Of a DNA stretch of 64,000 nt, positions 1 to 64,000 are shown piece by piece. This stretch comes from Paenibacillus durus ATCC 35681. GTDB taxonomy: Bacteria; Bacillota; Bacilli; Paenibacillales; Paenibacillaceae. Position 1 is the first letter of the stretch; every line of letters begins with the position of its first letter. A program made the translations under genes and the position numbers. The DNA is taken from positions 558,001 through 622,000 of the forward strand of contig NZ_CP011114.1 of assembly GCF_000993825.1 (NCBI RefSeq). The letters run 5' to 3'. The notes beneath the pieces are model-generated. The model made no database searches and had not been told where the DNA came from. It saw only the letters and a list, made by a program, of their open reading frames with translations.

Positions 1-2
1 AT

Positions 3-1121
3 TTGGTAAGCTGGATAAAGCATCCCGCCCCAATTATTAGACAGGAGCGGGGGACGGGGTTGTTCGGAGAATTCCGCGATCCTTTTGTCTGGAAAGAAGA
101 CGGAATCTATTATATGCTTGTCGGAACGGGAGCAGGCGGGCAGGAGGAGGGCGGGACGGCTCTGGTGTATACGTCTTCCGATATGCTGGACTGGGAGTAC
201 CGGGGTCCATTATATATTAGCGACTATGGCAAATATCCATATCTCGGGAAAGCCTGGGAGCTTCCGGTCTTGCTCCCGCTCCCGCTTGAAGGAAAAGAAG
301 GGGCCGGCTCGGGCAAGTATGTCCTGCTCATCAGTCCCTGGGGAGAAGGCGCGAAGGTTGAGGTCAACTACTGGATTGGAGCTTGGGACCCTGAAACCTG
401 CAGATTTCATCCGGATCATGCGGAGCCGGGATTGATTGACGTCGGTGATTTTCATTTCACGGGACCAAGCGGCATGGTTGATCCCCGGACCGGACGCTCG
501 CTCCTGTTTACGATTGCCCAAGGCGAACGGACGCCGGAAATCGATTATGATTGCGGCTGGGCGCACGGGGCGGGAATGCCGGTATCCTTGTTTCTGCGGG
601 CCGACGGGCGGCTTGGCGTAGAACCGGTGGAGGAAACCGCGCTGCTCCGGGGAAGACGGCTGTTATCTGTGGCCGGGAGCAGTCTGGAGGACATCAACCG
701 GCAACTGGCCGGGGTTAGTGGAGACATGCTGGAAATTATACTGCGCTTTAATTCATGTCAGGCTGAACAGGTCGGCATTTCCCTTCGCCGTACGCCGGAT
801 GGCGCGGAGGAGACAGTCATCCGGTTTAACCGTCTGGAGCAGCGGCTTGAGGTTGATCGTTCCAAGACGACGCTCGATGAGAGAGAGCGGACGCGGGGGA
901 TTCAAGGAGGCGAGCTTCCGATTGGCGAGGAAACCTTACGGCTGCATATTTTTGTCGACCGCTCGCTGATTGAATGTTACGCTAACGGGCTGAAGAGCCT
1001 GACGACCAGAGCTTATCCGTCGCGGCTGGATGCGCTTGGCCTACTGCTGTGGGCCGACGGCCCGGCGGAGCAAATCGATATGGACGTATGGGAGATGGGC
1101 CCGGCTTATCCAACCCATTAA
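3..1121 (+). CDS. GH32 family beta-fructosidase, 5'-truncated by window edge
   Basis: The reading frame is open to the left edge, so the gene begins upstream and about the first third is missing. The visible 372 residues carry the GH32 RDP motif (FRDPFVW, near residue 25) and a WELP segment (near residue 85) in the place of the family acid/base glutamate motif WECP. A C-terminal beta-sandwich follows, with the typical DRSLIECYANG strand. The N-terminal WMNDPNG nucleophile motif must lie outside the window. GH32 enzymes hydrolyse sucrose, inulin or levan; no signal peptide can be judged here. It is followed after 24 bp by a second GH32 gene, so the two are probably one fructan/sucrose-use operon. 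Exact substrate is unknown. Confidence 0.85.
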   Translation: MVSWIKHPAPIIRQERGTGLFGEFRDPFVWKEDGIYYMLVGTGAGGQEEGGTALVYTSSDMLDWEYRGPLYISDYGKYPYLGKAWELPVLLPLPLEGKEGAGSGKYVLLISPWGEGAKVEVNYWIGAWDPETCRFHPDHAEPGLIDVGDFHFTGPSGMVDPRTGRSLLFTIAQGERTPEIDYDCGWAHGAGMPVSLFLRADGRLGVEPVEETALLRGRRLLSVAGSSLEDINRQLAGVSGDMLEIILRFNSCQAEQVGISLRRTPDGAEETVIRFNRLEQRLEVDRSKTTLDERERTRGIQGGELPIGEETLRLHIFVDRSLIECYANGLKSLTTRAYPSRLDALGLLLWADGPAEQIDMDVWEMGPAYPTH

Positions 1122-1145
1122 TACAGAGAAAAAGGAGATGCAGGA

Positions 1146-2636
1146 GTGTCTACAAAATCATACAGTGAAACGTTCCGCCCGCAATTTCATTATTCGCCGA
1201 AGGCGAATTGGCTGAATGATCCCAACGGACTGGTATGGTATGAGGGAGAGTATCACCTGTTCTATCAGCATCATCCCCACAGCGCGGTGTGGGGCCCCAT
1301 GCATTGGGGTCATGCGGTAAGCAAAGACCTGGTCTACTGGGAAGAGCTTCCCATTGCGCTTTGGCCCGATCATAACGGGGCAATCTTCTCGGGAAGCGCG
1401 GTTGTGGACTGGCATGATACCACAGGCTTTTTTAATGGAGGCTCCGGTCTGGTGGCGATATTTACCCATCATGATACGCAGACTCCAAGCGGGGTGCCGC
1501 GCCAGAGTCAGAGCCTCGCTTACAGCACGGACAAGGGAAGAACCTGGACAGTGTACGAAGGCAATCCGGTTCTGGAGGATGAGCGGCACGTGGATTACCG
1601 CGATCCGAAAGTGTTCTGGGACGGTGAACGGGAGCGGTGGGCGATGGTGCTCGCCGCTGGGCAGCGCATTTTGTTCTATCATTCGCCCGATCTGATTCAT
1701 TGGTCCTTCGGCAGCGAATTCGGCGCGTCGGAAGGCTCGCATGACGGGGTCTGGGAATGTCCTGATCTATTCAGACTCCCGATTGACGGGCGTAGCGGCG
1801 AATCCAAATGGGTGCTGATCGTCAGCATCGGACCAAATGATGAACTGGCGGAAGGCTCGCGGACCCAGTATTTTGTAGGGGAATATGACGGTGTCTCCTT
1901 TGCAAACGACAACCCGCCGGAAACCGTGCTGTGGCTGGATCACGGCAGGGACAATTATGCCGGGGTAACCTGGTCTGACGTTCCCCCGCAGGATGGGAGA
2001 AGGCTGCTAATCGGCTGGATGAACAACTGGAAGTACGCTAATCTGCTGCCGACGGAAACGTGGAGAGGTGCGATGACGCTGCCAAGGGAGCTTGGGCTTG
2101 CGCTGAGCGAAGACGGCGTTCGGCTGCGCCAGACGCCGGTGAAGGAGCTTGAGGCGCTCAGAGAAAACGAATTTCGGATTGAACCTACGGTGATCAATGC
2201 GGGGGACGGCAATATTTTGCAAGATATTCATGGATCTTCGCTGGAAATTGAAGCCGAAATCAAGCTTGCGGGCGCCCCCGTGTTCGGCTTTCGGATTCAT
2301 GGCTCCGCCGGGCAGGGAACGGTCATCGGTTATGATGCGAGCCGCAGCTATCTGTTCATTGACCGCAGAAATGCCGGCACATCGGACTTTCATCCCGATT
2401 TCTCCTGCGAGCACGGAGCGGACCTGAAGCCCTCCGGCGATGTCATCAAGCTTCGGATCTTTGCCGACCATTCCTCTGTTGAAGTGTTCGCGGGTGATGG
2501 ATATGTTGCGCTGACGGACCAGGTTTTTCCGGACCCGGAGCATCAGGAGCTGGAGCTGTATGTCCAAGAAGGAAGCATTGAAATCATCGCTTTGCGCGTA
2601 TACGGCTTGAAGTCCATTTGGGATTGTTCAAAATAG
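1146..2636 (+). CDS. GH32 family fructosidase (sucrose/levan hydrolase type)
   Basis: A complete 496-residue glycoside hydrolase family 32 protein. WLNDPNG contains the nucleophile Asp25, RDP gives the transition-state stabiliser Asp153, and WECPDLF gives acid/base Glu204; FSGSAVVD is also present. A five-blade propeller is followed by a C-terminal beta-sandwich with the SSVEVFAGDG strand. There is no signal peptide, so it should act in the cytoplasm on imported sucrose or short fructans. The start is GTG, chosen because AAGGAG lies about 10 bases upstream and the protein begins with the normal short N-terminus. It follows another GH32 gene and precedes a terminator. Levanase, exo-inulinase and sucrose-6-phosphate hydrolase cannot be separated from sequence alone. 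Confidence 0.9.
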   Translation: MSTKSYSETFRPQFHYSPKANWLNDPNGLVWYEGEYHLFYQHHPHSAVWGPMHWGHAVSKDLVYWEELPIALWPDHNGAIFSGSAVVDWHDTTGFFNGGSGLVAIFTHHDTQTPSGVPRQSQSLAYSTDKGRTWTVYEGNPVLEDERHVDYRDPKVFWDGERERWAMVLAAGQRILFYHSPDLIHWSFGSEFGASEGSHDGVWECPDLFRLPIDGRSGESKWVLIVSIGPNDELAEGSRTQYFVGEYDGVSFANDNPPETVLWLDHGRDNYAGVTWSDVPPQDGRRLLIGWMNNWKYANLLPTETWRGAMTLPRELGLALSEDGVRLRQTPVKELEALRENEFRIEPTVINAGDGNILQDIHGSSLEIEAEIKLAGAPVFGFRIHGSAGQGTVIGYDASRSYLFIDRRNAGTSDFHPDFSCEHGADLKPSGDVIKLRIFADHSSVEVFAGDGYVALTDQVFPDPEHQELELYVQEGSIEIIALRVYGLKSIWDCSK

Positions 2637-2660
2637 GGAACGATACCTCATTAAACGAAA

Positions 2661-2704
2661 AGGAGCCTAAGTCTGCTGTTTTAGCGGACCTTAGGCTCTT
2701 TCCT
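2661..2704. terminator. Bidirectional intrinsic terminator between GH32 and redox genes
   Basis: GAGCCTAAG pairs with CTTAGGCTC around a short inner stem. A T-rich tail follows on the plus strand and A-rich sequence precedes it, so it can serve both convergent operons. Confidence 0.8.
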
Positions 2705-2710
2705 TTAGAT

Positions 2711-2959
2711 TTAGTTCTTTAACCCCGCCGCAGCAATCAGTTCCTTCAATTCGCCCTGGTTAAAGCCTTTGACCGCTCTGCCGCCCGCTACGGTAACCGG
2801 AATGCCCATGAAGCCGAGATGTTCCACTTCCTGCTGATAAGCCTCGCTTGTCATAATATCTCTGACCTCGAACGAGACGCCCTCGCTCTGAAGCATTTGT
2901 TTCACCCGGCTGCAATCGCCGCAGCCCTCGGTGGAGTAGACGATCACTTGGGCACTCAT
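2711..2959 (-). CDS. Glutaredoxin-like thiol-disulfide protein
   Basis: An 82-residue thioredoxin-fold protein with a CGDC active site at about residues 13-16 and the cis-Pro loop IPVTV typical of glutaredoxin/NrdH-type proteins. It should reduce disulfides or mixed thiols in the cytoplasm. Its ATG overlaps the stop of the upstream YtxJ gene by four bases (ATGA), so the two are translationally coupled. This pairing suggests a role in bacillithiol-linked redox repair, but that link is inferred from context. Confidence 0.85.
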   Translation of the reverse strand: MSAQVIVYSTEGCGDCSRVKQMLQSEGVSFEVRDIMTSEAYQQEVEHLGFMGIPVTVAGGRAVKGFNQGELKELIAAAGLKN

Positions 2960-3282
2960 TGGCTTACAGCCTCTTTAATGCTCGATTGCGTAATTTTCCA
3001 GTGGGAAGTATTCCAGCGCACTTCGCCATCCTCAAGCAGGAAGATTTGCGGAGATTCATGCTTAATGCCGAAATCTTCGGCGATTTTGTTGGACACCGGA
3101 CGGTCCTCGATTACGAGTACGACGGCGGCGTCGGTATCATTGTCTTTCAGATAGGACTGGAACTCTTCGTACGCTTTCGCGCTGATCGGGCAGGTCGTGC
3201 TGTGCTTGAACAGCAGCTTCTTTCCGGGCTTTGCAATATACTGCTCCAGCTCATCGGCGGAGTGGAGTTGCTGAATGGACAT
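2956..3282 (-). CDS. ytxJ: Bacillithiol-system redox protein YtxJ
   Basis: A 108-residue thioredoxin-fold protein with the single-cysteine TCPIS site and the RPVSNKIAEDFGIKHESPQ segment characteristic of YtxJ, a proposed monothiol bacilliredoxin of bacillithiol-making Firmicutes. The start at 3282 is preferred over an upstream in-frame ATG because a GGAAGGTGAT ribosome site lies just before it and the protein then begins MSIQQLHS, as in the family. It forms an operon with the downstream glutaredoxin-like gene with a 4-base overlap. Confidence 0.88.
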   Translation of the reverse strand: MSIQQLHSADELEQYIAKPGKKLLFKHSTTCPISAKAYEEFQSYLKDNDTDAAVVLVIEDRPVSNKIAEDFGIKHESPQIFLLEDGEVRWNTSHWKITQSSIKEAVSQ

Positions 3283-3420
3283 GAGATCACCTTCCTTAAT
3301 ATAGTTGCTAATCAACAGTAATTGTACCTCAGATTGTAACATGTTTCAAAATTAAAGCAATCGGTGTTACAGCCTCAAGACAGCGGTAATATGCCTTGGT
3401 GCTGCATGGTAATCGCCCAT

Positions 3421-3930
3421 TCAGAGCTTCTTGTAATAAAACATCGTCTCATGCAGTTCCCCATCCGCCGACCGGGCATAATCCGGAATTCTGCCGGCTT
3501 CCACGTAACCGAGCGATTGATACAGCAGATTGGACGGATCGCCTGCGCGGGTATCAAGTACAAGCAGCGTTCGGTCTTCCGCTTCCATGTACGCTTCGGC
3601 CGTTTCCATCAATAGGCGGGCAATGCCCCGGCGGCGGCGCTGCGGATGAACCATCAGCTTGGCGATTTCCGCGCGGTGCAGTCCGTTCGGCTTCAGGGCA
3701 AGATGGAGCTGCACACTTCCGGCAATTCTGCCTTCATCCCAAGCAACCCATAATATAACGCCCTCGCCGGGCACGCCCCGCCAATACTGGGCGGCTTCCG
3801 CTTCCGCAAGCGGCGGCAAAAAACCGACGGATGCTCTGTCCTCCACCACCACGGTCAGCAGCCCCGCCAGTTCCCGTTCCAATCCTTCGTCTATTGCGCC
3901 GACTTGTTCTATACGAATCCCTGTTGTCAT
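3421..3930 (-). CDS. GNAT family N-acetyltransferase
   Basis: A 169-residue GNAT fold. The acetyl-CoA loop is visible as HPQRRRRGIARLLM (motif A, R/QxxGxG/A form) after the beta-strand with AEIAKLMV, and a C-terminal motif B, LLYQSLGYVEAGRIPDYA. The substrate cannot be inferred; relatives acetylate small amines, antibiotics or protein N-termini. The start at MTTGIRI is chosen because GAGAGGAG precedes it; a longer form would lack a ribosome site. It stands alone. Confidence 0.85.
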   Translation of the reverse strand: MTTGIRIEQVGAIDEGLERELAGLLTVVVEDRASVGFLPPLAEAEAAQYWRGVPGEGVILWVAWDEGRIAGSVQLHLALKPNGLHRAEIAKLMVHPQRRRRGIARLLMETAEAYMEAEDRTLLVLDTRAGDPSNLLYQSLGYVEAGRIPDYARSADGELHETMFYYKKL

Positions 3931-4071
3931 TAGCGCTGTCTCCTCTCCCGCCAGTCGGTCTACTCGGAAATGATTGTATACGCTACCCATTATACCGGGG
4001 GATGAAGAAGCTTACCAATCCCAATTGAAAGGGCTGCAGCAGGCGCAGCCATTCGGCATAAGCTGATATGT

Positions 4072-4121
4072 GAAAAAAACAGGGACCGCCCCGGCCTTAT
4101 GGCCGAGAGGCTGGTCCCTGT
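4072..4121 (-). terminator. Intrinsic terminator for the Gln-rich protein gene
   Basis: Read on the minus strand, CAGGGACC and GGTCCCTG pair around a GC-rich inner stem and are followed by TTTTTTTC. It lies just past the stop of the 4156-4599 gene. Confidence 0.85.
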
Positions 4122-4155
4122 TAGATGCCGGGCCTTTAGGCCGGCTGCGAATCTA

Positions 4156-4599
4156 TTACTGGAAGTTCCGGTTTTGGTTGGCGGAGAATTGTCCCGGTGC
4201 TTGAATGCCAGTGCCAAAGGAAGATGACCCGATAGGCGCAGACCCGATGGAAGATCCTCCGATCGGAGAACCGAAAGAGCGGGTCGCAGGGTTTTGGAAC
4301 CCAGGTTGGTTGTATGCCGAGCCAAATGTGCCGATTTGAGCCGATTGCTGCTCCACTTGACGGAATACTTGGGAGATTTGCTGCAATTGCTGAATGGCTG
4401 TTTGGTGGCCTTGCAGAACGCTCTGAATCGTTTGAGCCGCTCTACGCTCGCGGTTTGCCAGTTCCTCCAGCTGTCTTGCGTTTTGTTCTTCTTGCTGCAG
4501 AAGTTGTTGATACATTTGGCTGGATTGCTGTGTTTCGCTGATTAGCCGTTGAACAAGCTGCTCACCTTGGTTGATTTGATTGGTAATGTTCGTATTCAA
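4156..4599 (-). CDS. Gln-rich coiled-coil protein of unknown function
   Basis: A 147-residue protein with two parts. Residues 1-95 are very rich in Gln and Glu and look like a coiled coil or helical bundle. Residues 95-147 are Gly/Ser/Ile-rich and low complexity (repeats of the type GSPIGGSSIGS). There is no signal peptide. The start is TTG with an excellent AAGGAGG site. The composition resembles small spore-coat-associated proteins of Bacillales, but no named family is recognised. It is monocistronic, with its own terminator. Confidence 0.6.
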   Translation of the reverse strand: MNTNITNQINQGEQLVQRLISETQQSSQMYQQLLQQEEQNARQLEELANRERRAAQTIQSVLQGHQTAIQQLQQISQVFRQVEQQSAQIGTFGSAYNQPGFQNPATRSFGSPIGGSSIGSAPIGSSSFGTGIQAPGQFSANQNRNFQ

Positions 4600-4667
4600 T
4601 GTTGTATCCTCCTTGTGGAGTGGATTGATAACCGAAAATTATTATGCTTTGGCTTCATGTAAATTAT

Positions 4668-5366
4668 TCATTCATCTTCCAGAAGAACATTTGCGAACCC
4701 GTTTGTTTCCAATGCGGCGAAGCGGCGCCGGAAGCTGTTTTTCCAATTGATTTCAATGTTTTCGGCGGCAGCGGCAAAGTTCCCGTCTATTAGCGCGGCG
4801 ATGATTGCTTTATGTTCTTCCACTGATTGCTCCGCTCCCGAAAAGCCGTTAAAATAAGCGACCTCATACCGCCGGAGCTTTTTCTTAAGTCCGTCCAGCA
4901 CGCCGATAAGCTCTTCATTGGCCGACAAATCGATGATAACCTGATGAAACCGGGCGTCGCATTGCTGGGCATCCAGCGCATTTTCCTGCTCAAGAGCTCG
5001 CTCCAGTTCTTCATTGATTGCCCCCAGCTGCCGGATATGCTCCGGCTTAATATTCGCTTGGGCAAAAGAAACGGCAAGCTTCTCCAGTGTCCAGATCATC
5101 GGATACAGACGGTGCGCCTGCTGAATATCCACGGGAGCCACCTGTGTCCAGCTATTAGCTTTGGTCTGCACCATTCCTTCTTCTTCCAATCGCAATAAAG
5201 CTTCGCGGATAGGGGTGCGGCTTGTTCCCAGCGCGTCCGCCAATTGCTGATCCTTCAGCTTGTCGCCAGGCTTTAATTCTCCGCTGATAATCCATTCCTG
5301 TATCCGCAGATACACCTGCTCGCGAATCGATGTGCGTTTGACTTGGGTTGTAGATTTTGGCAGCAA
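4668..5366 (-). CDS. GntR family (FadR/FCD subfamily) transcriptional regulator
   Basis: An N-terminal winged helix (GDKLKDQQLADALGTSRTPIREALLRLEEEG, about residues 35-65) is followed by an all-helical FCD ligand domain with the metal-binding pattern D..H (CDARFHQ) and H (VEEHKAI). A TTG at 5366 is taken as the start because GGAGGAGG sits 7 bases before it; the longer ATG form has no ribosome site. It is divergent from the diaminopropionate lyase operon and probably represses it and itself through palindromes in the shared 160-bp spacer. Confidence 0.85.
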   Translation of the reverse strand: MLPKSTTQVKRTSIREQVYLRIQEWIISGELKPGDKLKDQQLADALGTSRTPIREALLRLEEEGMVQTKANSWTQVAPVDIQQAHRLYPMIWTLEKLAVSFAQANIKPEHIRQLGAINEELERALEQENALDAQQCDARFHQVIIDLSANEELIGVLDGLKKKLRRYEVAYFNGFSGAEQSVEEHKAIIAALIDGNFAAAAENIEINWKNSFRRRFAALETNGFANVLLEDE

Positions 5367-5477
5367 ACGGGAGCCTCCTCCATACTTTTGTATGTAATAT
5401 ATCATGTGCAATTTATAACGATCAAATCAAGCTTGTTTCGACAGGGAAAACCCGATTGACAGCAAAATAAATGAAAT

Positions 5478-5496
5478 GTAATATGTGATATATTAC
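5478..5496. promoter_or_regulatory. Probable GntR operator
   Basis: GTAATAT and ATATTAC form perfect 7-bp arms around GTGAT. A second partial copy (GTAATATATCATG) lies at about 5394-5406 near the start of the regulator. The position between divergent genes suits autorepression and operon control; the assignment to this GntR protein is inferred. Confidence 0.6.
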
Positions 5497-5529
5497 TTCA
5501 AGATGCTATGAATGAGAGGAGTCTCTAGG

Positions 5530-6753
5530 ATGGATATAGCGGATTTTCGGTATATAACCAACGAACGGGTACGCGATGGAAATGTCAGTAAAACGCCGGT
5601 GCGGTTCATTGACCGTGAACGGGCAGCCAAAGTGAGAAATTTCCACCGAAGTTTTGCCGAATATGAGCCGACGCCCCTTCACAGCCTGAACGCTTTATCG
5701 CGTAAGCTTAACGTTGGCGGTATCTGGATCAAGGACGAATCGCACCGGTTTGGACTTAACGCTTTTAAAGTGCTGGGTGGCTCCTATGCTGTCGGCAAGT
5801 ACTTGGCGGAGCGGCTGAAGCTGGATATCTCGGAGCTTGATTTCGGCAAGCTGCAATCCAGGGAGATCAAAGAGCGGCTGGGAGAGCTTACATTTGTTAC
5901 GGCAACAGACGGAAACCACGGCAGAGGGATCGCCTGGGCGGCCAACCGGCTGGGACAGAAATCGGTGGTGTTCATGCCCAAGGGCTCTTCAGCGGCAAGG
6001 TTGCAAAACATAAGAAATGAAGGGGCGGAAGCCTCCATTACAGAGCTGAATTATGATGATACGGTAAAAATGGCCGCCCGGTACGCTGCCGATCATCACG
6101 GAGTTCTGGTCCAGGACAGTGCGTGGGAGGGCTATGAAGACATCCCGGTCTGGATTATGCAGGGCTACTGCACGCTCATTCATGAGGCGATGGAGCAGAT
6201 GCAGGGAGAAGGCAAGGGCTGTCCGACCCACGTATTTCTTCAGGCGGGTGTCGGCTCCTTCGCAGCAAGCGTGCTGGGCTATTTTGTGGCGGAATTCGGG
6301 GAGGAACGTCCGGTAACGATTATCGTGGAGCCGAGTGAAGCGGCGTGCTTCTATAAATCCGCGGTGAAAAATGACGGGGAGCCCCATGCCGTGACCGGCG
6401 ATCTGCGGACGATTATGGCGGGACTCGCCTGCGGGGAGCCCAGCACGGTCGCCTGGGAGATTTTAAGGGATTATGCCGATATGTATATTTCCTGTCCGGA
6501 TGCGGTGTCGGCCAAAGCCATGCGAATGCTCGGCAATCCTTTGCCCGGCGACCCCCGGGTCGTTTCCGGCGAATCCGGCGCCGTGGGATTGGGCGTTCTG
6601 AGCCTGATTCGGGAGAAGCAATCTTTGCAGGAAGTAGCCCAGCGGCTGCAATTGAACGAGGAATCGAGAGTGCTCATCATAAGCACAGAAGGTGATACGG
6701 ACCCGGAGGGGTACAGGGATATCGTATGGGGCGGCAAGCATCCTTCTTTTTAA
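5530..6753 (+). CDS. dpaL: Diaminopropionate ammonia-lyase
   Basis: A 407-residue fold-type II PLP enzyme that converts 2,3-diaminopropionate to pyruvate and ammonia. SHRFGLNAFKVLGG holds the PLP lysine (Lys80), TATDGNHGRG contains the acidic residue expected in the active site, and SGESGAVG is the phosphate/pyridine region; length matches the YgeX/DpaL family. The start at 5530 is chosen over ATG 5512 because AGAGGAGT lies 9-10 bases before 5530 and overlaps the earlier ATG. It is the first gene of an operon with two M20 hydrolases, as in the E. coli ygeX-ygeY neighbourhood, and is divergent from a GntR regulator. Confidence 0.92.
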   Translation: MDIADFRYITNERVRDGNVSKTPVRFIDRERAAKVRNFHRSFAEYEPTPLHSLNALSRKLNVGGIWIKDESHRFGLNAFKVLGGSYAVGKYLAERLKLDISELDFGKLQSREIKERLGELTFVTATDGNHGRGIAWAANRLGQKSVVFMPKGSSAARLQNIRNEGAEASITELNYDDTVKMAARYAADHHGVLVQDSAWEGYEDIPVWIMQGYCTLIHEAMEQMQGEGKGCPTHVFLQAGVGSFAASVLGYFVAEFGEERPVTIIVEPSEAACFYKSAVKNDGEPHAVTGDLRTIMAGLACGEPSTVAWEILRDYADMYISCPDAVSAKAMRMLGNPLPGDPRVVSGESGAVGLGVLSLIREKQSLQEVAQRLQLNEESRVLIISTEGDTDPEGYRDIVWGGKHPSF

Positions 6754-6798
6754 CAGGGAATGGCCGAAGCACAGTTAAGTGAAAGAGGGGAATGAACA

Positions 6799-8043
6799 AT
6801 GACATTCAGCAGTTTGAACTTATCTATACATGCCGACCAATTGCTGGGACATATTCAGCAGCTTGGGCAAATCGGTCGTGACCCAGGCGGCCAGTTGACC
6901 AGATTGGCGGCTTCGGATAACGACAAGCGTGGCCGTGACGCGCTGATCGCATGGATTAAAGAGGCCGGCCTGGAGGCGGCGGTTGACCGCATCGGCAACA
7001 TCTTTGGCATCTGGCGTGTTCCAGGCCAAGATTATCAAGCGCCGGTCCTGATTGGCTCGCATATTGATACCGTCATCAATGCAGGCGTGTACGACGGCTG
7101 TTATGGTGTTCTTGCCGGTCTTGAGGTCATTCGGACGCTGCGGGAGGCCGGATTCACCCCTTCCCGTCCTATCGCAGTCACGGCATTCACGAACGAGGAA
7201 GGCGTGCGCTATGCCCCCGATATGATGGGTTCGCTTGTGTATGCGGGCGGGCTGCGGGCCACGGAGGCCTTGGCCTCCGTGGGAACGGACGGAAGCGTAC
7301 TTGGCGAGGAACTGGCTCGTATCGGCTATGCAGGTACAGAGGAGCCGGGCTTCATGATGCCTCATGCTTATGTGGAGCTTCACATTGAACAAGGGCCTGT
7401 GCTGGAAAGTATGGACATTCCAATCGGCGCGGTCGAGAATCTTCAGGGGATTTCCTGGCAGCGGGTCACTATTGAGGGTGTCGCCAACCATGCGGGTACG
7501 ACTCCGATATCGATGCGCAAAGATGCGGGACATGCGGCAGCCCGTGTCATTACATTTTTGCGCGACCGTGCGATCCGTTCGCAGACGCCTGCCGTGGCGA
7601 CAGTCGGCTGCATCCGCTTTGAGCCTGATGCGATCAATGTCATCCCTTCAAGGGCCACTTTTACTGTTGACCTGCGCAATCCGGACGAGCAGAGTTTACA
7701 GGCTGAAGAGGCGGCGCTTGCCGAATACCTCACTGAACTTGCCGCTGCCGAAGGGTTGACCATTACCACAGAGCGTATGGCCCGTTTTGAGCCGGTCATT
7801 TTCGACGCCGCTATTGTCGGGCTGGTGGAAGCCGCCGCCAAGCAGCGCGGTCTGACCTCAAGACGGATAACATCCGGCGCTGGTCATGACGCCCAGATGA
7901 TGGCCCGCATATGTCCGGCAGCGATGATCTTTGTTCCGAGCATCGGCGGCATCAGTCATAACCCGCAGGAGTACACGCCGGGGGCCGACCTGGTTGCCGG
8001 AGCCAACGTGCTGCTTGACGTTATAGTGGACCTTGCCCGGTAA
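6799..8043 (+). CDS. Zn-dependent M20 amidohydrolase (allantoate/N-carbamoyl-amino-acid hydrolase family)
   Basis: A 414-residue M20-type hydrolase. IGSHIDTV and NGGVYDG-like NAGVYDG segments give the first metal ligands, FTNEEGVRY the bridging Glu pair, and ELHIEQGPVLE plus ITSGAGHDAQ are hallmarks of the allantoate amidohydrolase/beta-ureidopropionase/N-carbamoyl-L-amino acid hydrolase group. It would split a carbamoyl or ureido C-N bond in the cytoplasm. An AGAGGGG site precedes the ATG. It lies 45 bp after dpaL. Context suggests processing of an N-substituted amino acid feeding the lyase; the substrate is not determined. Confidence 0.88.
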   Translation: MTFSSLNLSIHADQLLGHIQQLGQIGRDPGGQLTRLAASDNDKRGRDALIAWIKEAGLEAAVDRIGNIFGIWRVPGQDYQAPVLIGSHIDTVINAGVYDGCYGVLAGLEVIRTLREAGFTPSRPIAVTAFTNEEGVRYAPDMMGSLVYAGGLRATEALASVGTDGSVLGEELARIGYAGTEEPGFMMPHAYVELHIEQGPVLESMDIPIGAVENLQGISWQRVTIEGVANHAGTTPISMRKDAGHAAARVITFLRDRAIRSQTPAVATVGCIRFEPDAINVIPSRATFTVDLRNPDEQSLQAEEAALAEYLTELAAAEGLTITTERMARFEPVIFDAAIVGLVEAAAKQRGLTSRRITSGAGHDAQMMARICPAAMIFVPSIGGISHNPQEYTPGADLVAGANVLLDVIVDLAR

Positions 8044-8102
8044 GGCATGAAATCCGGACATGGCATATTCATTTCTACATTTTGCGAAAGAAGGGGAAGC
8101 GT

Positions 8103-9266
8103 TTGGATCATCCAAGCTTCGAACAACAGCTCACCCGATGGAGACATGATCTCCATAGGATTCCCGAAACGGCTTTTGAAGAGATCAAGACGTCCGAATA
8201 TATCGCCCAGGCGTTAACCGTGATGGGGCTCGAGGTCCATACCGGCATTGGCGGTACGGGGGTCGTTGCCAGCCTCAAATGCGGAACCGGCGCGGGGATT
8301 ATCGGAATTCGGGCGGACATGGACGCGCTTAACTTTACAGAGAAAGAGGAGCGCCCCTATGCTTCCCAAAATAAAGGTAAAATGCATGCCTGCGGTCATG
8401 ACGGACATATGGCCGCCCTGCTGGGCGCGGCGAAATTGTTGACCGAAAAAAGAAACTTCAACGGCACCGTCCGGTTTGTCTTTCAACCGGCGGAGGAGCC
8501 GGGCAAAGGTGCGCTGGCGATGATCGGGGATGGGCTGCTGGAGCGCTTTCCGATGGATGAAATTTACGGGCTGCATAATATGCCCGGCATGCCTGAAGGG
8601 ACGATTACCACCCGTGTGGGCGGAATTATGGCCTGTGAGGATAACTTTGTCATTCGGATCACAGGGCAAGGCGCCCATGCCGCCCGGCCGCATATGAGCA
8701 TAGACCCTCTGGTGATCGCCGCCGAGATTATTCTCGCGCTGCAGACGATTGTGTCCCGTAATTTGGACCCGAGTGTTCCTGCGGTAATCTCCTGTACGGA
8801 GATCCATACGGACGGCATCCGGAATGCGATTCCGACCCATGTGGAGATCAAGGGAGATACCCGCAGCTACGCGCCCGAGGTGCAAAAAATGCTGGAAGAA
8901 CGAATGCGGGCCATAGCCGAGGGGATATGCGCGATGCATGGCGCGGAATGCCAATTTGAATATACCCACGAATTTGCGCCGACGGTGAACTGGAAGGAAT
9001 GCGTGGATGTCGCCGTGAAGGCGGCTTTGAATGTGGCCGGGGAAGCCAAGGTCGACGCCAACGCGCAGCAGGTGATGGTTTCAGAGGATTTTTCCGCATT
9101 TTTGCAAAATATCCCGGGCTGCTTCGTCTTCATTGGAAACGGTGACGCATCGGATGCAAAGGGCCATATCCCGCTTCACAACCCGGCTTATGATTTTAAT
9201 GACAATATTTTGAAAGTTGGGGCTGAATATTTCGCAGAATTAGTAAGAATCCGGCTGCCATTGTAG
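8103..9266 (+). CDS. M20 family amidohydrolase (HipO/amino-acid deacylase type)
   Basis: A 387-residue metallopeptidase-like amidohydrolase. RHDLHRIPE, DMDAL, HACGHDGH and QPAEEPGKGA are the standard aminoacylase/hippurate hydrolase motifs, and the dimerisation domain follows. A TTG start at 8103 is favoured because GAAGGGGAAG sits just upstream; an in-frame TTG at 8082 lacks a site. It is the third gene of the dpaL operon and would release acyl groups from N-acyl amino acids or small peptides. Substrate unknown. Confidence 0.86.
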   Translation: MDHPSFEQQLTRWRHDLHRIPETAFEEIKTSEYIAQALTVMGLEVHTGIGGTGVVASLKCGTGAGIIGIRADMDALNFTEKEERPYASQNKGKMHACGHDGHMAALLGAAKLLTEKRNFNGTVRFVFQPAEEPGKGALAMIGDGLLERFPMDEIYGLHNMPGMPEGTITTRVGGIMACEDNFVIRITGQGAHAARPHMSIDPLVIAAEIILALQTIVSRNLDPSVPAVISCTEIHTDGIRNAIPTHVEIKGDTRSYAPEVQKMLEERMRAIAEGICAMHGAECQFEYTHEFAPTVNWKECVDVAVKAALNVAGEAKVDANAQQVMVSEDFSAFLQNIPGCFVFIGNGDASDAKGHIPLHNPAYDFNDNILKVGAEYFAELVRIRLPL

Positions 9267-9342
9267 CCCTCATATGGTAAAGTTGGGGAAGCGGCCGCAA
9301 GATCGCTATAGACGAGACGAGCTGAGAAAGGAAGAGATGAGA

Positions 9343-10041
9343 ATGAGCCTGGAAGAGAACAGACTGGATTTAAGCCGCATTGTGTTTATCGGAAGAACCT
9401 ACGAGGAGTATATGACGATGTTCGGCCTATCCGAAAAGGAACTGAAAGGACGGACCGTCCTGGATTGTCCGGGCGGCGCATGCGCGTTCACGGCGCGGGC
9501 AAATGCCCTTGGAGCGCAGGCAGTGTCGGCCGATATTGCCTATTATTATCCGCCCCTGTCCCTTGAAGAGAAAGGACTTGAGGATATCCGGCATGCCATG
9601 GACCAAATGGAAAAAGCGCGGGCCGGATTCAAGTGGGACTATTTCTCCTCCGTCGCGGAGTTAAGGGCCCATAGAAGCCGAGCTCTAGAGGAGTGCATCG
9701 CCGACCTTAAGCGTTACCCTGACCGTTATGTTCCGGCGGTGCTGCCGGTACTGCCGTTTGAAGACGAACGGTTCGATCTGACGCTGTCCGCGCATTTTTT
9801 GTTCATGTACGGCGACCGGCTTGATTATGACTTTCACCTGAAGTCGCTGCGTGAGCTGTTGCGTGTGACCCGAAACGAGCTGCGCATTTATCCGCTGGTC
9901 GGTCTATCGGGTGAACGGTACGGAAAAATGGACGACCTGCTTGCGCAAATCGCAGAGGACGGCTGCACGGCCGAGGAAGTACAGGTCCCCTATGAGTTTC
10001 AAAAAGGAACGGGCCGCATGCTGAGAATTATTAAGGGCTGA
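9343..10041 (+). CDS. Class I SAM-dependent methyltransferase-like protein
   Basis: A 232-residue protein with a Rossmann motif I, TVLDCPGGACAFTARA, motif II near VSADIAYYYP, and a later LPFEDERFDLTLSAHFLF strand typical of methyltransferases. The start at 9343 is preferred because AAAGGAAG lies 8 bases upstream. It is the last gene of the dpaL operon and is followed by a terminator. The acidic motif II residue is displaced, so whether it binds S-adenosylmethionine is open. Confidence 0.7.
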   Translation: MSLEENRLDLSRIVFIGRTYEEYMTMFGLSEKELKGRTVLDCPGGACAFTARANALGAQAVSADIAYYYPPLSLEEKGLEDIRHAMDQMEKARAGFKWDYFSSVAELRAHRSRALEECIADLKRYPDRYVPAVLPVLPFEDERFDLTLSAHFLFMYGDRLDYDFHLKSLRELLRVTRNELRIYPLVGLSGERYGKMDDLLAQIAEDGCTAEEVQVPYEFQKGTGRMLRIIKG

Positions 10042-10058
10042 TGCATATATAACGCAAT

Positions 10059-10090
10059 CCGGTCTCCGGTGAGGAGGCCGGAATTTTTTT
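10059..10090 (+). terminator. Terminator of the dpaL operon
   Basis: CCGGTCTCC pairs with GGAGGCCGG (one wobble) around GGTGA, followed by AATTTTTTT. Confidence 0.85.
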
Positions 10091-10177
10091 GCGCAAAGGT
10101 GGAAACATTTCCCTCCAGAATCCGTTAATAAAATACAGAGATCCAAATTTAGCAGTCTTAGGCGGAGGGGAACATGA

Positions 10178-11077
10178 ATGAAAAATAACATGGGAGAGGT
10201 TCATAGGGGAAGGGGCTGGCGGACAACGCTCAGTCTGATGCTTGCGCTTGTTCTGCTGTGTACCGGCATCTTTGCGGGAGAGGCGAATGCGGCTGGCACC
10301 CAAATGCTCGTGATTAACAAAAAGGTCAACAAGCTGGCCTTCTTCGATGGCGGTAAGCTGGTTAAAGTATTCCCGGTGGCTACCGGCAGGGAGAAGAGCT
10401 TGACTCCGGAAGGACGTTTCAAGATTTTCAATAAAATCAAAAACCGGCCTTATTACAAAGATCATATTCCCGGCGGCGATCCCGCCAATCCGCTTGGCGA
10501 CCGCTGGCTCGGGCTGGATGCGTACGGCACAAGAGGAACGACTTACGCGATTCACGGCAATAACAGGGAGTCTTCGATCGGCAAGTATGTAAGCGCCGGA
10601 TGCATCCGGATGCATAACGACGACATCCATTGGCTGTTTCCGCAGGTGAAAAGAAATACGACAGTGGTCATCACCTCTTCGGCGCTTGACATGGAGAGCA
10701 TTGCGCGGAAAAACGGCTATGTTCTGGGGACGAATACATTTGCCGGAACGATAGATGTGAATGGCGTGACGACGAAGCTGAGCCAGCCCTTCATCCTGGA
10801 GAATTCCCGCGTATATGTTCCGCTGAGAGAGACCGCATCCGTGCTCGGCGCACAGCTGGGACTCAATTCCACAGGAGCGCTGACGATCAGGATGGGCAGC
10901 CGCACGGCGTCGCACAAACCGCTGGCTGATTACGCCACCGTGAACGGGGCGAAGGTTGCCATGCTGGCGTCGTGCAATGAGAGCGGAACCCTGATGATTC
11001 CGCTCAGCAGCGTTCCGCTGTTGTTCGGTGTTCAAATCAAGTGGACCGGGTCGAGCGGCACTGTTACGATTTTATAG
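10178..11077 (+). CDS. Secreted L,D-transpeptidase with copper-amine-oxidase-like C-terminal domain
   Basis: A 299-residue exported protein. Residues 15-39 form a signal peptide ending ANA. A YkuD L,D-transpeptidase domain (about 40-165) has the catalytic signature HGNN (His126) with SAGCIRMHN (Cys142). Residues 185-299 resemble the copper amine oxidase N-terminal-like domain common in Paenibacillus wall proteins (VNGVTTKLSQPFIL, YVPLRETASVLGA). It should form 3-3 crosslinks or attach proteins in peptidoglycan outside the membrane. GGAGGGGAA precedes the ATG. It is monocistronic. Confidence 0.9.
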   Translation: MKNNMGEVHRGRGWRTTLSLMLALVLLCTGIFAGEANAAGTQMLVINKKVNKLAFFDGGKLVKVFPVATGREKSLTPEGRFKIFNKIKNRPYYKDHIPGGDPANPLGDRWLGLDAYGTRGTTYAIHGNNRESSIGKYVSAGCIRMHNDDIHWLFPQVKRNTTVVITSSALDMESIARKNGYVLGTNTFAGTIDVNGVTTKLSQPFILENSRVYVPLRETASVLGAQLGLNSTGALTIRMGSRTASHKPLADYATVNGAKVAMLASCNESGTLMIPLSSVPLLFGVQIKWTGSSGTVTIL

Positions 11078-11235
11078 GCAGGGGGGAATAAAGCTGAATA
11101 TCCCGCGTTCGTCATATCGAAGAGCAGAAAGTAGCGTATCTTGCGCCGGTAATTCTAACGGACGATAAGCACGCGGGAAATAATGGAACACCAAATAGTT
11201 ACTTGTCTTTAATGTCGCACATAATATAAAAATTA

Positions 11236-11270
11236 GTACATCACTTTAGAATTTAGTGGTGTACTTTTTT
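11236..11270. terminator. Bidirectional terminator
   Basis: GTACATCACT pairs with AGTGGTGTAC, followed by TTTTTT on plus and by a T-rich run on minus. It separates the L,D-transpeptidase gene and the convergent SAHH-like gene; the rest of 11078-11375 shows no gene. Confidence 0.8.
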
Positions 11271-11375
11271 GTGTTATAAGACCTTTAAATGACCTCATTA
11301 ACTACAATTAAATGAAAACGTACATTCTTGGAACATATATCCTTTTTAGGGTGGTGTAGGTACTGATAGTTTATA

Positions 11376-12554
11376 TTACTGTGTTAATTTTAATGATATT
11401 GTACTAATCTTTTCGTCTATATCTTGCGGAACTGTTTGAAGACCATTTGTTAATTTAGTTGAATCTGTAACTATCCGATATGCACATGCACTTTGAAGAC
11501 CAAGTCCAAGGTCCATAATTTCGATTGGATTTCCATCTCCAGCTGACAAATTTAAAGGACTAGCATTTTCTAATAAAAATACATTCCTTTCCTTAAACAT
11601 AAATTGTTCAATGCCATTTTTTACTTTAATTACTTTATCAGCAACTTTTCGCAAGCTTTCTACATTAATTTCAAATCCAAAATGACCAGAGTTTGCTAAA
11701 ATAACTCCTTCTTTAAATAAAGGAATATGTTGTTCAGTAATAATATCAAATTGACCTGTAACCGTAATAATAACGTCTGCTTGAGGAATTAAATCTTCAA
11801 GTTCACCAACAAGATGCCCATCGACTTTAGCCTTCAAGCGGTAGACAGGTTTAATATCATATACTAACGTTGTAGCACCTAAACCTTTAAACTTTTGAGC
11901 AATACCGCTACCAACATAGCCATAGCCAACAACCAGAATTTTCTTCCCGCCAACCAGTAAACTGGTAGCTCTCATGAAACCATCAACGACTGATTGACCG
12001 ACGCCAATTGCATTTTCTAAGAGTTTCTTTAAAGGAGAATCATCAATAACAATAATCGGATAGTCGGATTGCAACTTAGCTTTTTCAATTAACAATCTTC
12101 CAGTACGTGTCTCTTCATTGGCTCCTAGAGGTTTCCAGTCGGTTTGTGCTTTCTGATGTGCCAAAATTAAACTAGCGCCATTATCTAAAAACAGATCAAT
12201 TTTATGTGTCATTACTTGAGCCAAATATGCTTTGTGTTCATCAAGTGTATCACTTTCTTTACCATAAACTGTGATACCTTTAAGAGAAGCTAAGTATGCA
12301 GCAGTATCAGGTTTAGTTGTTCCAATACAACCTACTAGATAAACATGCTTGGCTCCCCCTTCTAATATTCCTTCAATCCAATACGCTGTTTTTGGTTCAA
12401 TATGCATACAAATTGCAATCGTCTTATCCAAGAAAGGTTTTTCCTTTTTAAATTGTTCATTTAATGAATGAATAATTGGCATATTTGAACGAAACCAATG
12501 CATTCTTGTAGCACCAATTTCAGCTAAACTAGCATTATCAATAACAGATTTCAT
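11376..12554 (-). CDS. S-adenosyl-L-homocysteine hydrolase family protein
   Basis: A 392-residue protein with the SAHH layout. The N-terminal part has CMHIEPKTAYWIEGILEGGA and LDNGASL (substrate domain), and the NAD domain has VVGYGYVGSGIAQKFKGLGA, followed by LANSGHFGFEIN. The family converts S-adenosylhomocysteine to adenosine and homocysteine. Canonical bacterial SAHH is longer (about 430-480 residues) and this copy lacks the usual C-terminal dimer tail, so it may be a divergent paralogue. Most Firmicutes use Pfs/LuxS instead. The gene is visibly more AT-rich than its neighbours and divergent from a Crp/Fnr gene with similar composition, which suggests joint horizontal acquisition. Confidence 0.8.
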   Translation of the reverse strand: MKSVIDNASLAEIGATRMHWFRSNMPIIHSLNEQFKKEKPFLDKTIAICMHIEPKTAYWIEGILEGGAKHVYLVGCIGTTKPDTAAYLASLKGITVYGKESDTLDEHKAYLAQVMTHKIDLFLDNGASLILAHQKAQTDWKPLGANEETRTGRLLIEKAKLQSDYPIIVIDDSPLKKLLENAIGVGQSVVDGFMRATSLLVGGKKILVVGYGYVGSGIAQKFKGLGATTLVYDIKPVYRLKAKVDGHLVGELEDLIPQADVIITVTGQFDIITEQHIPLFKEGVILANSGHFGFEINVESLRKVADKVIKVKNGIEQFMFKERNVFLLENASPLNLSAGDGNPIEIMDLGLGLQSACAYRIVTDSTKLTNGLQTVPQDIDEKISTISLKLTQ

Positions 12555-12703
12555 AAAAACCTCTCCTTTTTCTGTTATGTTATAGCTCCTTTAGGAAGGC
12601 TGTACATAAGTTTTTGAGTTCATTATAATAATTTTTATTAAAAGCAATTAGGACATTTGTCTGGTTATAGCATGAATAATAATTAACTGAAAAGGAGTCT
12701 ATA

Positions 12704-13375
12704 ATGCGTATAGAAACATCAAAGAAATTGATACAAGAATATCTTCAACACTTTCAAATTGAAGATATGTTTCCACAATCGGTATTAACGCACCTTGAGC
12801 TTCATTTTTATGAGGCAAGAGAATATGTAACGATTGTCGATGAATCACCTGAATTTTTTAGGATCTGTATGGATGGTAAAATGAAGATTATTCCATCATC
12901 AGAAGAAGGGAGAGTAGTTTTACTGGATTATCTTTACCCATTAAGTTTGATAGGTGATATTGAATTATTTTGCCACTGTAAAAATCTTCATAGTGTGATG
13001 GCGGTTACACCTACAGTAACGCTATCGATACCAAAGCAAATATTTTATAAAGAAATGATGAGAGATCAATTCTTACTATTTCTCTGTGAAAATTTATCTA
13101 AAAAGTTATATGTATCTTCAATGAATTATTCGAGAGCGATGTTATATTCAGTTAAGAGCCGGTTTTGTCACTATATTTTACAATTATCTGATGAAATAGA
13201 ATATAATACTATATCATTAAAAATTGGTGAAACTGCTCAGTATCTTGGAATAACTGAAAGACATTTACATCGGATTATAAAAGAATATGAAAAAAAGGGG
13301 ATTATTAAGCAAATATATCAACGTGTTAGTATTTTGAATAGAAATCTTTTAGAAATAGAAAGTTCATATAAGTAA
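12704..13375 (+). CDS. Crp/Fnr family transcriptional regulator
   Basis: A 223-residue regulator with an N-terminal cyclic-nucleotide-binding-like beta roll (residues 20-130) and a C-terminal winged helix with LKIGETAQYLGITERHLHRIIKEYEKKGII, resembling the YeiL branch. The phosphate-binding cassette of cAMP receptors (GE-RxxS) is not seen, so a different ligand is likely. AAAAGGAG precedes the ATG. It is divergent from the SAHH-like gene across 149 bp and is the obvious candidate to control it. The coding sequence is AT-rich relative to flanking genes. Confidence 0.82.
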   Translation: MRIETSKKLIQEYLQHFQIEDMFPQSVLTHLELHFYEAREYVTIVDESPEFFRICMDGKMKIIPSSEEGRVVLLDYLYPLSLIGDIELFCHCKNLHSVMAVTPTVTLSIPKQIFYKEMMRDQFLLFLCENLSKKLYVSSMNYSRAMLYSVKSRFCHYILQLSDEIEYNTISLKIGETAQYLGITERHLHRIIKEYEKKGIIKQIYQRVSILNRNLLEIESSYK

Positions 13376-13425
13376 ATATATAGATTGTGAAGAATTACAT
13401 ACTATAGAGAGCTTCCCTCAGAGAT

Positions 13426-13449
13426 CCAGCTGGAAATGCTGGCTTTTTT
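13426..13449 (+). terminator. Terminator after the Crp/Fnr gene
   Basis: CCAGC and GCTGG pair around TGGAAAT, followed by CTTTTTT. Confidence 0.65.
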
Positions 13450-13611
13450 GGTATGTGACAAACGGGGGCGTACTCGAATCCAAGAAGCGAAAGACGAACA
13501 TTTAACCCATTGCTGTCATTTTTTAAAATGTAACTGCCATCAGGATGCTTCTGTGGTACCATAATTTCCGGAAAATTGATTCTATTTAGGCATTGAGAAA
13601 GGAGTTTTAGA

Positions 13612-14052
13612 TTGGACGAAAGGAACGCAGGCTTTTGGATTAGACTTGGCGCCCAATTGTTGGACGGTCTCATTTTGGCGATTCCGGCAGCGATTATCTA
13701 CTTTTTCATAACGGGAGGAGAGAGAGGGAGTGCATCGGAGCGGGATGTTGTAAAAAACATCCTGACTATTGGCTACACTGTGTTGGTTCCGGTGTTCTGG
13801 AATGGCCGCACAATCGGCAAAAGAATATGCAAAATCCGCATTCAAAAGTTGGACGGAACTTCTCCCGGAATTGGAACGATGATTATACGGAATGGGCTGT
13901 GCTCCCTGCTGTATAGTTACACTTACGGGATTGCCATTTTGATCAGCATCGTGATGGTGGTTGTCCGAAAGGATAAAAGGGCGATTCACGATTTTGCCGC
14001 CGGTACGGAAGTCGTGTATGACGATCCTTGGGCGATAGAGAATCAGGCCTGA
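13612..14052 (+). CDS. RDD family membrane protein
   Basis: A 146-residue protein with the RDD pattern at the N-terminus (GFWIRLGAQLLDGLIL, the second R and D conserved) and three hydrophobic segments (about 17-35, 50-66, 95-118), ending with the cytosolic DKRAIHDFAAGT motif. RDD proteins are small membrane proteins, some acting as ion antiporters; role here unknown. The start is TTG with AAAGGAG upstream. It overlaps the convergent ATP-grasp fragment by 10 bases. Confidence 0.85.
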   Translation: MDERNAGFWIRLGAQLLDGLILAIPAAIIYFFITGGERGSASERDVVKNILTIGYTVLVPVFWNGRTIGKRICKIRIQKLDGTSPGIGTMIIRNGLCSLLYSYTYGIAILISIVMVVVRKDKRAIHDFAAGTEVVYDDPWAIENQA

Positions 14053-14285
14053 AGCACTTTTTGCAGCGAGTGCTTGAAATGATCAATGAACTTTTGACGA
14101 ATATCCGGTGTTAATTCCAGCAGGGAGAGATAGGGATTCAAATCTTCAAGTTCGACCAGCAGAAGCTCTCCTTGTTTCGTCCGGCATGCATCCACGCGCT
14201 GGATTCCCCAAGCCAGGTTGTTCCACTCGATGAACCGATTTGCAAATTTCAAATCCTCTGCGGTCGGGACATACTCCGTCAGCAT
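14043..14285 (-). pseudogene. C-terminal fragment of an ATP-grasp protein
   Basis: The 80-residue frame contains VDACRTKQGELLLVELEDLNPYLSL, the C-terminal metal-binding strand-loop of ATP-grasp enzymes, but everything before it is absent. An in-frame stop lies two codons upstream of the first ATG and there is no ribosome site. It is best read as a remnant of a longer gene. Confidence 0.65.
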
Positions 14286-14386
14286 CCGCTATTCCTGTAT
14301 GAATGAAAACGGTGTAGAATGTAGGGGAATGAAAATTGAACCTGCGGCTACTTGCAGCATCATACGCGGAAAGGAATGGATAAACT

Positions 14387-15448
14387 ATGGAACAGAACAA
14401 GTACAGTCTTGTCATCGTCGGCTTCGGGGGGATGGGCAGCTATCATGTGCAGTTAATCGAACCGTGCGAGCGGCTGGCGGTAACCGGTGTTTATGATGTG
14501 GTCGACTACCGGATGGAGCTCGGGGCAGCCAAGGGTTTTAAAGCTTATGACAGTCTGGAAGCGGTTTTATCTGATGAAACGGTAGATGTTGTGTTGATTG
14601 CGACGCCTAACGATGTACATAAGGATATTGCGATCCGGGCGCTTACGGCAGGCAAGCATGTGGTTTGCGAGAAGCCGGTGACCGTAAACAGTGCGGACCT
14701 GCGTGATATTTTGGAAGTGGCAAAAGAAACGAACCGCGTCTTTATGGTGCACCAGAACCGGCGCTGGGACGAGGATTTCCTTATTATCCAGGACCTGATC
14801 GACAAGAAAAAAATCGGCGAGGTGTTCCATCTGGAGTCCCGCGTGCAGGGAGCCAACGGTATTCCCGGCGACTGGCGCCAGCTCAAGACGTACGGCGGCG
14901 GCATGCTGCTGGATTGGGGCGTTCATCTGCTCGATCAGCTCCTGCTGCTCACCGGAAGCAAGATCGACAGCGTCACAGCCGAATTAAGCACGATTCTCGA
15001 CACCGAGGTGGATGACGGATTCACCAGCTTTATCCGGTTCAAAGACGGTCTGACTGCTGTGATCGAGGTCGGAACAACCAACTTCATCAAGCTGCCCCGC
15101 TGGTATGTGAAGGGTACGGAAGGAACCGCCATTATCCGCGATTGGGATCTCAGCGGGGAGATCGTTGTCAACAATCCGGATGTCGCCAAGGTCGAACCGA
15201 AGCCGATCCAGGCAGGGCAAGGGCTTACCAAGACGATGGCGCCGCCTTCGGAGGAATCTACTTTGCGCTTGCCGATCGAGAAGATTCAGAGCACGAAGCA
15301 GAGCTTCTATGATAACTTTGTCTCCGTGATCGAGGGCAAGAGCGAGCCTCTGGTCAAGAACGAGGAGGTTCACCGTGTGCTGCGGTTGATCGAGACGATT
15401 TTTGAAGCGGCGGAGAAACGGGCCGTTCTTAAAGACCTGGAGCTTTAA
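14387..15448 (+). CDS. Gfo/Idh/MocA family oxidoreductase
   Basis: A 353-residue NAD(P)-dependent dehydrogenase. The N-terminal Rossmann motif is VGFGGMGSYH, and EKPVTV with the catalytic Lys follows near residue 95. The C-terminal alpha/beta domain contains GGGMLLDWGVHLLDQLLLLTG with the active-site D/H pair. Members oxidise or reduce sugars and inositols. AAAGGA precedes the ATG. Substrate cannot be told from context, as it is monocistronic. Confidence 0.88.
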   Translation: MEQNKYSLVIVGFGGMGSYHVQLIEPCERLAVTGVYDVVDYRMELGAAKGFKAYDSLEAVLSDETVDVVLIATPNDVHKDIAIRALTAGKHVVCEKPVTVNSADLRDILEVAKETNRVFMVHQNRRWDEDFLIIQDLIDKKKIGEVFHLESRVQGANGIPGDWRQLKTYGGGMLLDWGVHLLDQLLLLTGSKIDSVTAELSTILDTEVDDGFTSFIRFKDGLTAVIEVGTTNFIKLPRWYVKGTEGTAIIRDWDLSGEIVVNNPDVAKVEPKPIQAGQGLTKTMAPPSEESTLRLPIEKIQSTKQSFYDNFVSVIEGKSEPLVKNEEVHRVLRLIETIFEAAEKRAVLKDLEL

Positions 15449-15472
15449 GCTCTCCTTCGGAAGCACGCGGTC

Positions 15473-15962
15473 TTGCCAGCCGGGACTTCGCTGACCTATA
15501 ATAGCTATAGAATTCTAATTCGGACAATTGATGGAGGATCTTCCCTACGATGAAGAACTAATACGTTTCCTTATAAGACCAGCCAACTTGTGACTAGCGA
15601 TATGCACAAGCCGCAGTGCGCCCATCATTGGGCGGACGGTCAGGGATACGTATGTCTTCGGGAAGATCCAAGGAGGTTAACGTTTCGTTCAAAAAGGCCA
15701 AAGAACAGCCTGACGCGGATAGCCCGGCTGTATGATTGTACGGGTAAACCCGACCCGGGCTTAAATGGAATCTGCCGTGCTTAAACCTGCTTATGGCTGC
15801 ATTCCACCCGGCAGTGAACCTGTTCATGGCTGGTCGCCGCTTAGCGTCAGGCCTGCCATCGGCTATAGCGAACCGCGCCATCCATCTTCCTTTCATACGA
15901 TATTTTTGACCGCAGCGGCAGCTGCGGTTTTTATTTTTGGTATGAATTCGGAGGGATGAACA
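15473..15962 (+). promoter_or_regulatory. Promoter and long attenuator-type leader of the ABC-F gene
   Basis: TTGCCA (15473) and TATAAT (15497) are spaced by 18 bp, placing a start near 15509 and a leader of about 450 nt. GGAGG at 15533 is followed by a minimal ORF, ATG AAG AAC TAA, at 15550-15561 (an alternative 20-codon ORF starts at 15531). Several GC-rich hairpins follow, and a perfect terminator lies 25 bp before the ABC-F start codon. ABC-F resistance genes are often induced by drug-stalled ribosomes on leader peptides, releasing such a terminator. The mechanism here is inferred. Confidence 0.6.
15909..15937 (+). terminator. Leader terminator upstream of ABC-F gene
   Basis: ACCGCAG and CTGCGGT pair perfectly around CGGCAG, followed by TTTTTATTTTT. 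The position upstream of the gene, inside its own leader, indicates attenuation. Confidence 0.8.
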
Positions 15963-17798
15963 ATGCCGATACTGCATGTGAAAGAGATATCCAAGGAATG
16001 GAACGGGAATCCCCTGTTCCTGAATATATCGTTTGAACTGGCCGAGGGAGAGCGGATGGCGCTTTTCGGACGCAACGGAGCGGGCAAGACGACGCTGCTG
16101 AAGGGGCTGCTGGGCGCTGTGGCTTTTGATTCGGGGACGGTATACCGTTGCCTGCCTGTCAAGGAATGGGGGCTGCTGGATCAGCAGCTTGACCCAGGGG
16201 AAGGAATGACCGCCCGCCGGCTGGTGCTGGAAGGGAACGCCGAGACGGCGCAGCTTAAGGTCCGGCTGGAACGGCTAGGCGGCAGACTCCAAAGCGGCGT
16301 CGGAGCGGAGAAGGCCTTGCTGGACGAATACGGCGAAGCCTATGAGGACTATCTTCGGCTGGACGGATACGGCTGGGAGGCGAAGGCGGAAAAAGCGCTG
16401 CGGCAGTTGAATCTTCCGCAGGAGGTATGGGATCTGCCTTACCGGTCTTTGAGCGGCGGGCAGAAGACGCGGGCGCAGCTCGCCCGGCTGCTGGCCCGGC
16501 AGCCGCGATTACTGCTGCTGGATGAGCCGACCAACCATCTTGACGCGGACACGATGGGATGGCTGGAGGAGTGGGTGTCCAGCTATTCCGGCACCGTGCT
16601 GTACGTCTCACATGACCGCCGCTTTATCGACCGCACGGCGACCTCCCTGCTGGAGCTGAGGCAAGACGGCTGCAGGCGATATCCAGGAGGGTACACGCAG
16701 TACCGCGAGCAGAAGGCTGTGGAAGCCAGGGAGCTGGAGGCGCGGTACAGAAGACAGGAGCTGGAAAAGAAGAAGCTGGAGGAAGCCATCCGGCGTTACG
16801 CGGAATGGTTCCAGCAGGCGCACCGCGCCGCCGGGCAGAACGATTTCCTGCGGTCGAAATCGAAGAAGAATGTCTCCCGGCTGCATGCGAAGGAAGCGGC
16901 GCTGGAGCGGCTGAACCGGGACCGCACGGCGGAGCCCCGGGAGAGCGCCAAACTGAGTATGCGGCTTACGGGCGGGGAATTCGCCGCAGGGACCTTGCTT
17001 AGGACGGAGCACGCGGAGTTTGCGTACCCGGGAGGGAGTCCTCTGCTGAAGGACTTCAGCCTTTCGGTCCGCCGGTGCGACCGGATCGGCGTGATCGGGC
17101 CGAACGGGTCCGGCAAGTCGACGCTGCTGAAGCTGCTGGCGGGAATCTATGCGCCAACCGGCGGGACGGTCGCCCTGCACCCGCAGACGACGGTTGGATA
17201 TTTTGCCCAGGAGCTGGAGCAGCTCGATCTGTCCTCAACCATTCTGGACAGTCTGCTTCAGCTCCCGGAAATGACGGTGACGGAGGCAAGAACGATTTTA
17301 GGCTGCTTTTTATTCACACGGGACGATGCCTTCAAGCTTATCGGCAGCTTAAGCCTTGGCGAGAAATGCCGCGTCGCTTTCCTTAGGCTCTACTTCGGCA
17401 GGGCGAATCTGCTGGTGCTGGACGAACCGACCAACTACCTCGATATTGATACAAGGGAAGTTATTGAGGAAGCCTTGAAGTCTTATCCCGGCGCGCTGCT
17501 GCTCGTAACGCATGACAGGTATTTGCTGTCGAATATCGTGAACCGGCTGGTCGTGCTGGAGCGCGGGCGCTTCCCGAGACAGTTCCCCGGCACCCATGCG
17601 GAGTATCTGTCCAAAGACCGGGAGCATACAATGACGGAACGCGAACGGGCGGCAGAGGATGAGCTTGGCGTGCTGAAGCTGCGGCTGACGCAGCTTATCC
17701 AGGTGGAAACACCAGAGAGTGACGATGAGAATATGGCGCTGCTGGAGGAGATTAAGCGGCTGCGCCGGAGGATTGGGGAGCTGGAGGAGAAGGGATAA
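15963..17798 (+). CDS. ABC-F family ATPase (ribosome-protection/antibiotic-resistance type)
   Basis: A 611-residue protein with two ABC ATPase domains and no membrane segment. Domain 1 has Walker A GRNGAGKTT (36-44), LSGGQKTR and LLLDEPTNHLD; domain 2 has GPNGSGKST (near 379), LSLGEKCR and LVLDEPTNYLD. A charged linker, residues about 235-320, is the P-site tRNA interaction motif region, and a basic coiled C-terminal extension follows. The combination resembles VmlR/Vga/Lsa-like proteins that displace lincosamides, pleuromutilins or streptogramins from the ribosome. The attenuator-like leader supports a resistance role. GGAGGG precedes the ATG. The drug spectrum cannot be predicted. Confidence 0.85.
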   Translation: MPILHVKEISKEWNGNPLFLNISFELAEGERMALFGRNGAGKTTLLKGLLGAVAFDSGTVYRCLPVKEWGLLDQQLDPGEGMTARRLVLEGNAETAQLKVRLERLGGRLQSGVGAEKALLDEYGEAYEDYLRLDGYGWEAKAEKALRQLNLPQEVWDLPYRSLSGGQKTRAQLARLLARQPRLLLLDEPTNHLDADTMGWLEEWVSSYSGTVLYVSHDRRFIDRTATSLLELRQDGCRRYPGGYTQYREQKAVEARELEARYRRQELEKKKLEEAIRRYAEWFQQAHRAAGQNDFLRSKSKKNVSRLHAKEAALERLNRDRTAEPRESAKLSMRLTGGEFAAGTLLRTEHAEFAYPGGSPLLKDFSLSVRRCDRIGVIGPNGSGKSTLLKLLAGIYAPTGGTVALHPQTTVGYFAQELEQLDLSSTILDSLLQLPEMTVTEARTILGCFLFTRDDAFKLIGSLSLGEKCRVAFLRLYFGRANLLVLDEPTNYLDIDTREVIEEALKSYPGALLLVTHDRYLLSNIVNRLVVLERGRFPRQFPGTHAEYLSKDREHTMTERERAAEDELGVLKLRLTQLIQVETPESDDENMALLEEIKRLRRRIGELEEKG

Positions 17799-17817
17799 AA
17801 TGAATTGCTATTGATAA

Positions 17818-17864
17818 AAGAAGCTGCCCCGCCGTTAATAGGCTGAAGGCAGCTTCTTGTTTTT
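17818..17864. terminator. Terminator after ABC-F gene
   Basis: AAGAAGCTGCC pairs with GGCAGCTTCTT and is followed by GTTTTTGG. Confidence 0.8.
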
Positions 17865-17905
17865 GGAAGCGGAAGGTCTGCTTGGCTAGAGGAATGTTGA
17901 AAGGC

Positions 17906-18301
17906 TTATTTCTCCCCTTGAACCAGCGCTATCTCCACCGCTTTTTTCAGGACCTTGCTGGAATTGCTCGCGCCGCTGACTGCATCCACATCCAGCGACT
18001 GTTTGTCGACGATTTCTTTAAGAATAACTTCGGCGGGAGCGCCATGCCCGTTCTTATGCTTCAGCAGGTCAATCTTGGTCACTTTGCCGTTCTGCACGCT
18101 GACCTGAACCTTGGCGTCGATAAAGCGCACATCGTATTCTCCCACGTAAGTGCCATCGGCCAGACTAGAGAAGGGAATATCGGATATGGTGAGATTCTTA
18201 ACCTTGTCTTGATAGCTGCGGACCTGATACAGATAAGTAAGCCCCCAGCCGCCCCCCACGAGTAGAATAAGAGCAGCTACAATCAGCAGTTTCTTCTTCA
18301 C
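17906..18301 (-). CDS. Membrane-anchored FMN-binding domain protein
   Basis: A 131-residue protein with an N-terminal membrane anchor (residues 4-24) and an extracytoplasmic FMN-binding domain. DAVSGASNSS is the family signature, in which the conserved Thr/Ser would carry or bind flavin. The start is GTG with GGGAGG upstream. It is the third gene of a tetR-flavodoxin-FMN-binding cluster, which suggests an electron-transfer or quinone/nitro-compound response. Confidence 0.85.
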   Translation of the reverse strand: MKKKLLIVAALILLVGGGWGLTYLYQVRSYQDKVKNLTISDIPFSSLADGTYVGEYDVRFIDAKVQVSVQNGKVTKIDLLKHKNGHGAPAEVILKEIVDKQSLDVDAVSGASNSSKVLKKAVEIALVQGEK

Positions 18302-18336
18302 AGTTTAACCTCCCTGAATGAAATGGTTGTACGGTA

Positions 18337-18912
18337 TTAGAAAAAGCTTTCAATTCGCGAAGCCAACCCGGCCGGAACCTCTGTCAGCTTCTTGGCGCCC
18401 GGACAGACGATCTTGCCTCTGCAGGTCATGCCCGATATGCGGAAGAACTCGTTCATAGCGGTGAGGCAGGACGAGCTTTGGCCCAGCAGCCGGTTGAACG
18501 GAAACGGCGTATTACACGCGGTCATCAGCAGGTACTGCTGGTTTTTGGACAGAGTCGGTCTCGGAGCAATGCCAGCGGCGCTGCGGTCCATCGCCTTGCT
18601 TGCCAGCCTGTCGAACATGAGCTTGACCTGGCCCGGCACATTGGCGTAATACGTAGGCGCGGACAGAATAACCAGGTCGCTGAAAGCCAGCTTTACCCAT
18701 AAATCGGCAAGCTCGCCGCTGGGAGGGCACACTCCGGTTGCCTTGCAATCCGGACATCCTTTGCAGGCGGATATGTCAATCTTATATAAATCGCAGATGT
18801 CTGTTTCCCAGCCCGCTTTTGCAGCCGCCTGTACGGCAATTTGCAGCATCTTCGCCGTCATTCCGTCCGGCCTGGGACCGCCTTTAATGGCCAGCAGCCG
18901 TTTCGTCGGCAT
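18337..18912 (-). CDS. Flavodoxin-family NAD(P)H-dependent FMN reductase
   Basis: A 191-residue flavodoxin-fold protein. The N-terminal phosphate loop GGPRPDGMTAKML binds FMN, CKGCPDCKATGVCP is a cysteine-rich loop typical of the iron-sulfur flavoprotein-like group, and SAPTYYANVPGQVKLMFDR is the flavin contact region. AAAGGAGG precedes the ATG. It overlaps the upstream TetR gene by 29 bases, indicating co-transcription. Confidence 0.86.
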   Translation of the reverse strand: MPTKRLLAIKGGPRPDGMTAKMLQIAVQAAAKAGWETDICDLYKIDISACKGCPDCKATGVCPPSGELADLWVKLAFSDLVILSAPTYYANVPGQVKLMFDRLASKAMDRSAAGIAPRPTLSKNQQYLLMTACNTPFPFNRLLGQSSSCLTAMNEFFRISGMTCRGKIVCPGAKKLTEVPAGLASRIESFF

Positions 18913-19555
18913 CTTGTACCTCCTTTGCGATCATACGCAGCAGCAGATTGCAGCCGTATTCCAGCAGCCCATTTGTTGTTGCGCCCATCGTTTCGGAGAT
19001 ATAGCTGCTTTTGCGATGCGCCACCATAATGAGCGAGGACAGACTGCTCCAATAGATCAGAATGGCTTCCTTGATCCGGGTGTCCGGGTTAACAGCCCCT
19101 TCCGCAATTCCCTGACGGATCATGCCTCCAAGTACGTCGTTAATTTCTTCCCCTACATTAAAAATGTCCCGCTTCACCTGCGGCAAATCCCGGCTGTCCA
19201 GCGGTTGGGTCTGGAAATCGACAATGCCGGCGTAAAGGTAGGGAGAGGACTCATAGAACGTAATCAGACTGTCGCATAGAGCTTGATATTTGGAAAAAAA
19301 GTCCGCCTTGTCATCCACATCATGCAGAATATGCTCCTTAAGCTGCATAAATCCTTTCAGTACGATCCGGCCATGAATCTCCTCCTTGCTTGGAAACTGA
19401 ATGTATACTGTGCGTTTGCTGTATTCGGCGCTCTTGGCGATATCATCCATCGTCGTCGCCGCAAAGCCTTTTTCCGCGAACAGCTTCTCCGCTGCAAGGA
19501 GAATGTTCTCCTGATGCAAGTTTGCGATAGTCTCTTTGCGCGTTGTACGGTCCAA
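18884..19555 (-). CDS. TetR/AcrR family regulator
   Basis: A 223-residue TetR protein. The N-terminal HTH is visible as ATTMDDIAKSAEYSKRTVYIQFPSKEEI (about residues 34-62) and the rest is a helical ligand-binding domain. The start is TTG with GGAGG 10 bases upstream. It is first in the operon with the flavodoxin and FMN-binding genes and likely autorepresses through a perfect palindrome 26 bases before its start. Confidence 0.88.
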   Translation of the reverse strand: MDRTTRKETIANLHQENILLAAEKLFAEKGFAATTMDDIAKSAEYSKRTVYIQFPSKEEIHGRIVLKGFMQLKEHILHDVDDKADFFSKYQALCDSLITFYESSPYLYAGIVDFQTQPLDSRDLPQVKRDIFNVGEEINDVLGGMIRQGIAEGAVNPDTRIKEAILIYWSSLSSLIMVAHRKSSYISETMGATTNGLLEYGCNLLLRMIAKEVQDADETAAGH

Positions 19556-19580
19556 CAGTATTAAACCTCCAGTTCTAAAA

Positions 19581-19597
19581 GTAAACTATTAGTTTAC
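19581..19597. promoter_or_regulatory. Probable TetR operator
   Basis: GTAAACTA-T-TAGTTTAC is a perfect 17-bp palindrome just upstream of the tetR start. Palindromes of this length are usual TetR sites. Confidence 0.75.
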
Positions 19598-19758
19598 CTG
19601 GATGATATCATCTTTTTTTCAAGGTGTAAATCCATTCTTTCACATTTAATTTTCGTTTTACATTTCACATCGTTTTCAATTTACATTTCACCTCTGTTTT
19701 GACAGGAGTGGGTAGAGGGAGCTGCCCTTATGGTGGGGCACGAAAGATGTAGTTATCC

Positions 19759-19950
19759 GACGAACGGGAATTGCTCCGCCTTATTTCTTGTTTTACAGCT
19801 GTTTTGAGAGATTAACGGGAATTTCTCCGTCTTATTTACTCTAATTTCACTTCTTTGGGCCAAAACGCCAAAATTAGCTGGAGAAATTCCGCTTTATCGG
19901 ATGGGCAGGTGCTGTTAGGGGAGAATTAGCGGGAGATTTTCCGGTTCATG
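19759..19950. repeat. Cluster of four ~28-bp intergenic repeats
   Basis: Within a 500-bp gene-free stretch, a unit of the form RAACGGGAATTTCTCCGTCTTA occurs at about 19759, 19811 and 19923, and inverted at about 19874. The same family recurs at 38021-38164. No ORF with a ribosome site is seen in 19600-20085. Function unknown. Confidence 0.6.
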
Positions 19951-20103
19951 GGGGAAGGGTGAGTGTCTGAACAGTGAAAGAGATAGTCCGAAAGCGAAGG
20001 AATGGGCAAGCAGGCTATTCGCAGGAAATCAGGCCGTACCGCCGAATGTAGTAAACGGAATACTTTGGAAAAAGAGCCGAATTATTAAAGGGGGTTCAAG
20101 AGG

Positions 20104-20685
20104 GTGAATACGAGCCTATACATGATTAGACATGCCGTTTCTCCGTATGTTCACGGACAGGAACGAAACCGCGGGTTATCGGAACAAGGAGCTGCCGATG
20201 CGCGAAGAGTAAAGGAGATTTTGAAAAACGAGGAGATTGCACATTTTGTATCCAGTCCCTACGCGCGGGCGATTGCTACCATGCAGCCTTTAGCGGAAGA
20301 GGCTGGGAAAGAGATTATTTTATATGAAGGGCTGAGAGAAAGAGCGTTTTTGAACAGGGAATATGGGGATGATGAGTTGCTTGCTGCGATCCGCCGTTCT
20401 TTTGAAGACGAAGGTTATAAACTGGAAGGGGGAGAAAGCAACAATGAAGCCGAGGAACGCGCCGTGCCGATTATTAAGCGACTGCTGCGGGAATATGCGG
20501 GGAGCAAAATAGCAATTGGAACCCACGGCAATATCATGGCGATCATTATGAACTATTACGATAAGTCGTACGGATTCGATTTTCTGATGTCGACGACCAA
20601 GCCGGATATTTATAAGCTGGAGTTTGCGGGGAAGAAGCTGGTGAGGGTGCAGCGGTTATGGGGACCGGAGTCTGGGACCGTGTAA
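20104..20685 (+). CDS. Histidine phosphatase family protein
   Basis: A 193-residue phosphoglycerate-mutase-like phosphatase. YMIRHAVSPY carries the RH catalytic motif (histidine near residue 10), SSPYARAIATMQPL the second arginine, and GTHGNIMAIIM the second histidine. The start is GTG with AAAGGGGG upstream. Such proteins dephosphorylate small metabolites; substrate unknown. Confidence 0.88.
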   Translation: MNTSLYMIRHAVSPYVHGQERNRGLSEQGAADARRVKEILKNEEIAHFVSSPYARAIATMQPLAEEAGKEIILYEGLRERAFLNREYGDDELLAAIRRSFEDEGYKLEGGESNNEAEERAVPIIKRLLREYAGSKIAIGTHGNIMAIIMNYYDKSYGFDFLMSTTKPDIYKLEFAGKKLVRVQRLWGPESGTV

Positions 20686-20745
20686 AAGCCGCCCCATCAG
20701 GGACGGCGTTCGGCAGCACTTCTTTTTCGAGAAAAAAATCCGGAT

Positions 20746-21174
20746 CTATGCGTTTAGACGCTTATGGTTCTGATGCGCCAGCGTGAGCAGCGCGACGTAG
20801 ATCGGCTGGACGTTGAATTTTTTGCCGAACTCGAATCTGTACGAGCCGACTTGCGGGTTGTTGGTCTTAAAATACGGCGATTGAATATAGTGGATGGTGA
20901 TTTCACTGTCATCGAAGCCGGTGCCGCCCGTTTCCATCGTAACTTCATACAGCGATTCGAGGGAGATGGAAGCAACCCGGGTCTTTTTGCCGGTTACGCC
21001 CTGGTGGTCGATAAAAATCAGCCGTTCGTCCGTAATGATAAACGTATCCCGCACGAGGCGGAATCCCATCTGGATCTTCTCATCCGGCATCAGGTACATT
21101 CCGTACTGGCTGTTCAGCTCGGGAATGGAAACCTCGGAATAATTGCCCAGCAGTCCGCTAAATAGATTCGCCAT
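20746..21174 (-). CDS. Bacterial PH-domain protein (YvbH-like)
   Basis: A 142-residue cytosolic protein of the bPH type. Conserved features are the start MANLFSGLLGNYSE, the ITDERLIFIDHQGVTGKKT strand pair, and the C-terminal helix. Function of this family is unknown. CAGGAGG precedes the ATG. It is monocistronic, convergent with the phosphatase gene. Confidence 0.75.
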   Translation of the reverse strand: MANLFSGLLGNYSEVSIPELNSQYGMYLMPDEKIQMGFRLVRDTFIITDERLIFIDHQGVTGKKTRVASISLESLYEVTMETGGTGFDDSEITIHYIQSPYFKTNNPQVGSYRFEFGKKFNVQPIYVALLTLAHQNHKRLNA

Positions 21175-21278
21175 TTCAAATTCCTCCTGAGATTGTAATT
21201 CTACATTATTCTACATTCAAGGTGATTTTTCCTTTATGCTGCTGGCAAATTCTATATTTGAGATGGAGGTAATACGAT

Positions 21279-21482
21279 ATGAACCGAGAGGAATTTATCA
21301 TTTTTACGGCGCTGACGAGTTATTTGAAAGAACTGGATCTTAATCCGGCGGAGTATCTGAGTAAGCAGGAGCTGCTGAAATATACCGAAATCGGCAAGGA
21401 TTATCTAGGCATAGATACAGCGGAGTTTCGGACAGCATTAAAAGAGATCATATTGGAGATGGCCGCGAGGCATTTAAAATAA
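21279..21482 (+). CDS. Small conserved-looking protein of unknown function
   Basis: A 67-residue, mainly helical, soluble protein with a good ATGGAGG site 11 bases before the ATG. No family is recognised. Codon use matches the neighbourhood, so translation is likely. Confidence 0.6.
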   Translation: MNREEFIIFTALTSYLKELDLNPAEYLSKQELLKYTEIGKDYLGIDTAEFRTALKEIILEMAARHLK

Positions 21483-21628
21483 GCGGCGGGTGCCGATAGC
21501 GGATATATGCCATTAGGTATCCCGAGGTTTGGCAGGCGCCCCCAGTGCTGCAACCTTTCCGTATGTGCGCCGTCAGTTAAGGATAGAAATAGATTCAAGA
21601 CTGTCCAATCAGCAGGGAGATGACACAT

Positions 21629-22333
21629 ATGAACAAGCACATAAAAATGATGACGGCAGGCGTTATGCTCACGGGAATGCTGGGTCTTGCCGCATGCAGT
21701 TCCGGAGGCGGAGAAGCATCCCCGTCGCCATCGGCGACTGCCTCACCGTCTGTACCGCCTTCTGCTGCCGCATCGTCAGCCCCGGCGACTTCCGCGGCTT
21801 CTCCGGCGGCCAGTGATGCTGCCCCATCGGGCAGTCCGGGCGTTTCCGCCGCGCCTTCGGCCGCTGCATCGCCTGCCCCCGGCGGCGGCATGGAGCAAAA
21901 TACGGCCGCGCAGCTCAAAGAGCTGCTTGAGCTTGCCAAGCAGGGCAAAGCGCCGGGCATCCCGTTCGCCGCGCACACCGGGCTGATCGACGATGTGAAG
22001 CAGGCCTGGGGCGAGCCGGACAAGGAAGAGGGGGCGGGCAAAGGCATCTACGCCACCTACAGCACCAAGCATGCGGTGATCGGATTCAACAAGGGCAGCC
22101 TGATTTTTGATGTCCGGTCCAGCGCCGCCGATCTGCAGCAGCTGACGCTGAAGCAGATTGAGGACACGCTTGGCAAGCCGAATGACGTAAAGACCAGCGG
22201 GAACGACAGCATCTACATTTACAATGCGAGCGCGCAGTATCAGTTGAAATTCGTGATTCCGAAGTCTACCGGTAAAGTCGATCATATTTCGGTCTTCTCC
22301 GAGCAGGATTCCATCAATAATATGGCCGGGTAG
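21629..22333 (+). CDS. YjgB-family (DUF4309) lipoprotein
   Basis: A 234-residue lipoprotein. The signal peptide ends with the lipobox LAAC (Cys near residue 23), followed by a 60-residue Ser/Pro/Ala-rich spacer and a C-terminal DUF4309 domain with IPFAAHTGLIDDVKQAWGEP and STGKVDHISVFS. The start is the second ATG, 8 bases after AGGGAGA. It would be anchored outside the membrane; function unknown. A terminator follows. Confidence 0.85.
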   Translation: MNKHIKMMTAGVMLTGMLGLAACSSGGGEASPSPSATASPSVPPSAAASSAPATSAASPAASDAAPSGSPGVSAAPSAAASPAPGGGMEQNTAAQLKELLELAKQGKAPGIPFAAHTGLIDDVKQAWGEPDKEEGAGKGIYATYSTKHAVIGFNKGSLIFDVRSSAADLQQLTLKQIEDTLGKPNDVKTSGNDSIYIYNASAQYQLKFVIPKSTGKVDHISVFSEQDSINNMAG

Positions 22334-22371
22334 TAAACAGAACGGTAAGGCCGCAGGTTCAGGTACTTAAG

Positions 22372-22409
22372 AGCAGTCAGGAGGGATTTCCCGCCTGGCT
22401 GCTTTTTTT
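22372..22409 (+). terminator. Terminator after the YjgB-like gene
   Basis: AGCAGTCAGG pairs with CCTGGCTGCT and is followed by TTTTTTT. Confidence 0.88.
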
Positions 22410-22473
22410 CGGGGGATGACAATCGCCTCTTATCCGAGTTGAAACGCAGCACCGTGGTACAATTTTTTTGTTG

Positions 22474-22519
22474 TTGACAATAACGGATTCACGCTGTATA
22501 TTTATCTTAAATCAAAGAC
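22474..22519 (+). promoter_or_regulatory. Promoter and putative MarR operator of the marR-pirin-doxX cluster
   Basis: TTGACA (22474) and TATATT (22497) are spaced by 17 bp. ATCTTAAATCAAAGAC directly after the -10 resembles the perfect palindrome upstream of doxX, so it is a good operator candidate over the transcription start. Confidence 0.7.
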
Positions 22520-22583
22520 ACTTTGAGTAGAGATATTCTACATGAAGATATTTAAGTCAAAGATATATATGGGAGGTGAGTCA

Positions 22584-23033
22584 ATGCCCATTCAATTAGA
22601 CGATGCTCAAGCGACTTCTCTTAAGCTGCTTGTCGTTCTTTCCAAGGCGAACAAAGCGATTACGGATCAGGCTGTAAAGGATGTGAGGGGATACGGATTG
22701 TCACCTTCCGAATTTATGATTCTTGAGGTTTTGTACGCGAAGGGGAAAATTCCGATGCACCAAATTGGAGAGAAGATATTAATTACAAGCGGCAGCATAA
22801 CCTACAATATCGACAAGCTGGAGAAGAAAAATCTGTTAAGACGTGTGCCATCCAACGAAGACCGGAGAGTGATCTATGCTGAAATTACCGAGGCTGGAAA
22901 TGAATTATTTAACCGGATTTTTCCCGAACATGCCGCTAAAATCCACTCATTAATGAAGGCTGTATCCCCAGATGAGCAGCAAGAAGCGATTGTACTGCTT
23001 AAGAAATTAGGGAAACGGGCGAAAGAGAGTTAA
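22584..23033 (+). CDS. MarR family transcriptional regulator
   Basis: A 149-residue MarR protein. The winged helix spans about residues 45-105 (LYAKGKIPMHQIGEKILITSGSITYNIDKLEKK) and the wing is NEDRRVIYAEIT. It resembles the MhqR group, which responds to quinones and controls pirin- and DoxX-like genes. The start is chosen at 22584 because GGGAGGTGAG precedes it. It leads a cluster with pirin and DoxX genes. Confidence 0.87.
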   Translation: MPIQLDDAQATSLKLLVVLSKANKAITDQAVKDVRGYGLSPSEFMILEVLYAKGKIPMHQIGEKILITSGSITYNIDKLEKKNLLRRVPSNEDRRVIYAEITEAGNELFNRIFPEHAAKIHSLMKAVSPDEQQEAIVLLKKLGKRAKES

Positions 23034-23080
23034 CCGGTAGCTGCTAAAGTTTAAAAATCCAATTAGGGAGGTTGTTCATT

Positions 23081-23857
23081 ATGCAAACCAGAGTCTATAC
23101 ACCCGCTACGCAGGGAAGAGGAGAATTTGACGGCGGGAAAATTAAGGAACAAAAACCGATTGGCTTCTCGGGCGAAGGGTCGGTTATCAAACGGGTAGGC
23201 CCCTTATTTTATTGGGCATGGGCCACTTCAAGCACCGAAGCCGGGATCGGTCTGCACCCCCATCAAGGCTTTGAAATTTTGACTTATGTGGTTGAAGGCA
23301 ATGCCTTTCACGGGGATACCTTGGGTACTGACAGTACAGTCGGCGCAGGCGGGGCGCAGGTCATGCAGACAGGTTCGGGCGTAAGTCATCAAGAACGGCT
23401 GAGCGCGGATTCGGAGCTTTTTCAAATCTGGTTTGAGCCGGAATTGACGGAAGCGATTCGGAGAAAGCCGACTTACCGGCAGTATGCGCATGAAGATTTT
23501 CCACAGGAAACGACAGCCGGATATACCGTAAAGACGGTCATTGGTCCTGGTGCTCCCGTTCAATTAGTCACAGACAGCGAAATGTGGGATGTTGAAGTAA
23601 GCGGCGGTGCAAGATATGTGCAAAAAGTGCCTGCCGGTTATACTTTAACGGCTTTAGCCATTCGCGGGGAAGGAGCATTGGCAGAGCCAGGAGCATCGGA
23701 GGAGCCCGTACCTTTCCGGCACAAAGATTTCATCATCAAAGCCGTGGAAGCCGATACGGAGCTGGAAATTACGAACTCGTCGGATCAAGACGCGCTGCGC
23801 CTGATTATCATCAAGGTTCCCGCAAAAGTGAGTTATCCGCTTTACCCTAAAAGATAA
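23081..23857 (+). CDS. Pirin family protein (quercetin-dioxygenase-like cupin)
   Basis: A 258-residue bicupin. HPHQGFEILTYVVEG and HEERL-like SHQERLS provide the metal-binding histidines and glutamate of pirins. Some pirins degrade quercetin; many respond to redox-active quinones. AGGGAGG precedes the ATG. It lies 47 bp after marR. Confidence 0.86.
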   Translation: MQTRVYTPATQGRGEFDGGKIKEQKPIGFSGEGSVIKRVGPLFYWAWATSSTEAGIGLHPHQGFEILTYVVEGNAFHGDTLGTDSTVGAGGAQVMQTGSGVSHQERLSADSELFQIWFEPELTEAIRRKPTYRQYAHEDFPQETTAGYTVKTVIGPGAPVQLVTDSEMWDVEVSGGARYVQKVPAGYTLTALAIRGEGALAEPGASEEPVPFRHKDFIIKAVEADTELEITNSSDQDALRLIIIKVPAKVSYPLYPKR

Positions 23858-23882
23858 GTGAATCCATCGATTTTTGTAAAAT

Positions 23883-23898
23883 ATCTTTAAATAAAGAT
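23883..23898. promoter_or_regulatory. Putative MarR operator upstream of doxX
   Basis: ATCTTTA-AA-TAAAGAT is a perfect palindrome 33 bp before the doxX start. It matches the imperfect copies at 22504 and near 22546. Confidence 0.65.
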
Positions 23899-23930
23899 TA
23901 TTAAATCCAAAACAATAGGAGATGACTTAG

Positions 23931-24332
23931 ATGTTAGCATTGGGATTACTGGTTGTTCGTTTGGTAGTGGGGCTGTTGTTCATCGGGCATGGCGCTCAAA
24001 AGCTGTTTGGCTGGTTCGGCGGTTATGGCCCGAAAGGAACCGGAGGCTGGATGGATTCGATCGGCATTAAGCCGGGCGTATTCATGGCTGTGCTGGCGGG
24101 GCTGCTGGAGCTGATCGGAGGCGCTCTGCTTGCTGTCGGACTGTTTACTCCACTTGCCGCCTTGTTCATTACGCTGACTATGCTCGGCGCCATCGTTAAA
24201 GTGCATGGCAAGAATGGACTGTGGGTAACCGCTAACGGCTATGAATATAACGCAGTCTTGATTGCGGTAGCTGTCCTTGTGGCTTTATCTGGTGCGGGTG
24301 AATATTCGCTGGATGCGCTGTTGAATCTTTAA
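23931..24332 (+). CDS. DoxX family membrane protein
   Basis: A 133-residue protein with four hydrophobic helices and the DoxX signature near the N-terminus (FIGHGAQKLFGWFGGYG). Family members are associated with thiol/quinone stress. AGGAGATG precedes the ATG. The matching palindrome upstream places it in the same regulon as the MarR gene. Confidence 0.88.
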   Translation: MLALGLLVVRLVVGLLFIGHGAQKLFGWFGGYGPKGTGGWMDSIGIKPGVFMAVLAGLLELIGGALLAVGLFTPLAALFITLTMLGAIVKVHGKNGLWVTANGYEYNAVLIAVAVLVALSGAGEYSLDALLNL

Positions 24333-24341
24333 TTGAGAGAC

Positions 24342-24858
24342 CTGTTGATTAACTAAATTATGTAACTTCAAAAGCTCCGTGAGGATTATATAAATGAACA
24401 TATTGCTGAATCCTTATCGTCCATTCAACCGGTAGCCTGTTCAAAGTGAATAAGCGTGAAAAACGGACAAAAGAAAGACACACCATCCGAGGCACCCTTG
24501 AATGTGTAGAGTCAAACAGCCATTTGAGCAAAACATAGACGATCAAATCCGAAAAGAGTTGGCCATACACGGCATTTTGGGTAGTACCAAACAAGAAGGG
24601 ATGTTCAAATGTTGCATAATCCAGCGAAAGAAGACCTCGATTTGTAATAGATGATACACTGTAAACTTACGAGCATCGTCTTCGTACTTGGCAAGCCTAA
24701 CCACAGATTGAACTTCTTCTGAAGTCAGCATGGATTGAAGGATGGACAGGTTTATGGTAGATTTTTTCATGGAGTCGCCACCTTTCGGTTGTTTGTAGGG
24801 GTACAAACATTTTACCGAGTTGGCGACTTTTTTCTACCATTTAGTGGTTAATCAACAG
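24342..24858. mobile_element. Internally deleted IS4-type element (MITE-like)
   Basis: Terminal inverted repeats CTGTTGATTAAC (left) and GTTAATCAACAG (right) bound 517 bp. On the minus strand a frame beginning MKKSTINLSILQSMLT (start 24770, GGGGGCGAC-type site weak) gives the transposase N-terminus, then jumps directly to IEVFFRWIMQHLNI, the C-terminal segment containing the catalytic Glu of DDE enzymes. The central DD region is missing. It cannot encode an active transposase but could be moved in trans. Confidence 0.75.
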
Positions 24859-25281
24859 ACGTGTAAAAAAGGCATTGCTTAAGATTACCCCATCAATACG
24901 GCAAGTATTGCATTAGTCGTGCAATCAACAGAGACATACATGTATGAACATACGCTTGCGAATATCCCCTTTCCCCATCTTGACCTAAACTAACTAGGTA
25001 TTTTCGAAAGGAGAATCTGGAAAGCTATCACCTTGGTCAATACTAATCCAACAAGTCCAATTGAAGGGTAAAATCGCATGGCTACCAACTTGAGAATTGT
25101 AGACCTTGGGCACTGTCTGCAGAGCAAAATGGGTTGCATTACAAAATTAAAATAATTCTCAGCCGGGGAACAGTTAGAGATATAATGAAATGAAAAGAGT
25201 TTCATTAATTGTGTGAGATCAGTTTGCTCGATATAATGAGGAAAATTAACTCCACAATACGCGGCAGGAGGAGCAAATATC
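24859..25281. other. Gene-free stretch
   Basis: No frame with a ribosome site, hairpin terminator or clear repeat is seen here, apart from the GGAGGAG site of the following Fic gene. Confidence 0.5.
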
Positions 25282-25992
25282 ATGAAGCCGAAATACCAAA
25301 TGACAGTGGAACAGAACATCTTTGTGGCCAAACGAAATATTATTGATTATATATGGAAGAGCGCCAAATTGGAGGGTTTTGCTGTAACGTATCCCGACAC
25401 GGAAGCCATCTTCAACGGATTAAGCGTTCCCGGCATCAAAGTAAACGAAATTGTCGGCGTAAACAATCTGAAACATGCTTGGCAGTTCATTTTGGACAAT
25501 CTCGATTATTCCATCGACCTGTCGTACATTTGCAAAATCAATCAACTGGTAGGTGGAGATAATCTGATTGTTCAGGCAGGCTATTTACGCAAAGTTCCCG
25601 TCTCTATCGGGGGTACAACTTGGCGACCTGATATGCCTGATGAATCGCAAATCAAAGAAGACTTATCTATCATTCATGCCATCGAGAGTCCCACGGAGCG
25701 AGCAATCACATTGATGCTCTATCTCATGCGAAAACAGATGTTTTTGGATGGCAACAAACGTACGGCCATGCTCTCCGCTAATCAGGTGATGATCTCTTCG
25801 GGTTGTGGCATCATTTCCATCCCGATTGAACATCAACGTGCCTTCACAGGTTTATTGGTGCAATATTACGAGTCCAATGATATGGAAACATTGAAAACGT
25901 TCATGTATGATTACTGTATTGATGGCATTCAGTTCGATCCTGTTCAGAAAACTGTTTCCCCTAAACCAGATAAAGAAGATATAGAACGCTAA
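25282..25992 (+). CDS. Fic/Doc family protein with altered catalytic motif
   Basis: A 236-residue Fic-fold protein. The core motif reads QMFLDGNKRTA at about residues 152-162, closest to the Doc form H-x-F-x-D-x-N-K-R-T but with Gln in place of the catalytic His. Fic proteins transfer AMP or phosphate to target hydroxyls using that His, so activity may be changed or lost. N-terminal helices include KLEGFAVTYPDTEAIFNG, a Fic-N-like region. GGAGGAG precedes the ATG. It sits between two remnants of the same IS4-like element, suggesting arrival with it. Confidence 0.78.
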   Translation: MKPKYQMTVEQNIFVAKRNIIDYIWKSAKLEGFAVTYPDTEAIFNGLSVPGIKVNEIVGVNNLKHAWQFILDNLDYSIDLSYICKINQLVGGDNLIVQAGYLRKVPVSIGGTTWRPDMPDESQIKEDLSIIHAIESPTERAITLMLYLMRKQMFLDGNKRTAMLSANQVMISSGCGIISIPIEHQRAFTGLLVQYYESNDMETLKTFMYDYCIDGIQFDPVQKTVSPKPDKEDIER

Positions 25993-26094
25993 GCCCCTTG
26001 AACCTTACGGAGAAGAGCCCATTCACTTTTTGTGGATACGACTCTTTTTCCTTTTTCATCTTAGATTAAGCGAGGGTTAAGTATCTACACAGAC

Positions 26095-26192
26095 CTGTTG
26101 ATTAACCAAATTATGTAACTTCAAAAGCCCCGTGAGGATTATATAAAGATGTTCAAATGTTGCTTAATTCAGCGAAAGAAGACCTCGATTTG
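26095..26192. mobile_element. Second, one-ended remnant of the IS4-like element
   Basis: CTGTTGATTAAC and the following 85 bp match the left end of the element at 24342, with the central part deleted; the match then runs to the segment coding for the transposase IEVFFR motif. No right terminal repeat is present. Confidence 0.7.
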
Positions 26193-26197
26193 CCAAC

Positions 26198-26338
26198 GAA
26201 GCTATAGGCGGCGCTCGGGAGGCAGAGCATCTGCGCGGCATTCTGGGTGAACTGTCCGTAGCGGATGTCCGCATCTACGCGGCTCCAATGTGGGCAGCCG
26301 AAATGAATACCGTTATGCAGTCAAAAGATGGCTCCTGA
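26198..26338 (+). pseudogene. 3' fragment of an NAD(P)H-dependent FMN reductase-like gene
   Basis: The frame reads EAIGGAREAEHLRGILGEL and continues to a stop at 26336. This resembles the C-terminal helix of flavin reductases (GGARAAEHLR type). The 5' part is replaced by the IS remnant, so this is a truncated relic. Confidence 0.5.
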
Positions 26339-26362
26339 ATTCGTCAGGAGTCATCTTTTTTT
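26322..26362 (+). terminator. Terminator of the truncated reductase gene
   Basis: AAAGATGGCTCCTGA pairs with TCAGGAGTCATCTTT around ATTCG, followed by a run of T. The hairpin survives although the gene before it is truncated. Confidence 0.85.
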
Positions 26363-26482
26363 TCGAGAAACTTACTTACGTCCTTTAAGTACGCCGTCAG
26401 GCGTTTCTTCTTAGCTGGAGTCCCCCGGATAGTGCCTGTTATAATAGCGGGAAGAGTTCCGGCAGGGAGTGGGAGGATCGGT

Positions 26483-27655
26483 ATGGTTCTGGAATTTAAT
26501 GAAAATGGGCATACGGTATCCGCCGGGGGAATCACGGTTGAATTGTTCGCCAAAGAGTCCAATCTACTGCGGTTCCTGTACCGCAACCGGGGGCGGGCGT
26601 TCAGCCGGGGGCAGCTACTGGACAGCGTATGGCCGCTCGAATATCCGGTGGAACGCACGGTGGACGATCATATCTACCGGCTTCGCAAAAAGCTCGTCCC
26701 GTTTGAAGGCCTGACGATCCGCACGGTCCGGGGATTCGGATACTGCCTGACCGTGCGGGAGCAAGCAACAGGCATTGATGCCCGCCCATCCGTTCAGGAC
26801 GAAGAACTGCGGGAGAAGATGCGGGAGGTATTCGTCAAATATCATCAGTATGGGCAAGGGAAGTCGATGCTGGCGCTTGCCCGGCAGCAGGATATTTTGG
26901 GCTACGAGTTGGACCCGTTTTACTCCGTTTACGTGCATTTTGTGCAGGGCGATCTGGAGTGGCTGCTTAGCGGGGGAGATCCGCCCGGTTCGGAGCGCGC
27001 ATACTGGCTGCTGCTGTTCTATATGTTCGCGGGCGAGCCGAAGGACGCTCTGGACTATTGCGAGCGGGTGCTTGCTGCAAGACTTCTGCCTCCGTCCCAG
27101 CACCGTGAAATGGAAATCCTCAATATTCTGGAGCTGTACGCACTGACGGGAGTACCGGAGAAGGCGATTGAACGGCTAAAGCTGACCCGGCGGGTCATTG
27201 CGGAACCGGGCTACGAAAATTTTGACACGCCCGTGTCCACCGCCGAGATGTTCGTCCACCTGATGATGGGGACTCCGGACGAAGAGATGCAAAGAATGGC
27301 GGGGGCTATTGAAGACCTTCTTCAGGCGAAGCCCTTTTTGCGGGAAATCGGAAGCTATACCGTTATTAAAGGGCTTTGGATGCTGAGAAAGAATGAAAGA
27401 CGTACGGGCGAGGCGCTGCTGGACGAGGGGCTCGAAGTGCTGGAGCTATCCGGATTCGTGCCTATACGGTTATTTGGACTTTACCGAATTACGCAATTCT
27501 GCCGGCAGTTTGCGCCGTTTAAGGGTGTGGAAGCGGTGCTGCGTAAATACGAGGCGTTATTTGCGGAAGAGCAGGCGCGCTGCGGATTGCCCGGGCTCAT
27601 AAGCCGGATCGAAGCGGCGCTGGACAACTGTCTGAAGACACGGCGCCAAGGCTGA
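26483..27655 (+). CDS. Winged-helix (OmpR-type) and TPR transcriptional regulator
   Basis: A 390-residue protein. Residues 1-95 form an OmpR/PhoB-type DNA-binding domain (RTVDDHIYRLRKKL, IRTVRGFGYCL), not preceded by a receiver domain. Residues 105-390 are helical and TPR-like, as in SARP-related activators. It probably senses a signal through the TPR part. The start at 26483 follows GGGAGG; a longer frame to 26432 lacks a site. The next gene is an MFS exporter, a plausible target. Confidence 0.75.
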   Translation: MVLEFNENGHTVSAGGITVELFAKESNLLRFLYRNRGRAFSRGQLLDSVWPLEYPVERTVDDHIYRLRKKLVPFEGLTIRTVRGFGYCLTVREQATGIDARPSVQDEELREKMREVFVKYHQYGQGKSMLALARQQDILGYELDPFYSVYVHFVQGDLEWLLSGGDPPGSERAYWLLLFYMFAGEPKDALDYCERVLAARLLPPSQHREMEILNILELYALTGVPEKAIERLKLTRRVIAEPGYENFDTPVSTAEMFVHLMMGTPDEEMQRMAGAIEDLLQAKPFLREIGSYTVIKGLWMLRKNERRTGEALLDEGLEVLELSGFVPIRLFGLYRITQFCRQFAPFKGVEAVLRKYEALFAEEQARCGLPGLISRIEAALDNCLKTRRQG

Positions 27656-27781
27656 AAGCGCGGGCTGCTATGCTTCGCAATCACGTAGTTGGAGTGGTCC
27701 GCTCTCTGATATTTCTCTGACAATCCGGCGATATACTCGGCGTAAAGAAAGGCGGGTACAGCCGGATGGAGGAATACTAGA

Positions 27782-29104
27782 GTGCGAATGGAAGCCCCTT
27801 TGACTAAACGAGAGACGCGCGCGGACCGCGGCCTCTTCGGCAACAAAATCTATATGCGCGTATATGCCGCTTACGCCGCGGCGGAATTTGGCGACTGGTT
27901 CGATATGCTGGCGATCCAGGTGCTGGTCGGCTACCGCTGGCAGGCCGGGCCGCTGATGCTGGCGCTGATTCCCGTCAGCCTGGCGCTGCCGGGCATTGTG
28001 CTTGGCTCCGCAGCGGGAGTAGCCGCCGACCGGCTGAACAAGCTGAAGCTGATGCGCTTATGCAACCTGCTGACCGCAGTACTGACCGCAGCGGTGCTGC
28101 TCGCTCCCGGCATGCTGTGGCTGCTGCCGCTGCTTGCGCTGCGGTCGGCCGTGTCTGCGCTGAATGTGCCGGCCCAGCAGTCACTCACCCGGAGCATTGT
28201 CCGGGAGGACCAGCTGCTCCAAGCCGCGTCCCTTAACGGCTTCGTCACGCAGGGCTCCAAAATCGCCGGTCCGCTGCTGGGCGGACTGGCGCTGGCCGCT
28301 CTTTCGCCCGCCTGGTGCATTGCGCTGAATGCCTGCATGCGGCTGCTTTCGTATGTGCTGCTGCTGTCCATAAAGAACGCTGATACCAGTGGGAGCACAG
28401 GCGCGGATTCGGATGTACGAAAAAAAGCAGGGGACCAAGCTGCCGACGGGGACTCGCTTTCGGCGCGGACAATGTGGAAGGAAGGCTGGAGCTTTATTTT
28501 CCGCAGCAGGCTGCTGCGGAATACGATGCTGTTTGGCCTGATGGGCGCCCTGTCGATCCAGATGGTTGATTTCCAGTTCGCCAGTTTATTCCGTACCCTT
28601 GCCCCGGATAGGGAATATTTGCTCGGCTGGCTGGTGTCGGCGGCGGGGGCGGGAGCGGTGCTGACGATCGCCGCCATGAATAAGGTGGGGCGCGGCGCAG
28701 GCTACGGCTTAAGACTGGGCGGAGGCTATGCGCTGATCGGCGCGGCCATCGGAGGGCTGGGCCTGCTGCCGCCTGGCGTTTCTCTCCTTCCCGTGCTGCT
28801 GCTGGGTCTGCTTATGGGCGCCGGAAACGGGATGTTCATGATCACCTTTAATTATTGTCTGCAAAAGGAAACGCCGCCCCATATGACAGGCCGGGTGTTC
28901 GGCATCCAGAGCATGGTGCTGAACGCCGCGATGATTGCCGCCCCGCTGCTGGGCGGCACGATGGTCGATCTGGCGGGTCCGCGGCGGATCTTTGCCAGCT
29001 TCGGCCTTGTAATCGCTATGATTGGTGCGGCAGGAATACTTCTTAGGCGCTTGCTGTGGCCGGAGGGGAAGGAAGGCCGGGAAGGGGGACATAAGTTTCA
29101 ATGA
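27782..29104 (+). CDS. MFS transporter (drug-efflux-like)
   Basis: A 440-residue membrane protein with about twelve hydrophobic segments, a central hydrophilic loop near residues 195-230, and the MFS motif AADRLNKLKLMRL between helices 2 and 3. The N-terminal AEFGDWFDMLAIQVLV segment resembles MFS-3 (Bcr/macrolide-efflux-like) proteins. The start is GTG with GGAGG 9 bases upstream. It lies 126 bp after the winged-helix/TPR regulator. Confidence 0.85.
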   Translation: MRMEAPLTKRETRADRGLFGNKIYMRVYAAYAAAEFGDWFDMLAIQVLVGYRWQAGPLMLALIPVSLALPGIVLGSAAGVAADRLNKLKLMRLCNLLTAVLTAAVLLAPGMLWLLPLLALRSAVSALNVPAQQSLTRSIVREDQLLQAASLNGFVTQGSKIAGPLLGGLALAALSPAWCIALNACMRLLSYVLLLSIKNADTSGSTGADSDVRKKAGDQAADGDSLSARTMWKEGWSFIFRSRLLRNTMLFGLMGALSIQMVDFQFASLFRTLAPDREYLLGWLVSAAGAGAVLTIAAMNKVGRGAGYGLRLGGGYALIGAAIGGLGLLPPGVSLLPVLLLGLLMGAGNGMFMITFNYCLQKETPPHMTGRVFGIQSMVLNAAMIAAPLLGGTMVDLAGPRRIFASFGLVIAMIGAAGILLRRLLWPEGKEGREGGHKFQ

Positions 29105-29487
29105 CGACTCGGGGAACCATTAAAAATAAATCGGGAACCTCTTGGGGAATAGTCCAATCTAGTCCCTGGGTATTACATACACTTAAAGGGTCAGATGCAG
29201 CATGCGATTGAGCATATGGAGATGTATCGATAGCCGCATATGGCATCACATCACGATTCCAGCAATTTCCGGAATTTGTCATCATGGGTTTGTGTGAAGG
29301 GGTCGTTCCGCTCATCGCCTTTTGTTTCACAGCAGACAAAAAAAGGATGAAGTCAGTATAAAAGTTCGTCGTAATTCTTGTTTCTTCGTTGGCTTCGGTT
29401 TTCGGCTTGATTGTTTTTGCAGCAGGTATTGATCCCCACTCTTTATGCGGCAAATGGATATTGGAAGTTCGAAGGAGTAAAATCAAA
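29105..29487. other. Intergenic stretch with one doubtful frame
   Basis: A 147-codon open frame runs on the minus strand (29043-29486), but its only starts lack a ribosome site and it overlaps the MFS 3' end. No family is recognised. It is not called as a gene. Confidence 0.4.
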
Positions 29488-29521
29488 TAAAAAAGGGAGC
29501 CGGACGCATCCGATTCCCTTA
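29488..29521 (-). terminator. Terminator of the SLH-protein gene
   Basis: On the minus strand AAGGGAATCGGAT pairs with the following TCCGGCTCCCTT and is followed by TTTTATTTG. Confidence 0.8.
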
Positions 29522-29564
29522 GGTTTAGAGAGGATATAAATTAGCTGCAAAAGAACGCCTTATC

Positions 29565-32500
29565 CTAAATGAGCTCGGACTTCTGAAGGAACCTCTGAAT
29601 AATAACTGCAACTTCCGCTCTCGTAATGGGTGCTTTTGGAGCAAGCTCCATCTTATTTCTGCCCGAAACAATTCCCGATTGCAGACAGTCGGCAATACTC
29701 TCCTTGGCCCAATTGGAAGCATTCGCTGCGTCTTTAAATGGAGCAAGCGCTGCATTTGTCTCCTGGGCCGGGAGCTTGGTTTTCAAACCGGTCAGCGTCA
29801 TTGCTTTTGATATCATCACAATTGCCTGTTCCCGTGTGACTTTGTCCGTTGGATGAAAGCTGCCATCTTCAAAGCCGCTGATGAATTGGTGGGCGTACGC
29901 AGTTTGAATGGCATCGCTATACCAATCGGAAGCTTTTACATCCGGGAATGCGGTTCCTCCATGCACTAACTTCACTCCTAGTCCTCGAACAAGAATGGCC
30001 GCAAACTCTGCGCGAGTAATGTCTTGATCGGGGGCATACCTTCCATTGTCGAACCCGTTAATGATCATGCGCGAGCCCAAATCATTTACTGCAGATTTCG
30101 CCCAATGGCTGGCGGTATCTTGAAATTCGACCGGATGTGAAATGATAGCGTACGTGCTATTCGACAAGCTCTTGATTGTCGCATAATACTTCCCATCCAT
30201 AACGGTAAGCTGGGTTGGTACAGGGTGAACTAATCCGCCCGGTTCGACGACAATACCGGTTGTGGACTGGCTGGCGTCAACGCTACCGGGAATCGCTATT
30301 GTGCGTTCTACATATGCATTGAACCGGGACACTTCCAAGCTGCTGCTGTGATATGCCGCACGTACTGTAAAGTTAAGCGGAGGAGCGAGAAGCTTGAAAT
30401 TGCCTTTGAATGCCGCATTTTCGATCGTTTGCAGCATGTCTGCCGCAGGAGCCGCAATTTCAATTTGAACGATCACATCCTGTAGTAGCGCCGATTGCTC
30501 CAGCTGATGGGAGATGGATTCTATATGGATTTGCCGGGCAGGCAGCGTATAGCTGGCCTGATCGGTTTGGATTTTCACCACCGCCTGATTTTGCTCCAGA
30601 GTTTTGATCATCTGGCCGTTGAACTCACCGATGACGACATCCGATCCCGGACTGAATGGAATTGTAATTACTGTACCCGGACTTGCCGCTGCAAAAAACT
30701 CCATAAATTTAGCGGGGTTTAGTGAAATCGTGGTGACCGATTGATTATTAACCCGGGTTGTTGTTGCTAATCCCCAATTTTCGGCTTTTCCATTGACCAG
30801 GATATTCATAACGGTTCCAGCATTCCCCGTTGTAACGGGATTTGTCGGTGTACCGTCCCCATCTCCGGCATTTGATGATGGTCTTGGAATAATCTCATTG
30901 GAAACGGCTGATCCGGCGCTTTTCCCTGCGCTGTTGACCGCTTTTACCGTAAACGTATAAGCAGTGCCGTTCGATAAGCCCGTAACGGTAATTGGACTGC
31001 TGGTTCCTTCCGCAATGATATTACCCGGCAAAGCTGTAACTTCGTATCCGATGATCGGGCTTCCGCCATTATCCGATGGAGCCGTAAAAGAAACGGTGGC
31101 CTGGCCATTTCCCGCAACCGCGTTTACATCTGTTGGAGCGGCCGGAACGGTTCTCGGCGTTGCGCTCAATTCATTGGAAACCGCACTGTCCCCTCCCGGG
31201 TTAGTCGCTTTAACGACAAAGTAGCTCGTAGTACCATTGGTTAAGCCTGTTGCATCAAAATCGTAAGTAGACCCGGTAACGGTAGCGACTTCGGGACCAT
31301 AAGTGCCGGATGTTAAGCTTTGGTAGATTTTGTATCCCGTAGAGCCATCTACAGGACTCCAGGCAAGTTGTACATGTCCGTCACCGGCAACAGCGGAGTT
31401 CAGGATCGGCGGGGTTGTGTCGTTCACAAACAGGGTATACAGAGCGTTCGATCCCTTATTCATCACAAAAGCAATTACATGATGGCCTGTTTCTAATGCA
31501 GCCAAGTATTCCTTATGAATGGTTATTGTATTTGCGGATAATGTGTAGCTGGAAGCTTCCAGAATCGTGTCGTCAAGCTTTATGCTTGACAGTGTATTAC
31601 CGTTCAAGGTAAGGGTTGTCACGATATCTTGATAGTGCCCCTCCACAGGATTGGACGAATATTTGTCAAAAATGCCCGATGCCGGGTAGATCGCACTATC
31701 CTGCAGCCTTGTAACCGAAATCGTATACCGCTTGAAGTAGCCCGAATCTTCCGCTATCACTTCTAGAGTGATGAGATTACTGCCTGGAGTCAGCGGCACA
31801 TCTATTCCGTGTCCATTCGTCACCGGTGTGTAGCCGCCGCCATTCACGTTTACACGAACTGAAGCGCCTGCCGGATCGGCCAGCACCGGCGACACCGTCA
31901 ACGTATCCGTCGTGCTGCCCGCGTCTTCCAGCGAATAGTCCAATCTTTCACTGGAGAACGCCTCATTAAGGCTTCCCGGCGATACGAGCAGCTCGCTTAA
32001 CGCGGCATTATTATTTTTTCGCTTCACTGTGATCGTGTATACATTGCTTGTTATCCCGTCCTGGGCGGTTACTTGGATTTCAATGGTATTGCTTCCGACG
32101 TTCAGCGCCAGCGATCCGCTGGCTGAGCCGCTGTTAACCGTCATGTAGCTGCCTCCATTAACCCGAACCTTTACCGTTGACGCCGGATCGGCTGCCGTTG
32201 GAATTACCGTCAATGAATCGGCAGCATAAGCGGCACTTGCCAATGTATAGGCAGTCGTACCTGTTGCAAAAGCCGGACTTAACAGGTTTCCGGGAACGGT
32301 TAGATCACTCAAGCCGGTGTTCGTGCTGGGTGCGGCTCGTGTCACCGTTATCGTATACGTCTTGTTCGCCGTTTGATCATAGGATGCGGTCGCGATTACT
32401 ATCGTATTGCTTCCGACATTTAAAGGAATCGCACCGGATGCAGCGCCATTGGTTGCCGCTGTTCCATTGATTGTCAAAGAGGCAGCGGGATCATCCAGCA

Positions 32501-33026
32501 CCCCGGTGAACGTAATGCTGCTCGTTGTATAAGGTACGTGTGCTGTGTAATTCATTACCGAGGATTGAAAACCCGGGCTTAACGCTGCTTCATCTGAATG
32601 TAAATCAATCAAATCCGCGTCATTGGTCGATGGATAATAAACATGAATTGTATACGTTTTGGTTGCCGTTAAATCCGCCGAAGTTACCTTGATTTGAAAC
32701 GTGTTATCTCCCCGATTTGTCGGAAGATACCCGGTTGATGTATAGGAAGGGATTGCAGTCCAAAAACCTCCATTCATCGAATACTCCATTGCCGCTCCGG
32801 AATTTGCAGGAATTGCCGCCGTGTAATAACCGATTGCAGAGCTGTGCATTCTTACCCAATATTCCGTCACTGATGGAGAAAAGGCAGGGGATAATGAGCC
32901 GGTCCCTTGATAAATAGACACCAGATCGGCATCCGCATCGCTTATTTGAGCTCGTACATACCAAGGAAGAGCTGTAATAAGGATCAAAACCGTAAAGCTG
33001 ATGAAAAAATACCTTGCAAGTCTCAC
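29565..33026 (-). CDS. Large secreted SLH protein with cadherin-like, X2 and FN3 domains
   Basis: A 1153-residue exported protein. Residues 1-27 are a signal peptide. Four cadherin-like beta-sandwich repeats (about 30-440) each end in a strand such as NVYTITVKR. A CBM-X2-like domain (about 445-545, SGIFDKYSSNP, LDDTILEASSYTL) and two fibronectin type III domains (about 545-735) follow. After a Gly/Asn-rich linker and an uncharacterised 220-residue region come three SLH repeats (about 960-1150, FQDTASHWAKSAVNDL, FPDVKASDWYSDAI, FKDAANASNWAKESI) that anchor to wall polymer. The start is GTG with AAAGGAGAGG. It probably acts as a surface adhesin or scaffold; no enzyme domain is seen. Confidence 0.9.
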   Translation of the reverse strand: MRLARYFFISFTVLILITALPWYVRAQISDADADLVSIYQGTGSLSPAFSPSVTEYWVRMHSSAIGYYTAAIPANSGAAMEYSMNGGFWTAIPSYTSTGYLPTNRGDNTFQIKVTSADLTATKTYTIHVYYPSTNDADLIDLHSDEAALSPGFQSSVMNYTAHVPYTTSSITFTGVLDDPAASLTINGTAATNGAASGAIPLNVGSNTIVIATASYDQTANKTYTITVTRAAPSTNTGLSDLTVPGNLLSPAFATGTTAYTLASAAYAADSLTVIPTAADPASTVKVRVNGGSYMTVNSGSASGSLALNVGSNTIEIQVTAQDGITSNVYTITVKRKNNNAALSELLVSPGSLNEAFSSERLDYSLEDAGSTTDTLTVSPVLADPAGASVRVNVNGGGYTPVTNGHGIDVPLTPGSNLITLEVIAEDSGYFKRYTISVTRLQDSAIYPASGIFDKYSSNPVEGHYQDIVTTLTLNGNTLSSIKLDDTILEASSYTLSANTITIHKEYLAALETGHHVIAFVMNKGSNALYTLFVNDTTPPILNSAVAGDGHVQLAWSPVDGSTGYKIYQSLTSGTYGPEVATVTGSTYDFDATGLTNGTTSYFVVKATNPGGDSAVSNELSATPRTVPAAPTDVNAVAGNGQATVSFTAPSDNGGSPIIGYEVTALPGNIIAEGTSSPITVTGLSNGTAYTFTVKAVNSAGKSAGSAVSNEIIPRPSSNAGDGDGTPTNPVTTGNAGTVMNILVNGKAENWGLATTTRVNNQSVTTISLNPAKFMEFFAAASPGTVITIPFSPGSDVVIGEFNGQMIKTLEQNQAVVKIQTDQASYTLPARQIHIESISHQLEQSALLQDVIVQIEIAAPAADMLQTIENAAFKGNFKLLAPPLNFTVRAAYHSSSLEVSRFNAYVERTIAIPGSVDASQSTTGIVVEPGGLVHPVPTQLTVMDGKYYATIKSLSNSTYAIISHPVEFQDTASHWAKSAVNDLGSRMIINGFDNGRYAPDQDITRAEFAAILVRGLGVKLVHGGTAFPDVKASDWYSDAIQTAYAHQFISGFEDGSFHPTDKVTREQAIVMISKAMTLTGLKTKLPAQETNAALAPFKDAANASNWAKESIADCLQSGIVSGRNKMELAPKAPITRAEVAVIIQRFLQKSELI

Positions 33027-33136
33027 GAAACGCCTCTCCTTTCTTGTCTAACTATTATGTAAGAATAATTCTTAATATATCATATCGGTTATTTTATGTA
33101 AGTAAGTTAGTTTCATACGGACGTAAAGAATATGGG

Positions 33137-33458
33137 TTTACACAAATGGTAATAATTGATATCCTATCGATAAATGAAAACGCGATGATGAGAAGAGTAA
33201 GGAAATCACGTTCTTGCACAGAGAGCTCCGGCAGCTGAAAAGGAGCAAAGAGCGATTTCCCGAACCAAGCCTCTGAGCAGCATGCCGGAACCCTCAAGGG
33301 GATAGCGTGACGGGAGCTCCCGTTATTGAGCTAGAGTATAAGCATTGACTGCAATGCCGTACTTAAAGAGGTTAATATGGCGACATATTAATGAACCTGG
33401 GGTGGCACCGCGACAACTTCGTCCCCAAGACATGAAGTCTTGGAGGTGAAGTTTTTTT
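33137..33458 (+). ncRNA. Orphan T-box leader, specifier probably CAA (Gln)
   Basis: TTTACA (33137) and TATCCT (33160) with 17-bp spacing give a promoter. Stem I begins near 33181; AGTA (33195) faces CGAA (33260), the loop E pair, above it GGAAATC pairs with GATTTCC. By the glyQS and tyrS pattern GAA-N-codon-purine, the specifier is CAA. The conserved T-box GGGGTGGCACCGCG lies at 33399-33412, and a terminator, AACTTC-CCAAGAC pairing with GTCTTGG-GAAGTT and eight T, ends at 33458. The next plus-strand gene is over 1 kb away; araC lies convergent directly behind the terminator. Confidence 0.88.
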
Positions 33459-33470
33459 TGTACTGGTTGA

Positions 33471-34352
33471 TCACTTTCTAAATTTCCGGAAATCTTTAGG
33501 TGTTCTTTCATGATATTTTTTAAAAGACTGAATAAAGTGATTTACATGATTGAAACCCACTCTGTGGGCTATTTCGGTTATTGTATAATCTGTTGAGATT
33601 AATAACTCGCTGCTTTTCTTGATACGGTACTTAATTAAGTAGTCGTAAGGTGTCATATGAATGGTTCTCTTAAAACTCCGAGTACATTCCGAAACACTTA
33701 GATGCGCTACATCAGCAATCTCTTGCAGTGTTATATTATTTGAGTAGTTCTGATGGATGAAGCTGAGCATTAATTGAAGTCTTTCTTGTTGCAGTTTTAA
33801 GTATTTAGGTGCTTCCTCAGAAGAGAGCGAAATGTTAGAAATTAAGGTAAACCATAATTGTACAGTTTTAATCGAAACCTCATATTCCCACCCCCAGTTT
33901 TTTTTCATATCAAATTTCTTTTTCATATCCCAAAGCATTTCCAGTACTTGACTTTCCCATTCAACATCTCCCTTGATTACTAGTGACACTAAGGAAGAGT
34001 TTGTATAAGGTAGTACATAATTTTTTTCCATGGCACTATCTGCATAGAAGGCCAGCAGCTTCTCAGGAAAATTAAAACTGACATACTGAGCGTTATGTGT
34101 CAGGTTCGTAGTAACATGAAGGACGCCCTCATTAATTAAAATTGCCTGTCCTGTTTCTAATTCATGATCAATCCCATTAACTTGTATAACTAGTTTTCCT
34201 TTAGTAACCAAAGTGATTTGTAGTTCTTCATGCCAATGTAAATCGTTAAATCCTCTACCTTCAGGAATACTTCCATGAATAGTATGGGTGTACATGATAT
34301 ATGGAAATGAAACATCGGGATATAAAATGGTCTCGTGCAACTGTTTTTTCAT
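33471..34352 (-). CDS. AraC family transcriptional regulator with cupin sensor
   Basis: A 293-residue protein. Residues 20-110 form a cupin (HWHEELQITLVTKGKL) and the C-terminal 100 residues two HTH motifs (ITLQEIADVAHLSVSECTRSFKR, YTITEIAHRVGFNHVNHFIQSFKKYH). The start at 34352 follows AGAAAGGA; the upstream frame lacks a site. It likely binds a sugar or small ligand. The gene is fairly AT-rich. Its 3' end lies 12 bp from the T-box terminator. Confidence 0.87.
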   Translation of the reverse strand: MKKQLHETILYPDVSFPYIMYTHTIHGSIPEGRGFNDLHWHEELQITLVTKGKLVIQVNGIDHELETGQAILINEGVLHVTTNLTHNAQYVSFNFPEKLLAFYADSAMEKNYVLPYTNSSLVSLVIKGDVEWESQVLEMLWDMKKKFDMKKNWGWEYEVSIKTVQLWFTLISNISLSSEEAPKYLKLQQERLQLMLSFIHQNYSNNITLQEIADVAHLSVSECTRSFKRTIHMTPYDYLIKYRIKKSSELLISTDYTITEIAHRVGFNHVNHFIQSFKKYHERTPKDFRKFRK

Positions 34353-34521
34353 CTTAGCGAAGTCCTTTCTGATGACGATATTTCTATATAAATTAAAGAT
34401 ATAATTACACAAATAAAATGAAGGTGGTGATATTATCATATCAAATCTTCGGCTTATCATTATAATCCTGTGCACAGACTTTTGGTTACAATCCTTAAAC
34501 TATTCAGAGGTGAGTGTTTAA

Positions 34522-34854
34522 ATGGCAACGTTTGATGATTTTTTGAAATTAGATATTCGTGTTGGAACAATAATCAAAGCTGAGTTTTTCGCAAAAGCAA
34601 AAGTACCTGCTATCAAACTTGAGATTGATTTTGGACAAGAAATCGGAATAAAAACGTCAAGTGCACAAATTACCAAAAGATATACGGCTGAAGATATTAT
34701 AGGGCAACAAATAATAGGGGTAGTCAATTTTCCTCCGCGTCGTATAGCCGGGTTTAATTCAGAGGTATTAGTTCTTGGAGGAATACCCGAAAAGGGGGAT
34801 GTAGTTCTATTAAAACCTGATTTTAAACTACCTGATGGAACACCGATTGGGTGA
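34522..34854 (+). CDS. csaA: CsaA tRNA-binding-domain protein
   Basis: A 110-residue OB-fold protein with the start [15 protein letters not shown] and [21 protein letters not shown] typical of CsaA, which is related to the C-terminal tRNA-binding domain of MetRS and proposed as an export chaperone. AGAGGTGAG precedes the ATG. It is monocistronic. Confidence 0.9.
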
Positions 34855-34965
34855 TTTGGCGAAAGGGGCGAGTTCAAGAAATATGAAACGAATCAACCGG
34901 AAGCAGCGTAATGCATAGCATGAACGTACTACAAGGATTCAATATTGCGGAGGTGGAACCGGTAC

Positions 34966-35739
34966 ATGTCTATGTTCAAAAAGGTATTGGCAAGCGTCGG
35001 CATCGGGTCGGCTAAAGTGGACACTCGGCTGGAGGAGGCGCGGGTAGTGGCTGGCGGTACGCTGCGCGGAGTGGTATCCATTCGCGGGGGCCAGGTGGAG
35101 CAGCAAATTGACAAGATTTATATTTATGTGAAGACTCAGTATGATAAAGAGGAAAATGATCGAAAGATAACGCACGAAACCGAAATCGCACGCATTCTCA
35201 TTACCGAGGGATTTTTGCTGCAGGCCGGGGAGGTTCGGGAAATTCCGTTTGAAATTACCGTTCCTGAGCGTACGCCTGTATCGTACCGCCATACACCGGT
35301 ATGGCTGATGACCGGGCTGGATATCAAGATGGCGCTTGACCCAAGCGACCATGATTATCTCGAGGTGCTGCCGAGCGATAACATGCAGGTGGTATTCGGA
35401 GCGCTGGATGAGCTGGGCTTCAGGCTGCGTGAAGTGAGCAATGAGTATGCTCCCCGTCTTGGCGCCGGCTTGCCTTTTGTACAGGAGTTCGAGTATGTGC
35501 CGACCCGCGAGTTTCGCGGTGCGCTGGATGAGCTTGAAGTGATGTTCTTCCCACGGGGCGACAATTTGGAGCTGTACATCCAGATTGACCGCAGAGCTCG
35601 AGGACTTGGCGGTTTCTTGTCGGAAGCCATGGGTACGGACGAAAGCTTTATCCGCGTGACCTTTACCGGAAATGATCTCCGCCGTGGTGTACATGAGGTA
35701 TCCAACCAGTTGTATGAACTAATCTCCCGATACAGCTAA
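34966..35739 (+). CDS. spo0M: Spo0M-type sporulation control protein
   Basis: A 257-residue arrestin-like protein with the N-terminus MFKKVLASVGIGSAKVDT and repeated beta strands characteristic of Spo0M, plus the C-terminal GLGGFLSEAMG and DESFIRVTF segments. It modulates sporulation onset in Bacillus. GCGGAGGTGG lies upstream; ATG 34966 or 34972 is possible. A strong terminator follows. Confidence 0.9.
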   Translation: MSMFKKVLASVGIGSAKVDTRLEEARVVAGGTLRGVVSIRGGQVEQQIDKIYIYVKTQYDKEENDRKITHETEIARILITEGFLLQAGEVREIPFEITVPERTPVSYRHTPVWLMTGLDIKMALDPSDHDYLEVLPSDNMQVVFGALDELGFRLREVSNEYAPRLGAGLPFVQEFEYVPTREFRGALDELEVMFFPRGDNLELYIQIDRRARGLGGFLSEAMGTDESFIRVTFTGNDLRRGVHEVSNQLYELISRYS

Positions 35740-35777
35740 AATTGAAAGTAGAGCAAGTTCGCTCTCCTTATGAAGAG

Positions 35778-35844
35778 CACCCCTTAGAATAGTAATCGGA
35801 TAACCTCCCAGGTTAATTCGATAAATCTAGGGGGTGTTTTTTTT
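35778..35844 (+). terminator. Terminator of spo0M
   Basis: CACCCCTTAGA pairs with TCTAGGGGGTG (one wobble) around an inner AACCT/AGGTT hairpin, followed by eight T. Confidence 0.85.
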
Positions 35845-35932
35845 ATGCCTGGCAGAAGGACAATAGGCAAAAGCACTTGCACTTATATAGATAGGGCATA
35901 TATTAGTGTAGAAAATTGAAGGAGGGATAGCG

Positions 35933-36016
35933 ATGGGTGGTTATGCAGGGTTCTCCTCGACTACTACTGTCTTAGTGCTTTTCATTCTGCTGGTGATTAT
36001 TCTGAAGACATTCTAA
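35933..36016 (+). CDS. YjcZ-like small sporulation-associated peptide
   Basis: A 27-residue peptide beginning MGGYAGFSSTT followed by one hydrophobic helix (VLVLFILLVIIL). The Gly/Tyr start and LFILLVII core match the YjcZ/sporulation protein family of tiny membrane peptides. GAAGGAGGG precedes the ATG and a terminator follows. Confidence 0.75.
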   Translation: MGGYAGFSSTTTVLVLFILLVIILKTF

Positions 36017-36030
36017 GATGACGTCCTTAA

Positions 36031-36067
36031 AAAGAAAGAGCCTACTTCACCGTATAGGCTCTTTCTC
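36031..36067. terminator. Terminator between the YjcZ-like gene and the convergent 102-aa gene
   Basis: AAAGAGCCTA pairs with TAGGCTCTTT, with T-rich ends on both strands. Confidence 0.82.
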
Positions 36068-36072
36068 AAATG

Positions 36073-36381
36073 TTATGTGTACAATAAAGTGATGACAAGC
36101 AGCTCGTAAAGAACAAGGGTTAGAATCATTTCATCATACGGATTATAGAAAGCACGATTTCCCCCATGCCTTGGAACTGCCAAATGCAAGAAGCCCCTCT
36201 CGCAATTCACGATTCTCCCCGTGACCACCTGACCGTCGATTGTTTCAATCCTGACATATTGATTCGTATGTTGTCTGCATATATTGTGCAAATGGCTCCT
36301 GATGGATTTTAAGTTCTGAATGGACTGGCTGTCTGCTTGATACAGCACTTGTTGTTGAGGTACACCCATTTGAATGCTCAT
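36073..36381 (-). CDS. Small protein with possible Sm/SH3-like segment, function unknown
   Basis: A 102-residue protein. Residues 40-75 (YVRIETIDGQVVTGRIVNCE) resemble an Sm-like beta barrel of the type seen in small spore proteins, and the C-terminus is hydrophobic. GAGAGGTGG precedes the ATG. No family name can be assigned with confidence. Confidence 0.6.
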   Translation of the reverse strand: MSIQMGVPQQQVLYQADSQSIQNLKSIRSHLHNICRQHTNQYVRIETIDGQVVTGRIVNCERGFLHLAVPRHGGNRAFYNPYDEMILTLVLYELLVITLLYT

Positions 36382-36498
36382 GGTTATTCACCACCTCTCT
36401 ATGGAACTAATACATAATATGCCTATTGCAGCTGCGCGGTTCGTTCCTTTGGGAATGTCAGGATCAAGGTTCAAGCGTAGTTGGGTTTGGCTGCGGCT

Positions 36499-36534
36499 TG
36501 CTGAGCTTATGCCTCATGAGGCATAAGCTCAGCA
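36499..36534. repeat. Perfect 36-bp palindrome
   Basis: Two 18-bp arms, TGCTGAGCTTATGCCTCA and its exact complement, meet without a loop. No T-run follows on plus, so it is not a typical terminator. It lies 60 bp before the radical SAM gene. Confidence 0.8.
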
Positions 36535-36593
36535 TTGTTGGGCTATTTTTCCATGCTATAATTATGCAAATGGACTTATCTGGAAGGTGACGC

Positions 36594-37871
36594 ATGAGAA
36601 AAAAGATTCTGCTGATTCAGCCGGAGAACGAGAAAATCAACCGGTTCAGAAGGAAGCAGTTTAACAACTTCGTTCAGATCACGATGCCGTATTTGGCGGG
36701 ATTCATTGATGAGAGCAAGTATCAGATCACGCTTATAGATGAATATCGGCAAAAAATCCCCTTCCGCCGCACGTTTGATCTGGTAGCCATTACCGTGAAC
36801 ACGCCGAACGCCTACCACTGCTACCAAATCGCGGAGAAGTTCCGGGCACAAGGGGCCAAGGTGGTCATGGGCGGACCGCATGTCACGCTGCTGCCGGAGG
36901 AGGCTTCCGGGCACTGCGACAGTATCCTGATCGGTGAAGCGGAGGAGACCTGGCCGGAATTTCTGGACGATTTTCATAAAGGAAAGGAACGGGCCGTGTA
37001 TCGGTCGGAGGGCATACCTGATCTGAAGAATCTCCCTTTGCCGAGATGGGATCTTTTAAAAAGAAACCGGCTGATGAAGGGCGCCGTGTTCGCGACACGG
37101 GGGTGCCCTTACCGCTGCGCTTACTGCAATTTGAAGCAAATTTACCACGACCGCTTTCGCGTCCGTCCAATCCCGGAAGTGATCCGCGAAATCTCGCTGA
37201 TGAAATCGAGGTTTTTCGTGTTCTGGGATGATAATTTTTTTGCGGATAAGGCACATGCCACTGAGTTGATGGAGAACCTGAAGCCTTTGGGCAAAAAGTG
37301 GGCGGCACAGGTGACCCTCGCCGATTGCAATGACGATGAACTGCTAGAGCGGGCGAGGGAAGCGGGCTGTCTGTATCTGTTCGTTGGGCTGGAGTCCTTT
37401 TCGCCATCGGCGCTGCGGGGCGTCAACAAAGGGATCAACCGGGTCGATTCGTACCGTGAAATCATCGGGAAGCTGCATGGGCACAAGATCATGATCCAGG
37501 CCGGCATTGTATTCGGCTTTGACGAGGATACTCCGGCAACCTTCCGGGATACGCTTGCAGCCTGCGAGGAGCTGGGAATCGACGGGGTTACCGTCAGCCT
37601 GCTTACGCCGCTGCCCCGGACACCCGTATACGCTGGAATGAAGCAGGAGCAGCGGCTGCTGAGCGGAGACTGGAGTCTGTACAACGGCAAGACGGACGTC
37701 GTGTTTGGACCCCGGAATATGACTTCGGAGCAGCTATTCGAGGGTTATCTCGATTTCCGCCGCCGTTTCTATTCGCTGCCATCCTTTATCAGACGGATGC
37801 GGGTTTCCAGGACGCATCTCTTCTACAATTTTATCATCAATCTGGGATACCGATTGGCCCTCAAGCGTTAA
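36594..37871 (+). CDS. B12-binding-like radical SAM protein
   Basis: A 425-residue protein. Residues 1-125 form a cobalamin-binding-like Rossmann domain (KVVMGGPHVTLLPEEA). TRGCPYRCAYC (CxxxCxxC, about residues 167-176) binds the 4Fe-4S cluster, followed by a TIM-barrel part with LFVGLES and GIVFGFDEDT. Members perform methylation or unusual C-C chemistry on lipids, bacteriochlorins or peptides; substrate unknown. AAGGTGA precedes the ATG. It is monocistronic. Confidence 0.88.
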   Translation: MRKKILLIQPENEKINRFRRKQFNNFVQITMPYLAGFIDESKYQITLIDEYRQKIPFRRTFDLVAITVNTPNAYHCYQIAEKFRAQGAKVVMGGPHVTLLPEEASGHCDSILIGEAEETWPEFLDDFHKGKERAVYRSEGIPDLKNLPLPRWDLLKRNRLMKGAVFATRGCPYRCAYCNLKQIYHDRFRVRPIPEVIREISLMKSRFFVFWDDNFFADKAHATELMENLKPLGKKWAAQVTLADCNDDELLERAREAGCLYLFVGLESFSPSALRGVNKGINRVDSYREIIGKLHGHKIMIQAGIVFGFDEDTPATFRDTLAACEELGIDGVTVSLLTPLPRTPVYAGMKQEQRLLSGDWSLYNGKTDVVFGPRNMTSEQLFEGYLDFRRRFYSLPSFIRRMRVSRTHLFYNFIINLGYRLALKR

Positions 37872-38020
37872 GCGGGAAGTCCGCTAGCTGAGGGCTTTTT
37901 TCTGCCGCAGATATATTATGGCGTTACGCCTGTACGGCGCGAACCCGCTTGGTTTGAGGACATTCGAGAGAGCCAAGCGGGAAAAATCGGAGCTTATCGG
38001 AGCCAAAAGCCAGTTACCGC

Positions 38021-38164
38021 GCGAATAAAAGGGATTTTCTCCCTCTTAATAAAGGGGAATTCCCGAAATAGGTCCTTTTCTCAGAAATAAGATGGAGCTT
38101 TTCCCGTTGGTTTCGATTAATACGTCCATGGAGGAAGAATAAACGGGAGATTTTCCAGGTTAAC
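38021..38164. repeat. Second cluster of the CGGGA..TTCTCC intergenic repeat
   Basis: Copies related to those at 19759-19950 occur at about 38021, inverted at about 38085, and at about 38138. The interval 37872-38233 has no gene. Confidence 0.55.
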
Positions 38165-38233
38165 TCCTAAAAAAGCGAACGAAATATCCGGTACTCTCCA
38201 ATAAAGAGTGTAAGACCGAAGGGGGAATGGCGG

Positions 38234-38815
38234 ATGAATCATCCAAAACAAGATTCGGAGCTCGCAGCGCTTGTGCTTGCCGGCAGCCGTGAAGCGTATA
38301 GCGAGCTATATGAAAAAACAATAACCGAGGTGTATCGAACCGTCCGTTTCCTCATTGGGGAGTCATCCGATACGGATGATGTCGTCCAGGAGATTTACAT
38401 TCAAGCGTACCGGTCTCTTGGGCAGTATGATGCGGCCCGGCCTTTTCGTCCGTGGCTGATGGGGGTGGTTATGCGGCAAATCCGTTCTTACCGGAGAAAG
38501 AGTTGGAATCATATCCGCCTGATTAAAAAAGCGCAGCAGAGTATCGCCCTGGCTTACGATTTTTCGGGGGAAGTGGTAGATAAAATATCGAACCGTCCCC
38601 TGATTGCAAGCGTGGAACGCCTTCCATTCAAGCTGAAGCAGGTCGTGATTCTGCACTATTTGAACGAGTACTCCCAGGAGGAAATTGCGGATGCGCTGGA
38701 CATCCCTCTCGGAACGGTAAAATCCCGTATTCACGCCGCTTTAAAGAAGCTGCGCAGCAAGCGGAGCAGCGAGATTTTGCTTAGGGGAAAGGTGGAGGAT
38801 TTGCATGAAGCTTGA
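38234..38815 (+). CDS. ECF-type RNA polymerase sigma factor
   Basis: A 193-residue sigma-70 family protein. Region 2 includes DTDDVVQEIYIQAYRSLGQYD (about residues 40-62) and region 4 has YSQEEIADALDIPLGTVKSRIHAALKKLR. GAAGGGGGAATGGCGG precedes the ATG. It overlaps its membrane-bound partner gene by 11 bases, the usual sigma/anti-sigma layout. Confidence 0.9.
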   Translation: MNHPKQDSELAALVLAGSREAYSELYEKTITEVYRTVRFLIGESSDTDDVVQEIYIQAYRSLGQYDAARPFRPWLMGVVMRQIRSYRRKSWNHIRLIKKAQQSIALAYDFSGEVVDKISNRPLIASVERLPFKLKQVVILHYLNEYSQEEIADALDIPLGTVKSRIHAALKKLRSKRSSEILLRGKVEDLHEA

Positions 38816-39548
38816 GCAAGAGCTGCGAGAGGCATTGCGGGAAGAAAGCAGGGCCTGGACGGCTCCGCTGGAACTGAAGGACAGAATATTAAATCACAAA
38901 TCACTGAACCCGGAGGGAAGAAGAATGAAAAAATGGATTGCGGCAGGCATTCTGGCCGCCGTGCTGCTCGTTCCTACGGGAGCGTATGCCGGGTACCATT
39001 ATCTGGCGGACTCCGTATACGGCTCGCAGGAGCGGATAGAGCCATTCGGCGGCACCCAGCAGTATGATTATCTGGAGGAGAAGCTGCAAGCGGCAAAGCA
39101 GAGCTTTGAACCGCAGGAGTTCGCGAAGCTGATGGGCATGCTTAAAAAATTGGGCGATTATAACCTCAAAATAGCCGATGACACAGGAGTGTTGCATCCC
39201 GAGCGGCTAAGCCCCGCAGATCAGGAAACCTATAAGAAGCTGAACGCGGAGCTAGAGCCTTATTTTGAGAAGCTGAATGAGCGGGTAACTGCTAAGGAAG
39301 CTGTCCGGCAAGTGGACAACGTGTGGAAAGACGTGCTGGCCCGCGGGGAGCAAAACCTCAGCAGTCAGGATTTTGCCAAAGTGAAAGGAGTTATCAGCGG
39401 GATTCAAAAGCTGCAAGCTCAAGCGGCCCGGCCGGACGGCACTGATCGTGCGTTTACGAAAGAGGAGAAGGAGCAATTGAAGGAACTGGTTCGGCAGTTG
39501 GAACCCTACCAAGATCAGCTGGGGATTATGCTGAAGCCTGTGAAGTGA
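38805..39548 (+). CDS. Membrane-anchored anti-sigma-like protein (DUF3600 type)
   Basis: A 247-residue protein. The cytosolic N-terminus (1-40) precedes one membrane helix (about 43-63, WIAAGILAAVLLVPTGAYAG), and the extracytoplasmic part is helical, with repeated Y..L...L patterns as in DUF3600. It likely sequesters the overlapping sigma factor until an envelope signal is received; this role is inferred from gene order and topology. Confidence 0.78.
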   Translation: MKLEQELREALREESRAWTAPLELKDRILNHKSLNPEGRRMKKWIAAGILAAVLLVPTGAYAGYHYLADSVYGSQERIEPFGGTQQYDYLEEKLQAAKQSFEPQEFAKLMGMLKKLGDYNLKIADDTGVLHPERLSPADQETYKKLNAELEPYFEKLNERVTAKEAVRQVDNVWKDVLARGEQNLSSQDFAKVKGVISGIQKLQAQAARPDGTDRAFTKEEKEQLKELVRQLEPYQDQLGIMLKPVK

Positions 39549-39757
39549 TTTTGAGCGAATAATCGGTCTGGCAATGGGCGTCTTTAAAGCACGGATCTCA
39601 ACCGATCTCATTGCCAGTTCCGGCCCTTTCAAGGGCTGTCCCGTAAGTCATGAACATGACCGGGGACAGTCCATTCGCTGTTCCGCATAAGGAGGGCTTT
39701 TATCAGGCAAAAGGTCGGGTGCCATGTATACTACCTGCAAGCTGCCGGCCCGGATGC

Positions 39758-40099
39758 TCAGATATTCTGTGCGTATTGCTCGCCCGGGGTGTTGATCAAC
39801 GTTACATATAGACTCGAATTGGAGCCTTCGCCGCTTCGGTAAGAGAAATCTTCATCACCCGATATCTGAACCACATCGCCTTGCGATACGGAGATTTCTC
39901 GTCCATCGGAGGTTACTATTCCGCTGCCTTCAAGAAAGAGAATGTACACGCTGGCTCCGGGATGCTTATGAACGGGCAATTGCTGCCCCGGTCCAAAGTT
40001 CAAGACAAAAACTGTATGCTTGTCTTCTTTAAAGACAATGCGCTTGGTGAATCGGTCCGTTTGATATTCTTGAAATTGAACTAGCTCTTTCTTTTCCAT
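39758..40099 (-). CDS. Single-domain cupin protein
   Basis: A 113-residue cupin with metal-binding motif 1 (PVHKHPGASVYILFLEGSG) and motif 2 (GDVVQISGDEDFSY). AAGGAGAGTG precedes the ATG. Function is unknown. It lies 370 bp from CRISPR array 1 in convergent-free position. Confidence 0.8.
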   Translation of the reverse strand: MEKKELVQFQEYQTDRFTKRIVFKEDKHTVFVLNFGPGQQLPVHKHPGASVYILFLEGSGIVTSDGREISVSQGDVVQISGDEDFSYRSGEGSNSSLYVTLINTPGEQYAQNI

Positions 40100-40300
40100 T
40101 TGAAAATCACTCTCCTTGTTTTGAATTAATCAGGCCCTACAGCCGGATTTCGTATTCGCAGAACTAATTAGATTGTATAAGAATCAGACAGATGGCTAGT
40201 GATTTCAATCACATTATTTTCAATCGAATCGTGAAAGGCTTGTCTTGTTGCTGCTTTTTCCTGCTTATGATCACCCGTTCCAAGTGGCTGAGCCTTCTCA

Positions 40301-40467
40301 GGTGCGAACCCCAAGCGCACATAAAAACCCTGGGAGGTTCGCACCTCTTGCGGGGCAAGGGTTTTCGCGTTATTTTATAGAAGGAGCCCCCCTTTAAACG
40401 GTCATTTTAAGGGGTTCGCACTAAAGCGTTTGCATTCCCTTGCGCAGCAAGGGGTTACACTGATGCT
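40301..40467 (+). promoter_or_regulatory. CRISPR leader 1
   Basis: A 167-bp leader directly before array 1. It begins GGTGCGAACC, pairs with GGTTCGCACC about 35 bp on, and has a third copy (GGTTCGCACT) about 55 bp before the first repeat. The same layout precedes all seven arrays. Confidence 0.85.
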
Positions 40468-40839
40468 GTCGCTCCCCGTGCGGGAGCGTGGATTGAAATT
40501 TTTGGAGTGGTATTCGTACAAAATATTTGCCGTACGTCGCTCCCCGTGCGGGAGCGTGGATTGAAATATGTAAAGATCCGACATTATTTAGCCTCCTTTG
40601 CTGTCGCTCCCCGTGCGGGAGCGTGGATTGAAATTTGGATCAGTATAGCCGGACCGCCGGAGCGATTGGTAGTCGCTCCCCGTGCGGGAGCGTGGATTGA
40701 AATAACGATGTAATCATCTAAGTGTTCGGGGGCATCAATGTCGCTCCCCGTGCGGGAGCGTAGATTGAAAATTCGCTTGGCAGCTTACGGGTGGATACCG
40801 AATGTGGTCGCCTCGCCTGGTGGAGTATGAATTGAAAAT
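40468..40839 (+). CRISPR. Type I-C CRISPR array 1 (6 repeats, last two degenerate)
   Basis: Four exact 32-bp repeats with stem GCTCCC-CGTGC-GGGAGC and tail GTGGATTGAAAT start at 40468, 40536, 40603 and 40672. A one-base variant starts at 40740 and a strongly degenerate end repeat at 40807. Spacers are 34-37 bp. Confidence 0.95.
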
Positions 40840-40918
40840 GGCATTTGAACTATCACTAAGCGAAATGAAGGGGATCTTAATCAGAAAGAGGGACAAATGA
40901 CTTTGAAAGCCAATAACA

Positions 40919-41197
40919 CTATCTATCGGTTAGAAACCTGTTAAGGCTGATGCCGTCTTTTAGACCTTGCTTATACATCAATGTTTCTGCAATTCCTTGA
41001 AGTAGGGCAGTGCTCGTATCATAATTTTGCAGCATTTCTTTGTATTCTTGGGGAAGATCGGTCATTAGAGTTAAGAACAACTGATTGCATTCTTCAATCA
41101 ATTGCCTGTATTCATTACAGTTAGACAAAATCGAGTTAGCTATATACTCCATACGAGCGGAAAGAAACTGGTTAAAAGCTTGCTCCATGTATGCCAT
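40919..41197 (-). CDS. Small DUF6809-like protein
   Basis: A 92-residue helical protein (MAYMEQAFNQFLSARMEYIA start) resembling phage/plasmid-type DUF6809 proteins. GGAGGAC lies 6 bases before the start at 41197. It is divergent from a ribbon-helix-helix gene with a palindrome between them. It lies on the strand opposite to the arrays. Confidence 0.6.
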   Translation of the reverse strand: MAYMEQAFNQFLSARMEYIANSILSNCNEYRQLIEECNQLFLTLMTDLPQEYKEMLQNYDTSTALLQGIAETLMYKQGLKDGISLNRFLTDR

Positions 41198-41249
41198 GAA
41201 TGTCCTCCGACAAAATAATATCAAGGGTTGTATAAAATAAATTATATAG

Positions 41250-41268
41250 TGACATCACTTAGATGTCA
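41250..41268. promoter_or_regulatory. Putative operator between divergent small genes
   Basis: TGACATC-ACTTA-GATGTCA is a perfect inverted repeat. A further TGACATCACTT copy lies about 60 bp on, just before the ribbon-helix-helix gene. Confidence 0.6.
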
Positions 41269-41337
41269 ACATGAATGTATGAGCGGAAATTTCATAATGA
41301 TACAATAATGACATCACTTTTGGGGAGTATTAAACAT

Positions 41338-41511
41338 ATGGCAACTGATAAAAGAGTGTTTACGTTACGGCTAAAGGAAGAGAATTTCGATAAAATTAAG
41401 TACATCGCAGACAAGAACAAGAGGTCTATTGCCATGCAGATTGAATATCTAATTGAACAACATATCGAACATTTTGAAAAGGAAAAAGGAATCATAAAAA
41501 CGGACGAATGA
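41338..41511 (+). CDS. Arc-like ribbon-helix-helix DNA-binding protein
   Basis: A 57-residue protein with RVFTLRLKEENFDKIKYIAD (beta strand and helix A) and RSIAMQIEYLIEQHIE (helix B), the Arc/MetJ fold. GGGGAG precedes the ATG at 41338. It probably binds the TGACATC repeats and controls the divergent gene. Confidence 0.78.
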   Translation: MATDKRVFTLRLKEENFDKIKYIADKNKRSIAMQIEYLIEQHIEHFEKEKGIIKTDE

Positions 41512-41871
41512 TGGTTTTCAATGTTTGCAGACGGAATTCACTCTGCTTCCAGTAGACCCTAAATATAGCCGCGACAAAGTAAAAGTCTTTCCACAAGAAA
41601 ACAAACGATACGGTTAGAGTATAAAACTTACACTTAAATAGAGAAGAGTATTCCTTCCTAAGCAATATTAATCCTCCGCATTTCGTGCTTGCCCATTATT
41701 TTTTATATTTAAAGATGACACTGACCCGTTCACAACAGAACTGGTCAACTTGACAAAGTTCGATTTCTTCAATCTTTCCAAAATTAGAAAAAATCGGTAC
41801 CGAAGGCTCCGATTGAGAAGATAAAGTAAAATACTAGAACCGAGGTTAGGTTCAAAATGATTCGACTCCCC
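41512..41871. other. Gene-free stretch
   Basis: No coding frame with a start site, no hairpin terminator and no repeat unit is recognised; leader 2 begins at its right end. Confidence 0.5.
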
Positions 41872-42040
41872 GGTGCGAACCCCAAGCGCACATAAAAATC
41901 CCGGGAGATTCGCACCTCTTGCGGGACAAGGGTTTTCGCGTTATTTTATAGAAGGAGCCCCGTTTTAAACAACCATTTTCAAGGGGTTCGCACTAAAGCG
42001 TTTGCAATTCCTTGCGTAGCAAGTGGTCGCAGCGGCTGCT
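41872..42040 (+). promoter_or_regulatory. CRISPR leader 2
   Basis: A full-length 169-bp copy of the leader with three GTGCGAAC-type motifs, the first two inverted to each other. Confidence 0.85.
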
Positions 42041-43410
42041 GTCGCTCTCCATGCGAGAGCGTGGATTGAAATCTCCCACAGAACCGGAGCCGGAGCGTAA
42101 AGGGAGTCGCTCTCCATGCGAGAGCGTGGATTGAAATCTTGGGCGTCGTCGATGCTTCGCCACTCTCGTACCGGTCGCTCTCCATGCGAGAGCGTGGATT
42201 GAAATTTCACGGTTGAAGGCGATACTTCAAACTGTCTTGCCGTCGCTCTCCATGCGAGAGCGTGGATTGAAATGGGTTAGCGGTTGGCGGATCGGAGTTT
42301 ACGGATGGTCGCTCTCCATGCGAGAGCGTGGATTGAAATATCTTTGCCAAGTTATTTATCAGATCGCGAACAGCGTCGCTCTCCATGCGAGAGCGTGGAT
42401 TGAAATTTGGAGCCAGTACACACCAGCCTCTGCTGCTCCTTGTCGCTCTCCATGCGAGAGCGTGGATTGAAATAACTGCACCGTTCCCGGCGATCCCGCC
42501 ACAGCCACGTCGCTCTCCATGCGAGAGCGTGGATTGAAATCGTTAATACTCCGCCCGTATCACGCAAGTTGTACGTCGCTCTCCATGCGAGAGCGTGGAT
42601 TGAAATACTGGTGAAGCCCTACGGTCTTGGTCTTTATAAGTCGCTCTCCATGCGAGAGCGTGGATTGAAATCATGTTACTTCTGTGCTTTGCTCTGACTC
42701 ATCCCACGGTCGCTCTCCATGCGAGAGCGTGGATTGAAATTGTCCAAGTGGATGCTTGTCGATCCTCGGCCTTGTCGTCGCTCTCCATGCGAGAGCGTGG
42801 ATTGAAATGAGACAACGAGAACGCTGATAAGCCATACTCAGAGTCGCTCTCCATGCGAGAGCGTGGATTGAAATCATCTAAACCAAGAAGAAACATTATC
42901 GTGGCAACGTCGCTCTCCATGCGAGAGCGTGGATTGAAATAACCGAATGAACCAGCCAACGAGAAGTCCTATGGTCGCTCTCCATGCGAGAGCGTGGATT
43001 GAAATTACACGAATTGGTTTCCCGTTTACATATTCCGTCGTCGTCGCTCTCCATGCGAGAGCGTGGATTGAAATCTGAGCATGCAGCTATGGTAATTGGG
43101 AGCCCCGGTCGCTCTCCATGCGAGAGCGTGGATTGAAATCCGTTGACTGATCTCATGGTCATTTTGGGGCTTGTCGTCGCTCTCCATGCGAGAGCGTGTA
43201 TTGAAATAGATCAACCTGGACAAGCTGGACATCCCCTCCTACAAGTCGCTCTCCATGCGAGAGCGTGGATTGAAATAATTGAATCTCTCGAAATATTTTT
43301 GATAAAAAAACGTCGCTCTCCATGCGAGAGCGTGGATTGAAATCGCTATGAAATGGTTTATTGTGGGCGGGGCGTTATTGTCGCTCTCCATGCGAGAGTG
43401 TGGATGAAAT
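42041..43410 (+). CRISPR. Type I-C CRISPR array 2 (21 repeats)
   Basis: Repeats carry stem GCTCTC-CATGC-GAGAGC with the common tail GTGGATTGAAAT, spaced every 65-69 bp from 42041. The repeat at 43176 has GTGTATTG, and the last, at 43380, has lost a base and changed the stem. Twenty spacers of 33-37 bp. Confidence 0.97.
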
Positions 43411-43476
43411 TGCGGCACCCAGTTTCACTGGCAATCTGACGGCCTAGTTTCGGCGCTTTATTAGCCTGAGGGAAGC

Positions 43477-43713
43477 TTACTCTTTGGGGCGCACCTCAAA
43501 CAATTCGTTGGGACTGATATCGAAGTATAAACATAACTTCACGATCAGCGCTGCCGAGATTTTTTTCTTTTCCATATTGGTGTTATGCATCAATTCCATA
43601 ATGGTTGTTCTACGGTGGCCTATCTCTTTAGACAATTTCAAAACGGACATATTATCGTGCTCTTTTAAAATCTCGTCCAATTTGCAATGGAGTGTATATC
43701 TGTTATATTCCAT
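43477..43713 (-). CDS. XRE-like helix-turn-helix protein
   Basis: A 78-residue protein with a Cro/C1-type HTH (MSVLKLSKEIGHRRTTIMELM, then ALIVKLCLYFDISPNELFEV). GGAGGAC precedes ATG 43713. Two palindromes upstream suggest autoregulation. Confidence 0.78.
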   Translation of the reverse strand: MEYNRYTLHCKLDEILKEHDNMSVLKLSKEIGHRRTTIMELMHNTNMEKKKISAALIVKLCLYFDISPNELFEVRPKE

Positions 43714-43736
43714 TTCGTCCTCCGAATTTAAGGTAT

Positions 43737-43796
43737 TGCACTTCAAAAGTGCATATGGTATATTGTGGATACAAGGGTTGAACTTTAAAAGTGCAA
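43737..43796. promoter_or_regulatory. Paired operators of the XRE-like gene
   Basis: TGCACTT-CAA-AAGTGCA is a perfect palindrome at 43737-43753, and a related imperfect one (TTGAACTTTAAAAGTGCAA) lies at 43778-43796, two to four turns apart. Confidence 0.6.
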
Positions 43797-43875
43797 TCGT
43801 ATTAAGAAAATCCATTTGCGGTTAGGTTGCCTTTTATAGATACCTATCTTTTAAAAAATTCAGTGGAGGATGCAT

Positions 43876-44372
43876 ATGCCCAAGCGTCGCCCCCGCAAGC
43901 TTAACTATCAAGCTGTAATAGACATTATGAAAAAGATTTGGTTTGGCCGGAATTGGGCGACTCGCCGGAGGCAATTCATTACTATCATCTCACTGATTCC
44001 CTTGGACGTAAATGGCAAACAATCGGTTGTCATGTAACGGACGCTATTTAATTCGCCAGCCAGATGCAATCAATTTGTAGATAAAATTGTTAATGTGAAT
44101 CATTTCAGTGTCTTTAAGCTTTTGTATGAATTGAAAAATGAATACCTTGTACATGAACCGATGTCTCAGTAATCTTTTAAATCAATGTACAGTGTAAATC
44201 CAATTGAGGCACTTTCTCATTTTTTTCTTGAAAATGTGGATACTCTAGACTATTGGGAATGGAAACAGGCTGGCGGACCGCCGAACTGGCGATCTTTTAT
44301 AGGAAAACAAATCCGGATCTCAGCCTGATTGAAGTCATAGAAAAAGCGGAAAGGTCCCGGGCAAAACAGTAG
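43876..44372 (+). pseudogene. Decayed small gene(s) between arrays 2 and 3
   Basis: GGAGG precedes ATG 43876 (MPKRRPRKLNYQAVIDIMKK). Restoring one base in the AAAAA run would continue into DLVWPELGDSPEAIHYYHLT and stop at 44051. Further frames broken by stops (HFSVFKLLYELKNEYLVHEP; NPIEALSHFFLENVDTLDYW) run to about 44372. Family unknown. Confidence 0.5.
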
Positions 44373-44410
44373 CTAAACATGTTGCTGCCCTGGTCTGTAA
44401 GCTTATGTTT

Positions 44411-44579
44411 GGTGCGAACCTCAAGCTCACATAAAAATCCCGGGAGATTCGCACCTCTTGCGGGACAAGGGTTTTCGCGTTATTTTATAGAAGGAGCCTC
44501 TTTTTAAACGGTCATTTTTAAGAGATTCGCACTAAAGCGTTTGCAATCCCTTGCGTAGCAAGCGGTCGCAGCGGGTGCT
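44411..44579 (+). promoter_or_regulatory. CRISPR leader 3
   Basis: A 169-bp leader copy, nearly identical to leader 2, with the central motif reading GATTCGCACT. Confidence 0.85.
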
Positions 44580-45820
44580 GTCGCTCCCCATGTGGGAGCG
44601 TGGATTGAAATTATCGAAAGTATCAAATGTGCCGGTCTCTTCGCCCTCGTCGCTCCCCATGTGGGAGCGTGGATTGAAATACTTGTTCGTCCTCCTTTTT
44701 TTGAAGCGCAGAATACAGTCGCTCCCCATGTGGGAGCGTGGATTGAAATGTTTGATTCGTCATCACTTATCCCTCCCGCGTATGGTCGCTCCCCATGTGG
44801 GAGCGTGGATTGAAATCAGCAACAGCGCTGATGTTTCCTGGTGTGAGATACGTCGCTCCCCATGTGGGAGCGTGGATTGAAATTTACGCTTAAACGGCCA
44901 CATCCGTAATCACCTCCGCGTCGCTCCCCATGTGGGAGCGTGGATTGAAATAGGCGGCCATTAAGATGACGAATGACCAGCTTGGTCGCTCCCCATGTGG
45001 GAGCGTGGATTGAAATCATACCGCCTTGCCGCTTGCGTAGAACGTGTGTACGTCGCTCCCCATGTGGGAGCGTGGATTGAAATCATTCTGCAAATCTATC
45101 CCACCTTAATAGGCACGGGTCGCTCCCCATGTGGGAGCGTGGATTGAAATAGACCATTGCTAACGTGGACAGCCAGAGACGTATTCGAGTCGCTCCCCAT
45201 GTGGGAGCGTGGATTGAAATAATGCTTTGAAGACACTGTCCAAAATCTTTTGTTGTCGCTCCCCATGTGGGAGCGTGGATTGAAATCTCAGACCAGTCTG
45301 CAAATTTTACGATGTTTTTCCGTCGCTCCCCATGTGGGAGCGTGGATTGAAATCGAACTCAAAGACGTTGCTGGAAAGGTTGTTAATGTCGCTCCCCATG
45401 TGGGAGCGTGGATTGAAATTTCGGTGCGGCGGATGTTACGGGCCAACATGAGGCCGTCGCTCCCCATGTGGGAGCGTGGATTGAAATCGAATCAACAAAG
45501 GCAATCGATACAAATGGGGATTGGTCGCTCCCCATGCGGGAGCGTGGATTGAAATTTCTATATAAATTAACATGTCCGTATCATATTAGTCGCTCCCCAT
45601 GCGGGAGCGTGGATTGAAATCATAAATTCACATTAAAGTAAGTGATTTTTGTCGTCGCTCCCCATGCGGGAGCGTGGATTGAAATCATTCATGGTACAGG
45701 GCTTCTTGCAGCGTTTCGTAGTCGCACCCCGTGCGGGTGCGTGGATTGAAATAGCAATCCGACACTGGGCTAATCACTAAAACTTAGGGTCGCACCCCGT
45801 GCGGGAGCGTGGATTGAAAT
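44580..45820 (+). CRISPR. Type I-C CRISPR array 3 (19 repeats, three stem types)
   Basis: The first 14 repeats have stem GCTCCC-CATGT-GGGAGC, the next three (from 45524) CATGC, and the last two (45721, 45789) GCACCC-CGTGC-GGGTGC or GGGAGC. A broken repeat-like GTCGCTCTTGC trace lies at 45859. Eighteen spacers of 33-38 bp. Confidence 0.97.
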
Positions 45821-45888
45821 GTTAATGACACACCTTTGATTGCCCTCAATTCCGTCAAGTCGCTCTTGCTGCCCTGGGGGTAATTGCT

Positions 45889-45996
45889 AGTGCGAACCCC
45901 AAGCTCCCATAAAAATCCCGGGAGATTCGCACCTCTTGCGGGACAAGGGTTTTCGCGTTTGCAATCCCTTGCGTAGCAAGGGGTGGCAGCCGGTCT
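45889..45996 (+). promoter_or_regulatory. CRISPR leader 4, internally deleted
   Basis: About 108 bp instead of 169. The sequence jumps from TTTTCGCGTT to TGCAATCCCTT, which fits a 62-bp deletion between two GCGTT copies of the full leader, and removes the third GTGCGAAC-type motif. Confidence 0.8.
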
Positions 45997-46353
45997 GTCG
46001 CTCTCCATGCGAGAGCGTGGATTGAAATTGAACTGCAATCCCAATAACACAACCATCCAAGAGTCGTCGCTCTCCATGCGAGAGCGTGGATTGAAATATC
46101 GGCTGTGACGGCATTCGCTTGGATATGATTACGTCGCTCTCCATGCGAGAGCGTGGATTGAAATTTCGAGACCAATAACGTCATATTCTTGTCCTTGATG
46201 TCGCTCTCCATGCGAGAGCGTGGATTGAAATTTTTTGGCTGGCCAGAAGGCAACCTCTGACGCGTGTCGCTCTCCATGCGAGAGCGTGGATTGAAATGAT
46301 AAGAAAGAGTATGAACGATTGAAAGTGGAAGTTGCTCCCCATGTAGGAGCATT
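45997..46353 (+). CRISPR. Type I-C CRISPR array 4 (5 repeats plus degenerate end)
   Basis: Repeats at 45997, 46066, 46133, 46200 and 46266 are of the CTCC-ATGC-GAG type of array 2. A degenerate end copy (GTTGCTCCCCATGTAGGAGC) lies at 46331. Confidence 0.94.
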
Positions 46354-46519
46354 TTGCTCGGCTGATCTATAAAAACGACGACTCCTTTTTTTACAAAGAA
46401 CATTATTCATAGGTTGACGAGTATGAAAATAACTGGAAATCGAAGTTCCGAAGCGATAAGATAGAAGTGCTGGAATTGTACATCAAATTGGAAAATCAAT
46501 GAATTGGGGGCGTCTAACG

Positions 46520-46990
46520 ATGAAAATTGCGGTTGCGGGCGATCATGCGGGTTTTTCCTTGAAAGAAGAAGTAAAAGCTTTACTAACCAGCCAAGGGCAT
46601 GAGGTAGTGGATTTCGGAACGCATAGTGAGGAAGCTTCCGATTTGCCTGATTATATTTATCCTGCGGCTTTGGCAGTGGCTGAAGGGAAGGCGGACCGCG
46701 GGATTTTTATTGATGGTGTAGGCTATGGAAGCGCTATGATTGCTAATAAAATCTATGGGGTGTACGCGGCGGTCTGTCAGGACCCGTTCTGTGCGGAACT
46801 GGCGCGGTCTCACTCCGACACTAACGTACTGTGCATCGGCGGAAAAATTATCGGCTCGGCTATCGCCCTCGAAATCGTAAAGGTGTGGATGACGACCGAC
46901 CACCTTGGAGACGTTGAGAAATACAAGCGCCGCGTGGATAAAGTGGTTGAAATATCGGAGAAGCACTTGAAAAAACTGTCCGAGCTTTGA
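46520..46990 (+). CDS. RpiB/LacA/LacB family sugar-phosphate isomerase
   Basis: A 156-residue protein with MKIAVAGDHAGFSLKEEV, VVDFGTHSEE, and DGVGYGSAMIANKIYGVYAA. The usual RpiB catalytic CGTGIG is replaced by DGVGYG, so the active-site Cys is absent; LacA/B-type relatives vary here. It would interconvert aldose and ketose phosphates. The start is ATG 46520 behind GGGGGCG. It stands alone between arrays 4 and 5. Confidence 0.82.
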   Translation: MKIAVAGDHAGFSLKEEVKALLTSQGHEVVDFGTHSEEASDLPDYIYPAALAVAEGKADRGIFIDGVGYGSAMIANKIYGVYAAVCQDPFCAELARSHSDTNVLCIGGKIIGSAIALEIVKVWMTTDHLGDVEKYKRRVDKVVEISEKHLKKLSEL

Positions 46991-47107
46991 ACGGATGACG
47001 ATTTTGCCGCTCTGGGAACGGTTTGCTTTTTGGCTTCCTGAGCGGCAGGATGGTCCTTACCTCAAGGGCATTGCTGCTGCCATCACTGTGATAATGATAT
47101 TTAAATC

Positions 47108-47320
47108 TCAACGGCTCATGTATTCTTTCAATTTCTCGTCTATGATTCCTTTGTTATACAGCATTTCAAAAGCGTCCCTGCTACTCTGGGAAACCCCCAA
47201 TTTCAATTCGGAAACCGAATGCATTGCCAATTCGATACACGCCTCGCAGCATCTTTGCAGATTAAAAATGATACAGATTCGAATGTTTTCGGTCTTGTTC
47301 AGCAAAATATCGCGATTCAT
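47108..47320 (-). pseudogene. Truncated hepT-like toxin gene
   Basis: The frame starts MNRDILLNKTENI and resumes with LQRCCEACIELAMHSVSE and SQSSRDAFEMLYNKGIIDE, all HepT family segments, but an internal stretch is missing and the C-terminal RxxxxHxY catalytic part is absent (70 residues instead of about 140). It is likely inactive. Confidence 0.65.
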
Positions 47321-47529
47321 GACTCGTCCTCCTGCAATAATGTCTGCAAAATCTCCCATCTTTCCTCATTAAGCATGGCATATTCTTTAAGCGACCGCAT
47401 AAAAAGCTGTTGCCGTTTTAGCGGCTCGGCGTCACGCAGCAGTATCCCGATTCCGATAATTTGAGCGCGAAAGACAGGACTGTTGATAATATTTATTTTG
47501 AAAAAGATGGCAGTAACAATCCGCCTCAA
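47317..47529 (-). pseudogene. Truncated mntA-like antitoxin (nucleotidyltransferase) gene
   Basis: Only the C-terminal part remains, INSPVFRAQIIGIGILLRDA and KRQQLFMRSLKEYAML, as in MntA partners of HepT. The GSxxRG-DxD catalytic domain is missing. The stop overlaps the hepT ATG by four bases, preserving the operon layout. Confidence 0.55.
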
Positions 47530-47644
47530 GTATTCCGCTTTCTGAGGATAAGCTGGATAGGCTAGAAGCCAAGGGGGAGAGTATTAAGACAATAAACAGG
47601 TTTTTCTTGTCAGATCTTCTCGATTGTCTCTCGCTAATCAAAAA

Positions 47645-47812
47645 GTGCGAACCTGAAGCGAACATGAAAACCCCGGGAGGTTCACACCCCTTGCGGGACA
47701 AGGATTTTTGCGATATTTTGTAGTTGAAGAGTTATGAAGTGGACTGTTTTTACAGAGGTTCGCACTTTTTGGGCTTCAAACCCTTGCGGCGCAAGTGTTC
47801 TGTGGGCTACCT
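47645..47812 (+). promoter_or_regulatory. CRISPR leader 5
   Basis: A 168-bp leader with the GTGCGAACC/GGTTCACACC pair and a third GGTTCGCACTTTTTGGGC copy; close to leader 6. Confidence 0.82.
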
Positions 47813-48102
47813 GTCGCTCCCCGTGCGGGAGCGTGGATTGAAATGCCGCATTATTAGAGGCGGGACGCTCATGCCGCAGTCGCTCCCCGTGCGGGAGCGT
47901 GGATTGAAATTAGTCAAACATCGTGGAAAGTCCCCATAGAACTGGGTCGCTCCCCGTGCGGGAGCGTGGATTGAAATACCGAACCGCGTCTTGCCCGTCA
48001 GCAACCATCTCGTCGCTCCCCATACGGGAGCGTGGACTGAAATACAAGCAAGCGGTACGCTACCAAACGGCGTAGTAGTCACTCCCTACCGGGAATGTGA
48101 AA
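47813..48102 (+). CRISPR. Type I-C CRISPR array 5 (4 repeats plus degenerate end)
   Basis: Repeats at 47813, 47879 and 47946 have the CCCC-GTGC-GGG stem; 48012 has CATAC and GTGGACTG. A broken copy (GTCACTCCCTACCGGGAATG) lies at 48078. Confidence 0.93.
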
Positions 48103-48115
48103 GGAGGTTCACTGA

Positions 48116-48577
48116 ATGGATAAACTAACTCTAACTGAAGCGCAACTACGAGAGATTGTCGACAGCTACGATATGCAGCATGAGGGGATCGATTCTTTTT
48201 TCAATCTGGAGAGCAAGGAGGTTGTCTTCGTCAATAATGAATTTTCTGATCCGGAGGACGAGGAATTGGAAGAGGAGATTGAAGAGGGGTTTGGCGAAAT
48301 CTGGTTCCGCTTGCCAGAACGGTATTCCAGCGACGGGTACCGGGATATGGAGGATTTTGTAGATATTGTATCGGACGAACGACTGAGAGAGCTGTTGATA
48401 ACGTCCCTTAGAGGGGGACGCGGGTTTTTTCGCCGTTTTAAAGATACGCTGGGCGACAACCCTGAAGAACTTGAACGTTACTATCAGTTTGTGTATGAAC
48501 GCAACCGCGAACGGGTACTAAAGTGGATGGAAGCAGAGTTTGATTTGGAGATAGAGATAATAGGCGGGGAAGATTAA
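48116..48577 (+). CDS. UPF0158 family protein
   Basis: A 153-residue acidic protein with the family pattern (IWFRLPERYSSDGYRDMEDF, GRGFFRRFKDTL, ERVLKWMEAE). Function unknown. AAAGGAGG lies just before the ATG and directly after the degenerate end of array 5. Confidence 0.82.
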   Translation: MDKLTLTEAQLREIVDSYDMQHEGIDSFFNLESKEVVFVNNEFSDPEDEELEEEIEEGFGEIWFRLPERYSSDGYRDMEDFVDIVSDERLRELLITSLRGGRGFFRRFKDTLGDNPEELERYYQFVYERNRERVLKWMEAEFDLEIEIIGGED

Positions 48578-48733
48578 GGAGATTTATGCTGCCTCCAGTT
48601 GCACGAAAAGTTGGGAGCGGATTCATAGCGCATGCGGGATCGTATACATACGAAAAAAACTGCTGCTGCCCGATTCACTTCCAGCGACTGGTCACTTTAG
48701 CGGCGACCTATATTCTCTCTATAACGGCGGTAG

Positions 48734-48800
48734 CAAGGCTTTTGCGATATTTTGTACATATCGGCGAACTCGCTCCCCGTACATAAGCATGAGTTTAAAA
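48734..48800 (+). repeat. Eroded CRISPR leader end and single repeat relic
   Basis: CAAGGCTTTTGCGATATTTTG (48734) matches the middle of leader 5, and CTCGCTCCCCGTACATAAGCAT (48769) followed by GAGTTTAAAA resembles a decayed repeat. The remainder of 48578-48927 shows no gene. Confidence 0.55.
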
Positions 48801-48927
48801 AACATACTATTGCAATTGTTCTATTTTTCCAAGCCCCCGCTTGTCAAGCCCGTCTGCATATTGCGGCCAAGTTCCTCATAGACATGTACTAATCATTGCA
48901 TTCAAAACAGGTTAAGGGGATGATGTC

Positions 48928-50016
48928 ATGCGCCGGATTGCATGGGTACTCGCGATCATTATGAGCGTTACCCTGATCATGACAGGCTGCGGGAAGAAGG
49001 ACTCCGCATCTGTGGTTAAGGATTTGAACGACGTTGCCGACAAGCTGGAGAGCAAGACGGGAGCCTATCAGGGGGAGGGCACGATGACCCTCTATACCGG
49101 CGAGCAGCCTCAGGAGTACAGGGTTGAGGTATGGTATAAAAACCCTTCTTACTATCGCATCAGTCTGGCCAATGTGCAGAAGAATATTACTCAGATCGTG
49201 CTCCGCAACGATGAAGGCGTGTTCGTGCTGACGCCGAGCCTCGGCAAGAGCTTCCGGTTCCAAAGCGACTGGCCGGACAAACAAGGGCAGGTCTACCTGT
49301 ATCAGACGCTGGTGAAAGGCATCGTCGCCGACAACAACCGCCAATTCGTGGCTGACAAGGACAGCTATGTATTCGAAGTAGCCGCCAATTATCAGAGCAG
49401 CGCCCTGGTACGTCAGAAGATCTGGCTCGACAAAAAGACCTATGCGCCCAAGCAGGTACAGGTATCCGATTCGGAAGCCAAGGTTGTGGTGGACGTAAAG
49501 TTCAACAAGTTCGCTTTCAATCCGGAGTTTTCCGCGGATTCTTTTGATATGCAGAAGAATATGGCTTCGGGGGGGAATTCGAAAAATACGGTCGCTCAGG
49601 TCGACGAGAACGGCAATCCGCTGCCCGCAGCCGACAACCAGGAGGGAACGCAAGCTCAGGCGAATGCGGCCCTTGGCGATTTTGGCATTATTGAGCCGGG
49701 CTATACTCCGGAAGGCGTGACGTTCAAGGATTCCAATAAAGTCGAGAACAGCGACAATCACGCCGTACTTCTGCGGTATGACGGAATTTACCAGTATACG
49801 ATCATGGAATCGCGCCCGCTGGATCAAGCTGTGTCGCTCGCGCCGGGAACGCTCATCGATCTTGGTTTTACGGCGGGACTGCTGACCGGGGATGAACAGC
49901 AGACCTTGACTTGGATGTCGGGTGATGGAGTGGAGTTCCGGATTACAAGCGCGAACCTTCCTCCTAGTGAAATGATGGAAATTGCCGCTTCTATGCAGGA
50001 TCAAACGGGTAAATAA
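48928..50016 (+). CDS. ydcC: YdcC/LolA-like lipoprotein
   Basis: A 362-residue lipoprotein with the lipobox LIMTGC (Cys near residue 21). The rest is a LolA-like half-barrel (GEGTMTLYTGEQPQEYRVEVWY, FKDSNKVENSDNHAVLLRYDG). Sporulation relatives include GerS. The gene order ydcC-alr-ndoAI-ndoA is that of B. subtilis. GTTAAGGGGATG lies upstream. Confidence 0.85.
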   Translation: MRRIAWVLAIIMSVTLIMTGCGKKDSASVVKDLNDVADKLESKTGAYQGEGTMTLYTGEQPQEYRVEVWYKNPSYYRISLANVQKNITQIVLRNDEGVFVLTPSLGKSFRFQSDWPDKQGQVYLYQTLVKGIVADNNRQFVADKDSYVFEVAANYQSSALVRQKIWLDKKTYAPKQVQVSDSEAKVVVDVKFNKFAFNPEFSADSFDMQKNMASGGNSKNTVAQVDENGNPLPAADNQEGTQAQANAALGDFGIIEPGYTPEGVTFKDSNKVENSDNHAVLLRYDGIYQYTIMESRPLDQAVSLAPGTLIDLGFTAGLLTGDEQQTLTWMSGDGVEFRITSANLPPSEMMEIAASMQDQTGK

Positions 50017-50241
50017 AAGGTTGTAGGCGGATACTGCGAATTGTGGGATGATTTCCTCTACAATGCGGTATCCGTTTTGCTATAACTTGCTGGCTGCACG
50101 CTTCCCCCTTTGCGCGGTGAACGTCAAACCCTCGCTTACATTGACAGTGCCTTCCGTTAGCATTACCATTACGAATAAGAAAGTGTTTAATGTGTATATT
50201 CGGCAGGATGACGCTTATCACAAACGAGAAGGTGACTGGAA

Positions 50242-51444
50242 GTGCAAGAAAGCTATCGACCGACCGTGGCCGAGATTGATTTGGATGCTTTGCGTGCCAA
50301 TTATGAAAGCTTTCGGCGGCATTTGCCGGCGGGCGTGAAGTTTATGGCATGCGTCAAAGGCAACGCATACGGCCACGGGGCCGTGGAGGTGACGCGCGAG
50401 CTGGAACGACTGGGTGCGGACTATGTAAGTGTAGCTTTTCTGGATGAGGCGATCGAGCTGCGCCAGGCGGGAATTGTCCTGCCGATTCTGGTGCTCGGCT
50501 ATACGCCGCCGGAAGCTATTGCCGCCGCCTGGGAGAACGATGTGACCGTGACGCTTTTTACCCCGGAAGGGTTGGAAGCGGCATCCAAACTTCCTTTGAA
50601 TGACAGCCGGAAGCTGAAGGTGCATATCAAGATTGACAGCGGCATGGGCCGGCTCGGGCTTCTTCCGGACGATGTGCCGCTGTTCATCGAAGAGGCGCAG
50701 CGTGTCCGGCAGATCGAATTGGAGGGGATGTTTACTCATTTTGCCAAAGCGGATGAAGCAGACAAAAGCTATACACTGGAGCAGTACCGACGGTTCATGG
50801 GCGTGACGGAAGCGCTTCGGGAAAGACAGATTCATATCCCGATCATACATACGGGCAACAGCGCTACGGCCATTGATACCCCTCATTTATCTCCGAACAT
50901 GGTGCGTGTGGGCGTCAGCATATACGGATTCTACCCGTCGACGGAAGTGAACCGGCAGCAGGTCAAGCTGCACCCGGTCATGACGCTGAAGACGAAAGCC
51001 GTCTATGTAAAAAGCCTACCGGAGAGCTGGGGCGTCAGCTACGGAACCCGCTACCGGGCGGACAACGGCGAATATATTGCCACGCTACCCATCGGGTACG
51101 CAGACGGATATTCCCGGATGCTAAGCGGTAAGGCGGAGGTGCTAATACGCGGCCGCCGCGTTCCTGTCGTCGGAACCATCTGCATGGACCAGTGTATGGT
51201 ATCGCTCAAATCTTTCGCCAATGAGGCGGAACAAATCAAAGCCGGCGAAGAGGTTGTCCTCATCGGCCGCCAGGCTGGCGTCTCCATAACGGCAGACGAG
51301 CTGGCTCTCCTTCTTGGAACGATTCACTACGAGGTGACCTGCATGCTGGCCCACCGGGTGCCGCGCGTCTATATTCGCGAAGGCTCGGCTCCCCGTCTGG
51401 TAAATGCCTTACTTCAAGCCCCAAGCCCAAATCCTGTAAGTTAA
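50242..51444 (+). CDS. alr: Alanine racemase
   Basis: A 400-residue fold-type III PLP enzyme that makes D-alanine for peptidoglycan. The PLP lysine lies in FMACVKGNAYGHG (near residue 36-40), SGMGRLG and TGNSATAID are conserved, and the second-domain Tyr lies in WGVSYGTRY. The start is GTG behind GAAGGTGA. It lies upstream of the ndoAI-ndoA toxin-antitoxin pair. Confidence 0.95.
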   Translation: MQESYRPTVAEIDLDALRANYESFRRHLPAGVKFMACVKGNAYGHGAVEVTRELERLGADYVSVAFLDEAIELRQAGIVLPILVLGYTPPEAIAAAWENDVTVTLFTPEGLEAASKLPLNDSRKLKVHIKIDSGMGRLGLLPDDVPLFIEEAQRVRQIELEGMFTHFAKADEADKSYTLEQYRRFMGVTEALRERQIHIPIIHTGNSATAIDTPHLSPNMVRVGVSIYGFYPSTEVNRQQVKLHPVMTLKTKAVYVKSLPESWGVSYGTRYRADNGEYIATLPIGYADGYSRMLSGKAEVLIRGRRVPVVGTICMDQCMVSLKSFANEAEQIKAGEEVVLIGRQAGVSITADELALLLGTIHYEVTCMLAHRVPRVYIREGSAPRLVNALLQAPSPNPVS

Positions 51445-51626
51445 GCGGGAAATATGCTCAAGGAATATTTAATCGTGGACGACATTGTGACTTATGGTCT
51501 ATACGAACCGCCGTTTCTAGTTTATAATGGGATGCAGCATACTTGATATACTGGCGGCATATATTCGTTGTATAAAATTCCTTGCATAATGCTACACTGG
51601 AATACAAGGGCAGAAGGTTTGTGGGG

Positions 51627-51920
51627 GTGGAAGAGAAGTTGGCCAATTTGCAGAACACCAAAAGAATCATGATCAGCTTGCCCGATCATCTCTTGCAGGA
51701 GGTGGACGGAATTGTCCAGATGGAGAATTCCAATCGCAGTGAATTGATTCGGCAAGCCATGAAGCTGTATCTCAGCGAACGGAGGAAGCGTTCCATAAGG
51801 GAGTCTATGCAGCGCGGATACATGGAAATGGCTAAGATCAACTTGACCATGGCATGTGAAGCGTTCCTTGCCGAGGAAGATGCAGACAGTACTCTTGGCC
51901 GCTTAGTAAGCGGGGTGTAG
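51627..51920 (+). CDS. ndoAI: EndoAI/MazE-type antitoxin
   Basis: About 97 residues, a ribbon-helix-helix N-terminus (RIMISLPDHLLQEVDGIV, NRSELIRQAMKLYLSERRKR) and a toxin-binding C-terminus (RGYMEMAKINL, ERLVSGG-like GRLVSGV). It neutralises EndoA and likely represses the operon. Start is uncertain: GTG 51627 follows AGAAGG by 9 bases; TTG 51639 is an alternative. Confidence 0.88.
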   Translation: MEEKLANLQNTKRIMISLPDHLLQEVDGIVQMENSNRSELIRQAMKLYLSERRKRSIRESMQRGYMEMAKINLTMACEAFLAEEDADSTLGRLVSGV

Positions 51921-51923
51921 ATA

Positions 51924-52274
51924 TTGATCGTAAAACGCGGCGATGTTTTCTTTGCCGATCTTTCGCCGGTAGTTGGTTCCGAGCAGGGCGGGGTAAGGCC
52001 TGTTCTCGTCATTCAGAACGATATTGGCAATCGCTTTAGTCCAACGGTAATTGTTGCGGCAATTACCGCACAGATCCAGAAGGCCAAGCTGCCTACTCAT
52101 GTGGAAATTGACGCGTCATCCCACGGCTTTGACCGGGATTCCGTCATTCTGCTGGAGCAGGTTCGGACGATCGACAAGCAGCGCTTAACGGATAAGATCA
52201 CCCATCTTGATGACGAAACGATGAAAAAGGTGGATGACTCGCTGCAGATCAGTCTGGGTCTGATTGATTTTTGA
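51924..52274 (+). CDS. ndoA: EndoA/MazF-type mRNA interferase toxin
   Basis: A 116-residue protein almost identical in pattern to B. subtilis NdoA ([54 protein letters not shown]). It cleaves single-stranded mRNA at U^ACAU in relatives. The start is TTG, as in many Bacillales. It follows ndoAI by three bases. Confidence 0.95.
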
Positions 52275-52311
52275 AGAGGACGGGCACAGCCATTTTATAC
52301 AAAACGCAAGG

Positions 52312-52345
52312 AAGGCTCATCGCAGGTTTGCGGTGAGCCTTTTTT
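52312..52345 (+). terminator. Terminator of the alr-ndoAI-ndoA operon
   Basis: AAGGCTCATCGCA pairs with TGCGGTGAGCCTT around GGTT, followed by TTTTT. Confidence 0.88.
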
Positions 52346-52461
52346 GGGCTTCTAGACCAGAGCTATTATTCGCGGCTATTCAATAAACTCTCCGGCTGGA
52401 ACGCCTTCGGGCAAATATGATACTATTTGACGTATCGGATGTAAGAAAAGAGGGAGACGTA

Positions 52462-54666
52462 TTGATCGAACAGGATATGAATATCGTTTCGGATGAAGCG
52501 GCGCGCCGGGAACGGCAAATGATGATCGGCCAGATTGCAAAAGAACTCGGCCTATCTGAGCGGCAGGTCGGAACCACAGCGGGACTGCTGGATGAGGGCA
52601 ACACGATTCCATTCATCGCCCGGTACCGCAAAGAGATGACCGGAGAGCTGGACGAGAACGCGCTGCGTGATATTGAGGAACGGCTGAGCTATTTGCGTTC
52701 CCTTGGCGAGCGCAAACGTGAAGTCATCCGCATCATCGAGGAGCAGGGCAAGCTTACGGATGAGCTGCGTGAGCAAATAGCAGGGGCAGTCAAGCTTCAG
52801 GAAGTGGAAGATTTGTACCGTCCGTACCGCCAGAAGCGCAAGACCCGGGCGAGCGTCGCCAAGGAAAAAGGACTGGGGCCGCTGGCCGACTGGATCATGG
52901 AGCAGCGGCGCGGCGGAAACCCGGAAGCAGAGGCCGGAAAATATGTCGATCCGGCTAAAGGCGTGGAGTCGGCGGAACAAGCCCTGCAGGGAGCGCAGGA
53001 CATTATTGCCGAGGCCATCGCCGATGATGCGGCGGTCCGTTCCTGGGTGCGCCAATTTACCGCCTCTCAGGGCATTCTCGTTTCCGAGGCGAAGGACAAA
53101 GAGCAGGAATCCGTCTACGAGAATTATTACAGCTACCGCGAGCCGGTCCACAAAATGCCGCCGCATCGTATCCTCGCCATCAACCGCGGGGAGCGGGAGA
53201 ATGTGCTGAAGGTCAGCATTGAGGTGGATGCGGCCCGTATCCATGCGCATATCACACGCAAGCTGGTCAAAGGTCCGTCACCGGTTAAGGAGCTGCTCGA
53301 AGCCGTGGCCGAGGATGCCTACAAGCGTCTGATCGCTCCGTCGGTGGAGCGTGAAGTGCGCGGGGAGATGACGGAGAAAGGCGAGAATCAGGCCATTTCG
53401 ATCTTCTCCGGCAACCTGCGCAGCCTGCTGCTGCAGCCGCCGGTCAAGGGACGCCGCGTCCTCGGCGTCGACCCTGCGTACCGCACCGGCTGCAAGCTGG
53501 CGGTCGTCGACGAGACCGGCAAGCTGCTGGAGGTGGCGGTAACTTACCCGACACCGCCGCATAACAAGAAGCGCGAGGCGGCGGAGAAGTTCAAAGAGCT
53601 GATTGCCAAGTACGGCATCCAGCTCATCGTCATCGGCAACGGCACCGGCTCGCGGGAGACGGAGCAGTTCACCGCCGAGACCATCGCTGAGATCGGCGAC
53701 CCCGGGCTGGCCTACCTCATCGTCAATGAGGCCGGGGCCAGCGTGTACTCCGCCTCCAAGCTGGCGCAGGAGGAGTTCCCGGACCTGGATGTGGCCGAGC
53801 GCAGCGCCGCATCGATTGCCCGCCGCGTGCAGGACCCGCTGGCGGAGCTGGTCAAGATCGAGCCGAAGGCGATCGGCGTCGGACAGTACCAGCACGATGT
53901 GTCCCAGAAGCATCTGGACGAGAGCCTCACAGCGGTGGTGGAATCGGCGGTTAACCATGTCGGCGTCGATGTGAATACCGCATCTCCGTCGCTGCTCTCC
54001 TACGTGGCCGGCATCAACTCGACCATTGCCAAGAATATCGTTAAGTTCCGCGAAGAGAACGGCAGCTTTAAGAACCGTAAACAGCTGCAAAAGGTGCCGC
54101 GTCTCGGCGCCAAATCATATGAGCAGTGCATCGGTTTCCTGCGTATTCCGGAAGGCGAGAATACGCTTGACCGCACGCCGATTCATCCCGAGTCGTATGA
54201 TGTAGTCAGCCGATTGTTCAAGGAGCTGGGGCTTGCGCTGTCGCAGATCGGCAGCAAAGAGCTGGCTGCGGAGCTTGCCGCTCAGAATCCCGAGGAGCTG
54301 GCGGCCAGGCTGGACGTCGGCGTGCCGACGCTGCGCGACATTCTGGAGAGCCTTCAGCGTCCCGGACGCGACCCCCGCGAGGAGCTGCCCCCGCCGATCT
54401 TTCGCACCGATGTGCTGAAGATTGAGGATTTGGCGCCGGGCATGGAGCTGCAGGGTACGGTACGCAACGTTATCGACTTCGGAGCCTTCGTCGATATCGG
54501 CATCAAGAATGACGGGCTGGTGCATATTTCCCAGCTTAGTTCAAGCTTCGTCAAGCATCCGATGGACGTCGTGTCCGTCGGCGACAATGTGACCGTCTGG
54601 GTCCTCAGCGTCGATCTGAAGAAAGGCCGGGTCAGCCTGACCATGCGCCCGCCGCGCGGCGAATAA
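52462..54666 (+). CDS. tex: Tex family RNA-binding protein
   Basis: A 734-residue protein with the Tex order: N-terminal helical part (GLLDEGNTIPFIARYRKEMTG), YqgF-like RNase H fold (RVLGVDPAYRTGCKLAVVD), HhH motifs (VNTASPSLLSYVAGI, LGAKSYEQCIGFLRI) and a C-terminal S1 domain (GMELQGTVRNVIDFGAFVDI). It binds RNA and acts with the transcription machinery. The start is TTG 52462, behind GAGGGAG. Confidence 0.92.
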   Translation: MIEQDMNIVSDEAARRERQMMIGQIAKELGLSERQVGTTAGLLDEGNTIPFIARYRKEMTGELDENALRDIEERLSYLRSLGERKREVIRIIEEQGKLTDELREQIAGAVKLQEVEDLYRPYRQKRKTRASVAKEKGLGPLADWIMEQRRGGNPEAEAGKYVDPAKGVESAEQALQGAQDIIAEAIADDAAVRSWVRQFTASQGILVSEAKDKEQESVYENYYSYREPVHKMPPHRILAINRGERENVLKVSIEVDAARIHAHITRKLVKGPSPVKELLEAVAEDAYKRLIAPSVEREVRGEMTEKGENQAISIFSGNLRSLLLQPPVKGRRVLGVDPAYRTGCKLAVVDETGKLLEVAVTYPTPPHNKKREAAEKFKELIAKYGIQLIVIGNGTGSRETEQFTAETIAEIGDPGLAYLIVNEAGASVYSASKLAQEEFPDLDVAERSAASIARRVQDPLAELVKIEPKAIGVGQYQHDVSQKHLDESLTAVVESAVNHVGVDVNTASPSLLSYVAGINSTIAKNIVKFREENGSFKNRKQLQKVPRLGAKSYEQCIGFLRIPEGENTLDRTPIHPESYDVVSRLFKELGLALSQIGSKELAAELAAQNPEELAARLDVGVPTLRDILESLQRPGRDPREELPPPIFRTDVLKIEDLAPGMELQGTVRNVIDFGAFVDIGIKNDGLVHISQLSSSFVKHPMDVVSVGDNVTVWVLSVDLKKGRVSLTMRPPRGE

Positions 54667-54736
54667 AAAACCTCCAAACGTTCCCGGTCCAACCTGAAAG
54701 AAGGTTGGTCCGGGAACAACGTCTGGAGGTTTTTTT
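54665..54736. terminator. Bidirectional terminator between tex and SLH gene
   Basis: AAAAACCTCCA pairs with TGGAGGTTTTT, enclosing a second long hairpin (GTTCCCGG-TCCAACC with GGTTGG-TCCGGGAAC). Confidence 0.85.
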
Positions 54737-54813
54737 GGATTCTGCCGGGACAAGTCCCGGCCCGAAAGGAACGCTGCCGCTACTATACCTTCCCGCGAGC
54801 TTGGTACGGAGTC

Positions 54814-55785
54814 TCAGAACTGCGGAGAGTCCGGCTCCGGCGGCGTATACGATCCAGGCATAGGCTTGGCGCTAGCCACATAGCCTTCCGGTAGATAAGC
54901 AACGGCTGTCGCTTTGGATATTACCTGCGGATACATCCCTGGTCCCGGCTTGGTTACTTCATAATAAATGACAGCCTTTTTCCCCTCGCCAAACTCGATT
55001 TTCGCAATCGTCAGGCCGTACCCCGGATTGGGAAGATTGCCGACGGTAACCGACACTTTGTTCACGCCATCAGCCGCTTTTTCCACATTGATGTCTGCCC
55101 CCTGGCTCGTATCTGCGGAGCCGTCCCCGCCAAACATACTCTGGACAAAAGCTCTTGCGTCATGCACCCACGCTGCCGCCTCCGAACGGGTAACGGCGTC
55201 ATTCGGACGGAACTTTCCTCCCGGATCCAGCGAAATAATGCGCATATTGAGAAGCGTTTGGAGACTGCCGTTTACCTCCGCGCTCAGTTTGCCGCCGTCA
55301 GCGATATTGAAATACATCTCCGTCACCGGAAAATCGCCCTTGGCCTTCAAGGCCGCATCCAGCAGCTGTGCAAAAGTGGCGCGGGAAACCGCCGCATTCG
55401 GGTTGACCGCTTTATCTAGCGGCAGGCCGTTCTGGACGGCAATCAGGAGAGAAGGGGCATACCAGGATTTATCATCGACCTTGGCAAAATAATCGCTGGC
55501 CTTGGACGGACTGCCCGGCACCGGATTTGTCTTAAGAGCAAGCCCGCTGACGATCAGTTGGACAGCCTGGCCGTATGTCATTTTGGACTTGGGAGCAAAA
55601 AGCTGACTCGTCACTCCGTTAATCACCCCAGCTTCATGCAGTGCGTTGATCTTGGCCTCAGCCGGATCTCCCTTCAGGTCGGAAAAAGCGAAAGCCGACG
55701 CTCCGAATAATACCGCCCCCGCCAAAATCCCGCATGCTATGGTCATTTTTTTGGCATTGTGCCTAAATGTCTGTCTCTTCATCAT
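54814..55785 (-). CDS. Secreted SLH-domain protein with PrcB-like C-terminus
   Basis: A 323-residue exported protein. The signal peptide ends ASAFA (near 33). SLH-type repeats cover about residues 34-220 (FSDLKGDPAEAKINALHEAG, ATFAQLLDAALKAKG, FRPNDAVTRSEAAAWVHDA), followed by a PrcB-like domain (GYGLTIAKIEFGEGKKAVIY). It would bind wall polymer. AGAGGTGAA precedes the ATG. Confidence 0.85.
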   Translation of the reverse strand: MMKRQTFRHNAKKMTIACGILAGAVLFGASAFAFSDLKGDPAEAKINALHEAGVINGVTSQLFAPKSKMTYGQAVQLIVSGLALKTNPVPGSPSKASDYFAKVDDKSWYAPSLLIAVQNGLPLDKAVNPNAAVSRATFAQLLDAALKAKGDFPVTEMYFNIADGGKLSAEVNGSLQTLLNMRIISLDPGGKFRPNDAVTRSEAAAWVHDARAFVQSMFGGDGSADTSQGADINVEKAADGVNKVSVTVGNLPNPGYGLTIAKIEFGEGKKAVIYYEVTKPGPGMYPQVISKATAVAYLPEGYVASAKPMPGSYTPPEPDSPQF

Positions 55786-55858
55786 TATTCACCTCTTATC
55801 TTCATAGATGCCCAATACGGCGAAAAGGTTGCAAGGAGGTGAAAGATTGTCCGGTTAA

Positions 55859-56026
55859 GTGCGAACCCTAAGCGCACATGAAAATCCCGAGAGGTTCGCA
55901 CCCCTTGCGGGACAAGGGATTTCGCGGTATTTTGTATATATTGGGCCGCTTTATTTTCCCCCTTTACAGAGGTTCGCACTTTTTGGGGCTGAAACCCTTG
56001 TGGAGTAAAGGATTTTTAGGGTGCCT
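55859..56026 (+). promoter_or_regulatory. CRISPR leader 6
   Basis: A 168-bp leader close to leader 5, including GATATTTTG-like GGTATTTTGTATATA and GGTTCGCACTTTTTGGGGC. Confidence 0.82.
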
Positions 56027-56260
56027 GTCGCTCCCCATGCGGGAGCGTGGATTGAAATTCACTCTTCGGGATGTAGCCAGAGAGGAAGGATTGAGTCGCT
56101 CCCCGTGTGGGAGCGTGGATTGAAATCTTTAGGTGTTCCGGTGTTCCTGTGGCTACTTTGGGTCGCTCCCCGTGCGGGAGTGTGGATTGAAATCGCAAAG
56201 GTCACGATTTTCGCTGGCGAAGCCATCGGTCGCTCCCCGTGCGGGAGCGTGGATTGAAAT
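56027..56260 (+). CRISPR. Type I-C CRISPR array 6 (4 repeats of differing loop)
   Basis: Repeats at 56027 (CCCC-ATGC), 56095 (GTGT), 56162 (GTGC, GTGTGGATT) and 56229 (GTGC) follow one leader. A weak relic (TTTCACTCTCCGTACAGGAG) lies at 56333. Three spacers of 35-36 bp. Confidence 0.93.
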
Positions 56261-56520
56261 TCGACAGGTATGGCTGCAATGTGTAAAAAATCATGGTACG
56301 TATTCAACGTATCCAGATTAATTAGCGGAAAGGTTTCACTCTCCGTACAGGAGACAAAGTTTCCTCTCAGTTATAAAATATATCCTACCTTGGGGCTTAA
56401 GTCTTTCACAGAGACAAGAGAGATCTGAAAACTTAATATGTAAAGCACCGAGAGCTTCGCTTTTACAGCAGAGTTTTGTGCTTTTTTAGCCTACTAAAGG
56501 AGACCTTACTCTTTTAGTCT

Positions 56521-56689
56521 GGTGCGAACCCCAAGCTCCCATAAAAATCCCGGGAGATTCGCACCTCTTGCGGGACAAGGGTTTTCGCGTTATTTTATAT
56601 TAGGATCCCCATTTTAAACGGTCATTTTTAAGAGGTTCGCACTAAAGCGTTTGCAATCTCTTGTGTAGCAAGTGATCGTAGCGAGTGCG
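56521..56689 (+). promoter_or_regulatory. CRISPR leader 7
   Basis: A 169-bp leader close to leaders 2 and 3. A gene-free 260 bp separates it from array 6. Confidence 0.85.
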
Positions 56690-57734
56690 GTCGCTCCCTA
56701 TACGGGAGCGTGGATTGAAATCATCTATCTCACCGCCTGTATTCTGAATGATGGAGTCGCTCCCTATACGGGAGCGTGGATTGAAATCGCGAGATACCGC
56801 TCGCTCCCACCGTTTTCCAGAAGTCGCTCCCTATACGGGAGCGTGGATTGAAATGAAGCATCCATGTGGATTACTTGGGCGACGTAGACAGTCGCTCCCT
56901 ATACGGGAGCGTGGATTGAAATTGTCTGTAGCGCGTTGTCCACGGCGATAGATCCGGTCGCTCCCTATACGGGAGCGTGGATTGAAATTGAGCATATAAA
57001 TGGACTCTGCCGGGAGTAGACATGTCGCTCCCTATACGGGAGCGTGGATTGAAATAATTAAGGAGCAAATACATATGAAAACTAAAACAGTCGCTCCCTA
57101 TACGGGAGCGTGGATTGAAATCGCGATCCATGTTACTTGCACGCCACCATACACACCGTCGCTCCCTATACGGGAGCGTGGATTGAAATCGGAACAACCC
57201 CATCTGGCGGTATGATTCCGCAGGGTCGCTCCCTATACGGGAGCGTGGATTGAAATCCCTCGGCACAGTAATTTTTTATTGTTCCAGGTGTCGTCGCTCC
57301 CTATACGGGAGCGTGGATTGAAATTGGAAAACCATGACATAATTATTGTCCTCCTTTGTGTCGCTCCCCATGCGGGAGCGTGGATTGAAATGATAAGGAA
57401 ACAAGTGACACGTTCACGAAAGCCATGCGTCGCTCCCCATGCGGGAGCGTGGATTGAAATCGCCGCCTCACTGTTACGTGCGGCGAGTGCTTCCTGGTCG
57501 CTCCCCATGCGGGAGCGTGGATTGAAATTCCGGAGCCACATCGCCGATAATCCGCAGCTCCGGCGGTCGCTCCCCAAGCGGGAGCGTGGATTGAAATCAC
57601 TGCTCCCCCATGAGGCGCACCTGGTTGGCCCAACTGTCGCTCCCCATGCGGGAGCGTGGATTGAAATGGTTTCGTGGTAGTAAGTTTAGATGGTTATAAA
57701 AAGTCGCTTTCCGTGCGAGAACTCGGATTGAAAC
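56690..57734 (+). CRISPR. Type I-C CRISPR array 7 (16 repeats, two stem types), next to cas genes
   Basis: Ten leader-proximal repeats have stem GCTCCC-TATAC-GGGAGC (56690-57324); five distal ones CCCC-ATGC (57360 onwards, one AAGC at 57566); the last (57703) is degenerate. Fifteen spacers of 33-38 bp. It is the array nearest cas3. Confidence 0.97.
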
Positions 57735-57895
57735 AATACCGCCTGGGCTTTATGGCTTTTTTGTTATTCATTGCTTGCTTTGCCGGAGTAGGGATTCAAA
57801 TCGGACTTACCAGAAGCAGTGGAATGGTCATACTGCTCCCTTTGGTCAGTACGATCCTCCAATAAGATTTTCTACTAAATGCTTTACTCCAGTGC

Positions 57896-57924
57896 CTACT
57901 GGAGTATTTTTTTTGTTGAATTTT
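57896..57924 (+). terminator. Terminator behind array 7
   Basis: ACTCCAG pairs with CTGGAGT around TGCCTA, followed by ATTTTTTTT. It would end the array 7 transcript before cas3. Confidence 0.85.
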
Positions 57925-58017
57925 TACATAAAAAGAGGAATTAGGCCTAGTTCTGGAGAAGTATATCTGTGAATTTTAGGGTGATATTGGATATTTTGTT
58001 GAAACAAGGAGGATAGC

Positions 58018-58187
58018 ATGGTAAGGGCTAAAGTTCTTGAATCAAGTAAGATTTGAGCAGTGGGTTCAGGCATCTGGAACAGAATTAATAACATATACAG
58101 GGAACATTGAGTGATATTGAAGATTTTTATAAAGGAATCGGCTCTTATTCACTTGAATTTCATGTACATTTCCAAAAGTGGTAAGGA
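58018..58187 (+). pseudogene. Frameshifted small ORF just before cas3
   Basis: AAGGAGG lies 6 bases before ATG 58018, but the frame stops after MVRAKVLESSKI. Shifting frame twice restores RFEQWVQASGTELITYTGNI and DIEDFYKGIGSYSLEFHVHF up to a stop at 58187. This looks like a recently broken 55-60 residue gene; family unknown. Confidence 0.45.
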
Positions 58188-58193
58188 GGAACT

Positions 58194-60635
58194 ATGGAAT
58201 ATATTGCCCATATCCGCCAAAAGGATAAAAAAATTCAAACGGTGGAGGAACATCAGAAGGAAGTGCAAGTCGGCTGTGAGCAATATGGTGCAAAGATAGG
58301 TGTGACCCATTTGGCCGGATTGGCGGGAATGCTGCATGATATCGGAAAAAATACGAACGAGTTCAACACGTATCTTGTCAAAGCGGTCTACCACCCGGAA
58401 GCCGCTTCCCGAAAAGGCTCGGTCGATCATTCAACGGCGGGAGGAAAGCTGTTATATCAGCGCTATCACAAGGGCGAGGGAGTTTCGATGAACAAGCTGG
58501 CAGCGGAATGGATCGGGAACTGTATTATTTCCCACCATCAAGGGTTGCGGGATTTCCTTAGTCCACAATTGGACTCGCCTTATCTGAAACGGGTGGGGCA
58601 GAAGGAACTTGATGAGTATGACCGGGCTGTCGCCGCTTTTTTCGAACAAGTGCCAGCTGATAAGCTTGACCGCTATTTTGAGCAGGCGGTTGCGGAGCTA
58701 AAGCTTGCTTTAACCATCATCCAAGAGTATAAGTTGCCACGCATTACGCTTGCTTTACTCATCAAGTACATTTTTAGTTGCCTCATAGATGCCGATCGGA
58801 CGAATACCCGGGATTTTGAAGCGGATGAGCATACGGACTGGATCAAGGATCATCAATCTTTTTTTCTTGAAAGCTATAATCGCCTGTTGGCGAAGATTGC
58901 ATTGTTGAACGAGGCGAAGGATGCGGATCATCCAATTAATCGTTTAAGACGGGAAATGTCCCGGCAATGTGAAGAGTTTGCGCTGCTCTCATCGGGCATT
59001 TACACGCTCTCTATTCCGACAGGAGGGGGGAAGACGCTGGCCAGCTTACGTTATGCACTACGACATGCCCTTGAGACCGGTAAGGAACGGATTATTTATA
59101 TTGTGCCGTTTACGACGATCATCGAGCAGAATGCGAAAGAAATACGGGAAATCATTCAGAATGATGATATGGTTCTGGAGCATCATTCCAATGTTGTGGA
59201 TGAAATTGATCCTGGCAGCGATGATTACGATTTGGAAAAAGAGAAACTGAAGCTTGCCAGGGACCACTGGGATCGACCGATTATTTTTACTACCATGGTA
59301 CAGTTTCTGAATACCTTTTACGCCAAGGGGACCCGCAATGTGCGGAGATTGCATCAATTGTCGAATGCGGTGCTGATCTTTGATGAGGTCCAGGCCGTTC
59401 CTCACCGCTGCCTTTCGCTGTTTAATGCGGCCCTCAACTTTCTCCACACCTTTGGGAAATCCAGTATTGTGCTATGTACGGCGACGCAACCGGCGCTTGA
59501 TGATGTCAGACATAAGCTGCATTTGTCCGAGCAGTCGGAGATGATCAAGAATTTGAGTGATGTGGGACGGTATTTTAAAAGGGTGGAGTTGGTCGATTAT
59601 ACCGCCAAGTGCGGCGCTTCGGGATGGGGAGCGGAAACATTGGCTTCCTTTGTACGTGAGAGAATGAATGAGGTGAACAGCGTGCTGGTCATTCTCAATA
59701 CGAAGACCGCCGTACGGAAGCTGTTCGCCGAGCTGGATCAGGAGGAATGGGCCGAAGATAGAAAGGTACGCCTGTTCCATTTAAGTACGAATATGTGTGC
59801 AGCGCATCGGAAAGATGTACTGGCCGAGTTGATTCAAGTGCTTGACTCCAAAGTAAATGAACGGGTGATATGCGTCAGTACCCAGCTTATTGAGGCCGGG
59901 GTGAACATCAGCTTTGATTGCGTGATCCGCTCGCTCTCCGGACTGGATTCGATTACGCAGGCAGCGGGTAGATGCAACCGCCATGGGAAAGACCCTTTGC
60001 GTCAGGTGTACGTCATCCAATCTGCGGACGAGAACTTAAACCATTTGCAAGAAATCAAGATTGGAGCAGAAATGACTCTTAAGGTGCTGGACGACTTTCG
60101 GAAAAAGCCGGAACTCTACGAAAATGATCGGCTATCCCCGTCCGCGATGAAGGCTTATTTTAAATACTACTATCATCGTATTAAAGATGAGTTGGATTAT
60201 CCCGTTCCGAAGCTCGGGGGGAAGAAGCTGTTTAATCTGTTGAGTTCAAACAAAGCGTATTATGATGCTTACCGAAATCGCTATAGCGAAAAGCTTGGAC
60301 TTGGGAGCCTGCAAGCCTTGGCGACAGCGGAGCAATACTTCGAGGTTATTGACAACCCGGCAACTTCAGTTATTGTCCCGTACAATGCAGAGGCGAGAGA
60401 CTTGATTGCTAATCTGAACGGGGAACTGGATATTTGGGAGCTTGGCGATTTGCTGCGGAAGGCGCAACAGTATGTGGTCAATGTTTATAAGCATGATCTT
60501 GTTAAGCTCGATAAGAGCGGGGAACTGTTTCCACTATTGAATGGCAATGTTCTGGCGTTGCATGACACGGCTTACTCGGAGCGATTTGGCGTAGGAACAG
60601 AAGGGGACGGAGAGTGGGGGACATCTATTATATAG
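58194..60635 (+). CDS. cas3: CRISPR-associated helicase/nuclease Cas3 (type I-C)
   Basis: An 813-residue HD-helicase fusion. The HD domain has MLHDIGK (His48-Asp49) and later ISHH. The helicase has IPTGGGKT (Walker A, residues 274-281), FDEVQ (DEVQ at 397-400), and C-terminal QAAGRCNRHG near residue 590. It nicks and degrades DNA after Cascade binding. AAGGAGG lies five bases before the ATG. It is separated from cas5c by 600 bp, unusually long for this operon. Confidence 0.95.
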   Translation: MEYIAHIRQKDKKIQTVEEHQKEVQVGCEQYGAKIGVTHLAGLAGMLHDIGKNTNEFNTYLVKAVYHPEAASRKGSVDHSTAGGKLLYQRYHKGEGVSMNKLAAEWIGNCIISHHQGLRDFLSPQLDSPYLKRVGQKELDEYDRAVAAFFEQVPADKLDRYFEQAVAELKLALTIIQEYKLPRITLALLIKYIFSCLIDADRTNTRDFEADEHTDWIKDHQSFFLESYNRLLAKIALLNEAKDADHPINRLRREMSRQCEEFALLSSGIYTLSIPTGGGKTLASLRYALRHALETGKERIIYIVPFTTIIEQNAKEIREIIQNDDMVLEHHSNVVDEIDPGSDDYDLEKEKLKLARDHWDRPIIFTTMVQFLNTFYAKGTRNVRRLHQLSNAVLIFDEVQAVPHRCLSLFNAALNFLHTFGKSSIVLCTATQPALDDVRHKLHLSEQSEMIKNLSDVGRYFKRVELVDYTAKCGASGWGAETLASFVRERMNEVNSVLVILNTKTAVRKLFAELDQEEWAEDRKVRLFHLSTNMCAAHRKDVLAELIQVLDSKVNERVICVSTQLIEAGVNISFDCVIRSLSGLDSITQAAGRCNRHGKDPLRQVYVIQSADENLNHLQEIKIGAEMTLKVLDDFRKKPELYENDRLSPSAMKAYFKYYYHRIKDELDYPVPKLGGKKLFNLLSSNKAYYDAYRNRYSEKLGLGSLQALATAEQYFEVIDNPATSVIVPYNAEARDLIANLNGELDIWELGDLLRKAQQYVVNVYKHDLVKLDKSGELFPLLNGNVLALHDTAYSERFGVGTEGDGEWGTSII

Positions 60636-60659
60636 GGAAAAACCCGCATTAAAGCGGGC
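60636..60659 (-). terminator. Minus-strand terminator of the crRNA-like RNA
   Basis: On the minus strand CCCGC and GCGGG pair around TTTAAT and are followed by TTTTT. On the plus strand no T-run follows, so the polarity supports a minus-strand transcript. Confidence 0.8.
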
Positions 60660-60719
60660 TTCTCTTGATTGTCTTAGTGACATTATATAATTTTCAATCC
60701 ACGCCCTTGAGAGCGACGA
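60638..60719 (-). ncRNA. Candidate CreR/CreA-like crRNA-type regulatory RNA
   Basis: On the minus strand TTGCGT (60753-60748) and GATAAA (60731-60726), spaced by 16 bp, place a start near 60719. The RNA then contains a degenerate repeat (60717-60691) with intact tail GTGGATTGAAA and a shortened hairpin CGCTC-UCAA-GGGCG, a pseudo-spacer starting at 60690, and a terminator. No second repeat is present. Spacer positions 1-17 (TTATATAATGTCACTAA) match 60864-60848 except position 6, with a TTC PAM beside the target. The layout matches crRNA-like regulators of type I systems. Confidence 0.72.
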
Positions 60720-60847
60720 GTTGAGTTTATCACACGATGACACATAAACGCAATCATACTAAGAATGAAAAATAATGGAATTCCCAAATAAAGGGGTTGC
60801 CAAAATTATAGACAGCCTTTATCCTATATTTAGGGGAACTCATATAT

Positions 60848-60867
60848 TTAGTGACATTCTATAAGAA
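60848..60867 (-). promoter_or_regulatory. Predicted Cascade target of the crRNA-like RNA (with PAM)
   Basis: Read on minus, TTC (60867-60865) is followed by TTATAGAATGTCACTAA (60864-60848), 16 of 17 identical to the pseudo-spacer start. A TATATT at 60843-60848 abuts it. Homology stops exactly at the PAM and after position 17. Confidence 0.7.
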
Positions 60868-60969
60868 TTAATTCATGTACTCCTAGTAAGTGGTTATTTG
60901 CCAAATCAGAAGGTGGGGTAGAGATTAAGAATGTCGGCAAAATGATTTGGGGAAAGGAGATCTTTTCGG

Positions 60970-61095
60970 ATGAGAAAAACAGTATGCAAGGCAATGTTTA
61001 AGCTCAATTGCACAAAGTGCGATGAGAGCAAAGACCTCAAAGTGAAGATTAGCCACCATCTCAAACAGACTTGTACAATCCAAGTTAAAAATTGA
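60970..61095 (+). CDS. 41-residue basic Cys-containing peptide between cas3 and cas5c
   Basis: AAAGGAGA lies 9 bases before the ATG, the best ribosome site in this gap. The peptide (MRKTVCKAMFKLNCTKCDES start) has four cysteines, is Lys-rich and unlike known Cas proteins. It lies 103 bp downstream of the predicted Cascade target. It could be the toxin partner of a CreTA-like module or an unrelated small gene; no rare-codon run is evident. Confidence 0.5.
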   Translation: MRKTVCKAMFKLNCTKCDESKDLKVKISHHLKQTCTIQVKN

Positions 61096-61112
61096 AGCCT
61101 TCCATCCTAACG

Positions 61113-61151
61113 AGCGCGGCTGTCCTTTTAAATTAAAGATAGTGCAGCCGC
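61113..61151 (+). promoter_or_regulatory. Stem-loop in the cas5c upstream region
   Basis: GCGGCTG and CAGCCGC pair around an AT-rich inner CTTTTAAATTAAAG hairpin, 86 bp before cas5c. There is no T-run, so it is a structured leader or mRNA stabiliser rather than a plain terminator. Confidence 0.4.
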
Positions 61152-61236
61152 CTCTCCAAATCCGGCACGCCAACACTCTGTTCTTGCTTTTTAATAAATA
61201 CACAACAATTTAAATTTACAAAAAGGCGGTGAATAC

Positions 61237-61959
61237 ATGAGAAACCAGATCGAGTTCGAGGTTTACGGAAAATACGGATTGTTTACGGACCCGCTGACCA
61301 AAATCGGCGGGGAGAAGTTTAGCTATCAAATACCGACCTATCAAGCGTTGAAGGGGATAGTGGAATCCATATATTGGAAACCCACGCTTATTTGGATTAT
61401 CGACGAGGTACGGGTCATGGAACCAATACAGACGGAATCGAAAGGCATTCGTCCTATTGAGTACGGGGGAGGTAATACGCTTTCTTATTATACGTATCTC
61501 AAAGAACCGCGATATCAAGTCAGGGCGCACTTTGAGTTTAATCCTCACCGTGAAGATTTGATTCAGGACCGCAACGAACACAAGCATCATAACATTGCGA
61601 AGCGGGCGGTACAGGCGGGAGGCCGGCGGGATATTTTCCTGGGCGCGCGGGAATGTCAGGGCTATGTGGAACCTTGCGAATATGGTAAGGGAGTCGGATT
61701 TTATGATGAAATTGCAGAGATTGACTTCGGCATCATGGTGCATGGTATTAACTACCCTGATGAAACGGGGCGACAAGAGCGGGAAACCCGGTTATGGCGG
61801 GCAAAGATGGAGCATGGCATTATCCGGTACATCCGGCCTGAAGAGTGTACGCTGCTCCGTAAGACCGGAGAGGGACACATCAAATCGTTCGGCCTAGCAG
61901 ATATCCAGTCTGTGGAGGAACTGTATGCCGATTATTTCCAAGGGGAGGAGAGGGGATGA
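61237..61959 (+). CDS. cas5c: Cas5c (Cas5d) crRNA-processing Cascade subunit
   Basis: A 240-residue RAMP protein. Tyr46, Lys116 and His117 fall at the same positions as the catalytic residues reported for Bacillus halodurans Cas5d, which cuts the repeat in place of Cas6. The start [20 protein letters not shown] is typical. AAGGCGGTG precedes the ATG. It overlaps cas8c by four bases. Confidence 0.95.
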
Positions 61960-63905
61960 CCTGGCTCGCCGATTTATACAAGACATACGAGAATAACGCG
62001 CATTTGACCGGGCAGTTTGAGAGAAAGAAAAACGGCCGGGAGTACGCGCTCATCCCTGTCTCGCACACCACACAAAGTTCACATATCGAGGTGCGGCTGG
62101 ATATGGAGGGCAATCTGCTTCAGGCCAGGGTTGTGGAAAAAGAGGAAGCAAGCACAATTATTCCTTGTACGGAGGCATCCGCAAGTCGAACCAGTGCGCC
62201 GGTGCCGCACCCGCTGTTCGATAAGCTGGTCTATGTAGCTGGCGACTATACCCGTTATTACGGGGAAGTCAAGGGAACACCGCATGCGGACTATATGAAG
62301 CAATTGCTTGCCTGGTGCGAATCTCCAGCGGCACATTCCAAGGTGCAGAGCGTGTATACCTATTTAAGTAGAGGTACCTTGATTGCCGATTTAGTTCAAC
62401 GGGAGGTGCTATGGCTTGATGAGAAGGGGCAATTGGCGCCGAAATGGACACCGGCTATGGAGCAGAGATATGGAGAGAAAAAAGCAATTTTCAAGGTCAT
62501 CGCCTCCGATCAAAGCGCCGCCTTCATCCGGTTTGCCGTTCATGTCCCCGGTGATCCGGAAGATCGGTTGTGGCGAGACCGGTCGGTGCAGGAAGCCTTT
62601 ATCCGCTATAACGAGATGGAACTGGCTGAGCAGGAGCTTTGCTACGTAACTGGGGAATATTTGCCGTATGCGGACAAGCATACTTCACGTATCCGCAATT
62701 CCGGTGACAAAACGAAGCTGATCTCAGCCAACGATTCGCTAGGCTTTACCTATCGCGGACGGTTCCGCAGTGGAAGGGAAGCGGCGGCGGTCAGCTACGA
62801 AGTCTCTCAAAAAGGGCATAATGCCCTGAAATGGCTGATTGACCGCCAGGGCGTCACTATTGATGGTAAAGTGTTTCTGGTGTGGGGAATCGATAACCCG
62901 GATCTTCCCCCTCCATGGGAAGATGGGCTGGACTTGTACGGCGAAGAGGAGGATGAAGATACAGCGGGAGACGCCGCGCATCGTGAATTCGCCGGACAGT
63001 TTCGGCGTGCTATTCACGGCTATCGTTATAATACCGACGACTACAAATCCGAGGTTGTCATCATGGTGCTGGATGCGGCGACGCCGGGACGATTGTCGAT
63101 TGTATATTACCGAAATTTGAACAAGGAGCTATTTTTTAATCGTCTAAATTATTGGCATGCAACGTGCCGATGGCTGCACCGTTACCGTAAAAACGAACAG
63201 AAGGAGATACTTTCGTTCACCGGCGCACCGGCAACGCGGGATATTGCCTTCGCCGCTTACGGCCCGCAGGCGAGCGATAAAGTTGTTAAAGTGCTGCTTG
63301 AACGGATGCTGCCATGTATAGTGGACAAGCGTCCTGTCCCGCAGGATATTGTGCGCAGCGCGGTGAACCGTGCCTCCAATCCGGTTGGCATGGAGCCTTG
63401 GGAATGGGAGAAGACGCTCAGCATTGCCTGCGCGCTAGTGAAGAAAACATATGAGAAGGAGGGTTTTACCGTGAGCCTTGATGTAGAGAATGAGGACCGC
63501 AGCTACTTATTTGGCCGAATGCTGGCAATCGCCGATGTGCTGGAGCGGCGCGCGCTCGGTAAGGAAGAGAAGCGGGCCACGAACGCGGTGAGATACATGA
63601 ACGTCTTTGCGCAGCATCCGGGACGGACCTGGGAGATTATTCAGTCGAATTTACAGCCTTACCAGGCCAAAATGGGCACGAAGGACGGCATCATCAATTA
63701 CTGTAATAAAATGCTGGATGAAGTGGGCTCTCGGCTGAAACTGGAAGATTACAATGATAATCGGCTCAATGGACGGTATTTGCTCGGATTTTACAGCCAG
63801 CGTAATGAATTGTACAAGAGCAGGGAGCAGAGGGAAGCCGAGGCTGGACAGACTGCCCGGACCGACGAGAGCGCCAATAACGATGTACAAGGAGAGAATG
63901 AATAA
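61956..63905 (+). CDS. cas8c: Cas8c (Csd1) large Cascade subunit
   Basis: A 649-residue Csd1 protein ([20 protein letters not shown] start, [30 protein letters not shown]). It recognises the PAM and supports Cas3 recruitment. An internal ribosome site may give the small subunit in type I-C systems; a GAGAAGGAGGGTTTTACC then GTG at 63471 is a candidate for the C-terminal Cas11c-like product. It overlaps cas5c by four bases and cas7c by one. Confidence 0.94.
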
Positions 63906-64000
63906 TGAGCACGCTTGATCACAAAATTGATTTTGCCGTTGTATTTTCGGTTCATAATGCTAACCCGAACGGAGACCCGCTGAACGGCAATCGTCCTCGG
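63905..64000 (+). CDS. cas7c: Cas7c (Csd2), 3' truncated by window edge
   Basis: The first 32 codons (DHKIDFAVVFSVHNANPNGD) match the Cas7c backbone subunit start, including the ANPNGDP loop. The TAATG overlap with cas8c gives coupled translation. Cas4, cas1 and cas2 would be expected to follow. Confidence 0.92.
   Translation, partial: MSTLDHKIDFAVVFSVHNANPNGDPLNGNRPR

Follow-up and report, generated by a model that had tools for sequence, protein, structure and literature searches.

The primary paper on CreR reportedly appeared in Cell Host Microbe in 2023. Elements of this name are given for type I-B, I-E and V-A systems in the accessible part of PMC13131331 (2026), and the accessible text of PMC12737573 (2025), which presents CreR as widespread in type I and V-A systems and as not coupled to a toxin gene, never mentions type I-C. 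For CreA of type I-B, the excerpts of PMC8501985 state that mutating positions 6 and 12 is harmless while the other positions from 1 to 11 are needed, that the PAM is TTC, and that in the one-repeat creA of H. hispanica the second repeat is thought to have been replaced by a terminator. Our searches of the open-licence PubMed Central literature gave no account of a CreR or CreA in type I-C. A first-pass annotation of the cas locus of Paenibacillus durus ATCC 35681 had claimed that CreR/CreA logic is used by a type I-C system, and comparative evidence, namely recurrence, the PAM and covariation of guide and target, supports this claim.

The window, by which we mean the whole stretch of 64,000 nucleotides that was analysed, contains the features collected in Table 1. 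Beyond it follow cas7, cas4, cas1c, cas2 and then another canonical array (L271), and the operon as a whole is a complete type I-C set (Cas5c, Cas8c, Cas7/Csd2, Cas3, Cas4, Cas1c and Cas2). About 400 bases between the two arrays of the window (56290-56690) are leader-like and resemble the leader ahead of the first array. When the DNA of the cas3-cas5c gap was compared with 100 genomes of the genus, only G018 matched besides the genome itself, over the last 125 of the 641 query bases, which adjoin cas5c. An inverted repeat, GCGGCTG...CAGCCGC, sits before cas5c at 61116-61152, in this sole portion of the gap that is common to G018 and P. durus, and locus L005 has one too. An Rfam search gave two matches, both far below the gathering scores.

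Table 1. Features of the P. durus type I-C locus, in positions of the window.
Feature	Position	Strand	Basis
Canonical CRISPR array, 4 repeats	56027..56260	+	sequence
Second canonical CRISPR array, last repeat degenerate	56690..57734	+	sequence
cas3	58194..60635	+	
Terminator hairpin and T-run, 3' end of predicted guide RNA	60637..60664	-	fold, sequence
Pseudo-spacer; guide segment is the first 17 nt (60690-60674)	60665..60690	-	sequence and match
Pseudo-repeat: single degenerate type I-C repeat, 3' handle intact	60691..60717	-	sequence and 5-bp hairpin
Weak promoter-like site TTGCCA-17-TATCCT, candidate, upstream of target	60797..60825	+	promoter scan, 9/12 matches
Target: PAM TTC (60867-60865) and 17-nt protospacer (60864-60848)	60848..60867	-	sequence, match scoring
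41-codon ORF with Shine-Dalgarno-like AAGGAG, between target and cas5c	60970..61095	+	
cas5c	61237..61959	+	
cas8c	61956..63905	+	

The order described by the annotation for the minus strand of the gap, a degenerate repeat with an intact handle followed by a pseudo-spacer and a terminator, is present in the sequence. The pseudo-repeat reads GTCGCTCTCAAGGGCGTGGATTGAAAA on this strand, contains the handle GTGGATTGAAA at 60702-60692 and folds as a 5-bp hairpin (CGCUC-UCAA-GGGCG), and the terminator hairpin has a folding energy of -27.3 kcal/mol (z -3.6). A -35/-10 pair had been assigned to the minus-strand RNA as well, and here the promoter scan disagrees, giving none at that place; one -10-like hexamer (5/6) lies 56 nt 5' of the handle, where 36% of random stretches of the same length contain such hexamers. 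The T-run had been described as exclusive to the minus strand, on which TTTTT is indeed present, but the plus-strand tail CTTCTCTTGA is likewise T-rich, and the plus-strand terminator ending in this tail was the only one listed by the terminator scan. The scan probably missed the minus-strand terminator by extending the stem through the A-T pairs there.

Positions 1-17 of the pseudo-spacer are identical to the target at 16 of 17 positions, with a sole mismatch at position 6 (T vs G) and TTC in front, exactly as annotated, and the similarity does end at the PAM on one side, where the repeat has AAA, and past position 17 on the other, yet the spacer is about 26 nt long. This match exceeds chance, since the pair scores 15, and of the 1,945 ordinary spacers in the arrays of such loci only one reaches 15 and nine reach 10. 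With positions 6 and 12 left open, the pattern of PAM and target occurs once without mismatch in the genome of 5.58 Mb; allowing 2 mismatches adds two more places, which is chance level (a control pattern gives 3). Over the target the plus strand reads TATAAG at 60860-60865. No recognisable -35 accompanies this TATAAG, and the promoter scan there is at chance level. Sites like the weak promoter-like one upstream of the target number 4 in the scanned stretch against 2.3 (sd 1.5) in shuffles, not above chance.

The survey of relatives was based on cas5c. It was found in 27 of 100 genomes of the genus (loci L004-L030) and in 123 of 394 genomes of the family, of which 121 loci were used (120 and P. 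durus), G134 and G135 being left out because their cas5c is truncated or split. A named set consisted of the best 80 of at least 584 Bacillota loci, and 10 of 28 records of plasmid-borne I-C loci were scanned. The detector requires a handle like GTGGATTGAAA and misses other handles. A handle site was regarded as an array member, and removed, when a second handle-like site lay 55-85 nt from it. Sites were also dropped when fewer than 26 nt followed the handle or an N stood among the first 26, L163 at -3266 being one of those dropped. The family and named sets overlap, and distinct elements were counted by the 20-mer of the spacer, by which 114 solitary sites were reduced to 84. The 56 pairs described next were scored uniformly (+1/-1), with no favour to position 6 or 12.

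A TTC-flanked match scoring at least 10/17 is present for 56 of the 84 distinct solitary repeats near cas5c, as against 9 of 1,945 ordinary array spacers. The mismatches of these 56 pairs at positions 1 to 17 are 0, 0, 0, 0, 0, 47, 0, 1, 2, 1, 0, 38, 1, 3, 1, 12 and 33, and the pattern was unchanged when spacers within three differences were collapsed, which left 29 pairs. Of the 56 sites whose best match with any PAM scores at least 11, 52 have TTC as the PAM. Spacers swapped onto the loci of dissimilar spacers scored 5.6 on average against 13.0 for native pairs, and none of 700 swaps reached the native score. At positions 18-28, 436 of 616 cells are mismatched (0.708), as in swapped tails (0.711), that is, at random. 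These sequence comparisons indicate that guide and target change together across about 16 positions, each sixth base being free, as is predicted for R-loop pairing by type I Cascade. Position 6 is mismatched in 84% and position 12 in 68% of pairs; neutral drift expects about 75%, so there is no sign of selection for mismatch. The search of relatives that the annotation had proposed thus found differing sequences in which the match persists from position 1 behind TTC, with drift at 6 and 12. Relatives without conservation of the match, which the annotation had named as evidence against its reading, are exceptions (L166, L258, L252 and L101).

In the genus set the solitary repeat with an exact handle is present in 5 of 27 loci. 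In four of these the best match in the locus, other than the spacer itself, is strong and TTC-flanked with a mismatch at 6 or at 6 and 12, and in the fifth, L005, it is weak, with mismatches at 2, 6, 12 and 15. The latter is the same locus as L166 of the family set, that of the closest relative (G018, with a cas5c 98% identical), in which the repeat is kept. In L258, L252 and L101 a repeat is close upstream of cas5c with no good TTC match, and for 28 of the 84 distinct solitary sites altogether no TTC match reaches a score of 10. By the strict filter, a solitary repeat whose TTC-flanked match scores at least 9/17 was found in 46 of the 121 loci of the family and in 36 of the 80 of the named set; two more family pairs (L170 and L173) were recognised by hand, and a scan with a more forgiving score adds further pairs in the named loci. 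Among the named carriers are species of Paenibacillus, Bacillus, Brevibacillus, Cohnella, Fictibacillus, Pontibacillus and Oceanobacillus, together with Enterococcus alcedinis and a Lacticaseibacillus plasmid, which have other layouts. The E. alcedinis arrangement (L117) differs from those of all other loci: its solitary repeat is on the plus strand and the strong TTC match lies about 900 nt downstream on the minus strand (-3893 and -2993 from cas5c).

Carriage in the family follows the width of the cas3-cas5c gap, the element being present in 44 of 52 loci whose gap is 200 nt or more and in 2 of 69 narrower ones, where two of the 44 are artefacts of measurement (the gap of L224 is unmeasurable, and in L260 cas3 is interrupted and the element is upstream of it). 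Seven of the eight unpaired wide-gap loci were inspected by hand; L173 and L170 have good pairs, L163 and L161 partial ones, L258 a repeat that lacks a TTC match, and L222 and L216 no element, the eighth locus being L166. When up to 3 substitutions in the handle were allowed for the loci that had not been scored as paired, 117 gave candidates, none scoring above 10 (reversed control, at most 8); this search kept the array filter and hence missed L170 and L173. On plasmids, L262 of Lacticaseibacillus paracasei has a clear pair with the first 13 positions identical, and cas3 is downstream there. L266 of P. amylolyticus has the repeat and no TTC match among the two best listed. In the other eight of the ten plasmid loci (Monoglobus, Lysinibacillus, Zymomonas, N. 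vulgaris, Rhizobium, Streptomyces, Thermus and B. laterosporus) neither of the two best matches listed for each site is TTC-flanked with a score of 10. On a Cas5c tree of the 80 named loci and P. durus the element is scattered, requiring 28 changes against a mean of 27.4 for shuffled labels, where the labels were the strict pairs and three recognised by hand, so that absences are overcounted (L091 and L093 do have pairs). Turnover of the element, as far as this tree indicates, is evidently fast, with frequent loss or gain, because its scatter is no less than that of shuffled labels.

A TATAAT-like hexamer (at least 5/6) occupies protospacer positions 2-7 in 34 of 44 plus-strand targets, 22 of them perfect, against a background of 1.3% per position, and most guides would therefore be expected to cover a -10 box ahead of cas5c. 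Twelve targets, that of P. durus included, are on the minus strand, and four start 16-18 nt before the cas5c start, which suggests that Cascade would act there as a roadblock. Of the elements, 54 of 56 are on the minus strand, 31 of 56 have a repeat stem of 4-5 bp, and 42 of 56 have terminator-like hairpins, which in 28 of these 42 start 14-18 nt past the handle, so the guide is often no longer than the matched segment. In L143 and L144 (G217 and G218, with a narrow gap) and in L260 (G041) the element precedes cas3 on the plus strand, about 3.9 kb before cas5c, and its TTC target, with a TATAAG/TATAAT box, lies 43 nt upstream of its own handle; such a guide may repress its own promoter too. 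A DUF3800 protein is encoded between element and cas3 in L143, and a similar ORF is there in L260. Upstream of cas5c in L137, L120 and L085 each pseudo-spacer has two TTC-flanked sites, which may allow double binding. An ordinary array spacer of L202 (G280), AGCAGCCGGATGCCGAGCGT, may be self-targeting, its own locus containing a TTC-flanked match to it that scores 15.

We conclude from the comparison that the element is probably a CreR-like guide by which type I-C Cascade would repress its own operon without cutting. The single-repeat mini-CRISPR would yield a crRNA-like guide RNA, which would be processed by Cas5c, the crRNA processing enzyme of type I-C, and loaded into Cascade. The guide would then direct the cell's own type I-C Cascade to the TTC-flanked site upstream of cas5c, where its binding would block transcription of the unit leading into cas5c-cas8c-cas7-cas4-cas1-cas2. 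Pairing that ends at 16-17 would be too short for Cas3 to act, and repression would be relieved when crRNAs or anti-CRISPRs draw Cascade away. In most relatives the seed would lie over the -10-like box, pointing to promoter occlusion; the P. durus site, which belongs to the opposite strand, lies over TATAAG or directly after the weak predicted promoter, and a roadblock is equally possible.

Two other explanations of the paired sequences can be rejected. They might be two operator copies for a DNA-binding protein, one of which happens to stand beside a repeat remnant, and the P. durus copies taken alone, near-identical 17-mers around TAGTGACATT, would agree with this. Elsewhere, though, the paired sequences are unrelated from locus to locus and yet pairing begins directly after the handle and behind TTC, with mismatches at 6 and 12; a protein site predicts neither the handle-phased start, nor TTC, nor these mismatches, and we give this explanation hardly any credence. 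The same can be said of a functionless, decayed array unit whose ordinary spacer matches its own locus. The repeat is single and degenerate, as such a unit would be, but the frequency of matches in solitary sites and in array spacers (56/84 distinct sites vs 9/1,945), the fixed orientation (54/56 minus) and the usual presence of an own terminator (42/56) make it extremely improbable. Plain duplication of spacer or target was also considered and ruled out, the two being unlike outside positions 1-17 and positions 18-28 being random across the set.

It is harder to set aside a CreTA/CrePA-like guard, in which the guide would mainly silence the ORF between target and cas5c (41 codons in P. durus), and the product or RNA of this ORF would damage or alert the cell once Cascade is lost or inhibited. 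Among the 19 extended loci, P. durus included, 16 have an ORF led by a Shine-Dalgarno (SD) pattern between target and cas5c, although this pattern is permissive, the counts are without a chance control and the longer extended intervals give more chance matches. Some of these ORFs resemble defence effectors: L120 (Paenibacillus montaniterrae) has a TIR-like protein behind the target (PADLOC E 5e-8, the Pfam match being below cut-off) and L184 (G257) a DUF4062 protein between target and cas5c, both of them candidate CRISPR-silenced effectors. There is also a precedent in the Acinetobacter I-F CreTA, which according to the excerpts of PMC10097628 lies in the cas3-csy1 gap with its target upstream of an SD-led mini-ORF. 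Against a guard as the main function, 35 compact loci (target at most 160 nt from cas5c) share the element, with another SD-led start before cas5c in 2 of 35 and a terminator in none; as 33 of 35 lack both, cas5c would be the controlled gene there. In P. durus itself no terminator was found between the ORF and cas5c, so that cas5c would be repressed too, and the ORF matches nothing in Pfam, gave no homologue in the search and shows, by eye, no stretch of rare codons. We consider the guard explanation unlikely for these reasons. For P. durus the repressed unit may be the whole cas5c-cas2 operon, as for CreR, or chiefly the 41-codon ORF, as in CreTA/CrePA.

The ORFs between target and cas5c differ in kind and are not one family. 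Small ORFs of the HTH_Tnp_1 kind (transposase OrfA-type) are behind the target in several lineages (L248, L075, L089 and L072), and orphan ORFs in P. durus, L166 and L199, where a homologue search with the ORFs of L166 and L199 returned only each itself. Of the listed leader ORFs 18 were searched against Pfam, and nine had no match at the limits used. These leader genes may be guards or, just as compatibly with their sequence, passengers that inserted at a silent site. A wider version of the CreR-like reading, which we put forward only tentatively, is that the type I-C systems of Bacilli have a guide class of their own, of about 16 nt, ended by a terminator and with its seed on the -10 box ahead of the Cascade genes, and that the extended form, as in P. 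durus, would also silence leader genes that vary from locus to locus (TIR-like, DUF4062, small DNA-binding and orphan ORFs). If this is true, a phage anti-CRISPR would derepress new Cascade and, at the same time, a second line of defence.

If the CreR-like reading itself is true, RNA-guided autorepression of cas genes extends to type I-C, in a minimal guide format, and these I-C systems would be able to detect that free Cascade has been lost, a point that matters for anti-CRISPR biology and for the use of native I-C systems in editing or silencing. The evolutionary signature, in which the flipped-out positions 6 and 12 are the only ones to drift, allows such elements to be recognised in sequence without other data, and the dozens of natural pairs of guide and target suggest how short a pairing is enough to bind DNA without destroying it.

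Compared with known systems, the element is like CreR in being a mini-CRISPR in the cas locus with a PAM and partial complementarity upstream of cas genes (accessible parts of PMC13131331, PMC12737573 and PMC12948488), and in the predicted repression by the cell's own effector. The target of CreR overlaps the cas promoter; in the I-C set 34 of 44 plus-strand targets have the -10-like hexamer, and the P. durus target has only TATAAG. CreR is not coupled to a toxin gene; of the 35 compact loci 33 have no other SD-led ORF, and P. durus has its orphan ORF of 41 codons. It differs from the CreR elements of I-B, I-E and V-A in those excerpts in that it is type I-C, has one repeat and a terminator and a guide often of about 16 nt, and in that its target is at the cas3/cas5c boundary with leader ORFs in some loci. 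With CreA of the I-B CreTA, as given in the excerpts of PMC8501985, it shares a degenerate repeat, the TTC PAM and pairing at 1-5 and 7-11 with 6 and 12 free, whereas the I-C match runs to 16-17 and compact loci have cas5c downstream. No RNA toxin like the CreT of that source was recognised at the I-C element; at the creT-like position of P. durus an SD-led ORF is present, but it has 41 codons and no homologue. The Acinetobacter I-F CreTA, in the available text of PMC10097628, is likewise between cas3 and the Cascade genes, pairs over 17 nt and is divergent from the repressed unit, but it has two repeats and a conserved 33-bp ORF as toxin gene, and the I-C ORFs are not conserved. Racr, the phage-encoded RNA anti-CRISPRs, are solitary repeat mimics as well; they are viral and inhibitory by the excerpted account (PMC10651486), whereas the I-C element is in the cas locus of the host and keeps matching its target.
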